Assembly (NCBI RefSeq): GCF_000407445.1
Contig: NZ_ASWB01000001.1
Location: 558,001 to 622,000 of the forward strand
Reading direction: 5' to 3'
Length of the DNA: 64,000 nucleotides
Source: Enterococcus moraviensis ATCC BAA-383
GTDB lineage: Bacteria; Bacillota; Bacilli; Lactobacillales; Enterococcaceae
Positions within the stretch are counted from its first letter, which is position 1. Every line of letters begins with the position of its first letter. Under the pieces are notes generated by a model, which saw only the letters and a program-made list of their open reading frames with translations, did not search any database and had not been told where the DNA came from. The position numbers and the translations under genes are program-made. Positions 1 to 64,000 of this stretch are shown one piece after another.

Positions 1-393
1 TGCTTGTTCATACTCATTGCAAAGATAAAATTTACAACTACCTAAATAATAATAATAGCGTTGCCAATCTGTGTCTAAATGAAGTCTTTCTTCTATTTGA
101 GTATCCTGCATATAGGTCATTATTTTTTTGTATTCTTTATGACGAAAATAGTCTGCTATCTTTTCAAATATTTGCGTAATCAAACGAACTTCTTCAGATT
201 TGAATTGCATTATTTGATCCATTGTCACACCTAAGCGCTGACAAATTTGTTGCATCACTACTACATTTGGTAATTCCTCATTGTTCTCTATTCTGCTTAA
301 TACACTTTGTGAACAAATGTCTTCTGATAACATTTTTTGTGTCAGCTTTCTATTCTTACGAATTTCCTTAATAACTGCTCCAAAAGAATCCAT
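1..393 (-). CDS. XRE/Rgg-type HTH regulator, N-terminal part (runs off the window)
   Basis: Open reading frame from the ATG at 393 to the window edge, so the C-terminus is missing; 131 residues are visible. It starts MDSFGAVIKEIRKNRKLTQ. Residues about 5-60 form a helix-turn-helix of the XRE type, with the typical SVLSRIENNEELPN segment. The rest is helical (YFRHKEYKKI, YYYYLGSC), like the TPR-type peptide-sensing domain of Rgg/PlcR/MutR regulators. An AGGAG ribosome binding site lies just upstream. It diverges from the small gene at 585 across a perfect palindrome (465-478), so it probably regulates itself and that neighbour. The family is firm for the HTH; the Rgg/TPR assignment is inferred from the partial sequence. 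Confidence 0.8.
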   Translation of the reverse strand, partial: MDSFGAVIKEIRKNRKLTQKMLSEDICSQSVLSRIENNEELPNVVVMQQICQRLGVTMDQIMQFKSEEVRLITQIFEKIADYFRHKEYKKIMTYMQDTQIEERLHLDTDWQRYYYYLGSCKFYLCNEYEQA

Positions 394-464
394 ACTTCCA
401 CTCCTAAGATAATTTCCATAATCTATTACGTAAACTGAAGTTTTATTAACCCAAAATGCAAAAT

Positions 465-478
465 ATGCGAATTCGCAT
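465..478. promoter_or_regulatory. Perfect 14-bp palindrome, candidate operator
   Basis: ATGCGAATTCGCAT reads the same on both strands. It is flanked by further imperfect symmetry (AAATGCA on the left at about 454, ATGCATTT on the right at about 480). It lies between the divergent XRE regulator (start 393) and the small gene (start 585), where an autoregulatory operator would be expected. Binding by the neighbouring HTH protein is inference. Confidence 0.55.
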
Positions 479-584
479 TATGCATTTATTGTACTTTATT
501 GCATAATATACTGCAAGAACATTACCTACTACTTAAACGAGACGATTTAAAAAAATTTTGCTTTGCAAATAAGGGGTGTTACTT

Positions 585-761
585 ATGACACAGGAGAAAC
601 AAGTTAGCTTTAGTTGGGAAAAAAATAGCTATAAAGGTTATGTTGAGAAAGAATATGAAAATGCTTATTTGATTGTTGTTTCAGATCCAAGTCCAGACAT
701 GGAAGAAAAGTATACAAACCGCATGATAATTAGTAAAAAAAATTGCCAAACTGCAGAGTAG
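585..761 (+). CDS. Small DUF2187-like protein
   Basis: 58-residue protein beginning MTQEKQVSFSWEKNSYKG. The ATG at 585 is preferred over an in-frame GTG at 576 because AAGGGG lies 8 bases before the ATG. The sequence has the compact beta pattern of KOW-like DUF2187 proteins: a V-F-W-x-G-x-V strand pair, a Y-L-I-V-V-x-D strand, then an N-R-x-I-I-x-K-K tail. Members are small proteins of unknown function common in Firmicutes. It is monocistronic, followed by a terminator at 806-844, and faces the XRE regulator across a palindrome. The assignment rests on pattern similarity only. Confidence 0.55.
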   Translation: MTQEKQVSFSWEKNSYKGYVEKEYENAYLIVVSDPSPDMEEKYTNRMIISKKNCQTAE

Positions 762-805
762 TAATCTTTTTTCATTACTTTGTACAACGTATCCCTAAAA
801 ACGAG

Positions 806-844
806 AGTGACTCAAAACGTATTTTGTTTTGAGTCACTTTTTTT
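806..844. terminator. Intrinsic terminator between convergent genes
   Basis: 13-bp stem AGTGACTCAAAAC / GTTTTGAGTCACT (806-818 with 826-838), 7-base loop, then a T-run to 844. It serves the gene ending at 761. On the other strand the hairpin is followed by CTCGTTTTTA, so it may also end the alaA transcript. Confidence 0.85.
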
Positions 845-847
845 CGA

Positions 848-2065
848 TTATTTTTGTTTGTAAGTAGATAAAAACGCACGCATTTTTTCAGTTGTGAATT
901 TCAAGTCTTCCATCTTAGGTAGATAAACGATTCTAAAATGATCTGGCTGTGTCCAGTTGAAGCCACCGCCGTGCACAAGTAAAATATGATGTTCATGAAG
1001 GAAGTCTAATACAAACTTTTCATCATCATAAATATTGAAGCGGGCAATATCGATCTTTGGAAAAATATAAAATGCCGCTTTAGGTTTTACTGCTGATAAC
1101 CCTGGGATATCATTGATCGCATTATAGATATATTCACGCTGTTCATAAATTCTACCACCTGGCAATAGTAAGTCGTCTACGCTTTGGTAGCCGCCTAATG
1201 CGGTTTGGATGATTTGCTGAGATAGTACATTAGAACACAAACGCATAGATGCAAGCATATTTAGCCCTTCTATATATCCTTTAACATGTTTTTTATTTCC
1301 GCTTAATACCATCCAGCCACAACGGAAGCCTGCAACTCGATGCGATTTAGATAGTCCGTTCAAAGTAACAACAAACAAATCTGGTGCTAATGTAGCGATT
1401 GGAATATGTGTTAAGCCATCCATCACTAAACGATCATAAATTTCATCTGAAAAAATGATCAAATCATTCTGCCTTGCTACCTCAACAATCTGTTCAAGAA
1501 TTTCTTTCGGGTATAATGCACCAGTTGGATTATTTGGGTTGATTAAAACGATTGCTTTTGTATTTGTTGTAACTTTTGCTTTTATATCGTCGATATCTGG
1601 ATACCATTCAGCTTGTTCATCACAAATGTAATGGACCGGATTTCCGCCAGCTAGTGATACTGATGCAGTCCATAAAGGATAATCTGGCATCGGAACTAGC
1701 ACTTCATCCCCATTATTCAGTAAACCTTGCATGCACATTGTAATCAATTCGCTGACACCATTACCTGTATAAATATCATTGATCGTCACATTAGGAAATC
1801 CTTTAACTTGGCAATATTGTTCAATTGCTTTACGGGCTGAAAAGATTCCTTTTGAATCAGAATACCCTTCAGAGTTGCGAACATTCATGATCATGTCTCG
1901 TACCACTTCATTTGGCGCATCAAAACCAAAGGGGGCGGGATTACCAGTATTAAGTTTCAAAATTCGAATGCCTTCTTCGTGCATTCTGTCCGCTTCTTCT
2001 AAAACCGGACCACGTACGTCATAACTGACACCATCAAGTTTGTTAGATTTCTCAAAATTTCTCAT
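848..2065 (-). CDS. alaA: AlaA-type alanine aminotransferase (PLP, fold type I)
   Basis: 405 residues, the length of E. coli AlaA, with strong resemblance along the chain: SYDVRGPVLEEADRM at the N-terminus, LNTGNPAPFGFDAP, INPNNPTGA, and LNGLSKSHRVAGFR, which carries the PLP-binding lysine. The enzyme family interconverts alanine/pyruvate with glutamate/2-oxoglutarate in the cytosol. The start at 2065 (MRNFEKSNKLDG) is chosen over the in-frame 2128 start because GAGGGA lies 6 bases before it and the upstream 21 residues look non-coding. The gene appears monocistronic. The family is firm; the physiological substrate is inferred. Confidence 0.88.
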   Translation of the reverse strand: MRNFEKSNKLDGVSYDVRGPVLEEADRMHEEGIRILKLNTGNPAPFGFDAPNEVVRDMIMNVRNSEGYSDSKGIFSARKAIEQYCQVKGFPNVTINDIYTGNGVSELITMCMQGLLNNGDEVLVPMPDYPLWTASVSLAGGNPVHYICDEQAEWYPDIDDIKAKVTTNTKAIVLINPNNPTGALYPKEILEQIVEVARQNDLIIFSDEIYDRLVMDGLTHIPIATLAPDLFVVTLNGLSKSHRVAGFRCGWMVLSGNKKHVKGYIEGLNMLASMRLCSNVLSQQIIQTALGGYQSVDDLLLPGGRIYEQREYIYNAINDIPGLSAVKPKAAFYIFPKIDIARFNIYDDEKFVLDFLHEHHILLVHGGGFNWTQPDHFRIVYLPKMEDLKFTTEKMRAFLSTYKQK

Positions 2066-2223
2066 ACTGTATCCCTCATTTTCAAAATTTATATCTTTAA
2101 AGTTACGCCACCTAGAAAAAAAAAGCAATGATAAATTGCAAATTTTCTAAAAAAAAAGACTCCAGTGAGATACTCTTTTCAAGTTTCACTAGAATATGTG
2201 AAGTATCCGTTATCATAATTAGC

Positions 2224-2265
2224 AAAAAAACAGCTGATTTCTTTTCATCAAAAAAGAAATCAGCT
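2224..2265 (-). terminator. Terminator of the GH13 gene
   Basis: 14-bp stem (2232-2245 with 2252-2265, AGCTGATTTCTTTT and its complement), followed on the minus strand by seven T (2224-2230). It lies 7 bases past the stop of the glucosidase gene. Confidence 0.9.
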
Positions 2266-2271
2266 CTTCTT

Positions 2272-3921
2272 TTATTTATGTTTATAAACTCTTGCTTCAT
2301 AAGGAGCAAAAAGCGTATGTTGATGTATCGTGTGATCATTGAGATTACATAACTGAAGAATCCAATCTTCGATTTGAACATTTTCTGGTAAATCAGCAGA
2401 AGCAAAGTCCTTTGATAAATTGATGATCACTACAAATCGTTCATCTCCCAAACGGCGTCCGTAAACAAATAGCTGTTGGTGGTCTGGTAAATATAATTTA
2501 TAGTCACCGTAGATCAGTGCTTGATTTTCATTTCTTAATTGAATGACTTCTTTGTAAAAATTCAAAACAGAATTTTGGTCCTGTAACTCATCCAGCACGT
2601 TGATTTCTTGTTTATTTGGATTGATCACCATCCAAGGTTTTCTCTTCGAAAAGCCTGCGTATTCCTCTGCTGTCCACTGCATCGGTGTTCTAGCATTATC
2701 TCTTGCGGTCCTGCGGATTACATTCATTGCTTTTGCAGGTTCTACACCAGCATGAATCATTTCATGATAAAAATTCTTCGTGTCAACTGCATCAATATCC
2801 TCAATTGAAGCAAATGGCATATTAGTCATACCAATTTCTTGTCCTTGATAAATAAAAGGTGTACCTTGAAGTAGCAAAAATGTTAGCGATAAGGCCTTAG
2901 CAGATGCTTGCCAAAACACCTTTTCCTCACTACCAAAACTTGAAACCGATCGAGGAATGTCATGATTTTCCATATAGAGCGCATTCCAACCACGACCGTC
3001 GGCTAATGCCTCTTGCCAAGCCGTTAGTGCCTGCTTAAAATGAATGACATCTAATGTCTCTTGTTCCTCTTTATTCCAAAGGGATATATGATCGAACTCA
3101 AACAACATATTGAAATATCCCTCTGTTTCCCCTACCCACTGATGGGCTTCAGCCGCACTGACACCATTTGCTTCTCCGACTGTTAGAATGTCTCTTTTTT
3201 TAAAAATAGTTCGTAACTCTTCTAAATGTGTTTCTATTCCAGGAACATTTTTAAACGAAGCAAAGGGATCATCCCCTAATGGCGTATCGAGTGTTGCTTT
3301 TTTTATATGCGAAATAGCATCCACTCGAAAACCATCAATGCCTTTATCCAGCCACCAGTCAATCATAGAAAATAATTCTCGCTTCACTCGAGGATTTTCC
3401 CAATTAAGGTCAGGTTGTTCTTTTGCAAAAACATGGAGATAATATTGATTTGTCGTCTCATCATATTCCCAAGCAGATCCGCCAAAAATAGAAACCCAAT
3501 CATTAGGTGGCCCATCAATCGTTCCATCTGCCCAAATATAGTAGTCGCGATAATCATCCTTTACAGAAGATCTTGATTCGATAAACCATGAATGTTGATT
3601 CGATGTGTGATTGATCACTAAATCCATGATCACCTTAATTCCCAATTGATGGGCTTCTTCAAGTAACAAATCAAATTCTTCCATTGTACCAAACGTATGG
3701 AGTATCTTTTGATAATCACTAATATCATACCCATTGTCTACATTAGGTGATTCATAGATTGGGGTAATCCAAATAAATCCAATCCCCAACTCTTTAAGGT
3801 AATCTAACTTTGCCCGGATACCATTCAAATCACCAATTCCATCGCTATTTGTATCCAGAAAACTAGCTGGGTAAATTTGATAGCCAACTGCTTCTTTCCA
3901 CCATGCACGTTTGATTGCCAT
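2272..3921 (-). CDS. GH13 alpha-glucosidase (MalL / oligo-1,6-glucosidase family)
   Basis: 549 residues, normal for GH13 subfamily 31 glucosidases. It starts MAIKRAWWKEAVGYQIYPAS with an AGAGGTG binding site. The TIM-barrel motifs are all present: VMDLVINHTS (region I), GFRVDAIS with nucleophile D201 (region II), VGEANG with acid/base E250 (region III), and MENHDIPR with D321 (region IV). No signal peptide, so it acts in the cytosol on imported oligosaccharides. The residue after the nucleophile is Ala rather than the Val typical of isomaltases, which points to alpha-1,4 rather than alpha-1,6 preference; that is inference from family knowledge. It stands alone, with no sugar transporter beside it. 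Confidence 0.87.
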   Translation of the reverse strand: MAIKRAWWKEAVGYQIYPASFLDTNSDGIGDLNGIRAKLDYLKELGIGFIWITPIYESPNVDNGYDISDYQKILHTFGTMEEFDLLLEEAHQLGIKVIMDLVINHTSNQHSWFIESRSSVKDDYRDYYIWADGTIDGPPNDWVSIFGGSAWEYDETTNQYYLHVFAKEQPDLNWENPRVKRELFSMIDWWLDKGIDGFRVDAISHIKKATLDTPLGDDPFASFKNVPGIETHLEELRTIFKKRDILTVGEANGVSAAEAHQWVGETEGYFNMLFEFDHISLWNKEEQETLDVIHFKQALTAWQEALADGRGWNALYMENHDIPRSVSSFGSEEKVFWQASAKALSLTFLLLQGTPFIYQGQEIGMTNMPFASIEDIDAVDTKNFYHEMIHAGVEPAKAMNVIRRTARDNARTPMQWTAEEYAGFSKRKPWMVINPNKQEINVLDELQDQNSVLNFYKEVIQLRNENQALIYGDYKLYLPDHQQLFVYGRRLGDERFVVIINLSKDFASADLPENVQIEDWILQLCNLNDHTIHQHTLFAPYEARVYKHK

Positions 3922-4034
3922 CTATATCACCTCTAATTTATCTTTCTTTTCATTATATAAGATACGACGAAAAAGTGTATCTGAAACGCATAAAACTATC
4001 TTACCTTTATATAAAATTATGATCCAATAGTACC

Positions 4035-4766
4035 TTACCAATATATTCCGTGAAAAATACCAATAAAGGAAACCACGAAATGAAATACGATAACCATAAA
4101 CAGTAACCTAGCTAAAAAGTAACTGAGTAATTGTCGTCTTTTTTGTTTTTTCTCTAGTGGAGTGTGACTTTCATCAACCTGAACAGCTTTTTTAAGTATA
4201 CCAGGATAAGATCCTAAAACAGACGGTTGAAAATCAACCACTTCTATTCCAGCATCTATTAGAAACTTGTTTATCTTTTTCAGGTCTTCCTCTTTTTGAT
4301 TTGTCAAAGAAACAACGATGTACATTGCTTCGTATTCAGAATTGTAAAACGCTAGTTTAGAGTCATTTTTGTGATAAAATTCGCCCCACTGTGTTGGGGT
4401 CGTTAAAAATTGCAAGACATAAAAAGTAGTGCTATTATTCCGTTGAACCCTGCTTGAGAATCCTTTTATAACCGACAAATCAATTACTTTCTTCTTTCTA
4501 ATTCCCATGTCAAGAACCATTTCCATTTTTTTCCTATCAATAAAAACGTGATATTCTTTGTTTACCAATACTACTTGCATCACACCAGCAAATAAAAATA
4601 ATAGCATTAAACTAAATAATAGAATCAATAAAAATGGCTCGTTTAAATTTCTAATTGAATATATTCCTATTCCAATGCACAATGAGAATACAATACTTAA
4701 TATCGTTATAAAAGGTTTAAATCTGTACTTTATTTGCAATGTCTCTTTGCTCATTGTTTTAACCAT
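4035..4766 (-). CDS. Unknown membrane protein, three predicted TM segments
   Basis: 243 residues. Two hydrophobic segments sit near the N-terminus (about 17-37, FITILSIVFSLCIGIGIYSI; and about 43-68, PFLLILLFSLMLLFLFAG), followed by a soluble domain of about 140 residues, a basic KKQKRRQ stretch and a C-terminal TM (LLFMVIVFHFVVSFIGIF). The soluble part alternates beta strands (YHVFIDRKKMEMVLDMG), somewhat like PH-like membrane proteins. I do not recognise the family. Its ATG directly follows the TAG of the gene at 4767-5213, with AGAAAGGAG inside that gene, so the two are translationally coupled. Confidence 0.7.
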   Translation of the reverse strand: MVKTMSKETLQIKYRFKPFITILSIVFSLCIGIGIYSIRNLNEPFLLILLFSLMLLFLFAGVMQVVLVNKEYHVFIDRKKMEMVLDMGIRKKKVIDLSVIKGFSSRVQRNNSTTFYVLQFLTTPTQWGEFYHKNDSKLAFYNSEYEAMYIVVSLTNQKEEDLKKINKFLIDAGIEVVDFQPSVLGSYPGILKKAVQVDESHTPLEKKQKRRQLLSYFLARLLFMVIVFHFVVSFIGIFHGIYW

Positions 4767-5213
4767 CTACTCGCTCCTTTCTAAGCTAAACCAATTGATT
4801 TGACCATCATCACCTGAATTTTCAAATGAGAGTAACTGCATTTTTTCAGTATCCTCTTTGTTGAAAATCAACATGTAACGATAGTTGTCATCACTCGAAT
4901 CCTGTTTAAAGAAATAATAAATTTCGTTTTTTTCATCTAGTCGCTTAAAAGTACTTCTCGTCGATTTTGATGTGTATTTTATTGGTATTACCTTGTTTCC
5001 TAGATTCAGTTTGTAAGATGAAATGGTTATACTTTTGGGCGCTTTTTCTAAACCATAATTTATTTCACTGTCAATAACTGTCCAACGGCCAAACATTTTT
5101 GCTTGTAAGTAATGCCTATTGAGACAAAAAGAGACAATCAAAGAAACGATAATGACGATAATCCACGCGATAATTTTGTTATTCCTTGTCAATAAACTGT
5201 ATTTATTTTTCAA
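4767..5213 (-). CDS. Unknown single-TM protein
   Basis: 148 residues. A basic N-terminus (MKNKYSLLTRNNK) is followed by one TM segment (IIAWIIVIIVSLIVSFCL, about 14-31) and an extracytoplasmic domain starting at FGRWTVIDSEI, rich in beta strands. The FGRW start resembles small lipocalin-like stress domains, but I cannot assign one. Its stop abuts the start of the 4035-4766 gene, so the two are one unit. Confidence 0.65.
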   Translation of the reverse strand: MKNKYSLLTRNNKIIAWIIVIIVSLIVSFCLNRHYLQAKMFGRWTVIDSEINYGLEKAPKSITISSYKLNLGNKVIPIKYTSKSTRSTFKRLDEKNEIYYFFKQDSSDDNYRYMLIFNKEDTEKMQLLSFENSGDDGQINWFSLERSE

Positions 5214-5255
5214 CTACTCACCTCATTATTTTAAATAGCTTTCTTCTATTTTACT

Positions 5256-5300
5256 AAAGAAAAAAGGTAGCAAACTAGATTGTCTGTCACCTTTTCTTTG
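5256..5300 (-). terminator. Probable terminator after the 5322-5831 gene
   Basis: On the minus strand AAAAGGTGACA pairs with TGCTACCTTTT across a loop of about 14 bases and is followed by TTTTTTCTTT. The stem has one mismatch. Confidence 0.6.
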
Positions 5301-5321
5301 TCGTCAACAATTGTAAAATAA

Positions 5322-5831
5322 TCAAAATTCTTCAACTTTCACTTTAAACTCTTTTGTCGGATACGTTCCTCGTAGATCAAATTCATGAGCTGTACCATCC
5401 GTGAACTTGATCTGATATTTATAAAGCAGCTTCACCTTTTTATCTTGTTGTTTGAAACACCCTACATCTATGATATCTGTCCATTTTTTTGTATGTAATT
5501 TTCTATTTTCATAATACGTCAACCCATATTCATCCATTTTATAAATGATCCCCTGATCCGTTAACATCATCTTACTATCACTTATTCCTGTGACAAGCAA
5601 CATATACGAAAACTTTAATGCTAGATAAACTAAGTAAAAGCTCCCTGACATAAAAGCAATCACCACAAATACAAACAAGAAAAAACGATTAAGTAAGTCC
5701 GAATTCTTCAATACAGGGAGTAAAAACCAAAAGACTATTCCCAACGTCATAATCAGCACAAACAACCCACCCATCAATTCCACCAAAACACTTCTCCACG
5801 TTATTCGAAGCTCAAACTGTTTCATTTCCAT
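5322..5831 (-). CDS. Unknown two-TM protein, possibly YcxB/PH-like
   Basis: 169 residues starting MEMKQFELRITWRSVLVELM. Two hydrophobic segments (about 17-38 and 47-74) are followed by a soluble C-terminal half with the strand pattern MMLTDQGIIYKMDEYG ... LHTKKWTDIIDVGCF, which resembles the membrane-attached PH/YcxB-like fold. It probably belongs with the two genes downstream, since all three are small membrane proteins in the same orientation, but a probable terminator (5256-5300) separates them. Function unknown. Confidence 0.65.
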   Translation of the reverse strand: MEMKQFELRITWRSVLVELMGGLFVLIMTLGIVFWFLLPVLKNSDLLNRFFLFVFVVIAFMSGSFYLVYLALKFSYMLLVTGISDSKMMLTDQGIIYKMDEYGLTYYENRKLHTKKWTDIIDVGCFKQQDKKVKLLYKYQIKFTDGTAHEFDLRGTYPTKEFKVKVEEF

Positions 5832-5985
5832 AAAATCGTTACTCCAATTTACTAGACTTTCTAATCTATTCTATCAAAATCCCTTGAAAAATAACAGTAG
5901 ATTTTTCATTTAAATACAGCTAAAGCCATGGTATCCTGCATGAAAAAATGAATGAATTTGAACTCACGCAGTCAAAATGGAGTGT

Positions 5986-6027
5986 AAAAAAAAGAACCCT
6001 AAACCTCTGTATACCAAGGTTTAGAGT
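5986..6027 (-). terminator. Terminator after tRNA-Leu
   Basis: Minus-strand stem CTAAACCT / AGGTTTAG with a 10-base loop, followed by TTCTTTTTTTT, starting a few bases past the tRNA 3' end. Confidence 0.8.
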
Positions 6028-6034
6028 TGAATGA

Positions 6035-6117
6035 TGCGGCCAAGAAGACTCGAACTTCCACGGGGTTGCCCCCACCAGCCCCTCAAGCTGGCGCGTCTGC
6101 CATTCCGCCATGACCGC
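6035..6117 (-). tRNA. tRNA-Leu (anticodon GAG)
   Basis: 83 nt. Acceptor arm GCGGTCA pairs with TGGCCGC. The anticodon stem is CCAGC / GCTGG with loop TTGAGGG (anticodon GAG), there is a long class II variable arm, and the T-arm contains GTTCGAGTC. CCA is not encoded: the discriminator A is followed by TCA. An open reading frame that crosses this gene on the same strand is spurious. Confidence 0.95.
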
Positions 6118-6144
6118 AATTCATAACATTATTATCTAAAACAA

Positions 6145-6173
6145 TGATAAAATACGCACTTACATTTGTCAAT
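6145..6173 (-). promoter_or_regulatory. Sigma-70-type promoter of tRNA-Leu
   Basis: TTGACA (6168-6173) and TATCAT (6145-6150) with 17-bp spacing on the minus strand, about 28 bases before the tRNA 5' end. Confidence 0.8.
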
Positions 6174-6193
6174 CATTGATGTAAACTTCACTG

Positions 6194-6919
6194 TTATCTT
6201 TTGTCATGTGTTCCATAAGCTAGAGACAACTTGTCATAAGACTGGATCACATGTTGAGGTAGTTCAACGGCATTAATATAGCCTCTTCCTTTAGGTCCGT
6301 ATCCATGCTCATCATTTCTAAGCCGAGGAATCTCTCCTAACACCAACGAAAGAAAATATTCTTTGCTCCAAAGACCATTTAGTTGTTCGTCTTCAAAATA
6401 AATTGATTCTTCAACGCTTTTCACAAGTGGGATAGTTGGAACATAATTTGTAAAAACTGTTTCCATATCTGCCCATTCCTTTTGAAAAGTGGCTTTGATC
6501 CTTCGTTGTAAAATAGGATCTTGTAATAGTAAAACGTTCTTTGGATATAGCCCTTCAGCTTTTACAGTATTTAAAGAAAATCGGGCATTTTCTCCAGAAT
6601 TAGTTGAACTGGCTTCAGTTAAAAATAGTTCTCTCTCTAATGTATATTTTTGTTTAAAATAGTCTAAATATATTTCAGTTTCACTTAGCCCGTCAACAAC
6701 TATTCCCATCTTTTTAAAGTTTTCGCGCAAAAAAGGTGTAGCATGGCCTATTCCACCGACTAACATAACCCTATTGACTACATCTCGTTCATATAAATCG
6801 ATCAACTCATCCGCAAGATAAGGTAGACTATTTCCGGCAAGTATTGCAAGATCGTATCCTTCAGTTAACTGTTCTTGTGCGGATAAATAATCGATAACCG
6901 TATTCCAATGTTGGATCAT
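6194..6919 (-). CDS. YdcF/ElyC-like DUF218 protein
   Basis: 241 residues. The Rossmann-like DUF218 pattern is visible: a strand YDLAILAGNSLPYLADE near residue 23, VNRVMLVGGIGHAT near 48, a GLSETEIYLDYF helix, and TEASSTNSGENARFS followed by NVLLLQDPILQRRIKATF. Family members are cytosolic or membrane-linked and some act in envelope metabolism, but no reaction is established for YdcF-type proteins. No TM segment is seen, so the soluble YdcF type is more likely than SanA/ElyC. The gene sits alone upstream of tRNA-Leu. Confidence 0.75.
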   Translation of the reverse strand: MIQHWNTVIDYLSAQEQLTEGYDLAILAGNSLPYLADELIDLYERDVVNRVMLVGGIGHATPFLRENFKKMGIVVDGLSETEIYLDYFKQKYTLERELFLTEASSTNSGENARFSLNTVKAEGLYPKNVLLLQDPILQRRIKATFQKEWADMETVFTNYVPTIPLVKSVEESIYFEDEQLNGLWSKEYFLSLVLGEIPRLRNDEHGYGPKGRGYINAVELPQHVIQSYDKLSLAYGTHDKR

Positions 6920-6955
6920 ATTCTCCCTCTTTTCTGTATGGCTTCTTCTATAATA

Positions 6956-6989
6956 ATACCGTCTTTTCTAATAAACGAAAAGACGGTAT
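6956..6989 (-). terminator. Terminator of the tex-sprT unit
   Basis: 13-bp perfect stem ATACCGTCTTTTC / GAAAAGACGGTAT with an 8-base loop. The minus-strand tail is TATTATTATAG, only moderately T-rich. Confidence 0.75.
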
Positions 6990-7009
6990 TTATTCTATGC
7001 TAGCTAAAT

Positions 7010-7498
7010 TTAATTCAATTCGACTAATTTCCCTTGGCATTTCCCACAAACAAAGCGTTGTGTGTTGATCCTTCGCTTCCGTAAAATCAATGTTTGGCAT
7101 TTTTCACACTGGTATTGATGATAAGATTGCGGTTTTTGTTCTGCCAACGGTCGGACATAGCGACTGCCACCAGTTTGTTTCAGTAATGCTTTAAATTCCG
7201 CATCTTTATGTTGATATCCTCTACCCTCTAAATGAAGATGATAATGACACAATTCATGCTTAATGACATTGAGTAATTCTGATTCCCCATAGAGTTCAAA
7301 TACTTTAGGATTAAAATCAATATTATGTGAACTTAAATGGTAGCGTCCGCCAGTTGTTCTCAAGCGTCGATTAAAAAAGGCTTTGTGTTGAAAGCTTTTC
7401 TTAAAAAAAGTCAGTGACGTTTCTTCAACCAGCGCTTGTAATTGATTATCTGTTAACTCTTGCTGTGTAGCTTTTCCTTCTTTAGAAAAACGACTCAA
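7010..7498 (-). CDS. SprT-like zinc metalloprotein
   Basis: 162 residues with the SprT-family signature HELCHYHLH (HExxH-type zinc site, about residues 81-89). The C-terminal zinc ribbon is made of CEKC (about 132) and CGKC (about 152). The start is TTG at 7498, two bases past the TAG of the tex gene, with AAAGGAAAG inside the end of tex, so it is translationally coupled. Family members are minigluzincin-like proteins, some linked to DNA-protein crosslink repair; the role of the bacterial short form is unproven. Confidence 0.85.
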   Translation of the reverse strand: MSRFSKEGKATQQELTDNQLQALVEETSLTFFKKSFQHKAFFNRRLRTTGGRYHLSSHNIDFNPKVFELYGESELLNVIKHELCHYHLHLEGRGYQHKDAEFKALLKQTGGSRYVRPLAEQKPQSYHQYQCEKCQTLILRKRRINTQRFVCGKCQGKLVELN

Positions 7499-7500
7499 GA

Positions 7501-9693
7501 CTATTCTTTCCTTTCAGCTCGCGGCAACATCGTTAAGCTGATGCGCCCTTTCTTGGTATCCACATCTTCCACCCAAACAGTTACAACATCTCCTACAGCG
7601 ACAATGTCGGTAGGATGTTTAACAAATTTTGAACTTAATTTTGAAATATGCACTAATCCATCTTGTTTCACACCGATATCAACAAATGCACCAAAATCAA
7701 TTACATTGCGAACTGTTCCTTGCAATTCCATCCCAGATTTTAGATCTTCCATTGATAACACGTCTTTTCTTAAAAGAGGTGCTGGCATTTCGTCACGCAT
7801 ATCTCGTCCTGGTTGAACCAACGCAGCAATAATATCTTTTAGTGTCTCGCTCCCAACCTCAAGGTCTGCTTCTAACTGTGCAAGTGCCAGCCCTTTTATG
7901 CTTTGGGCAGCTTCAGGAGTACCTAATTCAGCTAATTTAACACCAGCTTTTTCTAAAATTGCTTTCGCTATATCGTAACTTTCTGGGTGAATCCCCGTAT
8001 TATCCAATATATTTTTTCCGTTTGGAATACGCAAGAATCCAATCGCTTGCTCATACGCTTTTGGTCCTAAACGAGGCACTTTTTTTACTTGATTACGAGC
8101 TGTAAACGCACCATTTTCGTCACGGTAAGCCATTAAGTTTTGCGCAGTGGTTTTATTTAGACCTGAAATATGTTGTAAAAGCTGTGGACTCGCTGTATTA
8201 ACATTGACACCAACTTGGTTAACAGCCGTTTCTACAACAAAATCTAATTGTTCTGCTAGACGTTTTTGCGAAACATCATGCTGATATTGTCCCACACCAA
8301 CTGCTTTAGGATCTATTTTTACAAGTTCTGCTAACGGATCTTGCAAACGTCTTGCAATGCTGACAGCACTTCTTTCCTCTACTTGTAAGTCTGGAAATTC
8401 ATTTCTTGCAACATCACTTGCAGAATAAACAGACGCACCTGCTTCATTGACGATCACATAAAAAACATCACGTTTGATCTGTTTTAACTGCTCTGCAACA
8501 AACAGTTCTGATTCACGACTAGCTGTACCATTGCCAATTGCCACCATTTCAACTTGGTACTGTTCAATCAATTTGTTGAACGCAGGACCAGCTGCTGCTC
8601 GTTTTTCTCCTGAGGCTGGTTTGTGAGGATAAATCACTTGGATAGCTAATACTTTTCCGGTAGCATCTACGATCGCCATTTTACATCCTGTTCGGTAAGC
8701 TGGGTCAAACCCTAAAACAACTTTGCCTTTCAACGGTGGTTGTAATAATAAATTACGCAAATTTTCGCCAAAGATATTAATTGCTTGTTCATCGGCTTTT
8801 TCAGTTAATTCATTGCGAATCTCTCGCTCGATTGCAGGGCCAATAAATCGTTTATAGCTATCTAAGTAGGCTGTTTCAACATAAATTGCTGTTGGTGACT
8901 GTTTGTTGTCTCCAATTAGTTGACGATCCAAATAAGAAGCTATTTTGTCCTCTTCTACTAAAAGTGCAACTTTCAAGATATCTTCTTTTTCGCCACGATT
9001 TGTGGCCAACACTCTGTGCGAAACCATTTTACTAAGTGGCTCTGAAAAATCATAATACATTTCATAAACAGACTTCTCATCTTTTTCTTTATCTTTAACT
9101 GTGCTGACATATTGACCATGTTTAAACGTGAAATCACGAATCCATGAACGGAATTTTGGTTCATCACTTACACGTTCAGCGATGATCTCATGCGCTCCCA
9201 ATAATGCCGATTCAGCTGATTCAACTTCTTTATCTGCATCAACATACGCTTGCGCCTCTGTCATTACGTCTGCTTGAGCCGGAAAGCTCATTAACCAATC
9301 TGCCAAAGGTTCTAATCCTTTTTCTTTAGCAATTGTTGCTTTTGTACGGCGTTTTTGTTTATATGGACGATACAGGTCTTCTACTTGCTGCATTTTCGTC
9401 GCTTTTTGAATGGATTTAGCTAATTCTTCTGTTAGTTTGCCTTGTTCTTCAATCAAACGTAAAACTTCTTCTTTACGTTTTTCTAGATTGCCTAAGTAAG
9501 TATAGCGTTCTTCGATTTCACGAATTTGAACTTCATCTAAACTGCCTGTCATTTCCTTACGATAACGAGCAATAAAAGGAACAGTGTTGCCTTCATTCAA
9601 CAAAGTCAGCACTGTTGTTATTTGTTTAGGACGATAGTCCTTTAATTCTTTCTGAAGTAAATCAACTACTTCTTGGTTATAAGCTTCTGCCAT
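7501..9693 (-). CDS. tex: Tex-family RNA-binding transcription accessory protein
   Basis: 730 residues from the ATG at 9693, chosen because GAGAGG lies 9 bases upstream and the sequence MAEAYNQEVVDLLQKEL is where the family begins; an in-frame ATG at 9729 adds 12 unlikely residues. It contains the N-terminal Tex helical domain, a YqgF-like RNase H fold (VVLGFDPAYRTGCKMAIVD), helix-hairpin-helix motifs (NVNTASPQLLQHISGLNKTTA) and a C-terminal S1 domain (GMELQGTVRNVIDFGAFVDIG). Tex binds nucleic acid and affects transcription and stress tolerance. It is followed directly by the sprT-like gene. Confidence 0.93.
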   Translation of the reverse strand: MAEAYNQEVVDLLQKELKDYRPKQITTVLTLLNEGNTVPFIARYRKEMTGSLDEVQIREIEERYTYLGNLEKRKEEVLRLIEEQGKLTEELAKSIQKATKMQQVEDLYRPYKQKRRTKATIAKEKGLEPLADWLMSFPAQADVMTEAQAYVDADKEVESAESALLGAHEIIAERVSDEPKFRSWIRDFTFKHGQYVSTVKDKEKDEKSVYEMYYDFSEPLSKMVSHRVLATNRGEKEDILKVALLVEEDKIASYLDRQLIGDNKQSPTAIYVETAYLDSYKRFIGPAIEREIRNELTEKADEQAINIFGENLRNLLLQPPLKGKVVLGFDPAYRTGCKMAIVDATGKVLAIQVIYPHKPASGEKRAAAGPAFNKLIEQYQVEMVAIGNGTASRESELFVAEQLKQIKRDVFYVIVNEAGASVYSASDVARNEFPDLQVEERSAVSIARRLQDPLAELVKIDPKAVGVGQYQHDVSQKRLAEQLDFVVETAVNQVGVNVNTASPQLLQHISGLNKTTAQNLMAYRDENGAFTARNQVKKVPRLGPKAYEQAIGFLRIPNGKNILDNTGIHPESYDIAKAILEKAGVKLAELGTPEAAQSIKGLALAQLEADLEVGSETLKDIIAALVQPGRDMRDEMPAPLLRKDVLSMEDLKSGMELQGTVRNVIDFGAFVDIGVKQDGLVHISKLSSKFVKHPTDIVAVGDVVTVWVEDVDTKKGRISLTMLPRAERKE

Positions 9694-9816
9694 ATTTACA
9701 TACCTCTCTTCATTAACATACTGTTTCATTTTAGCATATTTTCTCTTTGAAATATAGGAGGAGGAAAAAGCTTAAAAAAGACTACATCACTAGTAAAAAA
9801 GGGAACACAATTCTTA

Positions 9817-10551
9817 TTAGAAATCGGGTTGCCAAGGACCATTTACATTTTGAACCTCAATATCTTGAACAATCCCGTTTGAGTCAAAAATCACACCATG
9901 AACTGAACCTCCAAAAACTGCGCCGCCATCGATTCCAATTTTATTATCCGAGCGCCATAAATCAGTTGTTTCCATATCACCATGAAGCATTGGCGTAATA
10001 GTATGTCCAAAGACAATCGTCTTTCCTGTTTTGTTTTTCCCTTTGTGAAAAGCCTCTCTGATCCAGATAAAATCATGTGGACTTGTTTCATGCCAATCTT
10101 TCTTAGTTAAATCGACTCCTGCGTGAACAAATATGTAGTTATTCCACTCAAAATACAATGGACGCTCGATTAAAAATGCGATCAATTCTTTATATCGGCT
10201 ACGAATCATCATGGCAATTTCTGTTGGAGAGTATTCTTCCGTTGCACCTTTATGCAGCAAACTTTCCATCGTCTCTTTACCACCATTGCGTACATAACTG
10301 GTAAACCAATCTTCAGGATTATTTAAAAACTGTAAAAAATACTCTTCATGGTTCCCTCTAAGGTAAATAGCATTGTACTTTTCAACTAACTCTTTTCCCA
10401 GTAAGAAACTCTCCTTGGTTCTTGGACCACGATCATTCAAATCCCCGATCAATACCAATTGGTGCATCTTAGGATCATAATAATGGATCAACTCATCAAA
10501 CAAGTCATACTCACCATGAATATCACTGATTGCATAAACAAGCTCTTTCAT
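9817..10551 (-). CDS. Calcineurin-like metallophosphoesterase (PrpA/ApaH type)
   Basis: 244 residues from the ATG at 10551, which has AGAAGGAG 8 bases upstream; a longer in-frame start at 10623 is unlikely. The metal-binding motifs are in order: DIHGEYD (about 10), GDLNDRGPRTKES (about 36) and GNHEEYF (about 66), then the later histidines VHAG and GHTITP. This is the serine/threonine phosphatase-like branch that includes PrpA and symmetrical Ap4A hydrolases; the substrate cannot be told from sequence. The second motif is GDLNDRG rather than the common GDYVDRG. It faces the YknX-like gene divergently. Confidence 0.85.
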   Translation of the reverse strand: MKELVYAISDIHGEYDLFDELIHYYDPKMHQLVLIGDLNDRGPRTKESFLLGKELVEKYNAIYLRGNHEEYFLQFLNNPEDWFTSYVRNGGKETMESLLHKGATEEYSPTEIAMMIRSRYKELIAFLIERPLYFEWNNYIFVHAGVDLTKKDWHETSPHDFIWIREAFHKGKNKTGKTIVFGHTITPMLHGDMETTDLWRSDNKIGIDGGAVFGGSVHGVIFDSNGIVQDIEVQNVNGPWQPDF

Positions 10552-10718
10552 TTTTCCAACTCCTTCTTCGCTTTCTTTTTCTTTATTATAGCGCAGATCT
10601 CCAGAAAGGATTTCGATAAGCAACCAAACTGATTCAGTTTAATCCATTTATTTAGTAATATTTTAAAAATTGAAATAAATCTTAGACTTTTCATGAAAAA
10701 AATAGTAAACTTACATAA

Positions 10719-10733
10719 ATGACACTATGTCAT
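10719..10733. promoter_or_regulatory. Inverted repeat upstream of the exporter operon
   Basis: ATGACA-CTA-TGTCAT, a 6+6 bp perfect dyad 28 bases before the YknX-like start. A candidate repressor or activator site; no regulator gene lies next to it. Confidence 0.4.
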
Positions 10734-10760
10734 AAAATGAGTAGAAAAGAGCTGAAATCT

Positions 10761-11621
10761 ATGAAAAAGAAAACTATTTTCGGTATTCTTGCAGTTTTAG
10801 TCGTTGCACTTGTTATTTTCTTGTTTGTTCGAGGAAATTCAGGGAACGCCAACGCTGTTACTGTTCGAACAGACGAAGTAAAAAAAGAAACAATCGTTGA
10901 GAAATTATCAACAACGGGTACTTTGATTCCAAATCAAACCCAATCACTAGTTGGCACTGGAAACGTTATTGACGTAAATGTAAAAATTGGTGATCAAGTC
11001 GAGAAGGATAAGGTTTTAGCCACTTATGACAACGGACTACAGTTGATTGCTGGTTTTGCTGGAACGATCACACAAGTCAATATCAAAGCAAAACAAGCTG
11101 ATACCAACGCCCAACAAGGAAAACCTTCCATTCAATTAGATGATCTTTCTACTTTAAAAGTTCAACTGGCCTTGGCTAATTCAGAAGCTTCTGCTGTTAA
11201 AATCGATCAAAAAGCAGATATTACAAGTGGGAATCATACATTTGTTGGAAAAGTTACTGAAAAAGATCCAGTTGCTCAAAATACGCAATCTGCAACGGGA
11301 ACCACAGCTAGTTTAGGCGCTGTCGTAACGTTCGACAAAGCACCTGAAAATCTATTCGCTGGCTTTGATGTAGATGTTGATATTACAACAAACACTGTTG
11401 AAAATACTGTAGCTTTGCCGATTGAGGCATTGACTTACACTGATAAAAACGAGCCAATCGTGTATATTGTAAAAGATGGAAAAGCCAAAGAGACGAAAAT
11501 CAAGATCGGTATTCAATCCGATAAATTGATTGAAGTAAAAGATGGACTAAAAGACGGTGAGACAGTGATTCTTTCTCCAAACTCTGATGTTGAAAACAAC
11601 ACGGAAGTAACCAAAGAATAG
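10761..11621 (+). CDS. Membrane-fusion (HlyD/MacA-like) subunit of an ABC exporter, YknX-like
   Basis: 286 residues from the ATG at 10761 (MKKKTIFGILAVLVVALVIF), which places an N-terminal membrane anchor at residues 5-24. The upstream in-frame ATG at 10719 lies inside a palindrome and is rejected. The rest has lipoyl/barrel-sandwich features (TTGTLIPNQTQSLVGTGNV, IGDQVEKDKVLATYD) and a beta-barrel (VALPIEALTYTDKNEPIVYI). Followed 12 bases later by an ABC ATPase and then a MacB-type permease: a three-gene YknXYZ/MacAB-like exporter operon. Such systems export antimicrobial peptides or toxins; the cargo here is unknown. Confidence 0.88.
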   Translation: MKKKTIFGILAVLVVALVIFLFVRGNSGNANAVTVRTDEVKKETIVEKLSTTGTLIPNQTQSLVGTGNVIDVNVKIGDQVEKDKVLATYDNGLQLIAGFAGTITQVNIKAKQADTNAQQGKPSIQLDDLSTLKVQLALANSEASAVKIDQKADITSGNHTFVGKVTEKDPVAQNTQSATGTTASLGAVVTFDKAPENLFAGFDVDVDITTNTVENTVALPIEALTYTDKNEPIVYIVKDGKAKETKIKIGIQSDKLIEVKDGLKDGETVILSPNSDVENNTEVTKE

Positions 11622-11633
11622 AAGGTGAAATGA

Positions 11634-12326
11634 TTGATTGATTTAAAAGATGTAGTAAAAATCTACCGTACTGGCGGCGAAGAATTAGAGGCTTTAAAAC
11701 GTGTTTCTTTGCATATTGCTGAAGGTGAATTCACTTCTATCATGGGTCCTAGCGGTTCTGGTAAATCAACAATGATGAACATTCTTGGTTTATTGGATCG
11801 TTTCGATGAAGGAACCTACCATTTAAATGGACAAGACGTTACAAACTTGTCGAGCAATGAAAGTGCTCACGTTAGAAATAAAGAAATCGGGTTTGTTTTT
11901 CAATCCTTCAATTTAATGCCTCGCATGTCTCTTTTAGACAATGTTGCGCTACCTATGGTTTATTCTGGTATTTCAGCAAAAGACCGAAAAGAACGTGCTT
12001 TAGAAGCTTTACGAAAAGTTGGATTAGCCGATCGTGTTTCACATAGACCAAATGCTATTTCAGGTGGACAAAAACAACGTGTAGCAATTGCCCGAGCAAT
12101 CGTCAATAATCCAGCCGTTTTAATGGCTGATGAACCAACTGGAAATTTAGACTCAAAAACAACATTAGAAATCATGAAAATCTTTCAAGATTTAAATGAT
12201 TCTGGCACAACGGTTGTCATGGTCACTCATGAACCTGATGTAGCACAATACACAAAACGTATCGTATCATTTAGAGATGGTGAAATTATCGATGATCAAC
12301 CTGTCATTGAGCGAAAAACACTATAG
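11634..12326 (+). CDS. ABC exporter ATPase, YknY/MacB-type
   Basis: 230 residues, with Walker [10 protein letters not shown] (about 39-47), Q-loop [10 protein letters not shown], signature [13 protein letters not shown], Walker [13 protein letters not shown] and the H-loop VTHEP. This is the LolD/MacB/YknY subfamily. The start is TTG at 11634 with GAAGGTG upstream; an ATG at 11630 in another frame stops after three codons. It works with the membrane-fusion and permease genes on either side. Confidence 0.92.
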
Positions 12327-12341
12327 AAAGGAGCCATTCTT

Positions 12342-13565
12342 ATGGGAATTATTGAAAGTTTCAAAATGGCGATCGATAGTATTTTAGCTAATAAAATGCG
12401 CTCGTTTTTGACCATGTTGGGCATAATCATCGGAATTGCAGCAGTTATTGCCATTTTGGCAGTCGGTAATGGTGCAACGAGCCAAATCACTGGTACTTTC
12501 AGCGATTTAGGTGCTTCTACGATTTCAGTTTCTACTAGTCGAGATGCAACGGAGAGTCAAAAAATTACAAGCAAAGATGTTAAAGCATTGAAAGATGGGA
12601 TTCCTCAAATCGACCACCTTTCTCCTGTTGTTTCCATCCAAGCGGTTGGTGCAGCCAATGATAAATCAAAAGCAACATTGATCATGGCTGGAACACCTGA
12701 CTTACAATATACGAATCAAACAATGGATAAAGATATTGTCTACGGTCGTTATTTCAATACAACTGAATATTCTGAAAGCAGCAAAGTGGCTGTGATTAGT
12801 GCTGATACTGCTCGTTATTTCTTCAATGGACGGGAAAATGTCGTCGGAGAAAAAATTAACTTACGTGGGCAAAAAGGGCAACTTAGTGCTCGAATCATTG
12901 GGGTTACCAAAAGTACTGTGGAAAAGATGGTCGGCGCTTTTGATGAAGAAGAAATGATGGGCTATATTTCAATTCCTTTAACGACAGCAAACAATTTAAA
13001 TCCAGATGCGACAAAAATCACTAGTTTGACAGTAATTGCTAAATCCAAGGACGATATTGATGCAGTGTCAAAACAAATTGTAAATATTCTTTCAGTTCGT
13101 CATAATACAGTTGGCGATAAAGTGTATACAGCAACCAATTTCTTACAAGCGTTAGATCAAGTGAACAATGTCTTAGGCTTGTTCATCAACTTTATCGCAG
13201 CCGTTGCAGCAATCGCCTTACTTGTAGGTGGAATTGGCGTAATGAATATCATGCTCGTTTCTGTAACTGAACGGACGAGAGAAATTGGAACAAGAAAAGC
13301 TTTAGGTGCAACTGACAATAACATTTTATTCCAATTTTTAACAGAATCAGTTATTTTATGTTTGATTGGTGGCTTGATTGGTCTAACATTAGGTGCCCTC
13401 TTAGCGGTTACGGTAGCCAGTGCGTTAGACATCACTGCTCAGTTTACCCTCGGTTCAATAGTAGCCGTACTACTTTTTTCAAGCGCCATCGGTATTTTCT
13501 TTGGTGTTTATCCAGCAAGAAAAGCGGCTAAACTTGATCCTATCGAAGCATTGCGTTATGAGTAA
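12342..13565 (+). CDS. MacB/FtsX-type ABC permease, YknZ-like
   Basis: 407 residues with the MacB_PCD layout: TM1 near the N-terminus (MRSFLTMLGIIIGIAAVIAIL), a large extracellular domain (about 45-280), then three TM helices (about 282-306, 334-360 and 368-390) and the conserved motifs NIMLVSVTERTREIGTRKALGA and GVYPARKAAKLDPIEALRYE. AAAGGAG lies upstream of the ATG. It ends the operon, followed by a terminator. Confidence 0.92.
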   Translation: MGIIESFKMAIDSILANKMRSFLTMLGIIIGIAAVIAILAVGNGATSQITGTFSDLGASTISVSTSRDATESQKITSKDVKALKDGIPQIDHLSPVVSIQAVGAANDKSKATLIMAGTPDLQYTNQTMDKDIVYGRYFNTTEYSESSKVAVISADTARYFFNGRENVVGEKINLRGQKGQLSARIIGVTKSTVEKMVGAFDEEEMMGYISIPLTTANNLNPDATKITSLTVIAKSKDDIDAVSKQIVNILSVRHNTVGDKVYTATNFLQALDQVNNVLGLFINFIAAVAAIALLVGGIGVMNIMLVSVTERTREIGTRKALGATDNNILFQFLTESVILCLIGGLIGLTLGALLAVTVASALDITAQFTLGSIVAVLLFSSAIGIFFGVYPARKAAKLDPIEALRYE

Positions 13566-13584
13566 TTGGTCATAACAGAACAGT

Positions 13585-13624
13585 AAAAAATCAGGATGAG
13601 AAAACATTCTCTGTCCTGATTTTT
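13585..13624. terminator. Bidirectional terminator
   Basis: 11-bp stem AAAAATCAGGA / TCCTGATTTTT with T-runs on both sides, between the convergent exporter operon and the EVE-domain gene. Confidence 0.88.
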
Positions 13625-13627
13625 TTA

Positions 13628-14035
13628 TTATGCTTCTTTCATTCCTGAAGTGATAAAATCAAATAACTCTTTTGGAATTTGAAAATGACCAAATCTCAAA
13701 CGGGATCGATACTCTTGCCATAATGGAAAATCAGAAACTGCTTGTAATGGAACGGGTTTAATATTCTTTAAAAAATCAATATTTTTCCTAAACGGAACAA
13801 ACCCTGGAGCCATTTCAACAGAGTAAGTATCCCCAGGTAAGACCTGTCCTAACGCAATGAATTTTTGACAAGGTTCTTTACTTTTTAAACGTTGCTTGGG
13901 TGCATAATAAATCAACCAATCGCCTTTTTTCATTTTGTTCAAAGGAGCCGATTTTCCATGACACAGTTGGCTAAATCCTCCAGTCACTCCAAGTTCAACA
14001 TGGTCTTTAGATGCTACTCCGATCCAATAATTCAT
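13628..14035 (-). CDS. EVE-domain protein
   Basis: 135 residues starting MNYWIGVASKDHVELGVTGG, a typical EVE-domain opening. Later motifs also fit the PUA-like fold: KMKKGDWLIYYAPKQ, FIALGQVLPGDTYSV and RFGHFQIPKELFDFI. EVE domains bind modified bases in some restriction-associated proteins, but this stand-alone form has no proven role. It lies 20 bases downstream of the PNPOx-like gene and probably shares its transcript. Confidence 0.85.
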   Translation of the reverse strand: MNYWIGVASKDHVELGVTGGFSQLCHGKSAPLNKMKKGDWLIYYAPKQRLKSKEPCQKFIALGQVLPGDTYSVEMAPGFVPFRKNIDFLKNIKPVPLQAVSDFPLWQEYRSRLRFGHFQIPKELFDFITSGMKEA

Positions 14036-14054
14036 ATGATTCTCCCCTTTATTT

Positions 14055-14474
14055 CTACAATTGAATGGTTTGTCGACTGCTCATTCCTAAAATCACGATG
14101 GCTTCTGTAAAGTGAATTTCGTATAATTCTAACATCGCACCTGCCTGCTTGATATTTTCCTCATAGCTAGGAATTTTTTTGATCCATTGTTCTGCTACAT
14201 CATACACCGTGCACTCGCTTTTCTTTACTTGAGCATAATGAACACGAACATGATTAGTATTTTCAGTTGGAATCGTTGTAAATGCGACATTGGAATTTTT
14301 TTGAAACTCAATGATTTTTTCGTTTCCTCTAAAAGTAGAGAAAAATAAACATTTTTTGAGCTCGTCATAAAAAAAGCTAACAATTCGGACATTTGGTACG
14401 CCCTCTACACTTGTTGCTAAAGCAATCTCTGTTTGTTCATCCATTATTTTTTTAAATGCCTCTACTGTTGTCAT
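14055..14474 (-). CDS. Pyridoxamine 5'-phosphate oxidase-like flavoprotein
   Basis: 139 residues with the split-barrel FMN-binding pattern: MDEQTEIALATSVEGVPNVRIVSFFYD followed by LFFSTFRGNEKIIEFQKNSNVAFTTIP. This small family includes FMN- or F420-type oxidoreductases of unknown substrate. It lacks the C-terminal region of true PdxH, so B6 synthesis is unlikely. Probably co-transcribed with the EVE-domain gene. Confidence 0.8.
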   Translation of the reverse strand: MTTVEAFKKIMDEQTEIALATSVEGVPNVRIVSFFYDELKKCLFFSTFRGNEKIIEFQKNSNVAFTTIPTENTNHVRVHYAQVKKSECTVYDVAEQWIKKIPSYEENIKQAGAMLELYEIHFTEAIVILGMSSRQTIQL

Positions 14475-14528
14475 AAAATTTATGCTCCTTTATTTTCAAT
14501 TGTCTGATTGACAAGTTCATTCTAACAA

Positions 14529-14560
14529 ACAAACCCTGACAACTGATTGTCAGGGTTTGT
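14529..14560 (-). terminator. Terminator of the corrinoid operon
   Basis: 13-bp stem ACAAACCCTGACA / TGTCAGGGTTTGT just past the stop of the adenosyltransferase gene. The minus-strand tail is TTGTTAG, so it is short in T. Confidence 0.75.
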
Positions 14561-14575
14561 TTCTCTTTTTTCATT

Positions 14576-15130
14576 TTAATGAAATACCTTGCCATTCCTA
14601 CGATAATTAATGTCTTCTCGTCCTTCACGAAAATTGATCAAACGAGCAACTACATATAAATAATCAGATAGTCGATTTAAAAAGATCAGTACTTCTATAT
14701 TGATTTCTTCCGTTTCTTGAACTCGGACGACACTTCTTTCTGCTCTTCTAGCAACAGTTCGTGCCAAATGAAGTGAACTTGCAATTGGACAGCCGCCTGG
14801 CAGTATAAACTCAGTAAGAGCTGGAGGAATATCTGCATATTTATCAATTCGCTGTTCCAACCACTCAGTTGATTCCTGAGACGTTCGATAGCCTTTAGAA
14901 CAATTTGGTGTTGCTAAATCTGTCCCACAATCAAAAAGAATTTGTTGGATTTCTTCCAATTCCTTTTTGATTTCACGATAAAGTTGCATTTGGCTGATGA
15001 CGCATCCAAGCAGTGAATTTAATTCATCGATTGTACCATATGCTTCCACTCGCTCTGAAGCTTTACTTCTTTTTTCACCACCGATGATACTTGTTTGCCC
15101 TTTATCACCTGTTTTTGTATAAATGTTCAT
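14576..15130 (-). CDS. PduO-type cob(I)alamin adenosyltransferase
   Basis: 184 residues with the PduO N-domain signatures: MNIYTKTGDKGQTSIIGGEKRSK (ATP-binding start), VEAYGTIDELNSLLGC, EFILPGGCPIASSLHLARTVARRAER, and FLNRLSDYLYVVARL. The enzyme transfers the adenosyl group of ATP to cob(I)alamin or cobinamide, making the coenzyme form that EutBC needs and that the eut riboswitch senses. It is last in the corrinoid operon, 5 bases after eutP, and no other adenosyltransferase is seen in the eut cluster, so it may do the job of EutT. Confidence 0.92.
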   Translation of the reverse strand: MNIYTKTGDKGQTSIIGGEKRSKASERVEAYGTIDELNSLLGCVISQMQLYREIKKELEEIQQILFDCGTDLATPNCSKGYRTSQESTEWLEQRIDKYADIPPALTEFILPGGCPIASSLHLARTVARRAERSVVRVQETEEINIEVLIFLNRLSDYLYVVARLINFREGREDINYRRNGKVFH

Positions 15131-15135
15131 CTGCT

Positions 15136-15582
15136 TTACGCCCCTTCTTCATACAAATAGTCTAACAATGTCTCGATTCCCTGATTTTCAACTGCTGAAA
15201 TCATAAAACATTTGGTTGCGCCAGCTAATGCTAGCTGTTTTTTGGTTCGTTCAATATCTTCTGTTGTTGCTAAATCGATTTTCGTAATAATACCAATACA
15301 TGGTTTAGCAAAAGCTGCTGCAAATAGCGGTGAAAAAGTTTGTTTTTTTTCTACTGCGCTGGCCATTAGGACAATCAGTTTTGCATCAACCGCCGTTGTC
15401 AAAAGTGCACTGTAATAATTACGGTGCTGAATGAATTCTCCAGGTGTATCAATGATCTGATCATGAAATTCAATTGCTTGCGTTTTATTATAAGATAGCT
15501 CTTCTCCTTTTAATCGCTGTGACAGAGTGGTTTTCCCACATCCGACAGAGCCGATAAAAATAGCTTTTTTCAGTTTCTTCAT
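15136..15582 (-). CDS. eutP: EutP/PduV-type microcompartment GTPase-like protein
   Basis: 148 residues: P-loop GSVGCGKTT (about 11-19), switch region IIDTPGEFIQHRNYYSALLTTA, and the base-recognition motif TKID. This small P-loop family is found only with eut/pdu microcompartments; some members are reported to have acetate kinase or GTPase activity. It overlaps cobC by 4 bases (ATGA). Its place inside the B12 operon rather than the eut cluster is notable and ties the two systems together. Confidence 0.9.
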   Translation of the reverse strand: MKKLKKAIFIGSVGCGKTTLSQRLKGEELSYNKTQAIEFHDQIIDTPGEFIQHRNYYSALLTTAVDAKLIVLMASAVEKKQTFSPLFAAAFAKPCIGIITKIDLATTEDIERTKKQLALAGATKCFMISAVENQGIETLLDYLYEEGA

Positions 15583-16163
15583 TGATTTCTCCCCTCCAAT
15601 TGATACCTATTTTCTTTAAAACGATAGCATGTGTAACAACTTTGCTGATAGTCGATCGACCAAAAATTGCTGTACACAGAAGTAAAATATTGATCGATTA
15701 CCCGTAAAACACCTAGATGGGCGACGATTAAAATAGGTTGATCCTGATTATGAATCAAATTCCCTTCAATTTGCTTAATTCCGGTGATTACCCGTTGTTT
15801 AAAACAAGCAAATTCCTCCGCTTTTGGTGGCGTCTTTAAAAAGGGTTCATCCAGCCAAGCGGACCATTCTTTTGGGTAGTTATAGTTAATTTGATCTGCT
15901 GAAAGACCTTCCCACAAACCAAAAGATTTTTCATTAAACTCGGGTAATATTTTGTATTCTTCATTTGGTTTAATAATTGCAGCTGTTTCCTGTGCTCTTT
16001 TGAGTCCACTTGTGTAGAGTTGGGCAAATTGAATCGGGCATAGCTTTTCAGCTAGTACGCTACTTTGCTGTCTCCCAGTTTGATTAAGAGAAACATCTAA
16101 CGAACCATAAAATTTCCGCTCCTTATTCAGCTCAGTTTCACCATGTCGAACTAGATAAATCAT
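15579..16163 (-). CDS. cobC: Alpha-ribazole phosphatase (histidine phosphatase family)
   Basis: 194 residues starting MIYLVRHGETELN, the RHGE catalytic motif of histidine phosphatases, with the second histidine in ILIVAHLGVLRVI. In this operon it most likely removes the phosphate from adenosylcobalamin 5'-phosphate or alpha-ribazole phosphate, completing the lower-ligand assembly. The specific assignment relies on its neighbours cobS and cobU. There are 13 bases between it and cobS upstream. Confidence 0.87.
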   Translation of the reverse strand: MIYLVRHGETELNKERKFYGSLDVSLNQTGRQQSSVLAEKLCPIQFAQLYTSGLKRAQETAAIIKPNEEYKILPEFNEKSFGLWEGLSADQINYNYPKEWSAWLDEPFLKTPPKAEEFACFKQRVITGIKQIEGNLIHNQDQPILIVAHLGVLRVIDQYFTSVYSNFWSIDYQQSCYTCYRFKENRYQLEGRNQ

Positions 16164-16176
16164 CTCTTCACCCCAA

Positions 16177-16926
16177 CTATCCTCTAAAAAGGATCACAAT
16201 AAACAACATTTGACTAATACAATGAAAAGCGCCTAATGTATCCCCGTTCATTCCATCGATTTTCCGATAAATAAGTGAACGATATCCAAAACTGGCAAAA
16301 ACGACAGCGAGATACGCGATGATCCCTTTTAGTCCTAGCAAGCCATAAATCATCATCACAGCTAGCCCTTGACAAATGAGTATTCTCCATGAAGCTACAC
16401 CTAAAAATAAGCGACCTAACCCATTCGTATGTCCAGCATAACGCATATTTTGGAATAGTAGCGCAATACCCGATTTCCCAACGATTTGTAGTACTACCAT
16501 AACTCGAAATAAATAGGCTTGTTCCGTTTTATCCAAGTGAATGATCACTGGTACAAACATAAGTAAATAATAGAAAATCAATGCCAAAACACCATTGGTT
16601 CCCACTCGACTATCTTTCATGATCTCCAGCATTCGTTCTTTATTTCTTGATGAAAAAAGACCGTCACACATGTCTGCTAAGCCATCCATATGAAAAGCGC
16701 CTGTCAAAAATACATCAAAAATCAATGCACCAAGCCAACCAAGAATCAGAGAATCCAATAACCAGGAAAGGAGTAAAAAGGCTAGGCCGTCTACTAGACC
16801 GATAAATAAGCCAAAAACAGAAAACCAAACAATTCCCTTTTTGAAACGAAGTTCCGCTTCATTTATCTCGACTGAAAAAGGCAAACGGGTAAAAAACTGA
16901 CAATATAAAATCATTGTTTTGATCAT
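16177..16926 (-). CDS. cobS: Adenosylcobinamide-GDP ribazoletransferase (cobalamin synthase)
   Basis: 249 residues from the ATG at 16926, which overlaps the cobU stop as ATGA; an in-frame start at 16950 would add 8 residues. Typical CobS features: YCQFFTRLPF at the N-terminus, GAFHMDGLADMCDGLFSSRNKERMLEIMKDSRVGTNG (the metal/substrate region, split here for description), and several TM segments. The membrane enzyme joins adenosylcobinamide-GDP with alpha-ribazole or its phosphate. Confidence 0.93.
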   Translation of the reverse strand: MIKTMILYCQFFTRLPFSVEINEAELRFKKGIVWFSVFGLFIGLVDGLAFLLLSWLLDSLILGWLGALIFDVFLTGAFHMDGLADMCDGLFSSRNKERMLEIMKDSRVGTNGVLALIFYYLLMFVPVIIHLDKTEQAYLFRVMVVLQIVGKSGIALLFQNMRYAGHTNGLGRLFLGVASWRILICQGLAVMMIYGLLGLKGIIAYLAVVFASFGYRSLIYRKIDGMNGDTLGAFHCISQMLFIVILFRG

Positions 16927-17516
16927 TTGATTTTTTGAGGAATGCCGCATACAACGAAATAGACACTCTCTGCTTCCTTTGCTAAATATTGATTGACTTT
17001 TCCCAATAAATCTTGAAACCAGCGGCCCATAGCAGAAACCGGCACAACACCAGAGCCCACTTCATTCGTTACAAGAATCATAGTTGTATTCGTTTCCAAA
17101 AGTACGGCACGAATTTTTTCCCATTCCTGAAACATACGCACCTCTATTTTATAGCGTTCTTGCGGTGAATATTCATCAAACAGTTGCTCCACTTGATCTA
17201 TGTCTTTCCCCATTTCTTCAGTCATGATATGGAAAAATAAGTTAGTATTCAAAACGGTTACACAGTCTAATAAATAAGCATCGTAATTATTTTTTGTTGA
17301 CCGTATCCAATCATCGATCGCTAAAAAACGTTCTTCTGTTTGCCATGATGCTGGTCTAGTCTTTTGATGTCGCTGGATTCTAGCGTCCATTTCGTCATCT
17401 TGATAGTTCATCACACTGGTAGCAAGATAACAAACTACTGCTGAATCCTCCAATAGGCTTTCAGCAAAAGTTGATTTGCCACTTTTGGCCCCGCCAGTCA
17501 CTAGAGTATAACTCAT
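16923..17516 (-). CDS. cobU: Adenosylcobinamide kinase / guanylyltransferase
   Basis: 197 residues with the CobU signatures: P-loop VTGGAKSGKSTFAE (about 5-18), RIQRHQKTRPASWQTEE (the catalytic histidine/GMP region), DCVTVLNTN, and LVTNEVGSGVVP. It phosphorylates adenosylcobinamide and adds GMP. Overlaps with cblS (upstream) and cobS (downstream) are ATGA-type, showing tight coupling. Confidence 0.93.
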   Translation of the reverse strand: MSYTLVTGGAKSGKSTFAESLLEDSAVVCYLATSVMNYQDDEMDARIQRHQKTRPASWQTEERFLAIDDWIRSTKNNYDAYLLDCVTVLNTNLFFHIMTEEMGKDIDQVEQLFDEYSPQERYKIEVRMFQEWEKIRAVLLETNTTMILVTNEVGSGVVPVSAMGRWFQDLLGKVNQYLAKEAESVYFVVCGIPQKIK

Positions 17517-18262
17517 GTCAATTGCTCCTTTGTAAAATAGCCGATCCTTTTGACCGCTATCTTTTTATTCGTTAATCGAAGGACACGCCCTTTTTCTACT
17601 GCAACGAGTAAAACAGTAGCAGGCCCTGCTGAACGAGTATCCTCATACTCCGTTTTATCAAAAATAATATGTAATCCACTTGATCGTGCTAGTTGTTCGG
17701 CTTCGTAAGCAACCCCTTTTGATCCCACTGGAAGTAGTTCTAAAACATCGGTTTTCTGTTGTATTTCAGCCAAATCTTGATACGTAAAAATAGCATCTCT
17801 ATGTTCTAAAACGTCCGCGCCTAATAATGGTTCCCCAACTTGATATAACGTACTTTCAGCCAACGTAGTACCATAGCGTAGTTGATTTTTTTGAACGGTT
17901 CCGACAACAGTCACACCGATTGACGTCATTTTTGTTTCCATATTTTCTTCCGTACTGCCATTGATCATGACATCTGTTAAACCGGCTTTTATTAGCTCAT
18001 TTCGGATACCTGTTATCATACGTGTACCTGTTGGTTCCATTTCACCACCGATTGTATCGACCACTATTATAGGTATTCCACCAATCGCTAAAAGCTCCAT
18101 CAATGCGACTCTCAAGCAAAAAGCGCTAGTAATTTCAGGAGCTGCTAAAACACTGTCTGCTTCTTTCAAACCGATTGCAGCACTACTGTCACATGCAACA
18201 ATAATGCCTGTGTCTTCTGTTAAAAACGTAATAGACACATCTCGAATAGTGTCATTTATCAT
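17513..18262 (-). CDS. cblS: Alpha-ribazole kinase CblS (AIR-synthase/PurM-like fold)
   Basis: 249 residues resembling PurM/ThiL-type ATP-binding proteins: ITFLTEDTGIIVACDSSAAIG at the N-terminus, then FCLRVALMELLAIGGIPIIVVDTIGG and NGSTEENMETKMTSIGVTVVGT. In Listeria innocua and Geobacillus, CblS phosphorylates alpha-ribazole brought in by CblT, replacing CobT. The direct overlap with a CblT-like gene (ATGA at 18259-18262) and with cobU makes the same role very likely here; the family match is from recall of that established pathway. Confidence 0.85.
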   Translation of the reverse strand: MINDTIRDVSITFLTEDTGIIVACDSSAAIGLKEADSVLAAPEITSAFCLRVALMELLAIGGIPIIVVDTIGGEMEPTGTRMITGIRNELIKAGLTDVMINGSTEENMETKMTSIGVTVVGTVQKNQLRYGTTLAESTLYQVGEPLLGADVLEHRDAIFTYQDLAEIQQKTDVLELLPVGSKGVAYEAEQLARSSGLHIIFDKTEYEDTRSAGPATVLLVAVEKGRVLRLTNKKIAVKRIGYFTKEQLT

Positions 18263-18765
18263 TTTTCTGCCTGCTTTCTTTTTTGCAAATCACTCGAAGT
18301 TGTTTCAAAAAAATAAAGGACAACCTCTGCTAAAACTAAATTCAATAACGCTCCAATGCTAAGTGGGATAATTAAGGTAAAAACGAGTGGTCCTAATAAG
18401 GGATATAACACCAATAATGCCGACGGTGTATTGATTAAATAAGCAACTACTATTGACAACCAGCGATTCATTCCCCATTTTTTTGACGTTTTCGCTCGAA
18501 CGATCCCATAACATACCATGCAAATCCCCATGAGCACAGCCGTTACAAGATGAACTGGTAAGCTTAGTGGAAAACCAGAAAGTACTGCTGTAGCTAAGTG
18601 CCCAAAACTTCCTAGCAAAAAACCAAAACCTGGACCTAAAAATACCGTCCCAACAAACGCCGATAAAGAGTCTAAAGCAATTGAGCCAAATAATTTAATC
18701 ATTGATCCAATTACACATAATGCTATAAACATCGCTGCTAAGGTCAATCGCTTTGTCATCTTCAT
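18259..18765 (-). CDS. cblT: Alpha-ribazole transporter CblT (ECF S-component-like)
   Basis: 168 residues, five or six TM segments: LAAMFIALCVIGSMIKLFG (about 8-26), SAFVGTVFLGPGFGFLLGSFGHL, SLPVHLVTAVLMGICMVCYG, WLSIVVAYLINTPSALLVLYPLLGP and LIIPLSIGALLNLVLAEVVLYF. The fold is that of ECF substrate-binding S components. With cblS it forms the known alpha-ribazole salvage pair. It may share the energising module encoded at 19871-22401. Confidence 0.83.
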   Translation of the reverse strand: MKMTKRLTLAAMFIALCVIGSMIKLFGSIALDSLSAFVGTVFLGPGFGFLLGSFGHLATAVLSGFPLSLPVHLVTAVLMGICMVCYGIVRAKTSKKWGMNRWLSIVVAYLINTPSALLVLYPLLGPLVFTLIIPLSIGALLNLVLAEVVLYFFETTSSDLQKRKQAEK

Positions 18766-18778
18766 CCGCTTCTTTCTT

Positions 18779-19162
18779 CTATAGTTTATTTAATGTCCAC
18801 GTTACTGTATCGCCATCTTTAAGGAAATATTCGACCGCACCAACATCTGGCTGTTTCCCATTAACATCATATAACCAATATTTACTCGCTGCTGCATCTT
18901 GCATGTGACCGTCGATCCCACTGATAAAATCTTTGTCCATCTCCACTTTATAGTTGACTTCCATCACGGTTTGCAATGACTCGTCTTTTTTGACCTTTAG
19001 TTCCTTTTTATCGAATTCTTTATCATCTTCTTTTAAGATGATCGTTACGTTAAGATTGTCAGCATCGGCCTTTTTAGTTTCTTTCTTCTCTGCTTTTTGC
19101 CCACATGCTCCTAGTAAAAAGATAACTGCCATAAATAGTACGACTCTTACAAATTTTTTCAT
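18779..19162 (-). CDS. DUF4430 lipoprotein, putative corrinoid-binding
   Basis: 127 residues: signal peptide MKKFVRVVLFMAVIFLLGAC with lipobox LGAC, so the mature protein is lipid-anchored at Cys20. A charged linker is followed by a domain with ELKVKKDESLQTVMEVN, FISGIDGHMQDAAASKYWLYDVNGKQP and KDGDTVTWTL, the pattern of DUF4430, which is related to the transcobalamin C-terminal domain. Its place between an ECF S component and CblT suggests a surface corrinoid-capture protein. The domain is fairly clear; corrinoid binding is inference. Confidence 0.8.
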   Translation of the reverse strand: MKKFVRVVLFMAVIFLLGACGQKAEKKETKKADADNLNVTIILKEDDKEFDKKELKVKKDESLQTVMEVNYKVEMDKDFISGIDGHMQDAAASKYWLYDVNGKQPDVGAVEYFLKDGDTVTWTLNKL

Positions 19163-19184
19163 TTTATTTCCACCTTTGTCTTTT

Positions 19185-19874
19185 TTATTTTATATCGTAT
19201 TTGATTAAAATACGTTGAAGCCTTGTCTGAATTGCCCGCAGTAATAAGCACGAGAAAAATGCATTTGCAAAGCAATATGAAATAGTATACGGTAATGCGG
19301 TCACAAGTAACGCCACGTACCTTGTCCATGAAAAATATCGGTCGATTGAGAGTACCGTCCAAACATCCATAAAAAATGAAAAGAAGATCCCAGCCAAAAT
19401 GCCGTAAAGGACCAAAAACCAATAGTTTTTGCTTAATACCCTTCGAATCCAAGGCAGCCCTGCAATCAAACCAATCAGCCCCCATGAAAACATCTGAAAT
19501 GGCGTCCACGGTCCTTGCCCGAATAACATATTAGATGTAACTGCTGATAATGAGCCAACGAGAAACCCAATCTCAGCGCCCATACAAATACCAGAAATTA
19601 TAATGATTGCCGTCATCGGGGTAATTGCTGGAATCATGTAAAACAGAAAGCGACCTAAAACAGCTGTTGTGGTTAAAATCGCAATCAATACTAATTCTTT
19701 AATGTTCAGCTTTTTTCTTTCATACCTGTAATATATGGGGATACAGGCGACTATCACCATTAGCATCGAAATAACTTGATACTGACCAACTTCAAATAAC
19801 AGGATCGCTAATCCAAGTATGAACAGTGTAGCCGCAACCACCAAAGTAGACCGTCTCATGAAGAAACGCTTCAT
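19185..19874 (-). CDS. ECF transporter S component, probably for cobalamin/cobinamide
   Basis: 229 residues from the ATG at 19874, which overlaps the ATPase stop (ATGA); an in-frame start at 19901 is possible. Hydrophobic segments are at about 8-26, 30-45, 58-80, 84-110, 115-135 and 145-220. The segment GAEIGFLVGSLSAVTSNMLFG followed by GPWTPFQMFSWGLIG is typical of ECF S components of the CbrT-like group. The neighbouring B12 genes support corrinoid as the substrate. Inference for the substrate, firm for the class. Confidence 0.8.
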   Translation of the reverse strand: MKRFFMRRSTLVVAATLFILGLAILLFEVGQYQVISMLMVIVACIPIYYRYERKKLNIKELVLIAILTTTAVLGRFLFYMIPAITPMTAIIIISGICMGAEIGFLVGSLSAVTSNMLFGQGPWTPFQMFSWGLIGLIAGLPWIRRVLSKNYWFLVLYGILAGIFFSFFMDVWTVLSIDRYFSWTRYVALLVTALPYTISYCFANAFFSCLLLRAIQTRLQRILIKYDIK

Positions 19875-21541
19875 ATAGGATTCACGCCCTTTTTTCGACA
19901 AGCTTCGATCACTTGTTCCGTTGTCACAAGTTGAAAAAAAGTATCTCTGGAAATCCTACTAGCAGCTGTAGTATAAAAAGTATGATTACTAAAAAACAGA
20001 GTTGGTTCAGCTATTGTTAAAAGATTATTTTGGAAAAACAAACCACATCGATCTGATAGTTCTGCAGCAAAATCCAAATCATGGGTTACCACTAAAATGG
20101 TTTTTCCATGCTCTGCTAACTTCTTTAATCGTTCAATCATTTGTTTTTTTCCGTAATTATCAATTCCTTTGGTCGGTTCATCAAGTAGTAAAACCTTAGG
20201 GTCAGTCAATAAAAGTTTCCCTAACGCTGCCCTTTGACACTCTCCACCGCTTAAATCGAGAGGATGCTGATTCAGGACCTCCTTAATATCCAACCAAGAA
20301 GTAATCGTGTCGATACGCTCCGTTTGTTCTTTAACATTCAAGCCTTTACCAGCCAAATAAGCTCGATAGTCCTCTAAAATCGACTCCTTACTAAACATCA
20401 TTTGTGGTTCTTGCGGTAGATAGCCAACTACGTGCTGATTTTTTTTAGCAGGCTGATCAAAAACCCGTAGTTTTCCACGATAACATTGCTGAATCCCAGC
20501 AATCACTTTTAAAAGTGTTGTTTTTCCAGTTCCATTGCCACCAACTAAAGAAAAAATTTCTCCTTCTTCAACAGCTAAATCCACTCCAGCTAAAATGTCT
20601 TTGCCATTCTTTTCATAGCGAAACCAACCATTTTTCAGTTGAATACCGAGACTTTTTCTTTTATGCGGCGTACCTTGCTCAACCATGCTAGCAGGAAACT
20701 GATTTGGAAAATAACGTGCTAAAAGTCGTTTCCCTTCGACCACTGTGATTGGACACATACCTTGAAAGCCACCTTCGTGATAGATTCGCACAGCACTAGG
20801 TAAACTAAGAATAAACCGTTTAAGATCAACGTTTTGTGTTTTGATTTTATTGGAAAGTTGCACAGGAGCATCCGCCAAAATCAAACCCCCTTCCTCTAAC
20901 ACAACTACTTGATCAGCAAATGCAAAAACAGCTTCTAGACTGTGTTCTGCTAATAGAATAGTAATACCCATTTCTCGATTTAAACGGACTAAAATGTCCA
21001 CAAAATTCTGAGAGGCAATCGGATCCAATTGTGTCATTGGCTCATCTAACAGTAAAACCTCTGGTTGCATCACTAACACGGCAGCCAGATTTAGTAATTG
21101 CTTTTGACCACCAGATAGATCACTTGTGTTTTGTTCCATCAACTCTTGAATTCCTAGAAAATGAACCATTTCAGCGATTCTACTTTTGATTTCAAACGCT
21201 GGAACACCCATATTTTCTAATCCGAAAGCTAGTTCGTGCCAAACATTATCAGTTACAATCTGATTTTCAGGATTCTGCATGACATAACCGATTTTACTTG
21301 TAGAAAAAAACTCAGGCAATGCAGCCATCTTTTCATTAGCAAAAATCACTTCACCCGATTGTGTACCAGCCGGTGTTATTTGTGGTTTCAGCATTTTCAA
21401 TAATGTTGATTTACCGCTACCAGATGCGCCGCAAATCAACAGAAATGCACCTTTCTCAATGGATAACGAAATATCGTCCAGAACTGGCTTATGACCGCCA
21501 GCATATTGAAAAGTTAAATTCTTGATTTCAAGATAGCCCAA
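19871..21541 (-). CDS. ECF transporter ATPase, two fused ABC domains
   Basis: 556 residues from a TTG start at 21541 with AAGGAGGGG 5 bases upstream; a longer frame to 21625 lies inside the T-component gene and is rejected. Domain 1 (about 1-260) has Walker A GASGSGKST, signature LSGGQ and DEPMTQLD. Domain 2 (about 310-540) has GGNGTGKTT, signature LSGGE and DEPTKGID. Normally EcfA1 and EcfA2 are separate genes; the fused form is usual for dedicated (group I-like) modules. It energises the S component next door and possibly CblT. Confidence 0.92.
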   Translation of the reverse strand: MGYLEIKNLTFQYAGGHKPVLDDISLSIEKGAFLLICGASGSGKSTLLKMLKPQITPAGTQSGEVIFANEKMAALPEFFSTSKIGYVMQNPENQIVTDNVWHELAFGLENMGVPAFEIKSRIAEMVHFLGIQELMEQNTSDLSGGQKQLLNLAAVLVMQPEVLLLDEPMTQLDPIASQNFVDILVRLNREMGITILLAEHSLEAVFAFADQVVVLEEGGLILADAPVQLSNKIKTQNVDLKRFILSLPSAVRIYHEGGFQGMCPITVVEGKRLLARYFPNQFPASMVEQGTPHKRKSLGIQLKNGWFRYEKNGKDILAGVDLAVEEGEIFSLVGGNGTGKTTLLKVIAGIQQCYRGKLRVFDQPAKKNQHVVGYLPQEPQMMFSKESILEDYRAYLAGKGLNVKEQTERIDTITSWLDIKEVLNQHPLDLSGGECQRAALGKLLLTDPKVLLLDEPTKGIDNYGKKQMIERLKKLAEHGKTILVVTHDLDFAAELSDRCGLFFQNNLLTIAEPTLFFSNHTFYTTAASRISRDTFFQLVTTEQVIEACRKKGVNPI

Positions 21542-22401
21542 ATGATCCCCTCCTTGATTCGTTTCACTATAGGGATGAATGCCACTAGGATAATGAGCAC
21601 ATAATTCCATCCATGATTTTGCCATAATAGCGTAAATGATTCAGTATAGGGATAGAAATTGTATTGATAATATCCCTTAGTCAAGGCTATGAAAAATGCC
21701 CCACTACAACCAATCAACAAAAAGAGCGCTGCTGTATCCTGAATACGCCAAGGATACGAAATTCGACTGCTTCTTTTCGTCACGCCATATCCTCTTGCCT
21801 TCATAGAATCCGCTGTATCCATTGCATTTTCTAACGCCCAAGAAAACAGATTCCCAAATAAATCTAAGCCATAGCTAGCTTTCTCCTTAAAGGTTCTCTG
21901 TTGTGTACGCTGAAGTGTTTTTTGAACTTGATTTAACTCCCAATAATATTGTTGAAACAATGGCATAAAACGAAAAATCATGGTTAAAATCAACGTGAGT
22001 TTGGGAAACCGTTTGCCAAAAAGATAAAAGAACTGTTCTGAGTCGACTGAAGCTTGAAATGCCTGAAACAGATAAATAACGGAAGCAATCATTAACCCTG
22101 AAAAAAAGCCATAGATCAATGCTTCTTGCGTGATTGGTTTGTTCAAAAAGAAAAAAAGGATCGTTCCCCCACGATGGACAAAGAATGGGTTGGTTAGCGT
22201 AAGTAACAACACAAGCACCATAGGATAAAGCAACCCGCTTTTTTTATTATTTGCCATTTGCAATAACCGTAAACTTACACTTGCTAGAAAACAAATACTA
22301 ATGACAATTGGATTTGTGGTACTCATGACAATCAACAACATCAACACATAGTAACTAGACGAAACGAATGGATGACTTGATTTAAAAAAATAGCGATTCA
22401 C
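21514..22401 (-). CDS. ECF transporter T component
   Basis: 295 residues with several TM segments and the T-component coupling region: KASYGLDLFGNLFSWALENAMDTADSMKARGYG, in which ADSMKARGYG is the ARG-type motif that contacts the ATPases (described in parts). First gene of the corrinoid operon; its ATG follows AAAGGAG. Its last 28 bases overlap the ATPase gene and hold the latter's binding site. Confidence 0.9.
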   Translation of the reverse strand: MNRYFFKSSHPFVSSSYYVLMLLIVMSTTNPIVISICFLASVSLRLLQMANNKKSGLLYPMVLVLLLTLTNPFFVHRGGTILFFFLNKPITQEALIYGFFSGLMIASVIYLFQAFQASVDSEQFFYLFGKRFPKLTLILTMIFRFMPLFQQYYWELNQVQKTLQRTQQRTFKEKASYGLDLFGNLFSWALENAMDTADSMKARGYGVTKRSSRISYPWRIQDTAALFLLIGCSGAFFIALTKGYYQYNFYPYTESFTLLWQNHGWNYVLIILVAFIPIVKRIKEGIIWAILKSRI

Positions 22402-22456
22402 TCCAAGTCTCCTTTCTTAACACGTTTTATAGAAAAATAGATGAAAGCAACAAAAA

Positions 22457-22487
22457 AACAGCCGTCACTTTTTAAAAGTGTGCTGTT
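22457..22487 (-). terminator. Attenuator terminator before ecfT
   Basis: Minus-strand AACAGC pairs with GCTGTT, with inner CACTTTT / AAAAGTG pairs, followed directly by a run of seven T (22452-22458). It lies 56 bases upstream of the ecfT start, so it must be read through for expression. Confidence 0.85.
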
Positions 22488-22632
22488 TGGATCGACGATT
22501 ATAACAGAACGTTATTATGCCAGATCTAGCGAACAGCTCTCTTTACAAAAAATGTAAATATAAAAAGTGAGCGATAAAACCGCAAGCCTGACATAAAATC
22601 AGTCTTTCCGTCACTTCTCATTCTATTCATTG

Positions 22633-22684
22633 CTATATCTTCATTGACATAATCATGCTCAGTTTAACGCAACATCATTGTTGC
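22633..22684 (-). promoter_or_regulatory. Tandem ANTAR-like hairpins in the corrinoid leader
   Basis: Hairpin 1 (22669-22684): GCAAC, loop AATGAT, GTTGC. Hairpin 2 (22633-22652): TTATGTC, loop AATGAA, GATATAG. Both have six-base loops with A at position 1 and G at position 4, the rule for EutV-type ANTAR targets. Hairpin 1 begins only about 6 bases from the predicted start of transcription. Unlike the eutG and eutA elements, the terminator does not overlap hairpin 2, so function is uncertain. Confidence 0.5.
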
Positions 22685-22696
22685 ATATCCACCTTT

Positions 22697-22725
22697 ATTA
22701 TATAAATTTATGTATCTAAAGTCAA
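22697..22725 (-). promoter_or_regulatory. Promoter of the corrinoid operon
   Basis: TTGACT (22720-22725) and TATAAT (22697-22702) with 17-bp spacing on the minus strand; predicted start near 22690. Confidence 0.8.
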
Positions 22726-22779
22726 TATATCAAACGCTAACAAACACTTTTCATTAGATTTATTGAAACAATAAAAATA

Positions 22780-22814
22780 GTTCAAAAAAATGAGTTGCCC
22801 CAACTTTTTGAACC
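22780..22814 (-). terminator. Terminator of the eut operon
   Basis: Minus-strand GTTCAAAAAGTTG, loop GGG, then CAACTCATTTTTTTGAAC, with an embedded T-run. It lies 15 bases past the eutQ stop and just before the corrinoid promoter. Confidence 0.8.
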
Positions 22815-22828
22815 ATTCTTCTTTTTCA

Positions 22829-23284
22829 TTATTGCTGTTGCCAATCTGCTGGATAGGTGACATAAATAAATCGTGCGTTTCCCTTAACAGAAAATTTAAT
22901 CTGACTCCCTTTTGGAATCAATAATATTTCTCCAGGACCTGCAGAAACAACTCGTCCATCAATCAGAACATCCAGCTGACCTTCAATGATATAGTCTACT
23001 TCATCATATTCTAATCGCCAATCAAATGTAGTATCTTCCATCACCATCAATCCGCAGCCTAAACGTGGACTTTCATCCAATGTCACTAAATCTTTACAAT
23101 ACACTTTATGAGCTGGGTTTCCTGTATCCAAACGATCAGCTTCAGATACATTTAATAAAGGTAATTTTACAGACAGAATACCACTTGGATCCACTGTTTT
23201 TGTCTCGTTAGCCTCTGGTAAAAGTTGTTCCATTAGAACTTCACGGACAAGGGCACGCACAGTTTCTTCACTAATATTATTCAT
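22829..23284 (-). CDS. eutQ: Ethanolamine utilisation cupin EutQ
   Basis: 151 residues from the ATG at 23284 (AGGTG 6 bases upstream). The N-terminus ISEETVRALVREVLMEQL is an amphipathic helix like microcompartment encapsulation peptides. The C-terminal half is the EutQ cupin: DTTFDWRLEYDEVDYIIEGQLDVLIDGR followed by GPGEILLIPKGSQIKFS (described in parts). EutQ of Salmonella has been reported to have acetate kinase activity; the role in this organism is not known. Last gene of the eut operon, immediately after eutH. Confidence 0.9.
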   Translation of the reverse strand: MNNISEETVRALVREVLMEQLLPEANETKTVDPSGILSVKLPLLNVSEADRLDTGNPAHKVYCKDLVTLDESPRLGCGLMVMEDTTFDWRLEYDEVDYIIEGQLDVLIDGRVVSAGPGEILLIPKGSQIKFSVKGNARFIYVTYPADWQQQ

Positions 23285-23293
23285 TCTATACAC

Positions 23294-24385
23294 CTACTTC
23301 GCTTCTTTTTTTACCATCCGATTGGTCATAAACATCGCCACTAAAACAGCCGTAACACCACCGACTAATTTTCCAACGATCATCGGGAAAATCATTTCCT
23401 TTGCTACACCCGCTGTAAACCCTAAATGATCTCCTAATACAAATGCCGCTGAAACTGCAAAAGCAACATTGATCACTTTACCGCGAGGATCCATATCTTT
23501 CATCATTTGAAACATCGGAATACTATTCGCTAAGGTTGCAACCATTCCAGCTGCCGCAACATCGTTCATGCCTAATAATTCACCTAGTTTCATCAGTGGT
23601 TTATTGAATAACTTTGTAATGACAAAAACCAGACAAAAAGCACCAGCTAAGGTCAACGCAATGCCACCGACCACTTCGATCCCTTCAGTTACAGGTGTAA
23701 TCCCTTCGATCACAGTGACACCAATCAATAATTGTAATGCACCTAGAACAAGCCCGAAAATCGCAACGATCACCACAAATTTCCCGAAAATCGTAAAACC
23801 TTTGATCATCGCATCAGGTTTTAACCAAAGACCGATCATAATCAACACAGCAACTAATAAGATCGGAACAAGATTTTTTAAAATCATGATCACAGGGAAT
23901 CCTGCAACCACACCGCCAACAAAGCAGCCAATAGGAATCGTGATCAAGCCAGATAAAACACCTGTTGCTAAATAACGTTGATCCTCTTTTTCAATAATTC
24001 CTAATGCAACAGGGATTGTAAAAACAATCGTAGGGCCCATCATTGCACCTAAAATCGCACCGGCAAAAAGACCCGCTTGTGGGTCTTGTGCCAATTGAAC
24101 AGCTAATGGAAAACCACCCATGTCATTGGCTAACAATGTTGTCGCAAACATGGCTGGATCCGCACCAAGCGCCGTATAAAGTGGTACTACTACTGGTTTC
24201 AATACATTAGCTAAAACTGGTGCTAATGTTATGATTCCCACCATTGACAATGCTAGCGATCCCATTGCCATGATCCCTTCTTCAAATTGTTCCCCTAAAC
24301 CAAATTTATTCCCAATACATTTATCAATTGCGCCCAATACCATGAAAAACGCAATAATGTACATGATTATTTCGTTGATACTCAT
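23294..24385 (-). CDS. eutH: Ethanolamine permease EutH
   Basis: 363 residues from the ATG at 24385 (AGGATG 8 bases upstream; a GTG at 24394 is also in frame). About ten TM segments. Typical EutH sequence includes IDKCIGNKFGLGEQFEEGI near residue 18, LLANDMGGFPLAVQLAQ, GAILGAMMGPTIVFTIPVALG and GDHLGFTAGVAKEMIFPMI. The family moves ethanolamine across the cytoplasmic membrane, most needed when the protonated form dominates. Confidence 0.93.
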   Translation of the reverse strand: MSINEIIMYIIAFFMVLGAIDKCIGNKFGLGEQFEEGIMAMGSLALSMVGIITLAPVLANVLKPVVVPLYTALGADPAMFATTLLANDMGGFPLAVQLAQDPQAGLFAGAILGAMMGPTIVFTIPVALGIIEKEDQRYLATGVLSGLITIPIGCFVGGVVAGFPVIMILKNLVPILLVAVLIMIGLWLKPDAMIKGFTIFGKFVVIVAIFGLVLGALQLLIGVTVIEGITPVTEGIEVVGGIALTLAGAFCLVFVITKLFNKPLMKLGELLGMNDVAAAGMVATLANSIPMFQMMKDMDPRGKVINVAFAVSAAFVLGDHLGFTAGVAKEMIFPMIVGKLVGGVTAVLVAMFMTNRMVKKEAK

Positions 24386-24405
24386 ACACTTCACATCCTA
24401 CTTTT

Positions 24406-24669
24406 TTATTCATTCATTTCTACAGAATCAATAATTCCAACAATCACCGCATCAACTGGAATCTCAGGATTATCTAACGACAATCTAGCAGAGCTTCCAG
24501 TCGTGATCAATACAACATCACCTAAACCAGCGCCTGTATTATCTGCTGCAACAAGAGAGTTTTGAGGTCCATTGCTTTCATCCAATGCCACGACTAAAAA
24601 TTTTAGCCCATTTAATTTTTCATCTTTTCTTGTTGCCCATAAACTTCCTTTGACTCGACCGATGAACAT
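24406..24669 (-). CDS. eutN: Microcompartment vertex protein EutN (CcmL family)
   Basis: 87 residues starting MFIGRVKGSLWATRKDEKLN, with LVAADNTGAGLGDVVLITTGSSAR, the signature of pentameric CcmL/EutN shell proteins that close the polyhedron vertices. GAGGGA lies 5 bases before the ATG. Ten bases separate it from the preceding gene. Confidence 0.95.
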   Translation of the reverse strand: MFIGRVKGSLWATRKDEKLNGLKFLVVALDESNGPQNSLVAADNTGAGLGDVVLITTGSSARLSLDNPEIPVDAVIVGIIDSVEMNE

Positions 24670-24678
24670 GGTATTCCC

Positions 24679-25299
24679 TCATTTCTCATTAGACCAGCTA
24701 ATGTTGATGTTTTTTTCACGAATGTACTCTTTTGCATAATCAGTTAGTTTTGTTTTTTCTGAAAGTGTCAATGTCGCGTGAGGCTGAAGATTCTTACTTT
24801 GAAGATCTTTAACAGTTATATAGTGGGAATTCTTCAGTTTTTCATAAGGAGGAGACTTTTGTTCAGATACTAACTGTTTAAATGCTGCAATAGAAGTGAA
24901 CTCGCCACCGTAGCGATAAAACTGCGATTCTAATTCCAACACTTTTTGTTTCAAGGCATATTTTCCCGTTGTTAATAATGATAAATAGGTTCGACCTTCT
25001 TTGATCACAATGATTTTTTGCCCTTGTTTGATTGCTTGGATAATAGCTTGTTCCAAATCATTTTTGGGATTGAAATGAATGCTGTTCACTAAATTCTCAA
25101 AGGAAAGTTCCGTAATGACTAGAAAATCTAGTTGGTTGTTTTGTAAACGACTTCGTAATGCGCTGGCACATTCAAGATAGAGTTGTGTCTTTTGATCCCC
25201 AATAATACATGGCAGATCGTCTAGTTTTTTTTCTTTTAAGCGTGCCATCACTTTCGTTGTAATTCGATCGACTAATTGTTCGAAATCAGTTATTTCCAT
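24679..25299 (-). CDS. Firmicute eut-cluster protein of unknown function
   Basis: 206 residues, no TM. It begins ITDFEQLVDRITTKVMARL, an amphipathic helix resembling an encapsulation peptide, then alternates strands and helices (DFLVITELSFENLV, AIKQGQKIIVIKEGRTYLSLL), ending LTDYAKEYIREKNINISW. I recall such proteins as the hypothetical 'eut_hyp' family found in Firmicute ethanolamine operons. The last strand resembles a nucleotide- or cofactor-binding flavoprotein edge, but no catalytic motif is clear. Probably carried inside the microcompartment. Confidence 0.7.
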   Translation of the reverse strand: MEITDFEQLVDRITTKVMARLKEKKLDDLPCIIGDQKTQLYLECASALRSRLQNNQLDFLVITELSFENLVNSIHFNPKNDLEQAIIQAIKQGQKIIVIKEGRTYLSLLTTGKYALKQKVLELESQFYRYGGEFTSIAAFKQLVSEQKSPPYEKLKNSHYITVKDLQSKNLQPHATLTLSEKTKLTDYAKEYIREKNINISWSNEK

Positions 25300-25307
25300 T
25301 TTGATCC

Positions 25308-25937
25308 CTACTTTACAATATATCCTCGTGTTCCTTTTTTAAATGAGCAGGCATTTGCCTCATCGTAATCAATATGCATCGCTGTCGCAAATTTATCACT
25401 GACACGAATCACCACATCATCAAAAATCAATGAACGCTGTTCACTATTAATCCGAACTTTTACGATTTCACCTTGAACGACATTCATTTTCACCGCATCT
25501 TTTGCCGCTACGTGAACATGTCTTTTAGCAATAATCAGTCCTTTTTCAAGTGCAACCATTTTACTTCCGTTGATCAATACGACTCCAGGTGTCCCCTCAA
25601 TATCGCCACTTTCACGAACAGGAACTTTAACCCCTAACGCTAAAGCATCTGTTCCAGATACTTCCACTTGTGATGCTTTCCGTGCAGGACCTAGAATAAC
25701 GACATTATGCAAGGCCCCTTTTGGTCCCATAATCGTTAGACGTTCTTTTGATGCATACTGACCTGGTTGAGATAAGTACTTATCAATCGTCAATTGATAC
25801 CCTTTTCCAAATAAACGATCAATATGTTCTTGAGACAGATGAACGTGTCGCCCACTTGCTTCAACTAAAAAGCCACGCTCTTCATTGATTTTAGTGATAA
25901 CTTGATCGACTAATGTATTGATTAATTCTTCGTTCAT
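25308..25937 (-). CDS. pduL: PduL-type phosphate acyltransferase
   Basis: 209 residues: N-terminal encapsulation-like helix NEELINTLVDQVITKINEE, then the two-barrel PduL domain with EASGRHVHLSQEHIDRLFG (first zinc-histidine motif), QYASKERLTIMGPKG, GPARKASQVEVSGTDA and IIAKRHVHVAAKDA (second histidine motif). It turns acetyl-CoA and phosphate into acetyl phosphate and free CoA inside the shell, recycling CoA for EutE. It replaces the unrelated EutD found in enterobacteria. Confidence 0.93.
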   Translation of the reverse strand: MNEELINTLVDQVITKINEERGFLVEASGRHVHLSQEHIDRLFGKGYQLTIDKYLSQPGQYASKERLTIMGPKGALHNVVILGPARKASQVEVSGTDALALGVKVPVRESGDIEGTPGVVLINGSKMVALEKGLIIAKRHVHVAAKDAVKMNVVQGEIVKVRINSEQRSLIFDDVVIRVSDKFATAMHIDYDEANACSFKKGTRGYIVK

Positions 25938-25939
25938 TC

Positions 25940-26100
25940 CTTTTTCACCTCTGCCAAAAAATTTCTATTTCTTTAAAACGAGCAGAAAAAGCAAGCGTTG
26001 TTTTATTACTATTTAGAACCAAGGAGACCTTCTTTGATTTAAATACGTTTCCACGGGAACGTTTAACATCGCTTGCCTTTTTCATACTCTGATTTTAGGA
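25940..26100 (-). other. Structured intercistronic region between eutM and pduL
   Basis: On the minus strand AAAAAGGCAAGCGATGTT (26082-26065) can pair with AACAACGCTTGCTTTTT (26002-25986), enclosing a hairpin around ACGTTCCC/GGAAACGT and a second weak hairpin (AAGGTCTCCTT). The right arm ends in TTTTT, so it could be a terminator or a processing/stability element that lets the abundant shell gene eutM be expressed above pduL. Confidence 0.5.
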
Positions 26101-26104
26101 TCGT

Positions 26105-26383
26105 TTATTTTGCAGGAGGTAAAATAGCATCTACTTCTGTATGAGGACGTGGGATCACGTGAACAGATAATAAATCTCCCACACGTTCAGCTGCTGCGGC
26201 ACCTGCATCAACTGCTGCTTTAACAGCACCTACGTCACCGCGTACCATTACAGTCACTAAGCCGCCTCCTACTTGTTCTTTTCCAATCAATGTTACATTT
26301 GCTGCTTTCACCATTGCGTCAGCTGCTTCAATTGCGCCTACTAGTCCTTTAGTTTCGATCATTCCTAATGCATTTGCGTTCAT
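26105..26383 (-). CDS. eutM: Microcompartment hexameric shell protein EutM
   Basis: 92 residues, a single BMC domain: [62 protein letters not shown] and [13 protein letters not shown]. This is the canonical major hexameric facet protein. AGGAGG precedes the ATG. A 100-base gap upstream and a structured region downstream bracket this gene. Confidence 0.96.
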
Positions 26384-26485
26384 AATGTAATTCCTCCTAG
26401 AGTTTTTATATTTTTTTTGTTTCTTCTCCTTAATAGCAGCTAGCCAATAAGGGTCAATCTTTTATATACATAATATTAAAAAATA

Positions 26486-27946
26486 TTATTGTAACTTCGC
26501 TAAAATCCGTTCAACTAAGGTATCAACAAGCAGATCTTCATTAATTGAAGCAGTTTCTGTATACGGTGCTGGTGTTTCTCTTAGCTCTTCCAGCTCTCGT
26601 ACACCATAAGCAATTCTACGAACATTGAATAGATTTTCTGGGCTTATATTATCTGATGTTGAGCTACCACCCACAGCTCCACAGCCTAAAGTTAAAGCAG
26701 GTGCCATATTTGTTGTGGCACCAATGCCGCCTAAAGCGCCTGGCGTATTGACTAAGACTCTGGAAACTGGTTTTTTCAACCCAAATGCACGGATGATACG
26801 ATCATCTTGAGAATGAATCATCATGGTATGACCAGCACCTTCTTGGTACAAAATCTCCATTGATAATTCACACGCTTCTTCCCAGTTATCGACAGTATAA
26901 AAAGCTAAGATCGGTGCTAGTTTTTCGCGTGAGTAAGGTACTTTATGTCCAACTCGTGTTTCTTCTGCAATCAAAACACGAGCACTTGCTGGAACTGTTA
27001 AACCAGTTAGTTGCGCAATCGCTTGAACTGATTTTCCGACTATTTGCGGATTCATACTCCCATTAGCACGCATGATATACTTTTCTAGTTTCGCTGATTC
27101 TTCCGTTGAAAGGAAATAAGCTCCCTGTCTCTTTAATTCAGCCACGACTGCTGTTTTGTTGCTTGTCTCTGCGATGATAGATTGTTCTGACGCACAAATC
27201 GTACCATTATCAAATGTTTTAGAATCTAAAATTCGTTTGACCGCTAATGGAATATCTGCACTTTTTTCGATATAGGCCGGCCCATTCCCAGGACCTACAC
27301 CAATCGCTGGTGTTCCAGAAGAATAAGCCGCTTTGACCATGGCAGACCCACCCGTTGCTAAAATCAATGATGTATCTTGATGTTTCATCAATTCTGCCGT
27401 TCCTTGCATTGTTGGTTTCATCATGCAGCCGATAGCACCTTTAGGACAACCAGCACTTTCAGCGGCAACTGAGATAATCTTGATTGTTTCCAAAATGGCA
27501 TTCAACGCATTGGGATGTGGTGAAAAGACGATCCCATTACCTGCTTTGAGTGCAATCAATGCTTTATAAATCACAGTCGATGTTGGATTTGTAGAGGGAA
27601 TCAACCCTGCAATTACCCCAACAGGGACAGCGACATCAATGATTTTTTTCTCATTATCTTCTTTTAAAATCCCAACCGTTTTCATGTCTTTGATATAATC
27701 CCAAACAAATTTTGAAGCAAAGCTATTTTTTACTACTTTATCTTGCCAAATACCAAAACCTGTTTCTTCGTTAGCCATCTTCGCTAATTTTTCACGATTA
27801 TCATATGCGGCTTGAGCCATTGCTTCACAAATCTTATTGATTTGCTCTTGGGACATCGTCGCCAATGTTTGTTGTGCCGTTTTTGCAGCGTTCAATAGAT
27901 CTCTGACTTCTTGGATCGAAGCTAAATCTTTATCAAGTGTTACCAT
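26486..27946 (-). CDS. eutE: CoA-acylating acetaldehyde dehydrogenase EutE
   Basis: 486 residues. The aldehyde dehydrogenase fold shows PVGVIAGLIPSTNPTST (cofactor site), GVGPGNGPAYIEKSADI and the catalytic cysteine in NGTICASEQS. It oxidises acetaldehyde with CoA and NAD+ to acetyl-CoA. The extreme C-terminus NEDLLVDTLVERILAKLQ is an amphipathic helix resembling an encapsulation peptide, joined through a proline-rich linker (ETPAPYTETAS). Confidence 0.94.
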   Translation of the reverse strand: MVTLDKDLASIQEVRDLLNAAKTAQQTLATMSQEQINKICEAMAQAAYDNREKLAKMANEETGFGIWQDKVVKNSFASKFVWDYIKDMKTVGILKEDNEKKIIDVAVPVGVIAGLIPSTNPTSTVIYKALIALKAGNGIVFSPHPNALNAILETIKIISVAAESAGCPKGAIGCMMKPTMQGTAELMKHQDTSLILATGGSAMVKAAYSSGTPAIGVGPGNGPAYIEKSADIPLAVKRILDSKTFDNGTICASEQSIIAETSNKTAVVAELKRQGAYFLSTEESAKLEKYIMRANGSMNPQIVGKSVQAIAQLTGLTVPASARVLIAEETRVGHKVPYSREKLAPILAFYTVDNWEEACELSMEILYQEGAGHTMMIHSQDDRIIRAFGLKKPVSRVLVNTPGALGGIGATTNMAPALTLGCGAVGGSSTSDNISPENLFNVRRIAYGVRELEELRETPAPYTETASINEDLLVDTLVERILAKLQ

Positions 27947-27959
27947 CTGTCAGACTCCT

Positions 27960-28424
27960 TCACTTCTTATCTTTTTTCGAACTTTTTTTCACTTTGCTAT
28001 TCTTGTTTTTCTTCGTTTCTTCGGGTGATTTTGTCAGATTAGTTTCTGCCACTATTTCATCCTTGATTTCTACTTTAAGCTCTTCTACTTGAGAGGTTAA
28101 CTGAGCTTTTGTCGTTTCTATCGGAAGGTCTTTCGTTGCTTCTGGTAAAGGATGCTCTTCTAACAATAATGATTGAACAGCGTTATCCATCCTCGCAATA
28201 ACATGACTTGCACGCAGACAGCCTAATGTTTCAGCAACTACTTTACCAGCATCAACAGCAGCTGTGATTGCGGCAACATCACCGACTAGTTCGATGGTGG
28301 TGATCCCACCTTTGATTTTTTCTGATTTTAGCAGTTTGACATTCGCAGCTTTCAATGCCGCATCAGCGGCACAAATCGCGCCTAAGTAACCATTTACTTC
28401 AATTAATCCTAAGGCTTCTAACAT
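27960..28424 (-). CDS. eutK: BMC shell protein with a charged tail, EutK-like
   Basis: 154 residues. Residues 1-90 are a BMC domain (MLEALGLIEVNGYLGAICA, ADAALKAANVKLLKSEKIKGG, VIARMDNAVQSLL). Residues about 95-154 form an acidic then strongly lysine-rich tail ending SKVKKSSKKDKK. In E. coli, EutK also joins a BMC domain to a basic C-terminal (winged-helix-like) domain, but this tail looks disordered. It may bind RNA or acidic cargo, which is inference. The name is by position and architecture. Confidence 0.82.
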   Translation of the reverse strand: MLEALGLIEVNGYLGAICAADAALKAANVKLLKSEKIKGGITTIELVGDVAAITAAVDAGKVVAETLGCLRASHVIARMDNAVQSLLLEEHPLPEATKDLPIETTKAQLTSQVEELKVEIKDEIVAETNLTKSPEETKKNKNSKVKKSSKKDKK

Positions 28425-28442
28425 AATGATTTTTCACATCCT

Positions 28443-29096
28443 TTAATAAGTGGTAGGATTTTCAGCAACCATTATGACTGCTTCGGCAAATGCATCACAT
28501 GCAGCCTTGCAAGCCGATTGACTGCCTGTCAATAAGCCTCCACCAAAATTGGTTTCTGAAGGTGGTCCATAAAATGCTGCAACTTCAACATCCGCAGCTT
28601 TCAATGCCGCATCCATTCCATACATTGCTTCTAGTGGCGGGGCAATCAAGTAAGCCAATGCTGAACCTTCTTGAATACCCGCCTCTTTGGCTAAATGAGT
28701 CCCTGTTCGTGAGACGCAGTGAGCGAAATAAGGGATTGTATTCTCCTCATTTGCACTGTAAAAGCTTGAACCATTTTCAATTTCTTGCACCGCTACAGCT
28801 AATCCACTTTTTACTTCTGCCGGACTTGGTCCAGCTAAAATACCGATAACTTCACCAGCCAATTTAGTCGTAGCATTGTCTGCTCCGCCATAAAAACTTT
28901 TTGCATAAACAACTTCGACTGCCGCAGCTTTTGTCGCTTCATCCAATGCTACATAGGTTACATCATCACATGTTGATGTAATCAAACCTAAACTACGATG
29001 TTGCGGACCTAAGCCTAGTGATGCGGCCATAGAAGGAGCTACATTTGAGATTACTTTGACACTTAATACACTTGCACCTAAACGCTCATTCTTCAT
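28443..29096 (-). CDS. eutL: Microcompartment trimeric shell protein EutL
   Basis: 217 residues, tandem BMC domains with permuted topology: SVLSVKVISNVAPSMAASLGL, FYGGADNATTKLAGEVIGILAGPSPAEVKSG (described in parts), and AYLIAPPLEAMYGMDAALKAADVEV then FGGGLLTGSQSACKAACDAF. EutL trimers have a gated central pore thought to pass larger cofactors. Confidence 0.95.
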   Translation of the reverse strand: MKNERLGASVLSVKVISNVAPSMAASLGLGPQHRSLGLITSTCDDVTYVALDEATKAAAVEVVYAKSFYGGADNATTKLAGEVIGILAGPSPAEVKSGLAVAVQEIENGSSFYSANEENTIPYFAHCVSRTGTHLAKEAGIQEGSALAYLIAPPLEAMYGMDAALKAADVEVAAFYGPPSETNFGGGLLTGSQSACKAACDAFAEAVIMVAENPTTY

Positions 29097-29110
29097 TCTT
29101 TAGAGCCTCC

Positions 29111-30028
29111 TTATTCTACTTCTTTCAAGTCGATACCAGATTTTTTATGTTCCAACATTTTATGAATCAATTCCGCAATATAGGCGCCTGCCTCAACTGC
29201 AGGTGTTCCGCCGCTATGAATATTGGAAATCACCGTTCGTCTTGCTTCTGGCATTCCCACTGTTGGTTTATAGGCAATATAGGCACTCATTGACTCTGCT
29301 GTTACTAAACCTGGACGTTCACCAATCAAATAACAGATAACTTCGGCATTTGTCAGATCACCAATTTGATCCATCGCTGGAACTCGTGCATGTTTGATAA
29401 ATACAACTGATTCTTCATCAAAATCGAGCCCAAACATTTTCAACCCTTGTTTGATGGAAGGAAGAATTTCTTTGATATTTGCTTCGATTGCTGCGGAGCT
29501 TAATCCATCCCCTACAATTACTTGCACTTTCTGATTCGGTTTCACATGCTGGTTGATTTTTGCTGTATTTTCTTCATCAAATTGACGCCCTAAGTCTGGA
29601 CGAGTCACGTATTCATCTTTATCACGACATTTTGTGGCAACTTCTACAAAGTTCATGGCTTTGATTAAGTCTTCTGAAACATAGGAGAAAACAGCATCTT
29701 GTGCCGCTGCATGATCGGCTCTAAAGCGTAACATCGATTGTGTTTTGTAGCGTGGTCCACTTCTCCATAACCCTAAACGAGCAGGTGTTTTTGACTTCAT
29801 TTTTAAGTAACCTTCACGGTCCACTGGATCTGGTACTAGAAATTGTTTCCGAATATCGACTTCAGTAATATCGTCGATCATTCCATCTTCTATTTGCGCT
29901 TCCTTTATAATTCCTTGACTTGTTGGATTCGTTGTTTTTTCGTCAACGAGTGGCTTTGATGTTTTTGTTTCAGTCATTTCTTCTAAAATCGAAACAATCA
30001 TCGATTTGATTTCATTATTATCCACCAT
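29111..30028 (-). CDS. eutC: Ethanolamine ammonia-lyase small subunit EutC
   Basis: 305 residues. N-terminal helix [14 protein letters not shown] is the probable encapsulation peptide, then a variable linker (about 20-60). The conserved domain has [51 protein letters not shown], and [33 protein letters not shown] (in parts). With EutB it forms the adenosylcobalamin-dependent lyase that makes acetaldehyde and ammonia. Confidence 0.96.
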
Positions 30029-30044
30029 TTATATGTTCACTCCT

Positions 30045-31412
30045 TTATTTTTTTAAGAATACAGAAGCATCACCAGCTAAATCGGTCAATTGCCCATTTG
30101 CCATGAAGCCCATCTTTTCCAACCACTCTTCAAATTCTTTGATTGGACGTTTATTCAGCATTGAGCGAATCGTTGCTGTTTCGTGAAAACCAGTTGTTTG
30201 GTAGTTCAACATAACATCATCTCCGTGAGGAATCCCCATCACAAAATTCACACCTGCTGTACCTAGTAATGTTAATAAGTTTTCTGCATCATTTTGATCA
30301 GCTTTCATATGGTTGGTGTAACAAACATCACAGCCCATTGAAATTCCTGACAATTTCCCCATAAAATGATCTTCTAAACCAGCTCGAATGACTTGTTTTG
30401 AATCATATAAATATTCTGGTCCAATAAAACCGACAACTGTGTTGACCATAAATGGATCGAAGCGTTTAGCAAAACCATAGCATCGTGCTTCCATCGTTAC
30501 TTGATCGACACCGTAATGCGCATCTGATGATAATTCAGATCCTTGCCCTGTTTCAAAATACATCACATTAGGGCCTGCCACTTGTCCTTGTTGCAGAGCT
30601 AAATGTTTTGCTTCTGCAATATCTGCTGCATTGAATCCAAAAGCGGTGTTTCCTTTCTCAGACCCTGCAATCGATTGGAATACTAAGCCTGTTGGAGCTC
30701 CTTGTCTCATTGCTTCCATTTGCGTTTTTACATGTGCTAAGACACAAGTCTGAGTGGGAATTTCCCATTCACTTCTAAATTCTTCAAATTTAGTTAGGAT
30801 TCGTTTGACACTTTCTGTTGAATCGTCAACTGGATTCAAACCGATCACAGCGTCTCCGATTCCATAAGACAAGCCTTCCATCACACTAGCCATGATACCG
30901 TCTACATCATCAGTTGGATGATTTGGTTGCAACCGAACAGAAAAGCGTCCTGCTTCCCCAATCGTTGTATTCGCCGTTTTGATGATCACGATTTTTTGTG
31001 CTGCATAAATCAAATCTAGATTAGACATTAATTTTGTTACCGCAGCAATCATCTCAGATGTTAAGCCTCTAGCTACTTGTTTGATATCGTAGTCCGTTGT
31101 TTTAAAATCTAAGATCCATTCTCTTAATTCTTCTACCGTCCAATGCTTGATACGCTCATACGCTCGTTGATTAACATCATCAATAATGATTCGTGTCACT
31201 TCATCTTCTTCGTAAGGAACAGCCGGATGATTAAACAAGTCCTCCATCGTTAATTGTGCTAGAACTACTTTGGCTGCAACACGCTGCTCAGAAGAAACCG
31301 CTGCGACTCCTGCCAAACGGTCTCCTGATTTTTCTTCATTGGCTCTCGCCATAACATCCATTACAGATTCAAATTGATAGACTTTACCAAATAATTTCGT
31401 TTTCAAAATCAT
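30045..31412 (-). CDS. eutB: Ethanolamine ammonia-lyase large subunit EutB
   Basis: 455 residues from the ATG at 31412 (AGGAGG 10 bases upstream), near the 453 of E. coli; an in-frame start at 31454 is rejected. It has the TIM-barrel landmarks of the family: TTIGEAGRFSVRLQPNHPTDDVDG, GDAVIGLNPVDDSTESV, FETGQGSELSSDAHYGVDQ, SGISMGCDVCYTNHMKADQND (each described in part) and FVMGIPHGDDVMLNYQTT. It carries the substrate and radical sites and needs adenosylcobalamin. Confidence 0.97.
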   Translation of the reverse strand: MILKTKLFGKVYQFESVMDVMARANEEKSGDRLAGVAAVSSEQRVAAKVVLAQLTMEDLFNHPAVPYEEDEVTRIIIDDVNQRAYERIKHWTVEELREWILDFKTTDYDIKQVARGLTSEMIAAVTKLMSNLDLIYAAQKIVIIKTANTTIGEAGRFSVRLQPNHPTDDVDGIMASVMEGLSYGIGDAVIGLNPVDDSTESVKRILTKFEEFRSEWEIPTQTCVLAHVKTQMEAMRQGAPTGLVFQSIAGSEKGNTAFGFNAADIAEAKHLALQQGQVAGPNVMYFETGQGSELSSDAHYGVDQVTMEARCYGFAKRFDPFMVNTVVGFIGPEYLYDSKQVIRAGLEDHFMGKLSGISMGCDVCYTNHMKADQNDAENLLTLLGTAGVNFVMGIPHGDDVMLNYQTTGFHETATIRSMLNKRPIKEFEEWLEKMGFMANGQLTDLAGDASVFLKK

Positions 31413-31463
31413 GAAATAAAAGCCTCCTTTATATTTTTTATAATTTAGAAACACTAGGCTTTA

Positions 31464-32888
31464 CTAAAACACTAATGTTTTTACTACCACTGGCAAGACA
31501 CTTCCATTGATAATTGGTTTACCAATATCAATATAATCCCCGTTTTCAACTTGGATTCCATCAAGACAAACAAACGGATAGTTTTCTGGCAAATAGCTGA
31601 ATAAAGATTGGCCAAGTGATTTTGCATTATCTTCCTGCACAATCACGATCAACGGGGCTTTTTGAGCAATTTGCTTGGCAAAACCAGCTACGATTGCTTT
31701 CGCTAAATCAATGATTTCTTGAAAAGTTGGGCTCTTTTTCCCTATTAAACCTAGTGCAACCATTTGATACTCGTTATCGATCGTAAACCATTCTACTTTT
31801 TCTTGGATCACAGAAGCTAACATTTCAGCATCAGCGGTTTCATCTACCTTGGCTAGCTTCAACACTGGAACATTTTTAACAGGTAAGATCTGTGCATCAT
31901 ACGTAATTGTACTGCCACTAACTTTTGTGGTGTGAGAACCTGCTCCCACAACGGTTGCTCGGATTGTTTCAATCGAAGGGATCACTTTTTTCTCCTGGAA
32001 TAATCGTGATACAGCAATCGCTTGTCCTAACAGACAACCAATATCCCCATATTTAAAAGGGTCTAGCTGCTCCTCCTGAAAACAATCTGCCACACCACCG
32101 GAAAATGACAAACACTCAATATCCGTGTCCCTTTTTAAGCCTTTATTTGTGATCAATAATGAATAGTACAGATTTTCCTCACCGATTCCTACACAATTTT
32201 CTAGGACTGAAACTAATACTTGAATAATTGGTGTTAAAAGTGAGGCAGTTGCCACCATTCCTTCTTTGATTGGCCACTGCTCTTTGGCAATGATTTCCTT
32301 TAGTTTGGGCGCAATGTAATGAATAACTCTTGTTTGGGGATCTAAACGAATCAAACGTCCTCCGATATCAAAGCAAGCGGTATCCAATAAATCGTCATCA
32401 TTAAATAAGGCTAAATTTGTCGTCCCACCACCAATGTCAAAATTAACCACAGAAGTATGGTGCTCTTTAGAGTAGGTTTGGGCACCTGCACCTTTGCCAG
32501 CGATAATGCTTTCTAGATCAGGTCCAGCTGTTGCTACAACAAAATCTCCAGCATACCCACTCATTGCTTGTAGTACTGAGCTTGAATTATCTTTCCGAGC
32601 GGTTTCTCCAGTAATGATGACCGCTCCGATTTGAATTTCTTCTTTTTTGATGTTTGATTTCACATATTGAGCATCTAAAAATGTTTTGATTGCTTCAACA
32701 TCGATAATCTTATGCTCTTTTAATGGCGTGAAGATAATATCACTACGAAATATGACTTCTTTTTTGGTGATTTCAATTCTTGGTATTGTAAAAGCTGAAG
32801 CCATATTATTCATTGTTAACTTTGAAATCACCATTTGTGTTGTTGATGTTCCTAAATCGATCCCAACGCTAAGCATTGATTCTGTCAT
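31464..32888 (-). CDS. eutA: Ethanolamine ammonia-lyase reactivase EutA
   Basis: 474 residues from the ATG at 32888 (GAAAGGATG upstream; a TTG at 32906 is in frame). ASKHA-type ATPase fold: SVGIDLGTSTTQMVIS (phosphate 1), NFDIGGGTTNLALF (phosphate 2), and SFSGGVADCF. It releases damaged cobalamin from EutBC so that a fresh coenzyme can bind. It has its own ANTAR/terminator element upstream (32904-32984). Confidence 0.95.
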   Translation of the reverse strand: MTESMLSVGIDLGTSTTQMVISKLTMNNMASAFTIPRIEITKKEVIFRSDIIFTPLKEHKIIDVEAIKTFLDAQYVKSNIKKEEIQIGAVIITGETARKDNSSSVLQAMSGYAGDFVVATAGPDLESIIAGKGAGAQTYSKEHHTSVVNFDIGGGTTNLALFNDDDLLDTACFDIGGRLIRLDPQTRVIHYIAPKLKEIIAKEQWPIKEGMVATASLLTPIIQVLVSVLENCVGIGEENLYYSLLITNKGLKRDTDIECLSFSGGVADCFQEEQLDPFKYGDIGCLLGQAIAVSRLFQEKKVIPSIETIRATVVGAGSHTTKVSGSTITYDAQILPVKNVPVLKLAKVDETADAEMLASVIQEKVEWFTIDNEYQMVALGLIGKKSPTFQEIIDLAKAIVAGFAKQIAQKAPLIVIVQEDNAKSLGQSLFSYLPENYPFVCLDGIQVENGDYIDIGKPIINGSVLPVVVKTLVF

Positions 32889-32903
32889 TTTTTCACATCC
32901 TTT

Positions 32904-32984
32904 CAAAAAAAATAGCGCTTAAAAAACCTTTACGAAAGTTTTTTAAGCGCCTTTGCTTATCTTAGACAAACCTCTTTGTTTATC
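32904..32984 (-). promoter_or_regulatory. EutV (ANTAR) antitermination element before eutA
   Basis: Hairpin 1 (32965-32984): GATAAAC, loop AAAGAG, GTTTGTC. Hairpin 2 (32945-32958): AAGC, loop AAAGGC, GCTT. Both loops have A1 and G4. The terminator stem GCGCTTAAAAAAC / GTTTTTTAAGCGC (32938-32950 with 32915-32927) plus a T-run uses the 3' arm of hairpin 2, so hairpin 2 and the terminator exclude each other. This is the known EutV-type mechanism: phosphorylated EutV holds hairpin 2 and lets transcription into eutABC proceed. Confidence 0.9.
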
Positions 32985-32990
32985 TATATA

Positions 32991-34397
32991 TTATTTTTTA
33001 AAATAGAAAAATGTTTTGGTCCCTTGCTCACTAGAGGTTATTTCTAATTTGCCACGTAGTTTTTCTTTGACATAACTTGTCACGATTTGTAGACCTAAAT
33101 TATTTTGACCTTTTTTGTTTTGCTGATAACCGATACCATTGTCTTCGATAGAGATGTTGACATATTGATTTTTTTCATAAACTCTCACCTGGATATGTCC
33201 CTGTTTACGATCAATAAAAGCATGGTCATAACAATTTTGAATCAATTCATTTACTACTAAAGCAATCGTAACAACTGTATCGCTTTCTAAAATCAATTGG
33301 GTTTCAATTTCTGAATCGATGGTAATATGATAAAGGTTTTCGTAGCAACGGTGCATATTCTCGACGACTGAGTCTAAGACAGATTTCAAAGAGATATCAT
33401 CTTCCAGTTGTTTGGAAAGAAGCTCATGCGTTCTTGCAATAGCCATGATTCGATACACACTTTCTGTCAAAACTTTTTTTGCTTCATCCGTTTGACAGCG
33501 TCTTGCTTGAATGCTTAAAATTGACACAACGCTTTGCAGATTATTTTTCACGCGATGGTGGATTTCTTTGATGACAACGGCTTTGTCACTGATTTCTGCT
33601 TCTTTTTTGCGTACTTCAGTAACATCATGAATAATCACGATGACTGTTCCTTCAGCTTCATCAAAAATGTATTTCATTTCAAAATATAAATTGCCAAATT
33701 TGATTTCTTTTTCCATTGAACTGGCGACATCATTTCTAGATCTTAAATAATTCAATTGCTCAAACGTTGACATGTCTAAGGATAAATTATCATAATGCAT
33801 ACCAAGAATATCTTCTAAATACCCAAATTCGTGATAATAGGATTCTGCGGCACGATTCATTTGGACTAAATACCCTTTTCGATTAAAAATCAAGATTCCT
33901 TCATCTATATTATCTGTTACGAATTCTTTTGAGGTAATCGGAATTGGAATATTCTGGTAGTTTTTTGCTTCACTTTGAGCAACTAAAAAGTTTTTCATTT
34001 TTTCATCGACTGAATCTTCCACAATCACAACACCTATATTTTTTCTTTGATTCCGAATTGGGTAAACCCGTTGGCGTACCATTACATTTTCTTGAGAACG
34101 AGCAAGTAAGCCAACTGTGTTTAATGACGTTTCAAAGGTGCGATAAACAGCTGCTTCATTTTTTCGCTGGGCCTTTTCGCCAACAATGTTTTTGGAGTAC
34201 AGCGATTGTTTCGACAATGGCTCTCTTTGGAAAATCACCACAGCATCGCCAGTCAGTTCATTGATAACATCAATAAATACATCGTTATCTGGGTATAAAT
34301 TTCTCGTCAAAATATGATTTGCTTGTGTGATCAATTCGTTGATATCTTCTTTAGACAGCTCGGTATATTCTTTGCATAGCTTTTTGATTTGTTGCAT
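32991..34397 (-). CDS. eutW: Ethanolamine sensor histidine kinase EutW
   Basis: About 468 residues; the start is uncertain (ATG 34397 or 34409, TTG 34421; none has a good binding site). N-terminal sensor domain (about 1-150, MQQIKKLCKEYTELSKEDIN), a PAS domain (about 165-270, DNIDEGILIFNRKGYLVQMN), then a HisKA_2-type dimerisation/phosphoacceptor IKEIHHRVKNNLQSVVSIL and an ATPase domain (VVNELIQNCYDHA, IEDNGIGYQ, NLGLQIV). No TM, so it senses cytoplasmic ethanolamine. It phosphorylates EutV and is encoded just after it. Confidence 0.92.
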   Translation of the reverse strand: MQQIKKLCKEYTELSKEDINELITQANHILTRNLYPDNDVFIDVINELTGDAVVIFQREPLSKQSLYSKNIVGEKAQRKNEAAVYRTFETSLNTVGLLARSQENVMVRQRVYPIRNQRKNIGVVIVEDSVDEKMKNFLVAQSEAKNYQNIPIPITSKEFVTDNIDEGILIFNRKGYLVQMNRAAESYYHEFGYLEDILGMHYDNLSLDMSTFEQLNYLRSRNDVASSMEKEIKFGNLYFEMKYIFDEAEGTVIVIIHDVTEVRKKEAEISDKAVVIKEIHHRVKNNLQSVVSILSIQARRCQTDEAKKVLTESVYRIMAIARTHELLSKQLEDDISLKSVLDSVVENMHRCYENLYHITIDSEIETQLILESDTVVTIALVVNELIQNCYDHAFIDRKQGHIQVRVYEKNQYVNISIEDNGIGYQQNKKGQNNLGLQIVTSYVKEKLRGKLEITSSEQGTKTFFYFKK

Positions 34398-34401
34398 TGA
34401 A

Positions 34402-34974
34402 TTAATCATCAGAAGCCACAAACATTTCGGCGATCTCAGCGATTGGACAACGTTTATTCATACTTAACTCTCTTAATAATTGATATGCTTGATCTTCAGA
34501 TAAATTTTGTTCTACCATAATGATTCCTTTGGCTTTTTCGATCAATTTTCGATCTGACAATTTTTTTGTTAACTTCTCTAGCGAAACTTCATATTCTCTT
34601 GCTTTCGTTCCAGTTGCAATCGCAACTTCAACCATTGGTGTCAGTGATTTTTCCATAATTGGTTTAATCAAGTAGCCGCTAATGCCATACTTTTTAGCTT
34701 TTTCTATGTTCTCTTTATCGCTATAAGCAGTTAAAAGAATAATCGCTTTCGCATATTTCTCTGCTAAAATTTTCTTACTAGCTTTTAGTCCGTCTAAAAG
34801 CGGCATACTGATATCCATGATCACAAGGTCGGGGTGATGGGTTTTACAAAGTTCGATGGCTTCGATCCCGTCGGCAGCTTCACCTACTACATTGTAGTTT
34901 TCAGCTTCCAGCATCCCCCGGATATCCATTCTTGTAATAGGTTCATCGTCTACAATGACAATTCTTCCGTTCAT
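34402..34974 (-). CDS. eutV: ANTAR response regulator EutV
   Basis: 190 residues. Receiver domain: acidic pair DDE at 9-11, phospho-acceptor D54 in VIMDISMP, then LLTAY and the lysine in SGYLIKP. Short coiled linker (about 125-140), then an ANTAR RNA-binding domain (KLIEKAKGIIMVEQNLSEDQAYQLLRELSMNKRCPIAEIA, given in part). It binds paired A1/G4 hairpins in nascent RNA and prevents termination. Such target elements are visible before eutG and eutA, and possibly before the corrinoid operon. Confidence 0.95.
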   Translation of the reverse strand: MNGRIVIVDDEPITRMDIRGMLEAENYNVVGEAADGIEAIELCKTHHPDLVIMDISMPLLDGLKASKKILAEKYAKAIILLTAYSDKENIEKAKKYGISGYLIKPIMEKSLTPMVEVAIATGTKAREYEVSLEKLTKKLSDRKLIEKAKGIIMVEQNLSEDQAYQLLRELSMNKRCPIAEIAEMFVASDD

Positions 34975-34994
34975 AATGGTTCATCCTTTTCTGT

Positions 34995-35339
34995 TTATGT
35001 TTTTGTTATATGGGTTTCATTAAATCCCAAAATAGTGCCTAATCCGGTCAAAACTTCTGACAGAGCAGATTCTACTGAGGAAACATCCCCTGTGATTACA
35101 ACTGAACCGCTAAAGCGATCAATGAAGCCGATAGAGATATCACCAGCTTTAGTGGCAATATCAACAGCAATGATTGCCGCTTCACTAGGGGTGATCGTTA
35201 AAATCCCGATTGCATTCGTTTGAACATCGACTAATCCGAGTTTTTCGTAAATTTCAGGATTAGGATTAGCAATAATATGGGCTAGTGTTATTTGCTTGCC
35301 GGGTACGTATTCTTGAATCATTCGTTGTTTTTCAGTCAA
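34995..35339 (-). CDS. eutS: Microcompartment shell protein EutS
   Basis: 114 residues from a TTG start at 35339, chosen because AGAGGTG lies 6 bases before it and the protein then begins [15 protein letters not shown], matching E. coli EutS (MDKERIIQEFVPGKQ). A circularly permuted BMC domain: [37 protein letters not shown], and [13 protein letters not shown]. EutS forms bent hexamers that may seed curvature. The longer reading frame to 35375 is unlikely. Confidence 0.93.
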
Positions 35340-35399
35340 ACAGCTCACCTCTTTTTTACTAGTTAACAGTAACATGATGTATCCTTTAAAGAAACGTTC

Positions 35400-36533
35400 T
35401 TATTTAACCTTGTCTAGAATGTCTTCGATTGCTTTTTTAGTCGGAACTCTTGGGTTTGTTGCGGTACAGCCATCAAGCATAGCTCCTTCAGCAATCTCCG
35501 ACTTGAATTTTTCAACGGTTTCTGTATTTACGCCTGCTTGTTTTAATGTTGTTGGGATTCCTAATTGTTTCTTTAATTTTTCAATCCCTCGAACCAAATG
35601 TTTCACACCTAATTTTTCTGTTGACTTTTCATACCCAATTAATTCAGCCAAGTAAGCATATTTGGCTGCCGTTGGTTGATTATAGGCTTGCTATGATTTA
35701 CCGTAGCCTGCATTATATTGTATCACTTCACTTAATAAAATCGCATTCAAACGTCCATGAGCTACGTGAAGTTTAGCACCAGCAGCATGGGCGATGCCAT
35801 GATTAAGTCCTAATGAAGTCAAATTAAATGCCATTCCAGCCATGCAAGAGGCATAATGCATTTTCTCTCGTGCCTCTAGGTCTGATCCATCTTGATAACA
35901 ACGTACTACGTAATCAAATACAAGTACAACGACTTTCTCACACAAGGCATCAGAAAAATCATTTGCTTTTGTTGAAACATAGGCTTCTAATGCATGAGTC
36001 AAAACGTCCATTCCTGTATCCGCCGTGATATTTCTCGGAGCACTGATGACTAATTCAAATGCAAGATACGTTTCATCTGGCTGAATTTCAGCTGTGACTA
36101 AAGGATATTTAACCCCTTTGTCCTGATTGGTGATTACCGAAAAATTGGTTACCTCAGAGCCTGTCCCACTCGTTGTCGGAATCACAATAAATGTCAGATC
36201 TTCGATTTTCCCCAGTTGCTTCCCGAAAAATTTCATTGCTTTTGCTGCATCAATCGGCGAACCGCCACCTACTGCAATCAGTAGTGTCGGGGCAAAAGAT
36301 GCCATTGATTCAATCCCACTTATAACGTTTTCAATTGGCGGATCGGGAATCACGTTGCTAAAGATTTTTAGTTCATTTTGCTCTTGTAAGTGCATTGTAA
36401 TAGTCTCTATTTTATTCGATTGAACCATAAATGGGTCTGTCACAATAAAAATCCGCTGATTTTGGTAGCGATTTAATCCTTGCAAGACATGTTCTCCAAT
36501 ATGAAGTTTGGTTGGAAAAGTAATTGTTTCCAT
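35400..36533 (-). pseudogene. eutG: Iron-containing alcohol dehydrogenase EutG, interrupted by an in-frame TAG
   Basis: From the ATG at 36533 (AAAGGAG 6 bases upstream) the frame encodes METITFPTKLHIGEH ... up to NAGYGKS, then TAG at 35691-35693, then the same frame continues QAYNQPTAAKYAYLAELIG to a TAA at 35400. Without the stop it would be about 377 residues, normal for this family. Present before the stop: VGGGSPIDAAKAM (NAD site), HALEAYVST and LNHGIAHAAGAKLHVAHGRLN (metal histidines). The lost part is the C-terminal helical domain, about 97 residues. The enzyme would reduce acetaldehyde to ethanol and regenerate NAD+. Likely a nonsense mutation; readthrough or a base error is possible. 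Confidence 0.85.
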
Positions 36534-36551
36534 CGGATTCTCCTTTCGTTT

Positions 36552-36635
36552 CTTCAAAAAAAGCCGCAAAAAAGACAACGATCATCTTTTCAGCAGCTTC
36601 TTTGCTTGCTTAAAAAACACTACTTTGTGTTTTTT
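36552..36635 (-). promoter_or_regulatory. EutV (ANTAR) antitermination element before eutG
   Basis: Hairpin 1 (36612-36635): AAAAAACAC, loop AAAGTA, GTGTTTTTT. Hairpin 2 (36593-36609): GC-A-AGC, loop AAAGAA, GCT-GC. Both loops show A1 and G4. The terminator (36585-36599 with 36561-36575, AAGCTGCTGAAAAGA with TCTTTTTTGCGGCTT) is followed by TTTTTTT and takes the 3' arm of hairpin 2. The arrangement matches the known EutV targets. It lies downstream of the riboswitch on the same transcript. Confidence 0.9.
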
Positions 36636-36799
36636 GTATTTACTTTTATAGATTATTCATTTTTAACCACAAAAAATAGGCCTGATTCACCGTTGTACTT
36701 CATCGTACATACACCACATTTTCGTGCTTACTAATCAAGATTGTTCTCTCTTAAAAAGTAATCGTTATGTGTTCTATTGTTTTGCCTCGAAACAATAGT

Positions 36800-36915
36800 A
36801 CGGAATGTATTGATTTAGAAAGACCTGACTTATAGCAGTAATGCTCTTCACAGTGGCGGGACCGTATTGGAATCGAACCAAACTTCCATCTAAATAAATA
36901 CCTATTCAATTTCTA
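36800..36915 (-). ncRNA. Adenosylcobalamin riboswitch (EutX-like leader)
   Basis: Minus strand: AGATGGAAG, TTGGTTCGATTCCAATAC, the core GGTCCCGCCACTGTGA (36848-36863) and a B12-box-like AAGTCAGGTCTTTCT near 36818-36832. A strong hairpin CTATTGTTT / AAACAATAG follows (about 36772-36800). In Enterococcus faecalis and Listeria the same arrangement yields a regulatory RNA (EutX/Rli55) whose ANTAR hairpins sequester EutV unless B12 causes early termination. The same role here is inferred from the layout. Confidence 0.9.
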
Positions 36916-36922
36916 CATTTGT

Positions 36923-36950
36923 ATTATAGCACAATCAAAAAAAGAAACAA
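36923..36950 (-). promoter_or_regulatory. Promoter of the riboswitch/eutG leader
   Basis: TTGTTT (36945-36950), 16-bp spacer, extended -10 TGCTATAAT (TATAAT at 36923-36928) on the minus strand. Confidence 0.75.
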
Positions 36951-37051
36951 GTTTTTATTAAAAAAAATATTTTATCCCCTTTCCACCAAATTCAACCTAT
37001 TTTTGGTTATAATGAAGCAAACGAATCTTGTAAAAAAAAAGAAGGTGCCAA

Positions 37052-37984
37052 ATGAAAACAGAACGATTATTAGCAATCATCATGATTTTACTTGAAAAAA
37101 AACAAGTCAGTGCTTCCAAATTGGCTGAAATGTTAGAAGTGTCCATGCGAACAATTTATAGAGATATCAACTCGCTAAGTGAAGCTGGAATTCCCGTAAC
37201 TTCTTTTCCTGGTGTCAATGGTGGAATCCAAATTATGGATAACTATAAAATAGATAAACAATTTTTTACGTCATCTGATATTACCTCTTTGTTGATTGCG
37301 CTAGAAAGCTTATCTAATAACGTATCCCCTATTCAAACAAGCCAAACGTTTGAGAAACTAAAAACGTTAGTACCCAGTCAATTTCTAGATGAAATCGAAT
37401 TTAAAACGAATCAAATTGTAATTGATTTAACACCATGGACCAGCAACCATACGTTACAACCTTTTTTAGAGGTAGTAAAAGCTGGAATGGATCAACAACG
37501 TGTACTTTCTTTTGATTATGAGGACAATCAAGGAAGAAAAACTCAAAGAACAGTGGAACCTTATCGTCTCGTTCTAAAGGAAATCAGCTGGTATTTACAA
37601 GCATATTGCTTAGAAAAAGCTGATTTTAGAACGTTTAAAATTTCTAGGATGAGTGAATTAGCATTAGTAGCGTCACATTTTGATCTTCGAGAATTTAAAA
37701 CAACAGCGCTAGGAAAAGAGCCATTCTACGGTAAAGAATTCACAACAATCACATTGAAAGTAACCCACAAAATCAAGGAACAGTTGTGTGATAAATTTGG
37801 GCAACTACCATTTTCCCCTACGGATGATCCTGAAAAGGTGATCGTTGACTTTCCTTTTATGGAAGATGACTTTGGCTATCATCTTCTTTTAGGTTTTGGC
37901 TGTCAATGCGAGTGTATACAGCCAAAACACGTGAGAACTGAATTAAAACGACGTCTTACAGATATGTTGGCGATGTATCAATAA
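37052..37984 (+). CDS. YafY-type HTH/WYL-domain transcription regulator
   Basis: 310 residues: N-terminal HTH_11 (MKTERLLAIIMILLEKKQVSASKLAEMLEVSMRTIYRDINSL, in part) and a C-terminal WYL domain (about 140-225: VLSFDYEDNQGRKTQRTVEPYRLVLKEISWYLQAYC, with RTFKISRMSEL). WYL proteins sense small molecules or nucleic acids. AAGAAGG lies 7 bases before the ATG. It stands alone between the eut locus (divergent) and dnaJ (convergent); its target is unknown. Confidence 0.88.
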   Translation: MKTERLLAIIMILLEKKQVSASKLAEMLEVSMRTIYRDINSLSEAGIPVTSFPGVNGGIQIMDNYKIDKQFFTSSDITSLLIALESLSNNVSPIQTSQTFEKLKTLVPSQFLDEIEFKTNQIVIDLTPWTSNHTLQPFLEVVKAGMDQQRVLSFDYEDNQGRKTQRTVEPYRLVLKEISWYLQAYCLEKADFRTFKISRMSELALVASHFDLREFKTTALGKEPFYGKEFTTITLKVTHKIKEQLCDKFGQLPFSPTDDPEKVIVDFPFMEDDFGYHLLLGFGCQCECIQPKHVRTELKRRLTDMLAMYQ

Positions 37985-38033
37985 AAAAAGCACCTCAAAT
38001 TGGATAGTGTTTATCCAATTTGAGGTGCTTTTT
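37984..38033. terminator. Bidirectional terminator between the WYL gene and dnaJ
   Basis: About 20-bp stem starting AAAAGCACCTCAAATTGGAT with a short loop near 38008-38011 and A/T runs on both flanks; it ends both convergent transcripts. Confidence 0.92.
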
Positions 38034-38036
38034 AGA

Positions 38037-39203
38037 TTATTTCTTTTTCTTACCGCCGAAAGCATCTTTCATTTTATCGAAAAAGCCTTCTTCTTGTTGT
38101 TCACTTACGCTTTGACCACCCGCTTTAGCAAATGTACGAAGTGCTTCTTTTTGTTCATCGTTTAAATTTTTAGGCGTGATGATTTTCACTTTTACATGTT
38201 GATCACCATTGGCACCTCCACGTAAGCGTGGTGCTCCTTTGCCTCTTAAACGGAAATTCGTTTCTGTTTGAGTACCAGCAGGGATTTTTAGTTTTACATC
38301 ACCATGCACAGTTGGTACTTTGATTTCATCACCAAGTGCTGCTTGAACAAAACTTAATGGTAAATCATAATAGATTTCTGACCCTTCACGATCAAAAATA
38401 TCACTTTCTTCTACATTGAATACCACATATAAATCACCGTATGGTCCACCATTCATGCCAGCTTCACCTTGGTTTGCCAAACGCATTTGTTGTCCATCCT
38501 CAACTCCAGCAGGAACATTGACTTTGACTTTATGCGCTTTTTTCTCATGACCAGAGCCATGACAAGTTGGACATGGTTCTTTGATTTCTTTTCCTGTTCC
38601 ATGACAAACATCACACGTTTGACGACTCATTACACGACCAAGTGGCGTTTGACGTTCCACATTGATTGAACCAGATCCGTGACATTTATGACACGTTTCA
38701 GGATGCGTACCAGGTTTTGCTCCATTACCACCACAGGTTTCGCAGTTATCTTCACGGTTGTACTTGATCTCTTTTTCTACACCAAAAATTGCTTCCTCAA
38801 ACTTCAGGTTAACAGTATATTGTAAATCGGCCCCTTGTCTTGGAGCAGTCGGATCGACACTACGTGAACCTCCACCAAAGAATGAATCAAAAATGTCCTC
38901 AAATCCACCAAAACCACTGCTAGAAAAACCGCCACCGCCGAAGCCGCCAAAACCACCAGCGCCTCCACCGTAGTTTGGATCTGTTCCCGCATGCCCATAT
39001 TGATCATAAGCTGCTTTCTTTTGAGGATCGCTCAATACTTCATATGCTTCAGAAACTTCTTTGAATTTATCTTCTGCATCCGCTTCTTTATTGATATCTG
39101 GGTGATATTGTTTTGAAAGCTTACGGTAAGCTTTTTTTATTTCATCATCTGACGCACCTTTTGCAAGGCCTAAGACTTCATAATAATCTCTTTTCGTAGC
39201 CAT
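38037..39203 (-). CDS. dnaJ: Chaperone DnaJ (Hsp40)
   Basis: 388 residues: J-domain with HPD ([12 protein letters not shown]), G/F-rich linker (about 75-110), four CxxCxGxG zinc motifs ([32 protein letters not shown]) and C-terminal substrate domains. It stimulates the DnaK ATPase and delivers clients. It is separated from dnaK by about 200 bases with a hairpin at 39357-39390, so it may be partly uncoupled from the upstream genes. Confidence 0.97.
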
Positions 39204-39356
39204 TAGTTCCCCTCCAACTATTATTCCATTTATTCTAAAAAAGAATCGACGCTAACTTATTTGTATAAAAACATCGTTGTAATCATACCACAAATCACGC
39301 AAAAGAAAAATAGCTTCACTTAATTTGCCTTTCAACTTCTTCTACAAATAAAGATA

Positions 39357-39390
39357 GGCAAAGACCAAAGCGATGACTTTGGTCTTTGCC
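39357..39390 (-). terminator. Terminator/attenuator between dnaK and dnaJ
   Basis: 14-bp perfect stem GGCAAAGACCAAAG / CTTTGGTCTTTGCC with a 6-base loop. The minus-strand tail is TATCTTTATTTG. It probably lowers dnaJ expression relative to dnaK. Confidence 0.8.
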
Positions 39391-39410
39391 AGCTTGTTAA
39401 CGATCAATGA

Positions 39411-41285
<1,875 letters not shown>

Positions 41286-41309
41286 TTATACAAACATTGT
41301 ATTATGCTG

Positions 41310-41852
41310 CTACTGGGCAACGATAACCATGCTTGCTCGTAAAACACGATCATGTAACTTATAGCCTTTTTGCAAAACTTCAACGATTGTATCGGCAGGT
41401 GTTTCATCACTTGCAGGAATCGTTTGGACTGCTTGATGTAAATTAGGATCAAATACTTCACCCATTGTCGGGATTTCTTCGATACCTTCTTCTTTCAATG
41501 CAGCTTGTAAACTTTCAAGAACCATCGAGATTCCTTTTTTCAAGCTTGCGCCTTGCTCGTCATCTACTTCAATTGCCATTGCACGTTCTAAATTATCAAG
41601 AGAAGGCAATAATTTTTTACCTAAATCCTGTGAACGGTAACGAACAAGTAGCTCGCGTTCATTTTTGAAACGATTGCTCATATTGGCAATTTCAGCACGG
41701 GCTCTTAAAAATTTATCTTCCATTTCTGATAAATCAGCTTGCGCTTTTTCTAATTCAGTCATCTCAGTTTCCGTTTCAGAACCCCCGGAATCATCAATTG
41801 CTTCTGTGCGCTCTTCTTGAATTTCTTCATTTGTTTCTTCTTTATTACTCAC
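41310..41852 (-). CDS. grpE: Nucleotide exchange factor GrpE
   Basis: 180 residues from a GTG start at 41852 (AAGGGAAG 8 bases upstream); the ATG at 41873 has no binding site. Acidic N-terminus, long helix ([26 protein letters not shown] in part), and the beta domain [32 protein letters not shown]-like motif [18 protein letters not shown]. It releases ADP from DnaK. Confidence 0.95.
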
Positions 41853-41914
41853 TCTGGCAACTTCCCTTCTCATTTCCGTAGAATTATTAGAATTCTATAT
41901 ATTTAACTTTTTAC

Positions 41915-42952
41915 TTATTCATCAAGAAAACGATAATAAGCACCAAGTTTTGAAGCTAATTCATCGCGGAATACATCCACGAGGCCAAACATTTTTGAAT
42001 ACGGCATGCTAGTAGGTCCTAATAAAGCAATCGTTCCTTTGCCATGTCCTGTTACTTCATATGTCGCGGTAATCATACTCATATTGTCCAGTAAATCATT
42101 TCCTATCTCTGATCCAATACGAATTGCGATCGGTGATTCTGCTTCTGCGGTTAACAAATGCGTGATAGCATCTGTATTTTGCATAAAGGAATAAACTGAT
42201 TTTAATTGATCGATATCTTGTTTTATACCAAAATCTAACACATTCATTCGACCACTGACGAATACTTTTTCTTCGAATGCATGACCTAACATTGCATCGA
42301 ATAAATTCATCATGCCATCTGGTGTTTGAAAATAACGGTGTAAAATCATCGGGATTTCCGTTCTCAAGCGATGGTAAACTGTTAATAACGGTTGCCCAAC
42401 AAGCTTGTCGTTAATGATTTGTGTCATTTTTTCAAGATCTTGGCTAGAAACTGAAGCTGGAATGGCAAATACTTGGCTTTCAACATTCCCTTTATCTGTG
42501 ACGATCACAGCAATAATCTGACGATCATTTAAAGGAACGATCCGAAATCCAGTTAGTCTACGTTCTTTCACTTCAGGACCTAAAGAAAAGGCAGTATAGC
42601 TAGTCAAATTTGAAAGAATTTCAGCAGATTGTTCGATAATATCGTTGATTTCATGAAACTCTCTACCAAATGAATGACGAATCGTCTCTAATTCTTCTCG
42701 TTCGACTTCAGCTGGGCTGAGTAAATGATCCACATAGTAACGATAACCATCCATTGAAGGAATTCTACCAGAAGACGAATGCGTCTTTAGTAGTAATCCA
42801 TGTTCTTCTAAGGCTTTCATATCATTACGAATCGTTGCAGAACTTGACTTAATCCCTTGTTCCATCAATTTCTTTGACCCTACAGGATTTCCTGTATTCG
42901 TGTATTCTTGGATGATAAGTCGCAAAATATTCTTTTGTCTATCTGTTATCAT
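41915..42952 (-). CDS. hrcA: Heat-shock repressor HrcA
   Basis: 345 residues from the ATG at 42952 (AAGGGTGG 5 bases upstream). Winged HTH N-terminus (MITDRQKNILRLIIQEYTNTGNPVGSKKL, in part; SATIRNDMKALEEHGLL) and the HrcA C-domain (ALLGPTSMPYSKMFGLVDVFRDEL, in part). It binds the two CIRCE sites at 42968-42994 and 43051-43077 and is first in the operon, so it represses itself. Confidence 0.97.
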   Translation of the reverse strand: MITDRQKNILRLIIQEYTNTGNPVGSKKLMEQGIKSSSATIRNDMKALEEHGLLLKTHSSSGRIPSMDGYRYYVDHLLSPAEVEREELETIRHSFGREFHEINDIIEQSAEILSNLTSYTAFSLGPEVKERRLTGFRIVPLNDRQIIAVIVTDKGNVESQVFAIPASVSSQDLEKMTQIINDKLVGQPLLTVYHRLRTEIPMILHRYFQTPDGMMNLFDAMLGHAFEEKVFVSGRMNVLDFGIKQDIDQLKSVYSFMQNTDAITHLLTAEAESPIAIRIGSEIGNDLLDNMSMITATYEVTGHGKGTIALLGPTSMPYSKMFGLVDVFRDELASKLGAYYRFLDE

Positions 42953-42967
42953 AATTACCACCCTTCA

Positions 42968-42994
42968 TTAGCACTCATGTTATTCAAGTGCTAA
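42968..42994. promoter_or_regulatory. CIRCE operator 1
   Basis: TTAGCACTC, 9-base spacer, AAGTGCTAA; one mismatch from the perfect inverted repeat. It lies between the -10 box and hrcA. Confidence 0.95.
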
Positions 42995-43004
42995 TACAAT
43001 TATT

Positions 43005-43033
43005 AATATAGCAAGTTCTTGTTTAATTGTCAA
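43005..43033 (-). promoter_or_regulatory. Promoter of the hrcA operon
   Basis: TTGACA (43028-43033) and TATATT (43005-43010), 17-bp spacing on the minus strand, placed between the two CIRCE sites. Confidence 0.88.
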
Positions 43034-43050
43034 GAGAAAAACACACTTTT

Positions 43051-43077
43051 TTAGCACTCTTCATCATCGAGTGCTAA
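43051..43077. promoter_or_regulatory. CIRCE operator 2
   Basis: TTAGCACTC, 9-base spacer, GAGTGCTAA: a perfect CIRCE inverted repeat upstream of the -35 box. Confidence 0.96.
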
Positions 43078-43082
43078 ATCAA

Positions 43083-43126
43083 TAAAAAAGAACGAAAATA
43101 GATCTTGTATCACTCTACTTTCGTTC
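43083..43126 (-). terminator. Terminator of the hemW-like gene
   Basis: 12-bp stem GAACGAAAGTAG / CTATTTTCGTTC (one G-T pair) followed on the minus strand by TTTTTTATT. Confidence 0.85.
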
Positions 43127-43135
43127 CTTATATAC

Positions 43136-44296
43136 TTACTTTTCCTTATCAATTAGAAAAGCTTCAAACACATCATTTCCTACAAATAGTCCTTGTTCAG
43201 TTAACTGGATAGATTCTTCATTTTCCAGAAGCAAACCTTTTTGAATCAATTCTGGTATCGTTTTTTGATATACTTGATTTAACCCCAGCCCAAACTTCTC
43301 TTGGAATCGAATTTTTGAAACCCCTGCTTTTTTTCGTAACCCTAAGAATAATTCTTCTTCCATTTGATTATTCAAGGTCAGAATCTCTGTTTCAAGCGTC
43401 GGCAATTGATTGTCACGCAATGGTTTTAGATAATGCTGGATTGGACCATGATTTTTATAACGGGTATGGCCTAAATAACCACTAGCTCCTGCACCGAATC
43501 CATAATAATGATCATTATTCCAGTAAACTAGATTATGTTGACTCTCTTGTCCCTTTAAGGCAAAATTACTCACTTCATATTGATGACGTCCTGCTTTTTC
43601 CATAGCAACAATCGTTTCCTCAAACATTTGCGCTTCCACATCTTGATCTGGCAATTGTAAACGTCCTTGACGCACCCAATTCATAAACATTGTCTTATTC
43701 TCCAAAATCAAAGAGTATAACGAATAATGAGGCAAATCAAGCTCGATTGCACGTTTCAAGGTATCTCTAAAGCCTTCTAAGGTCTGACCTGGCAATGCAT
43801 AAATCAAATCGATACTGACATTTAGAAAATCTTCTTTTTCCAAGAATTTCATCGTTTCATAAACATCTTCTGCCGTATGTTTGCGTCCGATTTTTTTCAA
43901 TAGCTTATTATCAAATGTCTGAACGCCCATAGATAAACGATTTACACCATATTCTTTCATTACCAGTAACTTTTCTTGCGTTAAATCACCTGGATTCGCC
44001 TCGATTGTAAATTCATTTGCTGGATCAATCGGTAGTAATTCACGGACACCTTTTAACAATACGTCTAACTGCTTAGCTGATAAAGACGTTGGTGTTCCTC
44101 CTCCTATATAAATCGTTTCGGTCGTCTTGCTCGGATATTGCTCTTTGGTCAAACGAATCTCTTTTAAAAGACTTTGAATATATTCATCGACTGGCTGACC
44201 TTCCAAAAATACTTTATTGAAGTCGCAGTAAAAACAAATATGTTCGCAAAACGGAATATGTATGTAAGCTGAAATTTTTTTATTTTGGTTTTCCAA
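43136..44296 (-). CDS. hemW: HemW-like radical SAM protein
   Basis: 386 residues from a TTG start at 44296 (GGAGG upstream). N-terminal radical SAM motif CEHICFYCDF (CxxxCxxC), then TIYIGGGTPTSLS, NRLSMGVQTFDNKLLKKIGR, SIDLIYALPGQT, and a HemN C-terminal domain. The cysteine motif lacks the fourth Cys of true oxygen-independent coproporphyrinogen oxidases, as in HemW, which handles heme rather than making it. It usually lies next to the hrcA operon in Firmicutes, as here. Confidence 0.9.
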   Translation of the reverse strand: MENQNKKISAYIHIPFCEHICFYCDFNKVFLEGQPVDEYIQSLLKEIRLTKEQYPSKTTETIYIGGGTPTSLSAKQLDVLLKGVRELLPIDPANEFTIEANPGDLTQEKLLVMKEYGVNRLSMGVQTFDNKLLKKIGRKHTAEDVYETMKFLEKEDFLNVSIDLIYALPGQTLEGFRDTLKRAIELDLPHYSLYSLILENKTMFMNWVRQGRLQLPDQDVEAQMFEETIVAMEKAGRHQYEVSNFALKGQESQHNLVYWNNDHYYGFGAGASGYLGHTRYKNHGPIQHYLKPLRDNQLPTLETEILTLNNQMEEELFLGLRKKAGVSKIRFQEKFGLGLNQVYQKTIPELIQKGLLLENEESIQLTEQGLFVGNDVFEAFLIDKEK

Positions 44297-44314
44297 TTTT
44301 TTATTCCTCCAATT

Positions 44315-44356
44315 TAGAAGTCTTCTATTTATAAACCACTATATAGAAGACGTCTC
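44315..44356. repeat. Inverted repeat upstream of the hemW-like gene
   Basis: AGAAGTCTTCTAT and its near-complement ATAGAAGACGTCT (13 bp, one mismatch) around a 16-base loop. It is not followed by a T-run. The rest of the gap 44357-44540 shows no gene or clear signal. Confidence 0.5.
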
Positions 44357-44541
44357 TTATCTTAACATATCCCATCATAAAATAGTTTAAATCGAATCAA
44401 CAAATTTTTCTTGTAAAGATTTATAAAAATAAGCCTTTGTACACAAATTAAAGAAGTACTAATTAAATGATTCGCTACAATATGCTCAACACGTTCTATT
44501 CTATATGCTACTATAGCTATTTTCATTTACTCTGTACAATA

Positions 44542-44586
44542 AAATAGAAAAGGAAGAGGTCCTAATCACCTCTTCCTTTCCTATTT
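44542..44586 (-). terminator. Terminator of the beta-glucoside operon
   Basis: About 18-bp stem (AAAGGAAGAGGT / ACCTCTTCCTTT core plus flanking AATAG/CTATT) with a 7-base loop, and the minus-strand tail TATTTTATT. It lies about 120 bases past the glucosidase stop. Confidence 0.82.
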
Positions 44587-44706
44587 CACCTTTGTCTCCA
44601 TCACATTCTAGTAGCCGGAGCTGAAGAAGACCATAAAAATTTATTAATAATTTTTTGTTACTAAGTTGTCTTACTTTTTATTGAATATTATCGCTGGTGT
44701 CAAGAC

Positions 44707-48057
<3,351 letters not shown>

Positions 48058-48083
48058 TTTTTTAACTATTTTTTCCCTCCATT

Positions 48084-48926
48084 TTAAATTGTATTTTTTT
48101 TATAAATAAGCCTATCTAAATGAATCGTTAGATAACTTTTTTCCTCTTTAGAAATCATTACTCGATGTTTTTTCTTGAGAAACATGGTAATTTTCTCTGT
48201 ACATTCAAAAGAACTCGGATAGGTTTCTTTGACCATTAAAAAAAGAGAATCTTCCCCATCTACATGAAGAGTGCCGTTAAAAATTCTTTGAGCCAAAAAT
48301 TTCAAATGCGTGATAAAGCGGTAAAAATAAACAGAATCTTCATCGATTGTCACGTTAAAATGGTATTTTACAATGCTCAAAATCTCTGTCATCAATTTAG
48401 TTACTTCATACGCATGTTCTAGATTTTCATCTAACTCTGAATTCACAATATGAAAAGCAATAAAGCCAGCTTCATCTTCAGATAATTGTACATCTAATCG
48501 CTGTTTAATCAGTATAATTGCTTCTTGACCTAACTGAAATTCCACAGGATAAAAGCGTTTGATATCCCAAAGCATTGCATTTTTCATCGCAATTCCTTGT
48601 TGCTTTCGGTGAATAGAAGTATAAATATGATCAGTTAATGAAATATAGATACCTTCACTTAGTTTCTTTCCTAACTTCAATTTAATGTTTTCAATAATTT
48701 CATCTGTAACAGATAAGAAATCACTTGGAATACTTGCAATGATTTGTTGGAACTTTCCAGATAAGTCTTGACTTTGAAGAACAAATTTTTTATTTACTAA
48801 AGAATCTTCGACTGCCTCTCCTATTTTTTTTTGATAAGCAAGCCCTTTTCCAAGAACAACAATTTCATTACCTAGATTGTCTAAACACACAACAACATTA
48901 TTATTCAATATCTTCTGAATAATCAT
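48084..48926 (-). CDS. licT: LicT/BglG-family transcription antiterminator
   Basis: 280 residues: N-terminal RNA-binding CAT domain (MIIQKILNNNVVVCLDNLGNEIVVLGKG in part; AYQKKIGE), then PRD1 (about 65-170, with LTDHIYTSIHRKQ) and PRD2 (about 170-280, with FLAQRIFNG and SYLTIHLDRL). PRD histidines are phosphorylated by the PTS, linking sugar uptake with antitermination. Two target elements are visible, at its own leader and before the PTS gene. Confidence 0.93.
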   Translation of the reverse strand: MIIQKILNNNVVVCLDNLGNEIVVLGKGLAYQKKIGEAVEDSLVNKKFVLQSQDLSGKFQQIIASIPSDFLSVTDEIIENIKLKLGKKLSEGIYISLTDHIYTSIHRKQQGIAMKNAMLWDIKRFYPVEFQLGQEAIILIKQRLDVQLSEDEAGFIAFHIVNSELDENLEHAYEVTKLMTEILSIVKYHFNVTIDEDSVYFYRFITHLKFLAQRIFNGTLHVDGEDSLFLMVKETYPSSFECTEKITMFLKKKHRVMISKEEKSYLTIHLDRLIYKKNTI

Positions 48927-48943
48927 TTTTTCACCACCTAAAA

Positions 48944-49012
48944 AGACCTGATTGTAAATTTATAAAACGTCAAAAAATAAGACTTACGTTTTACCAATTT
49001 ACAATCAGGTCT
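48944..49012 (-). terminator. Attenuator terminator in the licT leader
   Basis: 17 bp of perfect stem (AGACCTGATTGTAAATT and its complement) plus a further 8 bp (TAAAACGT / ACGTTTTA) beyond a 2x2 internal loop, followed on the minus strand by TTTTTAGG. It is 18 bases upstream of licT, so it must be read through. Confidence 0.9.
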
Positions 49013-49038
49013 AGCTTGAATTTTTTCAATTACTATCC
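49008..49038 (-). promoter_or_regulatory. RAT (LicT/BglG antiterminator target) in the licT leader
   Basis: Minus strand GGATAGTAATTG then TTCAAGCTAGACC, 31 nt in all, matching the RAT consensus GGATTGTTACTG ... CAGGCAAAACC at most positions. Its final AGACC is the first part of the terminator 5' arm, so RAT and terminator exclude each other, as in the bgl/lic systems. Confidence 0.8.
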
Positions 49039-49071
49039 ACATGAAATTAGAAATATTCTTCTATGTCTCGT

Positions 49072-49100
49072 ATTTTATCAAACGCTTTCATTTTTGTCAA
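49072..49100 (-). promoter_or_regulatory. Promoter of the licT-PTS-glucosidase operon with a cre-like site
   Basis: TTGACA (49095-49100) and TAAAAT (49072-49077), 17-bp spacing, minus strand. The spacer holds ATGAAAGCGTTTGATA (49076-49091), close to the CcpA cre consensus on its left half. This predicts glucose repression. Confidence 0.78.
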
Positions 49101-49325
49101 TGTAATTTTTAATTAGTTTTCACACACTGTGAACAATAATGAACAGCTACATTTAATTTCATTTAGAAACAAAAATGTATCAAATGTCCTGTTATTCATA
49201 AAATGAATAACACTTATATTCTTATACTGACTATCCAAAAATGCAATTTCACATTCAAATGATTCCCCTGTATACTTTAAAGTGCTTAATAACTCAACTA
49301 TATTATAAAATCGGAGGGAATATAA

Positions 49326-51089
49326 ATGACGACAAAAATGACAGAAAAAATGTGCTTTAGTCCATCTTTTGACTATATCGATAACGGTGTTGAACATGGT
49401 GTGCTCAGCCCATTTGAGACAAAAGAAATCATTTTGAAAAAAGGGGATCAAATTGCTGAAGGTTTTAAACCATTAACGAATGATATTAAAATGCTGAAAG
49501 ATGTCCCAGTAGAATTACGAGACGGTATCACAATCTACACGGATATCTACTTACCAATTACTGAGAAAAAAGTACCTGTTCTCATTGCGTGGAGTCCATA
49601 TGGTAAAAGTGCTGGAACCGCGCCTCGCTACAAAAATCTTTTTAATATGCTAGGTATGGGAAATCATTGGAACTCAGGATTAACAAAATTTGAAGCACCT
49701 GACCCGGATTATTGGTGCGCACATGGTTATGCTGTATGTAATCCCGATATGCGCGGCATCGCACATAGCGAAGGAAATACTACGATGATTGGTTCACAAG
49801 AAGCACAGGACGGTTATGACTTAATCGAATGGTTAGCTTCCCAATCATGGTCCAATGGTAAAACAGCACTTACAGGAACTTCTTATTTAGCTTTTTCACA
49901 ATGGTATATCGCTGCTGAACAGCCTCCTCACTTAACTTGTATCAATCCAACAGAGGGACTTGCAGATGGTTATCGTGACTTAGCTTTTATAGGTGGAATT
50001 CCAGATGAAAACTTTATTGAGCGCTTGCAAGTGAATCACGTCAGTGCGAAAAATGCTACACGTGAAGACTTAGTAAAAGAAATGAAAGCATATCCTTTGG
50101 CCAATACAGCAGTTTGGCAAGATAAAGTTGCTGATCCAAATAAAATCACAATACCTGCCTTTGTTATTGCAAGCTATTCAAATACACTACACACGATGGG
50201 AACTTTCCGTTCTTGGCGTACGTTAGGATCAAAAGAAAAATGGCTTCGTATTCATGATCGTCAAGAATGGCCTTATTATTATGATGAAAAAAATATTGAA
50301 GAATTACGCCGATTTTTTGATTATTATTTACTTGAAAAAGAAAACGGCTGGACAGAAACACCAACTGTTCGCTATTCACTTATTGATTTTCATGGTGGTA
50401 ACAAAACAGACATTCCATCAGAATCTTTCCCACCTTCAACAAGTGAAAACAAACGCTATTACTTGAACGGACTATCCCGTACTTTACAAGAAAATCCTGA
50501 AACAAAAGATGCCACAGTAAAATATACTGCAGGTAATTTACCAGGTCGTAGCTCTTTTCAACTAACTTTCGCTAAAGATACCGATTTTGTTGGTTATCCA
50601 AAAGCTAAACTATTCATGGAAGTTGAAGGTTATGAGGATATGGATATTTTTGTTTGGATTCAAAAGTTAGACAAATTGGGAAATGTTTTAAGTGAGTTTG
50701 TTGTTCCAAATCACGGTGCTGCCCTTCAAGATTTCACACAAGAGGGTGCCTCTGCTCTGCGTTACAAAGGAGCTTGGGGACGTCTTCGAGCTTCCATGCG
50801 TCATCTTGATAGCGGACTTACAACAGATGAAATCCCCGCTTATACCTTTGACCGTGTTCAAAAATTATCAAAAGGTGAAATTGTTGCGCTTGATATTGTA
50901 TTAAGTCCACTTGGTCTATCCTACAAAGCTGGTGAAACCTTAAGAATGGTTATCAGTACAAAAGACGAACTCGGATCTGTGATGCCGGGAACACCAGGTT
51001 GCACACCTGATAATCAAGGAACGCACATTCTTCATACTGGTGGCGAATATGCTTCATATCTTCAATTACCATTGATAGTCACTCATTAA
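49326..51089 (+). CDS. CocE/NonD-family hydrolase (X-Pro dipeptidyl-peptidase-like)
   Basis: 587 residues. Alpha/beta-hydrolase core (about 60-290): GITIYTDIYLPIT, VLIAWSPYGKS, CNPDMRGIAHSEGN and the nucleophile elbow GTSYLAFSQW. A C-terminal jelly-roll domain (about 350-587) follows. Family members cleave esters, beta-lactams, cocaine or X-Pro peptides, so the substrate is unknown. No signal peptide. GGAGGGAAT precedes the start. The LysR gene 72 bases downstream in the same direction may control it. Confidence 0.85.
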   Translation: MTTKMTEKMCFSPSFDYIDNGVEHGVLSPFETKEIILKKGDQIAEGFKPLTNDIKMLKDVPVELRDGITIYTDIYLPITEKKVPVLIAWSPYGKSAGTAPRYKNLFNMLGMGNHWNSGLTKFEAPDPDYWCAHGYAVCNPDMRGIAHSEGNTTMIGSQEAQDGYDLIEWLASQSWSNGKTALTGTSYLAFSQWYIAAEQPPHLTCINPTEGLADGYRDLAFIGGIPDENFIERLQVNHVSAKNATREDLVKEMKAYPLANTAVWQDKVADPNKITIPAFVIASYSNTLHTMGTFRSWRTLGSKEKWLRIHDRQEWPYYYDEKNIEELRRFFDYYLLEKENGWTETPTVRYSLIDFHGGNKTDIPSESFPPSTSENKRYYLNGLSRTLQENPETKDATVKYTAGNLPGRSSFQLTFAKDTDFVGYPKAKLFMEVEGYEDMDIFVWIQKLDKLGNVLSEFVVPNHGAALQDFTQEGASALRYKGAWGRLRASMRHLDSGLTTDEIPAYTFDRVQKLSKGEIVALDIVLSPLGLSYKAGETLRMVISTKDELGSVMPGTPGCTPDNQGTHILHTGGEYASYLQLPLIVTH

Positions 51090-51161
51090 AACTTGTTAAA
51101 TCAATAAGTAAACTTTATACTAGAGCTACTATTAAATATAATTATTTGAGATGGAGCCAAG

Positions 51162-52061
51162 ATGAAGTTAACAACCTTAAACTATTTTGTTACAGTGGCT
51201 ACTGAAGGAAATTTTACAAGAGCTTCCGAAAAACTATATATTTCTCAGCCAACCCTAAGTAGGCGCATACAAAATTTAGAATCTGAACTAGGAGTAGAAT
51301 TATTTATTCGTCATAACCATGGACTTACATTGTCTGATGCTGGTGAGCAATTCCTAAAAGAAGTCAGCGACGTTTTAAAACGCATAGATCATTTATCTCA
51401 TATGTTCGACCATCAAGTAAATTCTGATGAAGCATCCCATATTTTTAAAATTGGCTATTTGCAGAATTTCAATATGGGAAAAATGTATGAGATATTTGAG
51501 TATTTTAAAAATAAGCATCCAAATGTTCAATTTGTAACGAAACAAGATACTCCGATAAATTTAGCCGATGGACTTTCAAATGGTCGATATGATTTAGTCT
51601 TTAATTTAGTAACTTACCTTCAAACAAAGCAAAATATTGAAAAATCTATATTTTTGGAAAATTATCTGCAAATTGCAGTGCCCTTTCATCATATTTTAAA
51701 TGATAGAAAAAAAGTGAGTTTTGCAGATTTAAGTAGTGAGACCTTTATCTTACTTGAAAGACAATATTCACCTGTTATTGTTGACTATGTAATTGGACAA
51801 GGTATCAAAAACGGGTTCAATTTAAAAGCAAATTCTTATGTAAAAGATCTTGATGAAGGTCTTTCAAGAGTTTCAGTCGGGAACGATTTAGCTTTTTTAT
51901 ATTCAGGTATGAATGACGGAACATTAGAAGAGAAATATCATATTAAAATTATTGATATTGATAACGTAAGTACGGATCATACTATTGCTGTTGCTTACAA
52001 TAAGGAATATAAAAATGAACTCCTTCAAGAATTATTTATGTACTACAAAACAGTAAAATAA
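51162..52061 (+). CDS. LysR-family regulator
   Basis: 299 residues: winged HTH MKLTTLNYFVTVATEGNFTRASEKLYISQPTLSRRIQNLE (in part) then an effector domain (about 90-299). The start has GGAGCCAAG nearby. It follows the CocE-like gene and probably regulates it, which is inference from adjacency. Confidence 0.9.
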   Translation: MKLTTLNYFVTVATEGNFTRASEKLYISQPTLSRRIQNLESELGVELFIRHNHGLTLSDAGEQFLKEVSDVLKRIDHLSHMFDHQVNSDEASHIFKIGYLQNFNMGKMYEIFEYFKNKHPNVQFVTKQDTPINLADGLSNGRYDLVFNLVTYLQTKQNIEKSIFLENYLQIAVPFHHILNDRKKVSFADLSSETFILLERQYSPVIVDYVIGQGIKNGFNLKANSYVKDLDEGLSRVSVGNDLAFLYSGMNDGTLEEKYHIKIIDIDNVSTDHTIAVAYNKEYKNELLQELFMYYKTVK

Positions 52062-52127
52062 CTCATTAAGTAAATGAGAGAAAATATCCCATCTCTACGC
52101 AATTTGTTTTCATCGCAAACAAAAAAG

Positions 52128-52166
52128 CTCAAACTACTAAATAATCAATAATTTGAGTTTTTTTTG
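52128..52166 (+). terminator. Terminator after the LysR gene
   Basis: CTCAAA pairs with TTTGAG (with further weak inner pairs around ACTA/TAAT), followed by eight T. The following stretch 52170-52586 contains no supported gene: one GTG frame at 52172 encodes only about 27 residues with no binding site. Confidence 0.7.
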
Positions 52167-52586
52167 CTTCGTGTTAAAAAGACTGCCTCTATTGATATCA
52201 CTGAAATTTTCATTAAATTGACTACCGCCTTGACTACATACATTAAAAAGTAAGTGATGGTTCCAAGCATGTCATTATGAAAGTATCAAAAATCAGATCC
52301 ATCATAACAATTACTCCTAAAAACGGTAAGAGCTAAGTTTAACTTACAAATTTTTAGTTTAATAGGAAGCATTGTTTTGGTATTTTTCGAATTTTTTTTG
52401 TCGTCAACTTTTCTATGATTTTTACCTATTTTCTGACAATACAGTTAGTCAAGTTGGTATAATCAAGTACAATCACAGAAAATCTGCATAAATTCCTTAA
52501 ACAAAGTCAAAAGAAAAAAAACTTGATATCAAAGAAAATATGATTCCCCTCTTTTTTTATTCTAAGATTTACAAAAAATATTTTGA

Positions 52587-55247
52587 CTAAAGTAACTCTT
52601 GATATTTTCTCATATAGATTTTTTTGATCACTGTTACTAAAAATAAATAGGCAACAATAGTTGGAATCAAATAATAAAAATAATTTCCAGGCAACGGAGC
52701 AAATCCAATACTAGCGCCTAGACCCGTGAATGGTAAAATTGTTCCAACCAAAATCCCAATCGAAGTAACTAGCGTCAAAATACCTGACGCTCTACTTTGA
52801 AGAAACGGTATTTTAGGCGTTCTCAACACATGTAGCACCAGCATTTGTGACCATAACGATTCAATAAACCAACCAGCGTGAAAAATAGCGATAAATAGTA
52901 GTTGTTTATCAGCAGTTAGCGAAAAGAAGCCGCCACCTAAAATAGCTGGACAAATAATAAAGTACATAAATAAATACGTTACGATATCAAAAATAGAACT
53001 TGTTGGTCCAAACCATTTCATGAATGAACCGATCGATTTAGCTTCCCATTTTTTCGGCTTTTCTACATATTCAGCATCCACATTATCCCAAGGAACTGAC
53101 ATACATGATGTATCATAAATCAAATTCAAAAAAAGTGATTGGATTGGCGCTACTGGTAAAAATGGTAAGAAGATACTAGCTGGAATAACAGAAAATACAT
53201 TACCAAAATTGGAACTTGCAGTCATTTTGATATATTTCATTGTATTACTAAACACTCTGCGACCGGATATGATTCCTTTTTCCAAGACCATCAAGTCTTT
53301 TTGCAGTAAAATGACATCTGCCGATTCTTTGGCAATGTCGACTGCAGTATCGACAGAAATTCCAACATCCGAAACTTTCATCGCACCGGCATCATTGATC
53401 CCATCTCCCATGAATCCAACTGTTTGTTCATTTTTTTTCAATGCTTTTACAATTTTTGTTTTTTGATCAGGAGTTACTTTTGTGAAAATGTTGTATTCAT
53501 TCACCGTTTCTTCTAACTCCGTTTCAGATAGCTTTGCAAGAGATGAACCATTGATCATTTTTTCCACACCAAGACCAACCTCTTTACAAACTGAACGGGT
53601 AACCAACTCATTATCACCTGTTAAGATTTTCACTGAAACACCATTATTTTCTAGCGCTTTAATAGCTGCTGCTGCCGTTTCTTTAGGAGGATCTAAAAAT
53701 GCTAAATACCCTTGTAAGATCAATTCTTTTTCATCTTCAACCGAATAGTCATCTAATTGATTGTTGACCTGTTTATCGGCAATCGCTAATACTCGTAAGC
53801 CATCTTTATTTAATTCGTTTACTGTTTTTAATACTTGCTTCTTTATTTGGGGCGTGATTGGCACAATCTCACCATGTTGGTTGATATGAGAACAAGCTTG
53901 CAGCATTTCTTCCACTGCACCTTTGGTAATCAAAAAACTTTGATTAGATCTTCTATTTTTGACCACCACACTCATTCTTCTACGATTAAAATCAAATGGA
54001 ATTTCATCAATTTTAAAGTAGTCTTCTTCATCAATGAATAACTCTTTTGACGTTGCTTCAATAATTGCTTTATCAATTAGATTGCGCAGGCCTGTTTGAA
54101 AGTAGCTATTTAAAAATGCTGAATGTAAGACTTCTCGATCTTCTTGACATGAAGTATTGTAATGATATTCTAAAATCACTTTATCTTGTGTTAGTGTACC
54201 CGTTTTATCTGTACATAAAATATCCATGGCGCCAAAGTTTTGAATAGCATTGATATTTTTCATGATCGTGCCTTCTTTTGCCATGTCTCTAGAGCCCTTA
54301 ACTAAATTGGTCGTAACAATCATTGGCAGCATTTCTGGCGTAAGGCCAACCGCTGTCGCAATCGCAAACATCAAGGCTTCACTCCAATTACCTTTTGTAA
54401 TGCCATTGATCAAAAAGACTGCTGGTGTAATGACCATCATAAAACGAATCAACAACCAAGTGGTTTTATTCACACCTAATTCAAAGCTTGTCTTTTTCTC
54501 ATCATCCGCTACATCTTGGGCAATTTTTCCAAATAAGGTATTGTCTCCAACGCGAACTGCTACCCCGACACCACTACCGCTAACCACATTACTTCCTAAG
54601 AATAATAGATTTTCAAAATCCGTTTGATTATTATTTGTTGAAACGAAATTCTTTACTTTTTTTTCAACAGGAAAACTTTCACCCGTCATCGCTGATTGAG
54701 ATACAAATAAATCTTTTGCATGAATCAAACGAAGGTCTGCTGGAATCATATCGCCAGCTGAAAGCTTCACTAAATCGCCACAAACCACTTCATCCATAGG
54801 AATTTCCATCTCTTTATTTTCTCTGGTAACAGTCGCTGTGATTTGGATCATGGTTTGTAGCTTACTAACAACATTATTAGATTTGACTGATTGGATTAAC
54901 GTCATCGTCCCACTCAATAAAATCATGACCAGCATGATCAAAACACCCGCAATATCTTTTTCACTTGGATCAGCATATACGTATTCCGTAAAAAATGAAA
55001 TCGTGGCAAGAACCATCAGCACCACAGTAAAAGGTGTAACATAGGATTTTACGACGGTATAAATAAATGATTTCTTTTTATCACCAGTGATTTTATTTAC
55101 ACCAAATTTTTCCTTTGATTGTTGAACTTCTCTGGCTTTCAGTCCATCCCACGAAGAGGAAAAACTTTCTAGCACTTTGTCGATAGGTAAATTGGCTAAT
55201 TTTTGATAGGCTTTTTCATGGATCATGTTCTTCATTTCTTTTTGCAT
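52587..55247 (-). CDS. mgtA: P-type Mg2+ transport ATPase MgtA
   Basis: 886 residues, a P3B-type ATPase: N-terminal cation-ATPase segment, TM pairs, TGES (MTGESFPVEKK), phosphorylation site CTDKTGTLTQDK, hinge GFMGDGINDAGAMK, and six C-terminal TM helices with NLIYDTSCMSVPWDN, typical of MgtA/MgtB. It imports Mg2+ with ATP. AAGAGG lies upstream of the ATG. Control by the M-box RNA upstream fits this role. Confidence 0.95.
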   Translation of the reverse strand: MQKEMKNMIHEKAYQKLANLPIDKVLESFSSSWDGLKAREVQQSKEKFGVNKITGDKKKSFIYTVVKSYVTPFTVVLMVLATISFFTEYVYADPSEKDIAGVLIMLVMILLSGTMTLIQSVKSNNVVSKLQTMIQITATVTRENKEMEIPMDEVVCGDLVKLSAGDMIPADLRLIHAKDLFVSQSAMTGESFPVEKKVKNFVSTNNNQTDFENLLFLGSNVVSGSGVGVAVRVGDNTLFGKIAQDVADDEKKTSFELGVNKTTWLLIRFMMVITPAVFLINGITKGNWSEALMFAIATAVGLTPEMLPMIVTTNLVKGSRDMAKEGTIMKNINAIQNFGAMDILCTDKTGTLTQDKVILEYHYNTSCQEDREVLHSAFLNSYFQTGLRNLIDKAIIEATSKELFIDEEDYFKIDEIPFDFNRRRMSVVVKNRRSNQSFLITKGAVEEMLQACSHINQHGEIVPITPQIKKQVLKTVNELNKDGLRVLAIADKQVNNQLDDYSVEDEKELILQGYLAFLDPPKETAAAAIKALENNGVSVKILTGDNELVTRSVCKEVGLGVEKMINGSSLAKLSETELEETVNEYNIFTKVTPDQKTKIVKALKKNEQTVGFMGDGINDAGAMKVSDVGISVDTAVDIAKESADVILLQKDLMVLEKGIISGRRVFSNTMKYIKMTASSNFGNVFSVIPASIFLPFLPVAPIQSLFLNLIYDTSCMSVPWDNVDAEYVEKPKKWEAKSIGSFMKWFGPTSSIFDIVTYLFMYFIICPAILGGGFFSLTADKQLLFIAIFHAGWFIESLWSQMLVLHVLRTPKIPFLQSRASGILTLVTSIGILVGTILPFTGLGASIGFAPLPGNYFYYLIPTIVAYLFLVTVIKKIYMRKYQELL

Positions 55248-55319
55248 CAGAGGTATCCTCTTTTCTTTCTATTGTTTTTTTGTTTATCGAACTATCATCT
55301 GGCATGATTACCACATCCT

Positions 55320-55545
55320 TTCCACACAAAAAGAACGCACTGAAAACTCAGTCCGCTTTGACGTGAGTCTTCGTAATCGTTGAGTTTTGGCACTATACAA
55401 CGTAAAAAGCCTCTGCTTTTAGCTACCTTATGAAAAGCCTTCGTTCGACAATTCCTGTTCTACCCATTGGCGTCTCTCGACATTTTTGGGCAGTAGCCTG
55501 TGTTTGTATAGGAGCCTCACCTAACAAGAAGAATTACACGTTTAG
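55320..55545 (-). ncRNA. M-box (ykoK) Mg2+ riboswitch with terminator
   Basis: Minus strand: GTTAGGTGAGGCTCCTATAC, then CAGGCTACTGCCCAAAAATG, GACGCCAATGGGTAGAACAG, CATAAGGTAGCTAAAAGC and GTATAGTGCCAAAACTCAACG, which are the conserved M-box segments in order. AAAACTCA can pair with TGAGTTTT (about 55388 with 55345) followed by GTGCGTTCTTTTT, the likely Mg2+-induced terminator. High Mg2+ would switch mgtA off. Confidence 0.95.
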
Positions 55546-55707
55546 TTTAATGATTTACCTCCTTATTTTATAGTCGAAAAAAGGAATAGCTCTATAGAGA
55601 AAACGAGATAGTCTATTTCACTATTTTTGTTTAAGATCGTTATATAGACGAACATCCCAACTTCGTTTATGCATAAATCCATACTCCTTTTTACAATGTA
55701 AACTCTG

Positions 55708-55746
55708 ACAAAATCCACTTCGTCTTTCCAGCGAAGTGGATTTTGT
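55708..55746. terminator. Orphan terminator-like hairpin 1
   Basis: 15-bp perfect stem ACAAAATCCACTTCG / CGAAGTGGATTTTGT with a 9-base loop and plus-strand tail TTTTGTTTTCTTTC. No supported gene ends here on either strand; a 70-residue minus frame across it (55563-55775) is not convincing. Confidence 0.7.
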
Positions 55747-55880
55747 TTTCTTTCTCTTTTACAAGATATCAACAAAATGGAATAGTCCTATAAGTATAAT
55801 AAAATGGTGTCACTTGAAATTTCAAACTATACTAAATGAGTAAAAAGTTCATCGTTTCTTATCAGATTTAGTACACTGAT

Positions 55881-55926
55881 AAAAGCTCCTTTAATTGGTT
55901 TGCTATCACCAATTGAAGGAGCCTTT
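55881..55926 (+). terminator. Orphan terminator-like hairpin 2
   Basis: AAAAGCTCCTTTAATTGGT pairs with ACCAATTGAAGGAGC, followed by CTTTTCTTTT on the plus strand. The sequence between the two hairpins (55747-55880) has no supported reading frame, so this could end a small RNA. The stretch 55927-56046 otherwise holds only the region upstream of the next LysR gene. Confidence 0.65.
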
Positions 55927-56046
55927 TCTTTTGCTAATCAACCTACTATTAATTTTTTATATAGTTTTTCAAAAAAAGAACTATTTCAATAAGACTTATT
56001 TTATCTTGTAGAGGACTAAATTTTATTGTGTAAAGGAGCTGCAAAA

Positions 56047-56928
56047 ATGAAGCTAAAACACTTAGACTATTTTTTATCTTTATGTAAAAATAAGAGTTTT
56101 ACAAAAGCCTCTGAAGAATTAGGGATTTCTCAACCCTATCTGAGTACTCATATCCGAGAATTAGAAAAGGAACTAAATGTTCAATTAATAATCAGAAATC
56201 ACGGGAATAACACTTTAACACCCGAAGGTTTTGTTTTGAAAAGACGAGGTGAAACAATATTTCAAGAATTTGAAAATGCCCTATCTGAAATCAATTTGTT
56301 AGTCCATACAGGAGAAACTGCAACGATCAGAATTGGGACTAATTTAGCGGATACCGATTATTTGATAGCAAACTCATTGACTATTTTCCAAAAACGCTAT
56401 CCATCCGTTTCTCTTAATTACAGCTATTATAGTAATTTAGAAGAGGTTCTTGAACACAACGAAATTGATATTGCGCTAGGTATTCTTTCAGATAAGAAAA
56501 GTTCGATTAAGACTGATTTAATTTTTTCTGAATCTTATGTTGTTTTCACTAGCACCCAAAATAAGTTAGCAAAATTGGATGAAGTATCCGTACATCAGTT
56601 AAAAGAGTTGCCTTTAATAAACTATTCAAATCAACTTTTTGAAAAGAAGATAATTGATTCATGGATCGAATCAACGCATCCAGAACTTTATACGAATCGA
56701 CATTATGAGCTTCCATCTACACTTTCGATATTAAATTTAGTTGATCAAGACTTTGGAGTCGCTTTTCTTCCCTTTTCATTGGCAGATTCACTTCCTCTTC
56801 ATTTGAATGTTTCTTCTATTGAAATGATCAATGGCCCATTTAGAGATATTTCAATCGGTTATTCCTCAGATTACACCCTCTCTGAAAGCCACAAATATCT
56901 ACTCAAACAACTTCAATTTATTTTTTAA
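56047..56928 (+). CDS. LysR-family regulator, first of a tandem pair
   Basis: 293 residues from the ATG at 56047 (AAAGGAG 8 bases upstream; in-frame start 56026 lacks one). HTH KLKHLDYFLSLCKNKSFTKASEELGISQPYLSTHIREL (in part) and an effector domain (LALGILSDKK-type segment DIALGILSDKKSSI, DFGVAFLPFSL). It is 27 bases before a second LysR gene of similar layout, so they are co-transcribed. Target unknown. Confidence 0.88.
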   Translation: MKLKHLDYFLSLCKNKSFTKASEELGISQPYLSTHIRELEKELNVQLIIRNHGNNTLTPEGFVLKRRGETIFQEFENALSEINLLVHTGETATIRIGTNLADTDYLIANSLTIFQKRYPSVSLNYSYYSNLEEVLEHNEIDIALGILSDKKSSIKTDLIFSESYVVFTSTQNKLAKLDEVSVHQLKELPLINYSNQLFEKKIIDSWIESTHPELYTNRHYELPSTLSILNLVDQDFGVAFLPFSLADSLPLHLNVSSIEMINGPFRDISIGYSSDYTLSESHKYLLKQLQFIF

Positions 56929-56955
56929 TGCATTCTTAAAAAGGAGAAATATGTT

Positions 56956-57852
56956 ATGGAACTATCTCACTTACATTACTTTCTCACTCTTTGTGAGCAA
57001 AAACAATTTACTCGAGCCAGTCATGCTCTTGGAATCTCTCAAGCTGCCCTCAGTAAACAAATTAAAAATCTGGAAGATGAAATTGGAACGATTTTATTTG
57101 ATAGAAATAGTACAACCTGCCAGTTAACACCTGCCGGAAAAATTTTAGAGATGCATGGCTGGCGCATCAAGCAAGAACTATTCTATATTCGTGAAGAAGT
57201 TAACGATTTTTCTCACGACTTATCAAAACAGCCTATTACCACAACTATCAACGTTTCTCTATTCTTAAATGATTTAGAATTTAAATTAAATAGTACTCTT
57301 TCTACGTTATTTCATGAGCATCATCATTTGAATATCAATACAATTATTTCCGATAATATTTTTAAATCACTTGAAACCTTAGAATCTGATATTGGAATTG
57401 GCCCCTCTATAAAAAATGTGCCGCCACCCCTAAATAAAATAGATCTTTATTCAAATAATTATCAAATTATTGTACGAAATGGGCACCCACTCTTAAAGAA
57501 TCCAACGCTAACATTAGATTTATTCAATGATTACCCATTTGTTTTTTTTAGCCAAACTTTTCTTGAAACGAAAATACTAGATGACTGGATGCAAAAGAAT
57601 TTTCCAACTCGATCTAAGGAAAATGATATTCAAGTTGATACAACTGAATTAATTCTCTACATGGTCCGTAACACAGATATTTTCTCTATCGTTCCTGAGT
57701 ATTTAGAAACGTACTTAAAAGATTTAAATATTACCTCGATCACTCACAGCGCTCTTCCAATCAGGCAAATGTCGATTTATTATCTAAAAAATAAATATAT
57801 GAGTACTCAACTAAAACAAACGTTAGCGGCATTTACTAACCATACCTTTTAG
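56956..57852 (+). CDS. LysR-family regulator, second of a tandem pair
   Basis: 298 residues: HTH MELSHLHYFLTLCEQKQFTRASHALGISQAALSKQIKNLE (in part) and an effector domain ending YLKNKYMSTQLKQTLAAF. AAAGGAG precedes the ATG. Similar start to the preceding gene (both have xxYFLxLCxxKxFTxAS), suggesting an old duplication that has diverged strongly in the ligand domain. No target gene lies immediately beside the pair. Confidence 0.88.
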   Translation: MELSHLHYFLTLCEQKQFTRASHALGISQAALSKQIKNLEDEIGTILFDRNSTTCQLTPAGKILEMHGWRIKQELFYIREEVNDFSHDLSKQPITTTINVSLFLNDLEFKLNSTLSTLFHEHHHLNINTIISDNIFKSLETLESDIGIGPSIKNVPPPLNKIDLYSNNYQIIVRNGHPLLKNPTLTLDLFNDYPFVFFSQTFLETKILDDWMQKNFPTRSKENDIQVDTTELILYMVRNTDIFSIVPEYLETYLKDLNITSITHSALPIRQMSIYYLKNKYMSTQLKQTLAAFTNHTF

Positions 57853-57870
57853 TAAACGAATCGCATATAA

Positions 57871-57911
57871 AAAAAGGACTAGATAACTCTATGAGCTATC
57901 TAGTCCTTTTT
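57871..57911. terminator. Terminator between the LysR pair and the small lipoprotein
   Basis: 15-bp perfect stem AAAAAGGACTAGATA / TATCTAGTCCTTTTT with an 11-base loop; usable from both sides. Confidence 0.9.
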
Positions 57912-57930
57912 CACTTGATTTAATGTTCCG

Positions 57931-58167
57931 TCATTTTTTCTTTTTTTCAACTGATTCTGATAGTTTCTTATCCGTCTTTTTTAAATCCGATTTTGAAGAC
58001 TTTTCATCCTCAGCCTTTTTGCTTGATTCCGAAGAGGTACTCTCTTTCTCAACCTTGGAGGATGCTGGCGCTTCAGATTTATTTTTATTCTTCTCTGCAT
58101 TTTTACCGCATCCCACTAACGCAAATGAACATAGTAAGATTGTTGTTCCTAAGATAATTTTTTTCAT
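57931..58167 (-). CDS. Small Lys/Ser-rich lipoprotein
   Basis: 78 residues from the ATG at 58167 (AGGAGG 9 bases upstream). Signal peptide MKKIILGTTILLCSFALVGC with lipobox LVGC, then a low-complexity tail of Lys, Ser, Glu and Asp. There is no folded domain. Surface-anchored with unknown function; likely a spacer-like or stress-related peptide. Confidence 0.75.
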   Translation of the reverse strand: MKKIILGTTILLCSFALVGCGKNAEKNKNKSEAPASSKVEKESTSSESSKKAEDEKSSKSDLKKTDKKLSESVEKKKK

Positions 58168-58287
58168 GGACTTCATCCTCCTAATAAATTAATAAGCAAC
58201 TACTGATGCTTACCGTTTATTATGACAGAATTACAAGGATCAACCATCCGAAAAATTTCATAGAGGTATTTCTTTTTTAACAACCCT

Positions 58288-60123
58288 TTAATCATAATCT
58301 GTTGTTAAATTATTGATTCCTAACGACTCCATTTTTTTAAACTCACTTTGCGGTACTCCCCACAAATTGACTGTTAAGCCTTTGCTTTGCGCCTTTGCAA
58401 TCAAGTCAGCTCTATTTGCCACACTTTCATATCGGATATCTAAGCCAGCATTTCCACCTAAATTACTCATTTGGTCAATCATTACATCGTCCAAAGTGTT
58501 GGCGAGAAACTGAACTTGGGTATCTGGAAGTCGTTTTTTCATTTCTACTAGATTAGAATAATCAAAAGAAATAATCACCGCGGTGTTTGCCATACCATAT
58601 GAACTTATCAGATTTGCTAAACTATCATATTCACTTGGTGCAAGTTTTTTTGCTTTCAATTCAATAAAAGGAATACTTTGCTTACTATTCATGATTGTCA
58701 AAAAATCCTCTAAAGTCGGAATGACCAACTGATCTGAAGAATAATTTTCTTTATTCGAACCTTGATCGATACGTAATTCTCTTATTTGAGCCAATGTCAG
58801 ATCACTGATTTTACCTTTGCCATTGGTCATTCGATCAACAGTTTTATCATGCATGATCACCCATTGTTTATCTTTGGTCAACCAGACATCTGTTTCGATC
58901 CCCCAGCTATTAGATTGTTGGAAAGAAGGAATTGAATTTTCTGGCGCTACTTTATGATTTCCTCTATGGGCAACATAGCGTATATCATCCATCATTTCAC
59001 TGATTTCAATATTTTCAGCAGAAATATACCCTTCAGTTGTTCGATAAATTTTCTTTTCAGAATTAAAGACAATTCCTTTCACATACGCTACACTATTTGC
59101 AGCCAACTGCCTAGCTGATTTAGATAGCGTTCGATTTTGAAAAAGAGTTGTTTCTTGCATTATGCGAATACGAACAGGTCGTCTAAGTTGAATTTCCGTA
59201 GTTCCAGCGTCAGTTCCAGCTTTTAGTCCATTTTTAGCAATCATTTCTGCATTAGCATGGTAAACGCCATTAGTAAAATCAAAATCTTCATAATCAACAT
59301 GAACTTTGTATAAATGATCCGATTGTTTAGTTGCTTCATATTTTTTTTCATCGCTTTTATCTTCTTTTGACCACACAGGAACAATTAATTTTTCAACGTC
59401 TGGGATGGTATTTGTTTTAATCGTTACGTCAAATTGACCTTTACCAATATCGGTATTATCTATAGTCGCTTCTATACTTGGCTGATTTACAACAAATGAA
59501 CCAAAATCAACTAATTCTGTTGTCCCATTTTCTTTTGTAATCAAAATCTTGATTTGATAACGGCCAGCTTCTTGATGCTTTTTAATAAGAATATCGCTTT
59601 CCCAACTGTTCGTCTCAGGATGGTAAACACCTTGATAAATTTGACTATCGCTTGGTCCATCTTGTTCTCCAAATGTTGGAAATTCAACTTTCGCTATATG
59701 TTTAACACTAGATAGATTGGCACTTAGTTTGTATACGGTCTGCTTGTTATCCATATTTAGTAAACGAAAAAAAGGTCGTTGTGCAGGATAGTTAACAGCT
59801 TTATCCTGTACCCAAGGCTGGATTATCGGCTCAGAAAATTCAGAGTTTACTCGTTCTCCTTCAGTTAATAACGCTTCTTCCTTAGGCAAATGAATGGCAA
59901 AGACATCCGAATTTGAAGGTGAAAGCCGATACCCATCATATGAAGGATTTGAGTTGTCCTGATAATCTAGAGTAAGATAGAACCACGCTAAAATACCTAT
60001 ACCAATTACGATCACTAGGATGAACAATGTTGGAAATCTAAAAAACTTCTTTTTTCTTTTACTGCTTGTCTTTTTCTTTTCTGTATTTTTCTTCTTTCCT
60101 TTAAGCTTCTTCTTTTCCTCCAT
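58288..60123 (-). CDS. Membrane-anchored glycerophosphodiester phosphodiesterase with GBS Bsp-like repeats
   Basis: 611 residues from the ATG at 60123 (AAAGGGGG upstream). A very basic cytoplasmic N-terminus (KKKLKGKKKNTEKKK) and one TM (FPTLFILVIVIGIGILAWFYL), then two modules resembling GBS Bsp-like repeats (about 115-200 with FGEQDGPSDSQIYQGVYH; about 225-300 with VWSKEDKSDEKKYEA), an SH3-like stretch (about 315-370) and a GDPD domain (about 375-611) with VAHRGNHKVAPENSIPSF, ETDVWLTKD and MHDKTVDRMTNG. It probably acts outside the membrane on lipid or teichoic acid glycerophosphodiesters; the substrate is inferred. Confidence 0.87.
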   Translation of the reverse strand: MEEKKKLKGKKKNTEKKKTSSKRKKKFFRFPTLFILVIVIGIGILAWFYLTLDYQDNSNPSYDGYRLSPSNSDVFAIHLPKEEALLTEGERVNSEFSEPIIQPWVQDKAVNYPAQRPFFRLLNMDNKQTVYKLSANLSSVKHIAKVEFPTFGEQDGPSDSQIYQGVYHPETNSWESDILIKKHQEAGRYQIKILITKENGTTELVDFGSFVVNQPSIEATIDNTDIGKGQFDVTIKTNTIPDVEKLIVPVWSKEDKSDEKKYEATKQSDHLYKVHVDYEDFDFTNGVYHANAEMIAKNGLKAGTDAGTTEIQLRRPVRIRIMQETTLFQNRTLSKSARQLAANSVAYVKGIVFNSEKKIYRTTEGYISAENIEISEMMDDIRYVAHRGNHKVAPENSIPSFQQSNSWGIETDVWLTKDKQWVIMHDKTVDRMTNGKGKISDLTLAQIRELRIDQGSNKENYSSDQLVIPTLEDFLTIMNSKQSIPFIELKAKKLAPSEYDSLANLISSYGMANTAVIISFDYSNLVEMKKRLPDTQVQFLANTLDDVMIDQMSNLGGNAGLDIRYESVANRADLIAKAQSKGLTVNLWGVPQSEFKKMESLGINNLTTDYD

Positions 60124-60263
60124 TTCATCCCCCTTTGAATGAGCTGTATTTCTCATTAGTTTAGCATGTTGCTTCTCACCTGTGTCTGAATCAGTAGTCT
60201 TTTGTAAAAAAATTATAAACTTTTATCGTTTACTCTTCGCTCAACTGATTATAGAGAAATAAA

Positions 60264-60302
60264 AACTGAACAGACAACAAATTTCTTCGCCACCTATTCA
60301 GC
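60264..60302 (-). terminator. Probable terminator of truB-ribF
   Basis: Minus-strand CTGAATAGG pairs imperfectly with CTGTTCAG, followed by TTTTTATTT. It is about 35 bases past the ribF stop. Confidence 0.6.
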
Positions 60303-60337
60303 TTAACAATACATATAGCCATAAAAGAAGATAACTA

Positions 60338-61285
60338 TCAAACGTTCTTTTCAGTAAAATACTCAGTAGTATCTCGCTCATCTTGCTTTAGCTGAATGAT
60401 CAGATTCTCAGCACCATCAAATTTAACCTGATCTCGCAAATAGTGATTCCAACGTACCGTTACTTGTTCCCCATAAATATCTTGATGAAAATCTAAAATA
60501 TACACTTCTACTGTTAGTTCGCGTCCATCTCCAAATGTGTCATTATGACCGATTGACCCCATACCAACATGCCACGTTTCACCAATTTTGATTTTCACTG
60601 CATAAACCCCAATTCTAGGGAGACGAACAGTGCTTTTTACTTTAATATTTGCAGTAGGAAATCCTAACAAACGACCTCTAGCATCCCCATGAACGACTGT
60701 TCCGTCCGTTTCGTAAACATAGCCCAACAGTTCAGTAACGTCTTCCATCCTGCCTTGTTCCATCAATTCACGAATGCGTGTTGAGCTGATTTTGGTCCCA
60801 TCTAATTCTTCTTTACTTACCGTAGCAATATCAAAACGATCTTTAGCATAGCCCGGCAAATGAGCAACATCTGCAATATCCTTTGGACCATACGTATAAT
60901 CAAACCCTGAAACAGCCACTTTAGCATGTAATCCTACAATATATTGATCGACAAATTCTTGTGGCGCTAAATGAGCAAATGCTGAGGTAAATTCAACCAC
61001 ATACAAAATGTCTACACCAAGCTTTTCCATCAATCGTTCTTTTTGCTCTAAGCTATTCAGATATCTCATATTTTCGGGTAAAACCTTTTGAAAGACGATT
61101 GACGGATGTTGATTAAATGTCATTACCGCAAGTTTCAAACCTTTTTCTCTCGCAATATTTTTGCCCGTTTCAATTACTTTTTGATGTCCACGATGAACTC
61201 CATCAAAAAAGCCCAATACCATCACGACATCATCGCTTGGTATTTGCTCTATAGTGTATGGATGTCGAATTGGAATAATTTGCAT
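60338..61285 (-). CDS. ribF: Bifunctional riboflavin kinase / FAD synthetase
   Basis: 315 residues. N-terminal FAD synthetase domain: VMVLGFFDGVHRGHQKVI (HxGH-type motif), FDYTYGP, and STRIRELMEQG. C-terminal riboflavin kinase: VVHGDARGRLLGFPTANIKV and GVYAVKIKIGETWHVGMGSIG (in part). It makes FMN and FAD from riboflavin and ATP. It lies 17 bases after truB, a common pairing in Firmicutes. Confidence 0.96.
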   Translation of the reverse strand: MQIIPIRHPYTIEQIPSDDVVMVLGFFDGVHRGHQKVIETGKNIAREKGLKLAVMTFNQHPSIVFQKVLPENMRYLNSLEQKERLMEKLGVDILYVVEFTSAFAHLAPQEFVDQYIVGLHAKVAVSGFDYTYGPKDIADVAHLPGYAKDRFDIATVSKEELDGTKISSTRIRELMEQGRMEDVTELLGYVYETDGTVVHGDARGRLLGFPTANIKVKSTVRLPRIGVYAVKIKIGETWHVGMGSIGHNDTFGDGRELTVEVYILDFHQDIYGEQVTVRWNHYLRDQVKFDGAENLIIQLKQDERDTTEYFTEKNV

Positions 61286-61302
61286 GATAAAACTTCTTTC
61301 TA

Positions 61303-62223
61303 TTAATTATTTCTTAGTACTTTACTAGGTTTTAATACATTGTCCTTTGTTGGATGTGCCATATAAAGACTTACAACTTGATCTTGATAAAACAACGCAA
61401 CTAAATCTTGTGGCATCTCGTTTAACCCGAATTCACTTGGACTTAATCGAACGCCATTTTTAACCTTTTGATAAAGTTCATCGGATAAATCAATGCGCTG
61501 AAATCGTTCAATGGCGATCTCAATCGGTAATATAATGTTAGAAAGCGCGTCTTGTTCCATCTTTTCTGCGACTTGATCTAAGGTCAAACTTTGTTCCGCC
61601 GTTAAACCGCCACTCGCTGTTCGTGTCAACTGTGACATATGGGCGGGCACGCCTAAAGCAAGACCCGTATCTACCGACAGCGTTCTAACATAGGTCCCTT
61701 TCCCACAAACCACTTTAAAGCGCCAGCTTTGCGTGCCCTTTACTTCATCAAATTCAGGTTCACTTGTTCGTTCAAAAGAATAAATCATAGCTGTTCTTTT
61801 TGGTCGTTCTACCTCTTCACCATTTCTTGCATATTCATAAAGGCGTTTTCCATTTACTTTAACCGCCGAAAACATTGGTGGAATTTGTGTGATTGAACCT
61901 GTCATCGTCTGCATAGCAGCGTCTATTTCCGCATTTGAAAAAGGTGTTGAAAGTAGAACTTGCTCAACTACTTCGCCACTGACATCCTCTGTTGTCGTGG
62001 AAAAACCTAGGGTAATTTCCCCTTCATAAGTCTTCCCTGAATCAACCATATATTCAATTACTTTCGTCCCTTTTCCGATACAAATTGGCAACACACCCGA
62101 AACATCAGGATCCAATGTACCACCGTGACCAATCTTTTTCGTATGTAAAATTTTACGTAGTTTAAAAACACAGTCATGACTTGTCATGCCAGCTTCTTTC
62201 CATAAAGGTAAAATACCGTCCAT
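61303..62223 (-). CDS. truB: tRNA pseudouridine-55 synthase TruB
   Basis: 306 residues with MDGILPLWKEAGMTSHDCV at the start, the catalytic aspartate in HGGTLDPDVSGVLPICIGKG, and YEGEITLGFSTTTEDVSGEV, then VVCGKGTYVRTLSVDTG-type motif. A C-terminal PUA-like domain follows. It makes pseudouridine 55 in the T-loop of tRNAs. First gene of the pair with ribF. Confidence 0.96.
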   Translation of the reverse strand: MDGILPLWKEAGMTSHDCVFKLRKILHTKKIGHGGTLDPDVSGVLPICIGKGTKVIEYMVDSGKTYEGEITLGFSTTTEDVSGEVVEQVLLSTPFSNAEIDAAMQTMTGSITQIPPMFSAVKVNGKRLYEYARNGEEVERPKRTAMIYSFERTSEPEFDEVKGTQSWRFKVVCGKGTYVRTLSVDTGLALGVPAHMSQLTRTASGGLTAEQSLTLDQVAEKMEQDALSNIILPIEIAIERFQRIDLSDELYQKVKNGVRLSPSEFGLNEMPQDLVALFYQDQVVSLYMAHPTKDNVLKPSKVLRNN

Positions 62224-62330
62224 TGTTTTCCTCCATCTAGATTACTAACTTGTTTATTATAGCATAGAAGACATCAGAATTTCATTTTTTAAATACATAT
62301 CCATCTCTTGAAAATGCTTTATACTCTACA

Positions 62331-62375
62331 AAAAAAGCGTAAAACAAAACTAGATAGTAGCTTTGTTTTACGCTT
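62331..62375 (-). terminator. Terminator of the CAP-domain gene
   Basis: Minus-strand AAGCGTAAAACAAAG pairs with TTTGTTTTACGCTT and is followed by TTTTTTTG. Confidence 0.88.
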
Positions 62376-62413
62376 ATCCGTTCAGATCTTCGCAATTCGA
62401 TTAGATTGTTTTA

Positions 62414-63691
62414 CTAGGCAGAATGACCTACGATCACATCTCCAGCATAGCCGAAGCCAACACGAGTCATACTAGGATTCATTTCCCAATCTCTATGTCC
62501 TGTTCCAGATGGTGATACCATGTTAGTCTCATTATACCAAGCCATGATCACAGAATTACCTGGGGCAAACATAAATGCAATTACTTCGTCCCCTCTATTC
62601 CAATGATCTGATGGTATCTGATAATTTTGCATGATCGCTGCTCTACTGCTAGCAGTGGCTGCTAGACCTGCATCCCAACTTACAGGATTCAATCCATTTG
62701 CAGTACGCAATGCATTCAATGCTTGGAATGTTGCATCTCCTGATGTAGCTGGTGGTGTTACAGGTACTTCAGGGGTTTCAGTTGTTGGTGTCGTCTCTTG
62801 GTTATTTGAATTAGTTTCATTGTTACTCTCGCTAGGTACAGTTGGTGTTGGTTCATTTGAATCATTTGTCGTAGCAGGAGGTGTTACAGTTTCTGTACTA
62901 TCAGTTTTAGGTGTACTTGTTTCAGTTGGTGTTTCACTTTTAGCTGTTTCTTTTGCTGGTTTAGCAGCAACTTTCTTTTCTTCTTTTTTCTTCTCTTGAT
63001 TAGCAAGCTGCGTTTTCAACGCTTCTTGTTGCTCTTTTAATAGTTTATTTTTTGAGTTTTCAGCACCAGATGTTTCAGAATCTACTTGTGCTTTTAACAT
63101 ATTTAAATCTGCCTGTTTTGCTACAAGATTTTCTTTTTCTTTTTCTAGCTGAGTTGTTGCCTCTTCAACAGCATCTAAATTCGTTTGAATATCAGATTTT
63201 TTGGTTTCAACAAGTTTCTTATCTTCTTTTTGTTGTTTCACTAAGTCATTGTTTGCATTTATAATTGAAGAAATTGCTTGAACTCGACCAACCGCATCAG
63301 AAATCGATTCTGAATTTAAAATAATATCAAGCATTTGTGTGCCTTGTCCATTTACTTGTACATTTCTTCCTTGATTTTGAATCGCTTCTGTTCGTTTGTT
63401 GATACGTATATCTAATGCCGCGATATCTTTTTTTAGTTCTTCAGATTTTTTAGTTAAATCTGTTTTTTGTCTATTTAAAGTGATTCCTTCATCATATATA
63501 GAAGAGATTTCTTCTTCTAGTGTAGTGATTTGTGACGCTACATCCTTTTGTTTTTCTTTTAGTGCTGAAATTTCTTTGTCTTGCTGCTCTATTTTTTTAT
63601 CGGCTGTTTCAGCCATTGAAGTAATAGGTGTCATTACTCCAGCAATACTAACTAAGCCAACTATTAATACGGTTAATTTTTTATTTTTCAC
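62414..63691 (-). CDS. Secreted coiled-coil / CAP-domain protein
   Basis: 425 residues. Signal peptide MKNKKLTVLIVGLVSIAGVM, predicted cleavage after SMA (about residue 27). Residues about 30-230 form a long coiled coil like the N-domain of PcsB/SagA/CwlO-type cell-wall proteins (GRVQAISSIINANNDLVKQQ is characteristic). A Thr/Pro/Ser linker (about 245-315) leads to a C-terminal CAP/SCP domain (about 320-425, LNALRTANGLNPVSWDAGLAA, HWNRGDEVIAF, GTGHRDWEMNPSMTRVGFG). The usual CHAP/NlpC hydrolase is replaced by CAP. Likely exported to the cell wall; activity unknown. Confidence 0.87.
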   Translation of the reverse strand: MKNKKLTVLIVGLVSIAGVMTPITSMAETADKKIEQQDKEISALKEKQKDVASQITTLEEEISSIYDEGITLNRQKTDLTKKSEELKKDIAALDIRINKRTEAIQNQGRNVQVNGQGTQMLDIILNSESISDAVGRVQAISSIINANNDLVKQQKEDKKLVETKKSDIQTNLDAVEEATTQLEKEKENLVAKQADLNMLKAQVDSETSGAENSKNKLLKEQQEALKTQLANQEKKKEEKKVAAKPAKETAKSETPTETSTPKTDSTETVTPPATTNDSNEPTPTVPSESNNETNSNNQETTPTTETPEVPVTPPATSGDATFQALNALRTANGLNPVSWDAGLAATASSRAAIMQNYQIPSDHWNRGDEVIAFMFAPGNSVIMAWYNETNMVSPSGTGHRDWEMNPSMTRVGFGYAGDVIVGHSA

Positions 63692-63858
63692 TATTGACCC
63701 TCCATTTTATTCAACAGTAATACATTGATTCGTATACTTTAAAATAATACCATAAATTTTACTTAAATAATCGATAACTATATTACACTTTCTTTCAATA
63801 TAGTTACAAAAGATAATTGTGTTACAAATAGATTGAACTTTTTCGATAATTCTACGCA

Positions 63859-63896
63859 AAAAACCGAAGAGGAGTGACCCTGATCGGCTTTTTTTG
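63859..63896. terminator. Terminator near the right edge
   Basis: AAAAACCGA pairs with TCGGCTTTTTTT across a long loop. It has T-runs in both directions, so it may end a gene lying beyond 64000. In the last 100 bases a minus frame (KNNYISHTLRYT... to a TAG near 63944) could be the end of such a gene, but this is not supported enough to call. Confidence 0.55.
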
Positions 63897-64000
63897 AAAA
63901 ATCACAATATTTATGCGCACACTTTATGTACGCTAGCTTATTCTAATACCAGCTTATTGGACATGTATAGCGAAGAGTATGGCTGATATAGTTATTTTTG

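Follow-up and report, generated by a model that had tools for sequence, protein, structure and literature searches.

The leader that precedes a corrinoid uptake and salvage operon in the window (the whole 64 kb stretch of DNA analysed here) most likely represents a variant form of antitermination by the ANTAR protein EutV that is new, and not an aptamer. It combines two hairpins of the ANTAR-target type (P1 and P2), a folded middle segment, an antiterminator (AT) and an intrinsic terminator (T). The P2 strand, i.e., the hairpin together with its 3' flank, shows complementarity to the antiterminator 5' strand, and P2 can thus be linked to the terminator through a further helix, the anti-antiterminator (AAT). 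These parts probably form a relay attenuator, which would place the operon under the control of EutV. A more specific form of this proposal is a protein-gated RNA relay, in which an ANTAR protein controls a terminator that it never touches by gating the invasion of P2 during a folded delay segment of ~100 nt; the chances of this form being correct seem to us evenly balanced.

Under the proposed mechanism, the nascent leader would fold P1 and P2 first when active EutV is lacking. About 100 nt later the antiterminator 5' strand would pair with the P2 flank that had stayed unpaired, opening the hairpin and giving AAT; because AAT occupies the antiterminator strand, T would form and transcription would stop. 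With ethanolamine present, phosphorylated EutV would hold P1 and P2, leaving the antiterminator strand free to form AT with the T 5' arm and allowing readthrough into the operon. The folded middle would bridge the gap and buy time for EutV to bind.

Layout of the leader and its genomic setting

All features of the leader lie on the minus strand, from the promoter (22725-22697) to the ribosome-binding site of the EcfT-like gene near 22401 (Table 1). The promoter is where the original prediction had placed it; it is the best of three promoter-like sites in the leader and is conserved in relatives, although the count by itself is not significant (3 versus 2.2 in shuffles). The two A1/G4 hexaloop hairpins claimed for the 5' end are likewise present, and the branched middle is recovered in the fold as a three-way arm followed by a hairpin. 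The antiterminator comprises three helices, 22537-22530/22489-22482 (with one mismatch), 22522-22519/22496-22493 and 22515-22511/22505-22501, the first of which includes the pairing of GCTGTT (22537-22532) with AACAGC; this pairing, anticipated in the original prediction, is now part of the proposed path. The whole leader folds with a z-score of -2.52. A simple terminator scan of the leader does not list T and lists only a weaker stem at 22583-22571. The Rfam covariance-model search that had been suggested for this leader gave no match at the gathering score, and the eight matches at E up to 10 are all far below it.

Table 1. Positions of the leader elements, the operon and the presumed regulators in the window
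Feature	Position	Strand	Remark
Promoter TTGACT-17-TATAAT	22697..22725	-	11/12 positions; kept in relatives
P1, ANTAR hairpin 1, loop AATGAT at 22679-22674	22667..22686	-	scan and two-sided covariation
P2, ANTAR hairpin 2, loop AATGAA at 22645-22640	22633..22652	-	nearly invariant in 7/8 leaders
AAT (anti-antiterminator) helix, 5' strand; includes nearly all of P2	22632..22653	-	
P3, branched (three-way) arm of middle spacer	22560..22621	-	folding; low sequence conservation
P4, middle-spacer hairpin	22542..22558	-	folding
AAT helix, 3' strand, within antiterminator 5' strand	22514..22530	-	
AT, antiterminator	22482..22537	-	
T, intrinsic terminator; T tract at 22458-22452	22457..22487	-	
Ribosome-binding site AAAGGAGA of first gene	22408..22415	-	read from sequence
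EcfT-like transmembrane protein (PF02361), operon gene 1	21514..22401	-	
Remaining presumed operon	14576..21625	-	extent suggested by close spacing
EutV, response regulator with ANTAR domain, presumed trans-acting protein	34402..34974	-	
Histidine kinase beside EutV, presumed EutW	32991..34421	-	name suggested by position

Besides the EcfT-like protein, the genes behind the leader code for a twin ABC ATPase, ECF S components, a DUF4430 lipoprotein, CobU, CobS, a CobC-like phosphatase, EutP and a PduO-type adenosyltransferase; their spacing suggests that they form a single operon. The latter two (14576-15582, minus strand) stand at the end of the corrinoid cluster, outside the eut cluster. The leader itself is placed behind eutQ (PF06249); the other eut gene names were assigned by eye. 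The EutV of the window matches PDB 6wsh/6ww6, which we take to be E. faecalis EutV, at 1.6e-65.

Further regulatory elements are found elsewhere in the window. An AdoCbl riboswitch (Rfam RF01482, 103 bits; 36767-36911, minus strand) is followed by a dual-hexaloop site (36595-36635, minus strand) with P2 within a terminator, ahead of a presumed eutG, an arrangement resembling that of EutX. Beside this riboswitch lies a divergent HTH regulator, of the WYL type by eye (37052-37984, plus strand), which is kept next to ecfT in relatives without eut. An M-box magnesium riboswitch (RF00380, 160 bits) is located at 55365-55535 on the minus strand.

Distribution of the leader in related genomes

We searched a genus sample of 22 genomes and a family sample of 105 genomes. 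The EcfT-like protein was found in 17 of the 22 genus genomes and, at E 1e-30, in 23 of the 105 family genomes, which include the former 17. Seven of these 17 genus loci have P1, P2, the middle, AT and T, nine have short leaders without them, and the remaining one (G012) starts 150 nt upstream of the gene. The seven leaders were located via the downstream ecfT gene, independently of the leader sequence. Two RNA models, P1P2 and AT-T, were built from them and then run on the 105 family genomes. They recovered an eighth leader, L034 of G012, which had been part of neither model, on the same strand with both (P1P2 E 4.4e-9; AT-T E 1.8e-8). L034 lies downstream of eutQ at the end of a separate G012 contig and presumably belongs to the ecfT gene of that genome. 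The contig ends just past this leader (3' end of L034) and just ahead of ecfT (5' end of L013) are rich in inverted repeats, and perhaps an insertion element lies between leader and operon in G012. The leader is thus present in eight genomes: L004 (the window), L005, L006, L008, L009, L011, L014 and L034.

Outside the genus, among the 105 family genomes, there was no match below 7e-4 (P1P2) or 1.4e-3 (AT-T), with search filters strict enough that weak matches may be lost. The next P1P2 match (7.0e-4, L035 in G060) was rejected as it reads as coding sequence, and an AT-T match at 1.45e-3 (L046 in G056) as the terminator of another gene. The AT-T match at 5.3e-5 in G005 is the short leader of ecfT, which keeps a similar terminator. 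At the six ecfT loci of other genera a coding gene stands directly upstream, and no such leader is found there. In one genome of another genus (G083), 38 kb around ecfT and an ANTAR gene contain three dual-hairpin sites, all in the ANTAR-gene half and none in the ecfT half. One scan of genome contigs returned three loci, all duplicates of genomes already in the set. The short leaders upstream of ecfT (L007, L010, L012 and L015-L020) share the promoter, have a start that resembles TGTTGTTTAA and come from genomes without an ANTAR protein; some of them (L010, L007) retain a similar terminator but lack P1, P2 and the AT domain.

An ANTAR protein (PF03861) is encoded by 6 of the 22 genus genomes, and all six have the leader; among the 16 genomes without such a protein, two (G010 and G007) have it. 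With descent ignored, chance would produce this association with a probability of 3.8e-4 (among 22 genomes) or 2.3e-3 (among 17). Both leader and ANTAR-protein presence are clustered on the tree, in which resolution is poor, with 12 of the 18 inner branches open; the leader label needs at least two changes, and few independent events therefore stand behind the association. In G010 the stretch from dnaJ to ecfT that would house the eut locus (L049 14047-15828) has shrunk to ~1.8 kb, and an eutQ remnant of 98 residues lies beside an intact leader and T, with the ANTAR protein absent. In G007, also lacking an ANTAR protein, P2 carries two mismatches, AAT is shortened and an outer T pair is lost.

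P1 and P2 as probable ANTAR-target hairpins

When the 64 kb were scanned on both strands for hexaloop hairpins in pairs, with the loop AANG, four places were returned, one of them the corrinoid-operon leader. Two others (36635-36595 and 32986-32944) stand ahead of eut genes and have P2 inside a terminator; the fourth is weak and GU-rich. Both hexaloops have A1 and G4 in all eight leaders, and the P1-P2 stems are paired in 93.6% of cells. In P1, four of the nine pairs show two-sided changes across the eight leaders; the number of two-sided cells was reached by none of 500 shuffles, and the number of pairs by 50 of 500. The alignment of related leaders that had been called for yields two-sided covariation in P1 and none in AAT, AT or T.

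The distance from hexaloop to hexaloop is 28 nt in seven leaders and 29 in L034, whereas that from the end of P2 to the T arm varies from 137 to 176 nt across the eight; the constancy of the former despite the variation of the latter is as a dimeric protein would demand. P2 overlaps the terminator 5' arm in none of the leaders, and the 146 nt between them in the window bear out the original estimate of about 150 nt. The P1-P2 linkers measure 12-15 nt in seven leaders and 18 nt in L011, in which P1 is counted only up to a mismatch. At the E. faecalis ANTAR sites linkers are 5-12 nt long, and one of 14 nt impaired eutP induction (PMC3369931); the stems compared are longer here than in the E. faecalis sites. 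By analogy with those sites, the long linker would count against a relay through EutV.

Complementary strands as a probable connection of P2 with the terminator

In the window, AAT comprises 16 pairs (22653-22632 with 22530-22514), and bases 1-5 of the loop form a bulge; L005 has 14 pairs and the other leaders 16-18. In all eight leaders, no downstream segment pairs better with the P2 strand than the antiterminator strand. When the AAT duplex energy was compared with those of 21,210 background windows, it was equalled by 4 (L034), 17 (L008), 20 (L006), 20 (L009), 61 (L004), 340 (L011), 340 (L014) and 454 (L005) of them. Simple shuffles (n=1000) matched the duplex 0 to 3 times in L004, L006, L008, L009 and L034, 26 times in both L011 and L014, and 15 times in L005. 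Across the alignment, AAT cells are paired in 93.1% versus 31-45% when the strands are slid, AT cells in 92.6% versus at most 48%, and T cells in 95.0% versus at most 58%; MAFFT shifts the inner AT hairpin of L034 by one column, by which a few AT cells are lost. The nested, mutually exclusive AAT, AT and T helices are therefore present as base-pairing potential in all eight leaders. In the original prediction, action of EutV at a distance was one of the options; it gains support from this complementarity and the AAT link, which that prediction had not seen.

As P2 and AAT, AAT and AT, and AT and T share strands in turn, the number of exclusions is odd, and holding P2 should prevent T. No pair with a two-sided change is found in AAT, AT or T in the eight leaders, and shuffles do equally well for all three (for AAT and AT, 500 of 500 with the 3' letters shuffled). 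Few such changes are possible because each AAT/AT strand has two partners, which excuses their absence but is no evidence for the helices. Among the antiterminator-strand columns that are paired in AAT and unpaired in AT, five of eight are invariant; the two columns paired in neither are both variable.

P1 and P2 could also be a mere EutV-binding site or a sponge in the manner of EutX/Rli55, with T constitutive or otherwise controlled and the complementarity of P2 to the antiterminator without a role. EutX/Rli55 has dual hairpins without an overlapping terminator (PMC5821096), and both the lack of two-sided changes in AAT and the unresponsiveness of L014 to P2 locking in the predictions below would suit such a role. 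However, it leaves unexplained the conserved complementarity, the invariant columns that are paired in AAT and unpaired in AT, the AT-T domain, which is found at one and the same place in eight of eight leaders, and the recovery of the held-out L034. We therefore consider it unlikely.

A second alternative replaces the protein with a ribosome: stalled on a short frame in the P2 strand, it would block AAT and favour AT, as in Listeria Rli53. The frame ATG ATT ATG TCA ATG AAG ATA TAG runs through P2 (22629-22657, minus strand); its core, ATG TCA ATG AAG ATA TAG, is kept in seven of the eight leaders and is altered yet open in L005, and there are known cases in which a tiny ORF is overlapped by an anti-antiterminator/antiterminator pair (PMC8079631). 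Yet no conserved Shine-Dalgarno sequence precedes the frame in the eight leaders by eye, and ribosome-mediated attenuation fails to account for P1 and its covariation, the A1/G4 loops, their fixed spacing and the tie to the ANTAR protein; we hold it to be very improbable.

Predicted folding and switching

Returning to the relay through EutV, its nested exclusions are seen in the predicted folds. In the free full-length ensemble, T, the terminator originally predicted at 22457-22487, has a probability of 1.00 in the window (L004), 0.01 in L005, 0.96 in L006, 0.48 in L008, 1.00 in L009, 0.98 in L011, 0.00 in L014 and 0.99 in L034. The corresponding values for AAT are 0.89 (L004), 0.82 (L006), 0.80 (L009), 0.89 (L034), 0.33 (L008), 0.03 (L011), 0.00 (L014) and 0.07 (L005); of the six leaders from genomes with an ANTAR protein, two hardly populate AAT. 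L005 has lost one outer T pair, and its P2 has two mismatches. A reading of its loss of T probability as decay was dropped since L014, from a genome with an ANTAR protein, also gives 0.00.

For a locking test, the RNA was ended just past the AT 3' strand, P1 and P2 were locked, and the pairing of the T 5' arm with the antiterminator strand was read. Locking raised this pairing from 0.18 to 0.79 in L004, 0.01 to 0.99 in L006, 0.35 to 0.66 in L008, 0.01 to 1.00 in L009, 0.30 to 0.99 in L011 and 0.00 to 0.59 in L034, and had no effect in L014 (0.01 before and after; a genome with the ANTAR protein) or in L005. The AT helix as named rises less in L006 and L009, in which another register of the same strands is used. 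With AAT forced, the pairing was 0.00 in eight of eight leaders.

Folding by length in L004, L006 and L034 predicts that P2 is dominant at first and is replaced by AAT once the antiterminator strand has been transcribed. For the window, at lengths of 221-229 nt, the equilibrium returns to P2 and AT even without EutV, and at full length T still prevails over AT in all three leaders with P2 locked. Because T wins at full length and P2 with AT is favoured without EutV at 221-229 nt, the switch must be kinetic; according to these models, antitermination here would have to work out of equilibrium. Kinetic control is a general trait of attenuators.

The middle segment

With the eight leaders cut by the same landmarks, mean identity is 80% for P1-P2, 80% for AT, 83% for T and 39% for the middle, in which it falls to a minimum of 21%, with lengths of 84-123 nt and differing shapes. 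The middle of the window folds with a z-score of -2.56 and is equalled by 4 of 200 dinucleotide shuffles; the z-scores of the other seven leaders are -0.48 (L005), -4.48, -2.55, -4.11, -2.64, -1.56 and -3.79, with 8 nt of the next segment included in three leaders. That a folded shape is kept while the sequence is not points to a spacer that would shorten the gap and cost time. Judging from the sequences, the middle is most likely a structured spacer, with no sign of an aptamer.

The original prediction had raised the option of an aptamer of an unrecognised class, for a corrinoid or alpha-ribazole, which would control T. The structure of the middle (z -1.6 to -4.5 in seven of eight leaders, -0.5 in L005) and the corrinoid genes behind the leader speak for it; the low identity, variable length and differing folds just described, together with the lack of an Rfam match, speak against it, and we regard an aptamer as very improbable.

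Within the middle arm, the stem 22583-22571 is terminator-like and is followed by TTTTT (22560-22583, minus strand). EutV could conceivably act on this nearer, weak terminator in the ordinary ANTAR manner, with T as an independent second stop. The stem ends in TCACTTTTTA, and in several relatives CTTTTTATA follows the P3 arm. It does not overlap P2, however, and is missing from L014 and L034, and the conserved AAT and AT strands would go unexplained; action of EutV at this stem thus appears very improbable, as does a stalled ribosome.

Significance and comparison with known systems

In the published model of ANTAR antitermination, P2 competes directly with the terminator, and their overlap was used as a screen criterion (PMC3369931); another screen sought terminators only within 40 nt (PMC8164766). 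Screens that require a terminator overlapping or just after P2 would miss leaders such as this one, and ANTAR regulons may thus exceed current lists. Searches of the open-access literature (including PMC8934654, PMC7496416 and PMC3369931) gave no ANTAR site acting via an anti-antiterminator and none before a corrinoid operon, although the supplementary tables of PMC3369931 may list the present one. If the relay of the EutV signal through two extra folds is true, terminators far away can be coupled to the ANTAR motif, and the leader would tie ethanolamine use to cofactor supply, i.e., corrinoid uptake, CobU, CobS, EutP and the adenosyltransferase. A positive loop via EutX would then be possible, with AdoCbl freeing EutV, and EutV raising corrinoid uptake and adenosylation.

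The closest known relatives are the EutV sites in the eut locus of E. faecalis (Ramesh et al. 2012, PMC3369931), which share the two A1/G4 hexaloop hairpins, the EutV/EutW pair in the genome and an intrinsic terminator in the leader, with EutV expected to favour readthrough. In those sites P2 overlaps the terminator stem, whereas here it ends 137-176 nt before the terminator arm and would act, if at all, through AAT and AT. They also have a shorter linker than the corrinoid-operon leader, in which the regulated genes are those of corrinoid uptake and salvage. The loop is AATG here, as opposed to AAAG in the two canonical leaders of the window.

EutX/Rli55 likewise has an EutV site without terminator overlap, but it is a trans-acting sponge after a cobalamin aptamer; the present leader has no aptamer match and carries AT and T in cis. 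The attenuation of the pyr operon by PyrR is similar in that three folds exclude one another in a nested manner and the anti-antiterminator is a long-range one. Termination follows there from the stabilisation of the anti-antiterminator by PyrR (PMC4347634), whereas the presumed protein site here is P2, a fourth element that excludes AAT; its stabilisation by the protein would have a sign opposite to that of PyrR. Finally, the ribosome-mediated attenuators of the Rli53 type share the arrangement of anti-antiterminator and antiterminator over a short reading frame, from which the present leader differs in having ANTAR hairpins and no conserved ribosome site.
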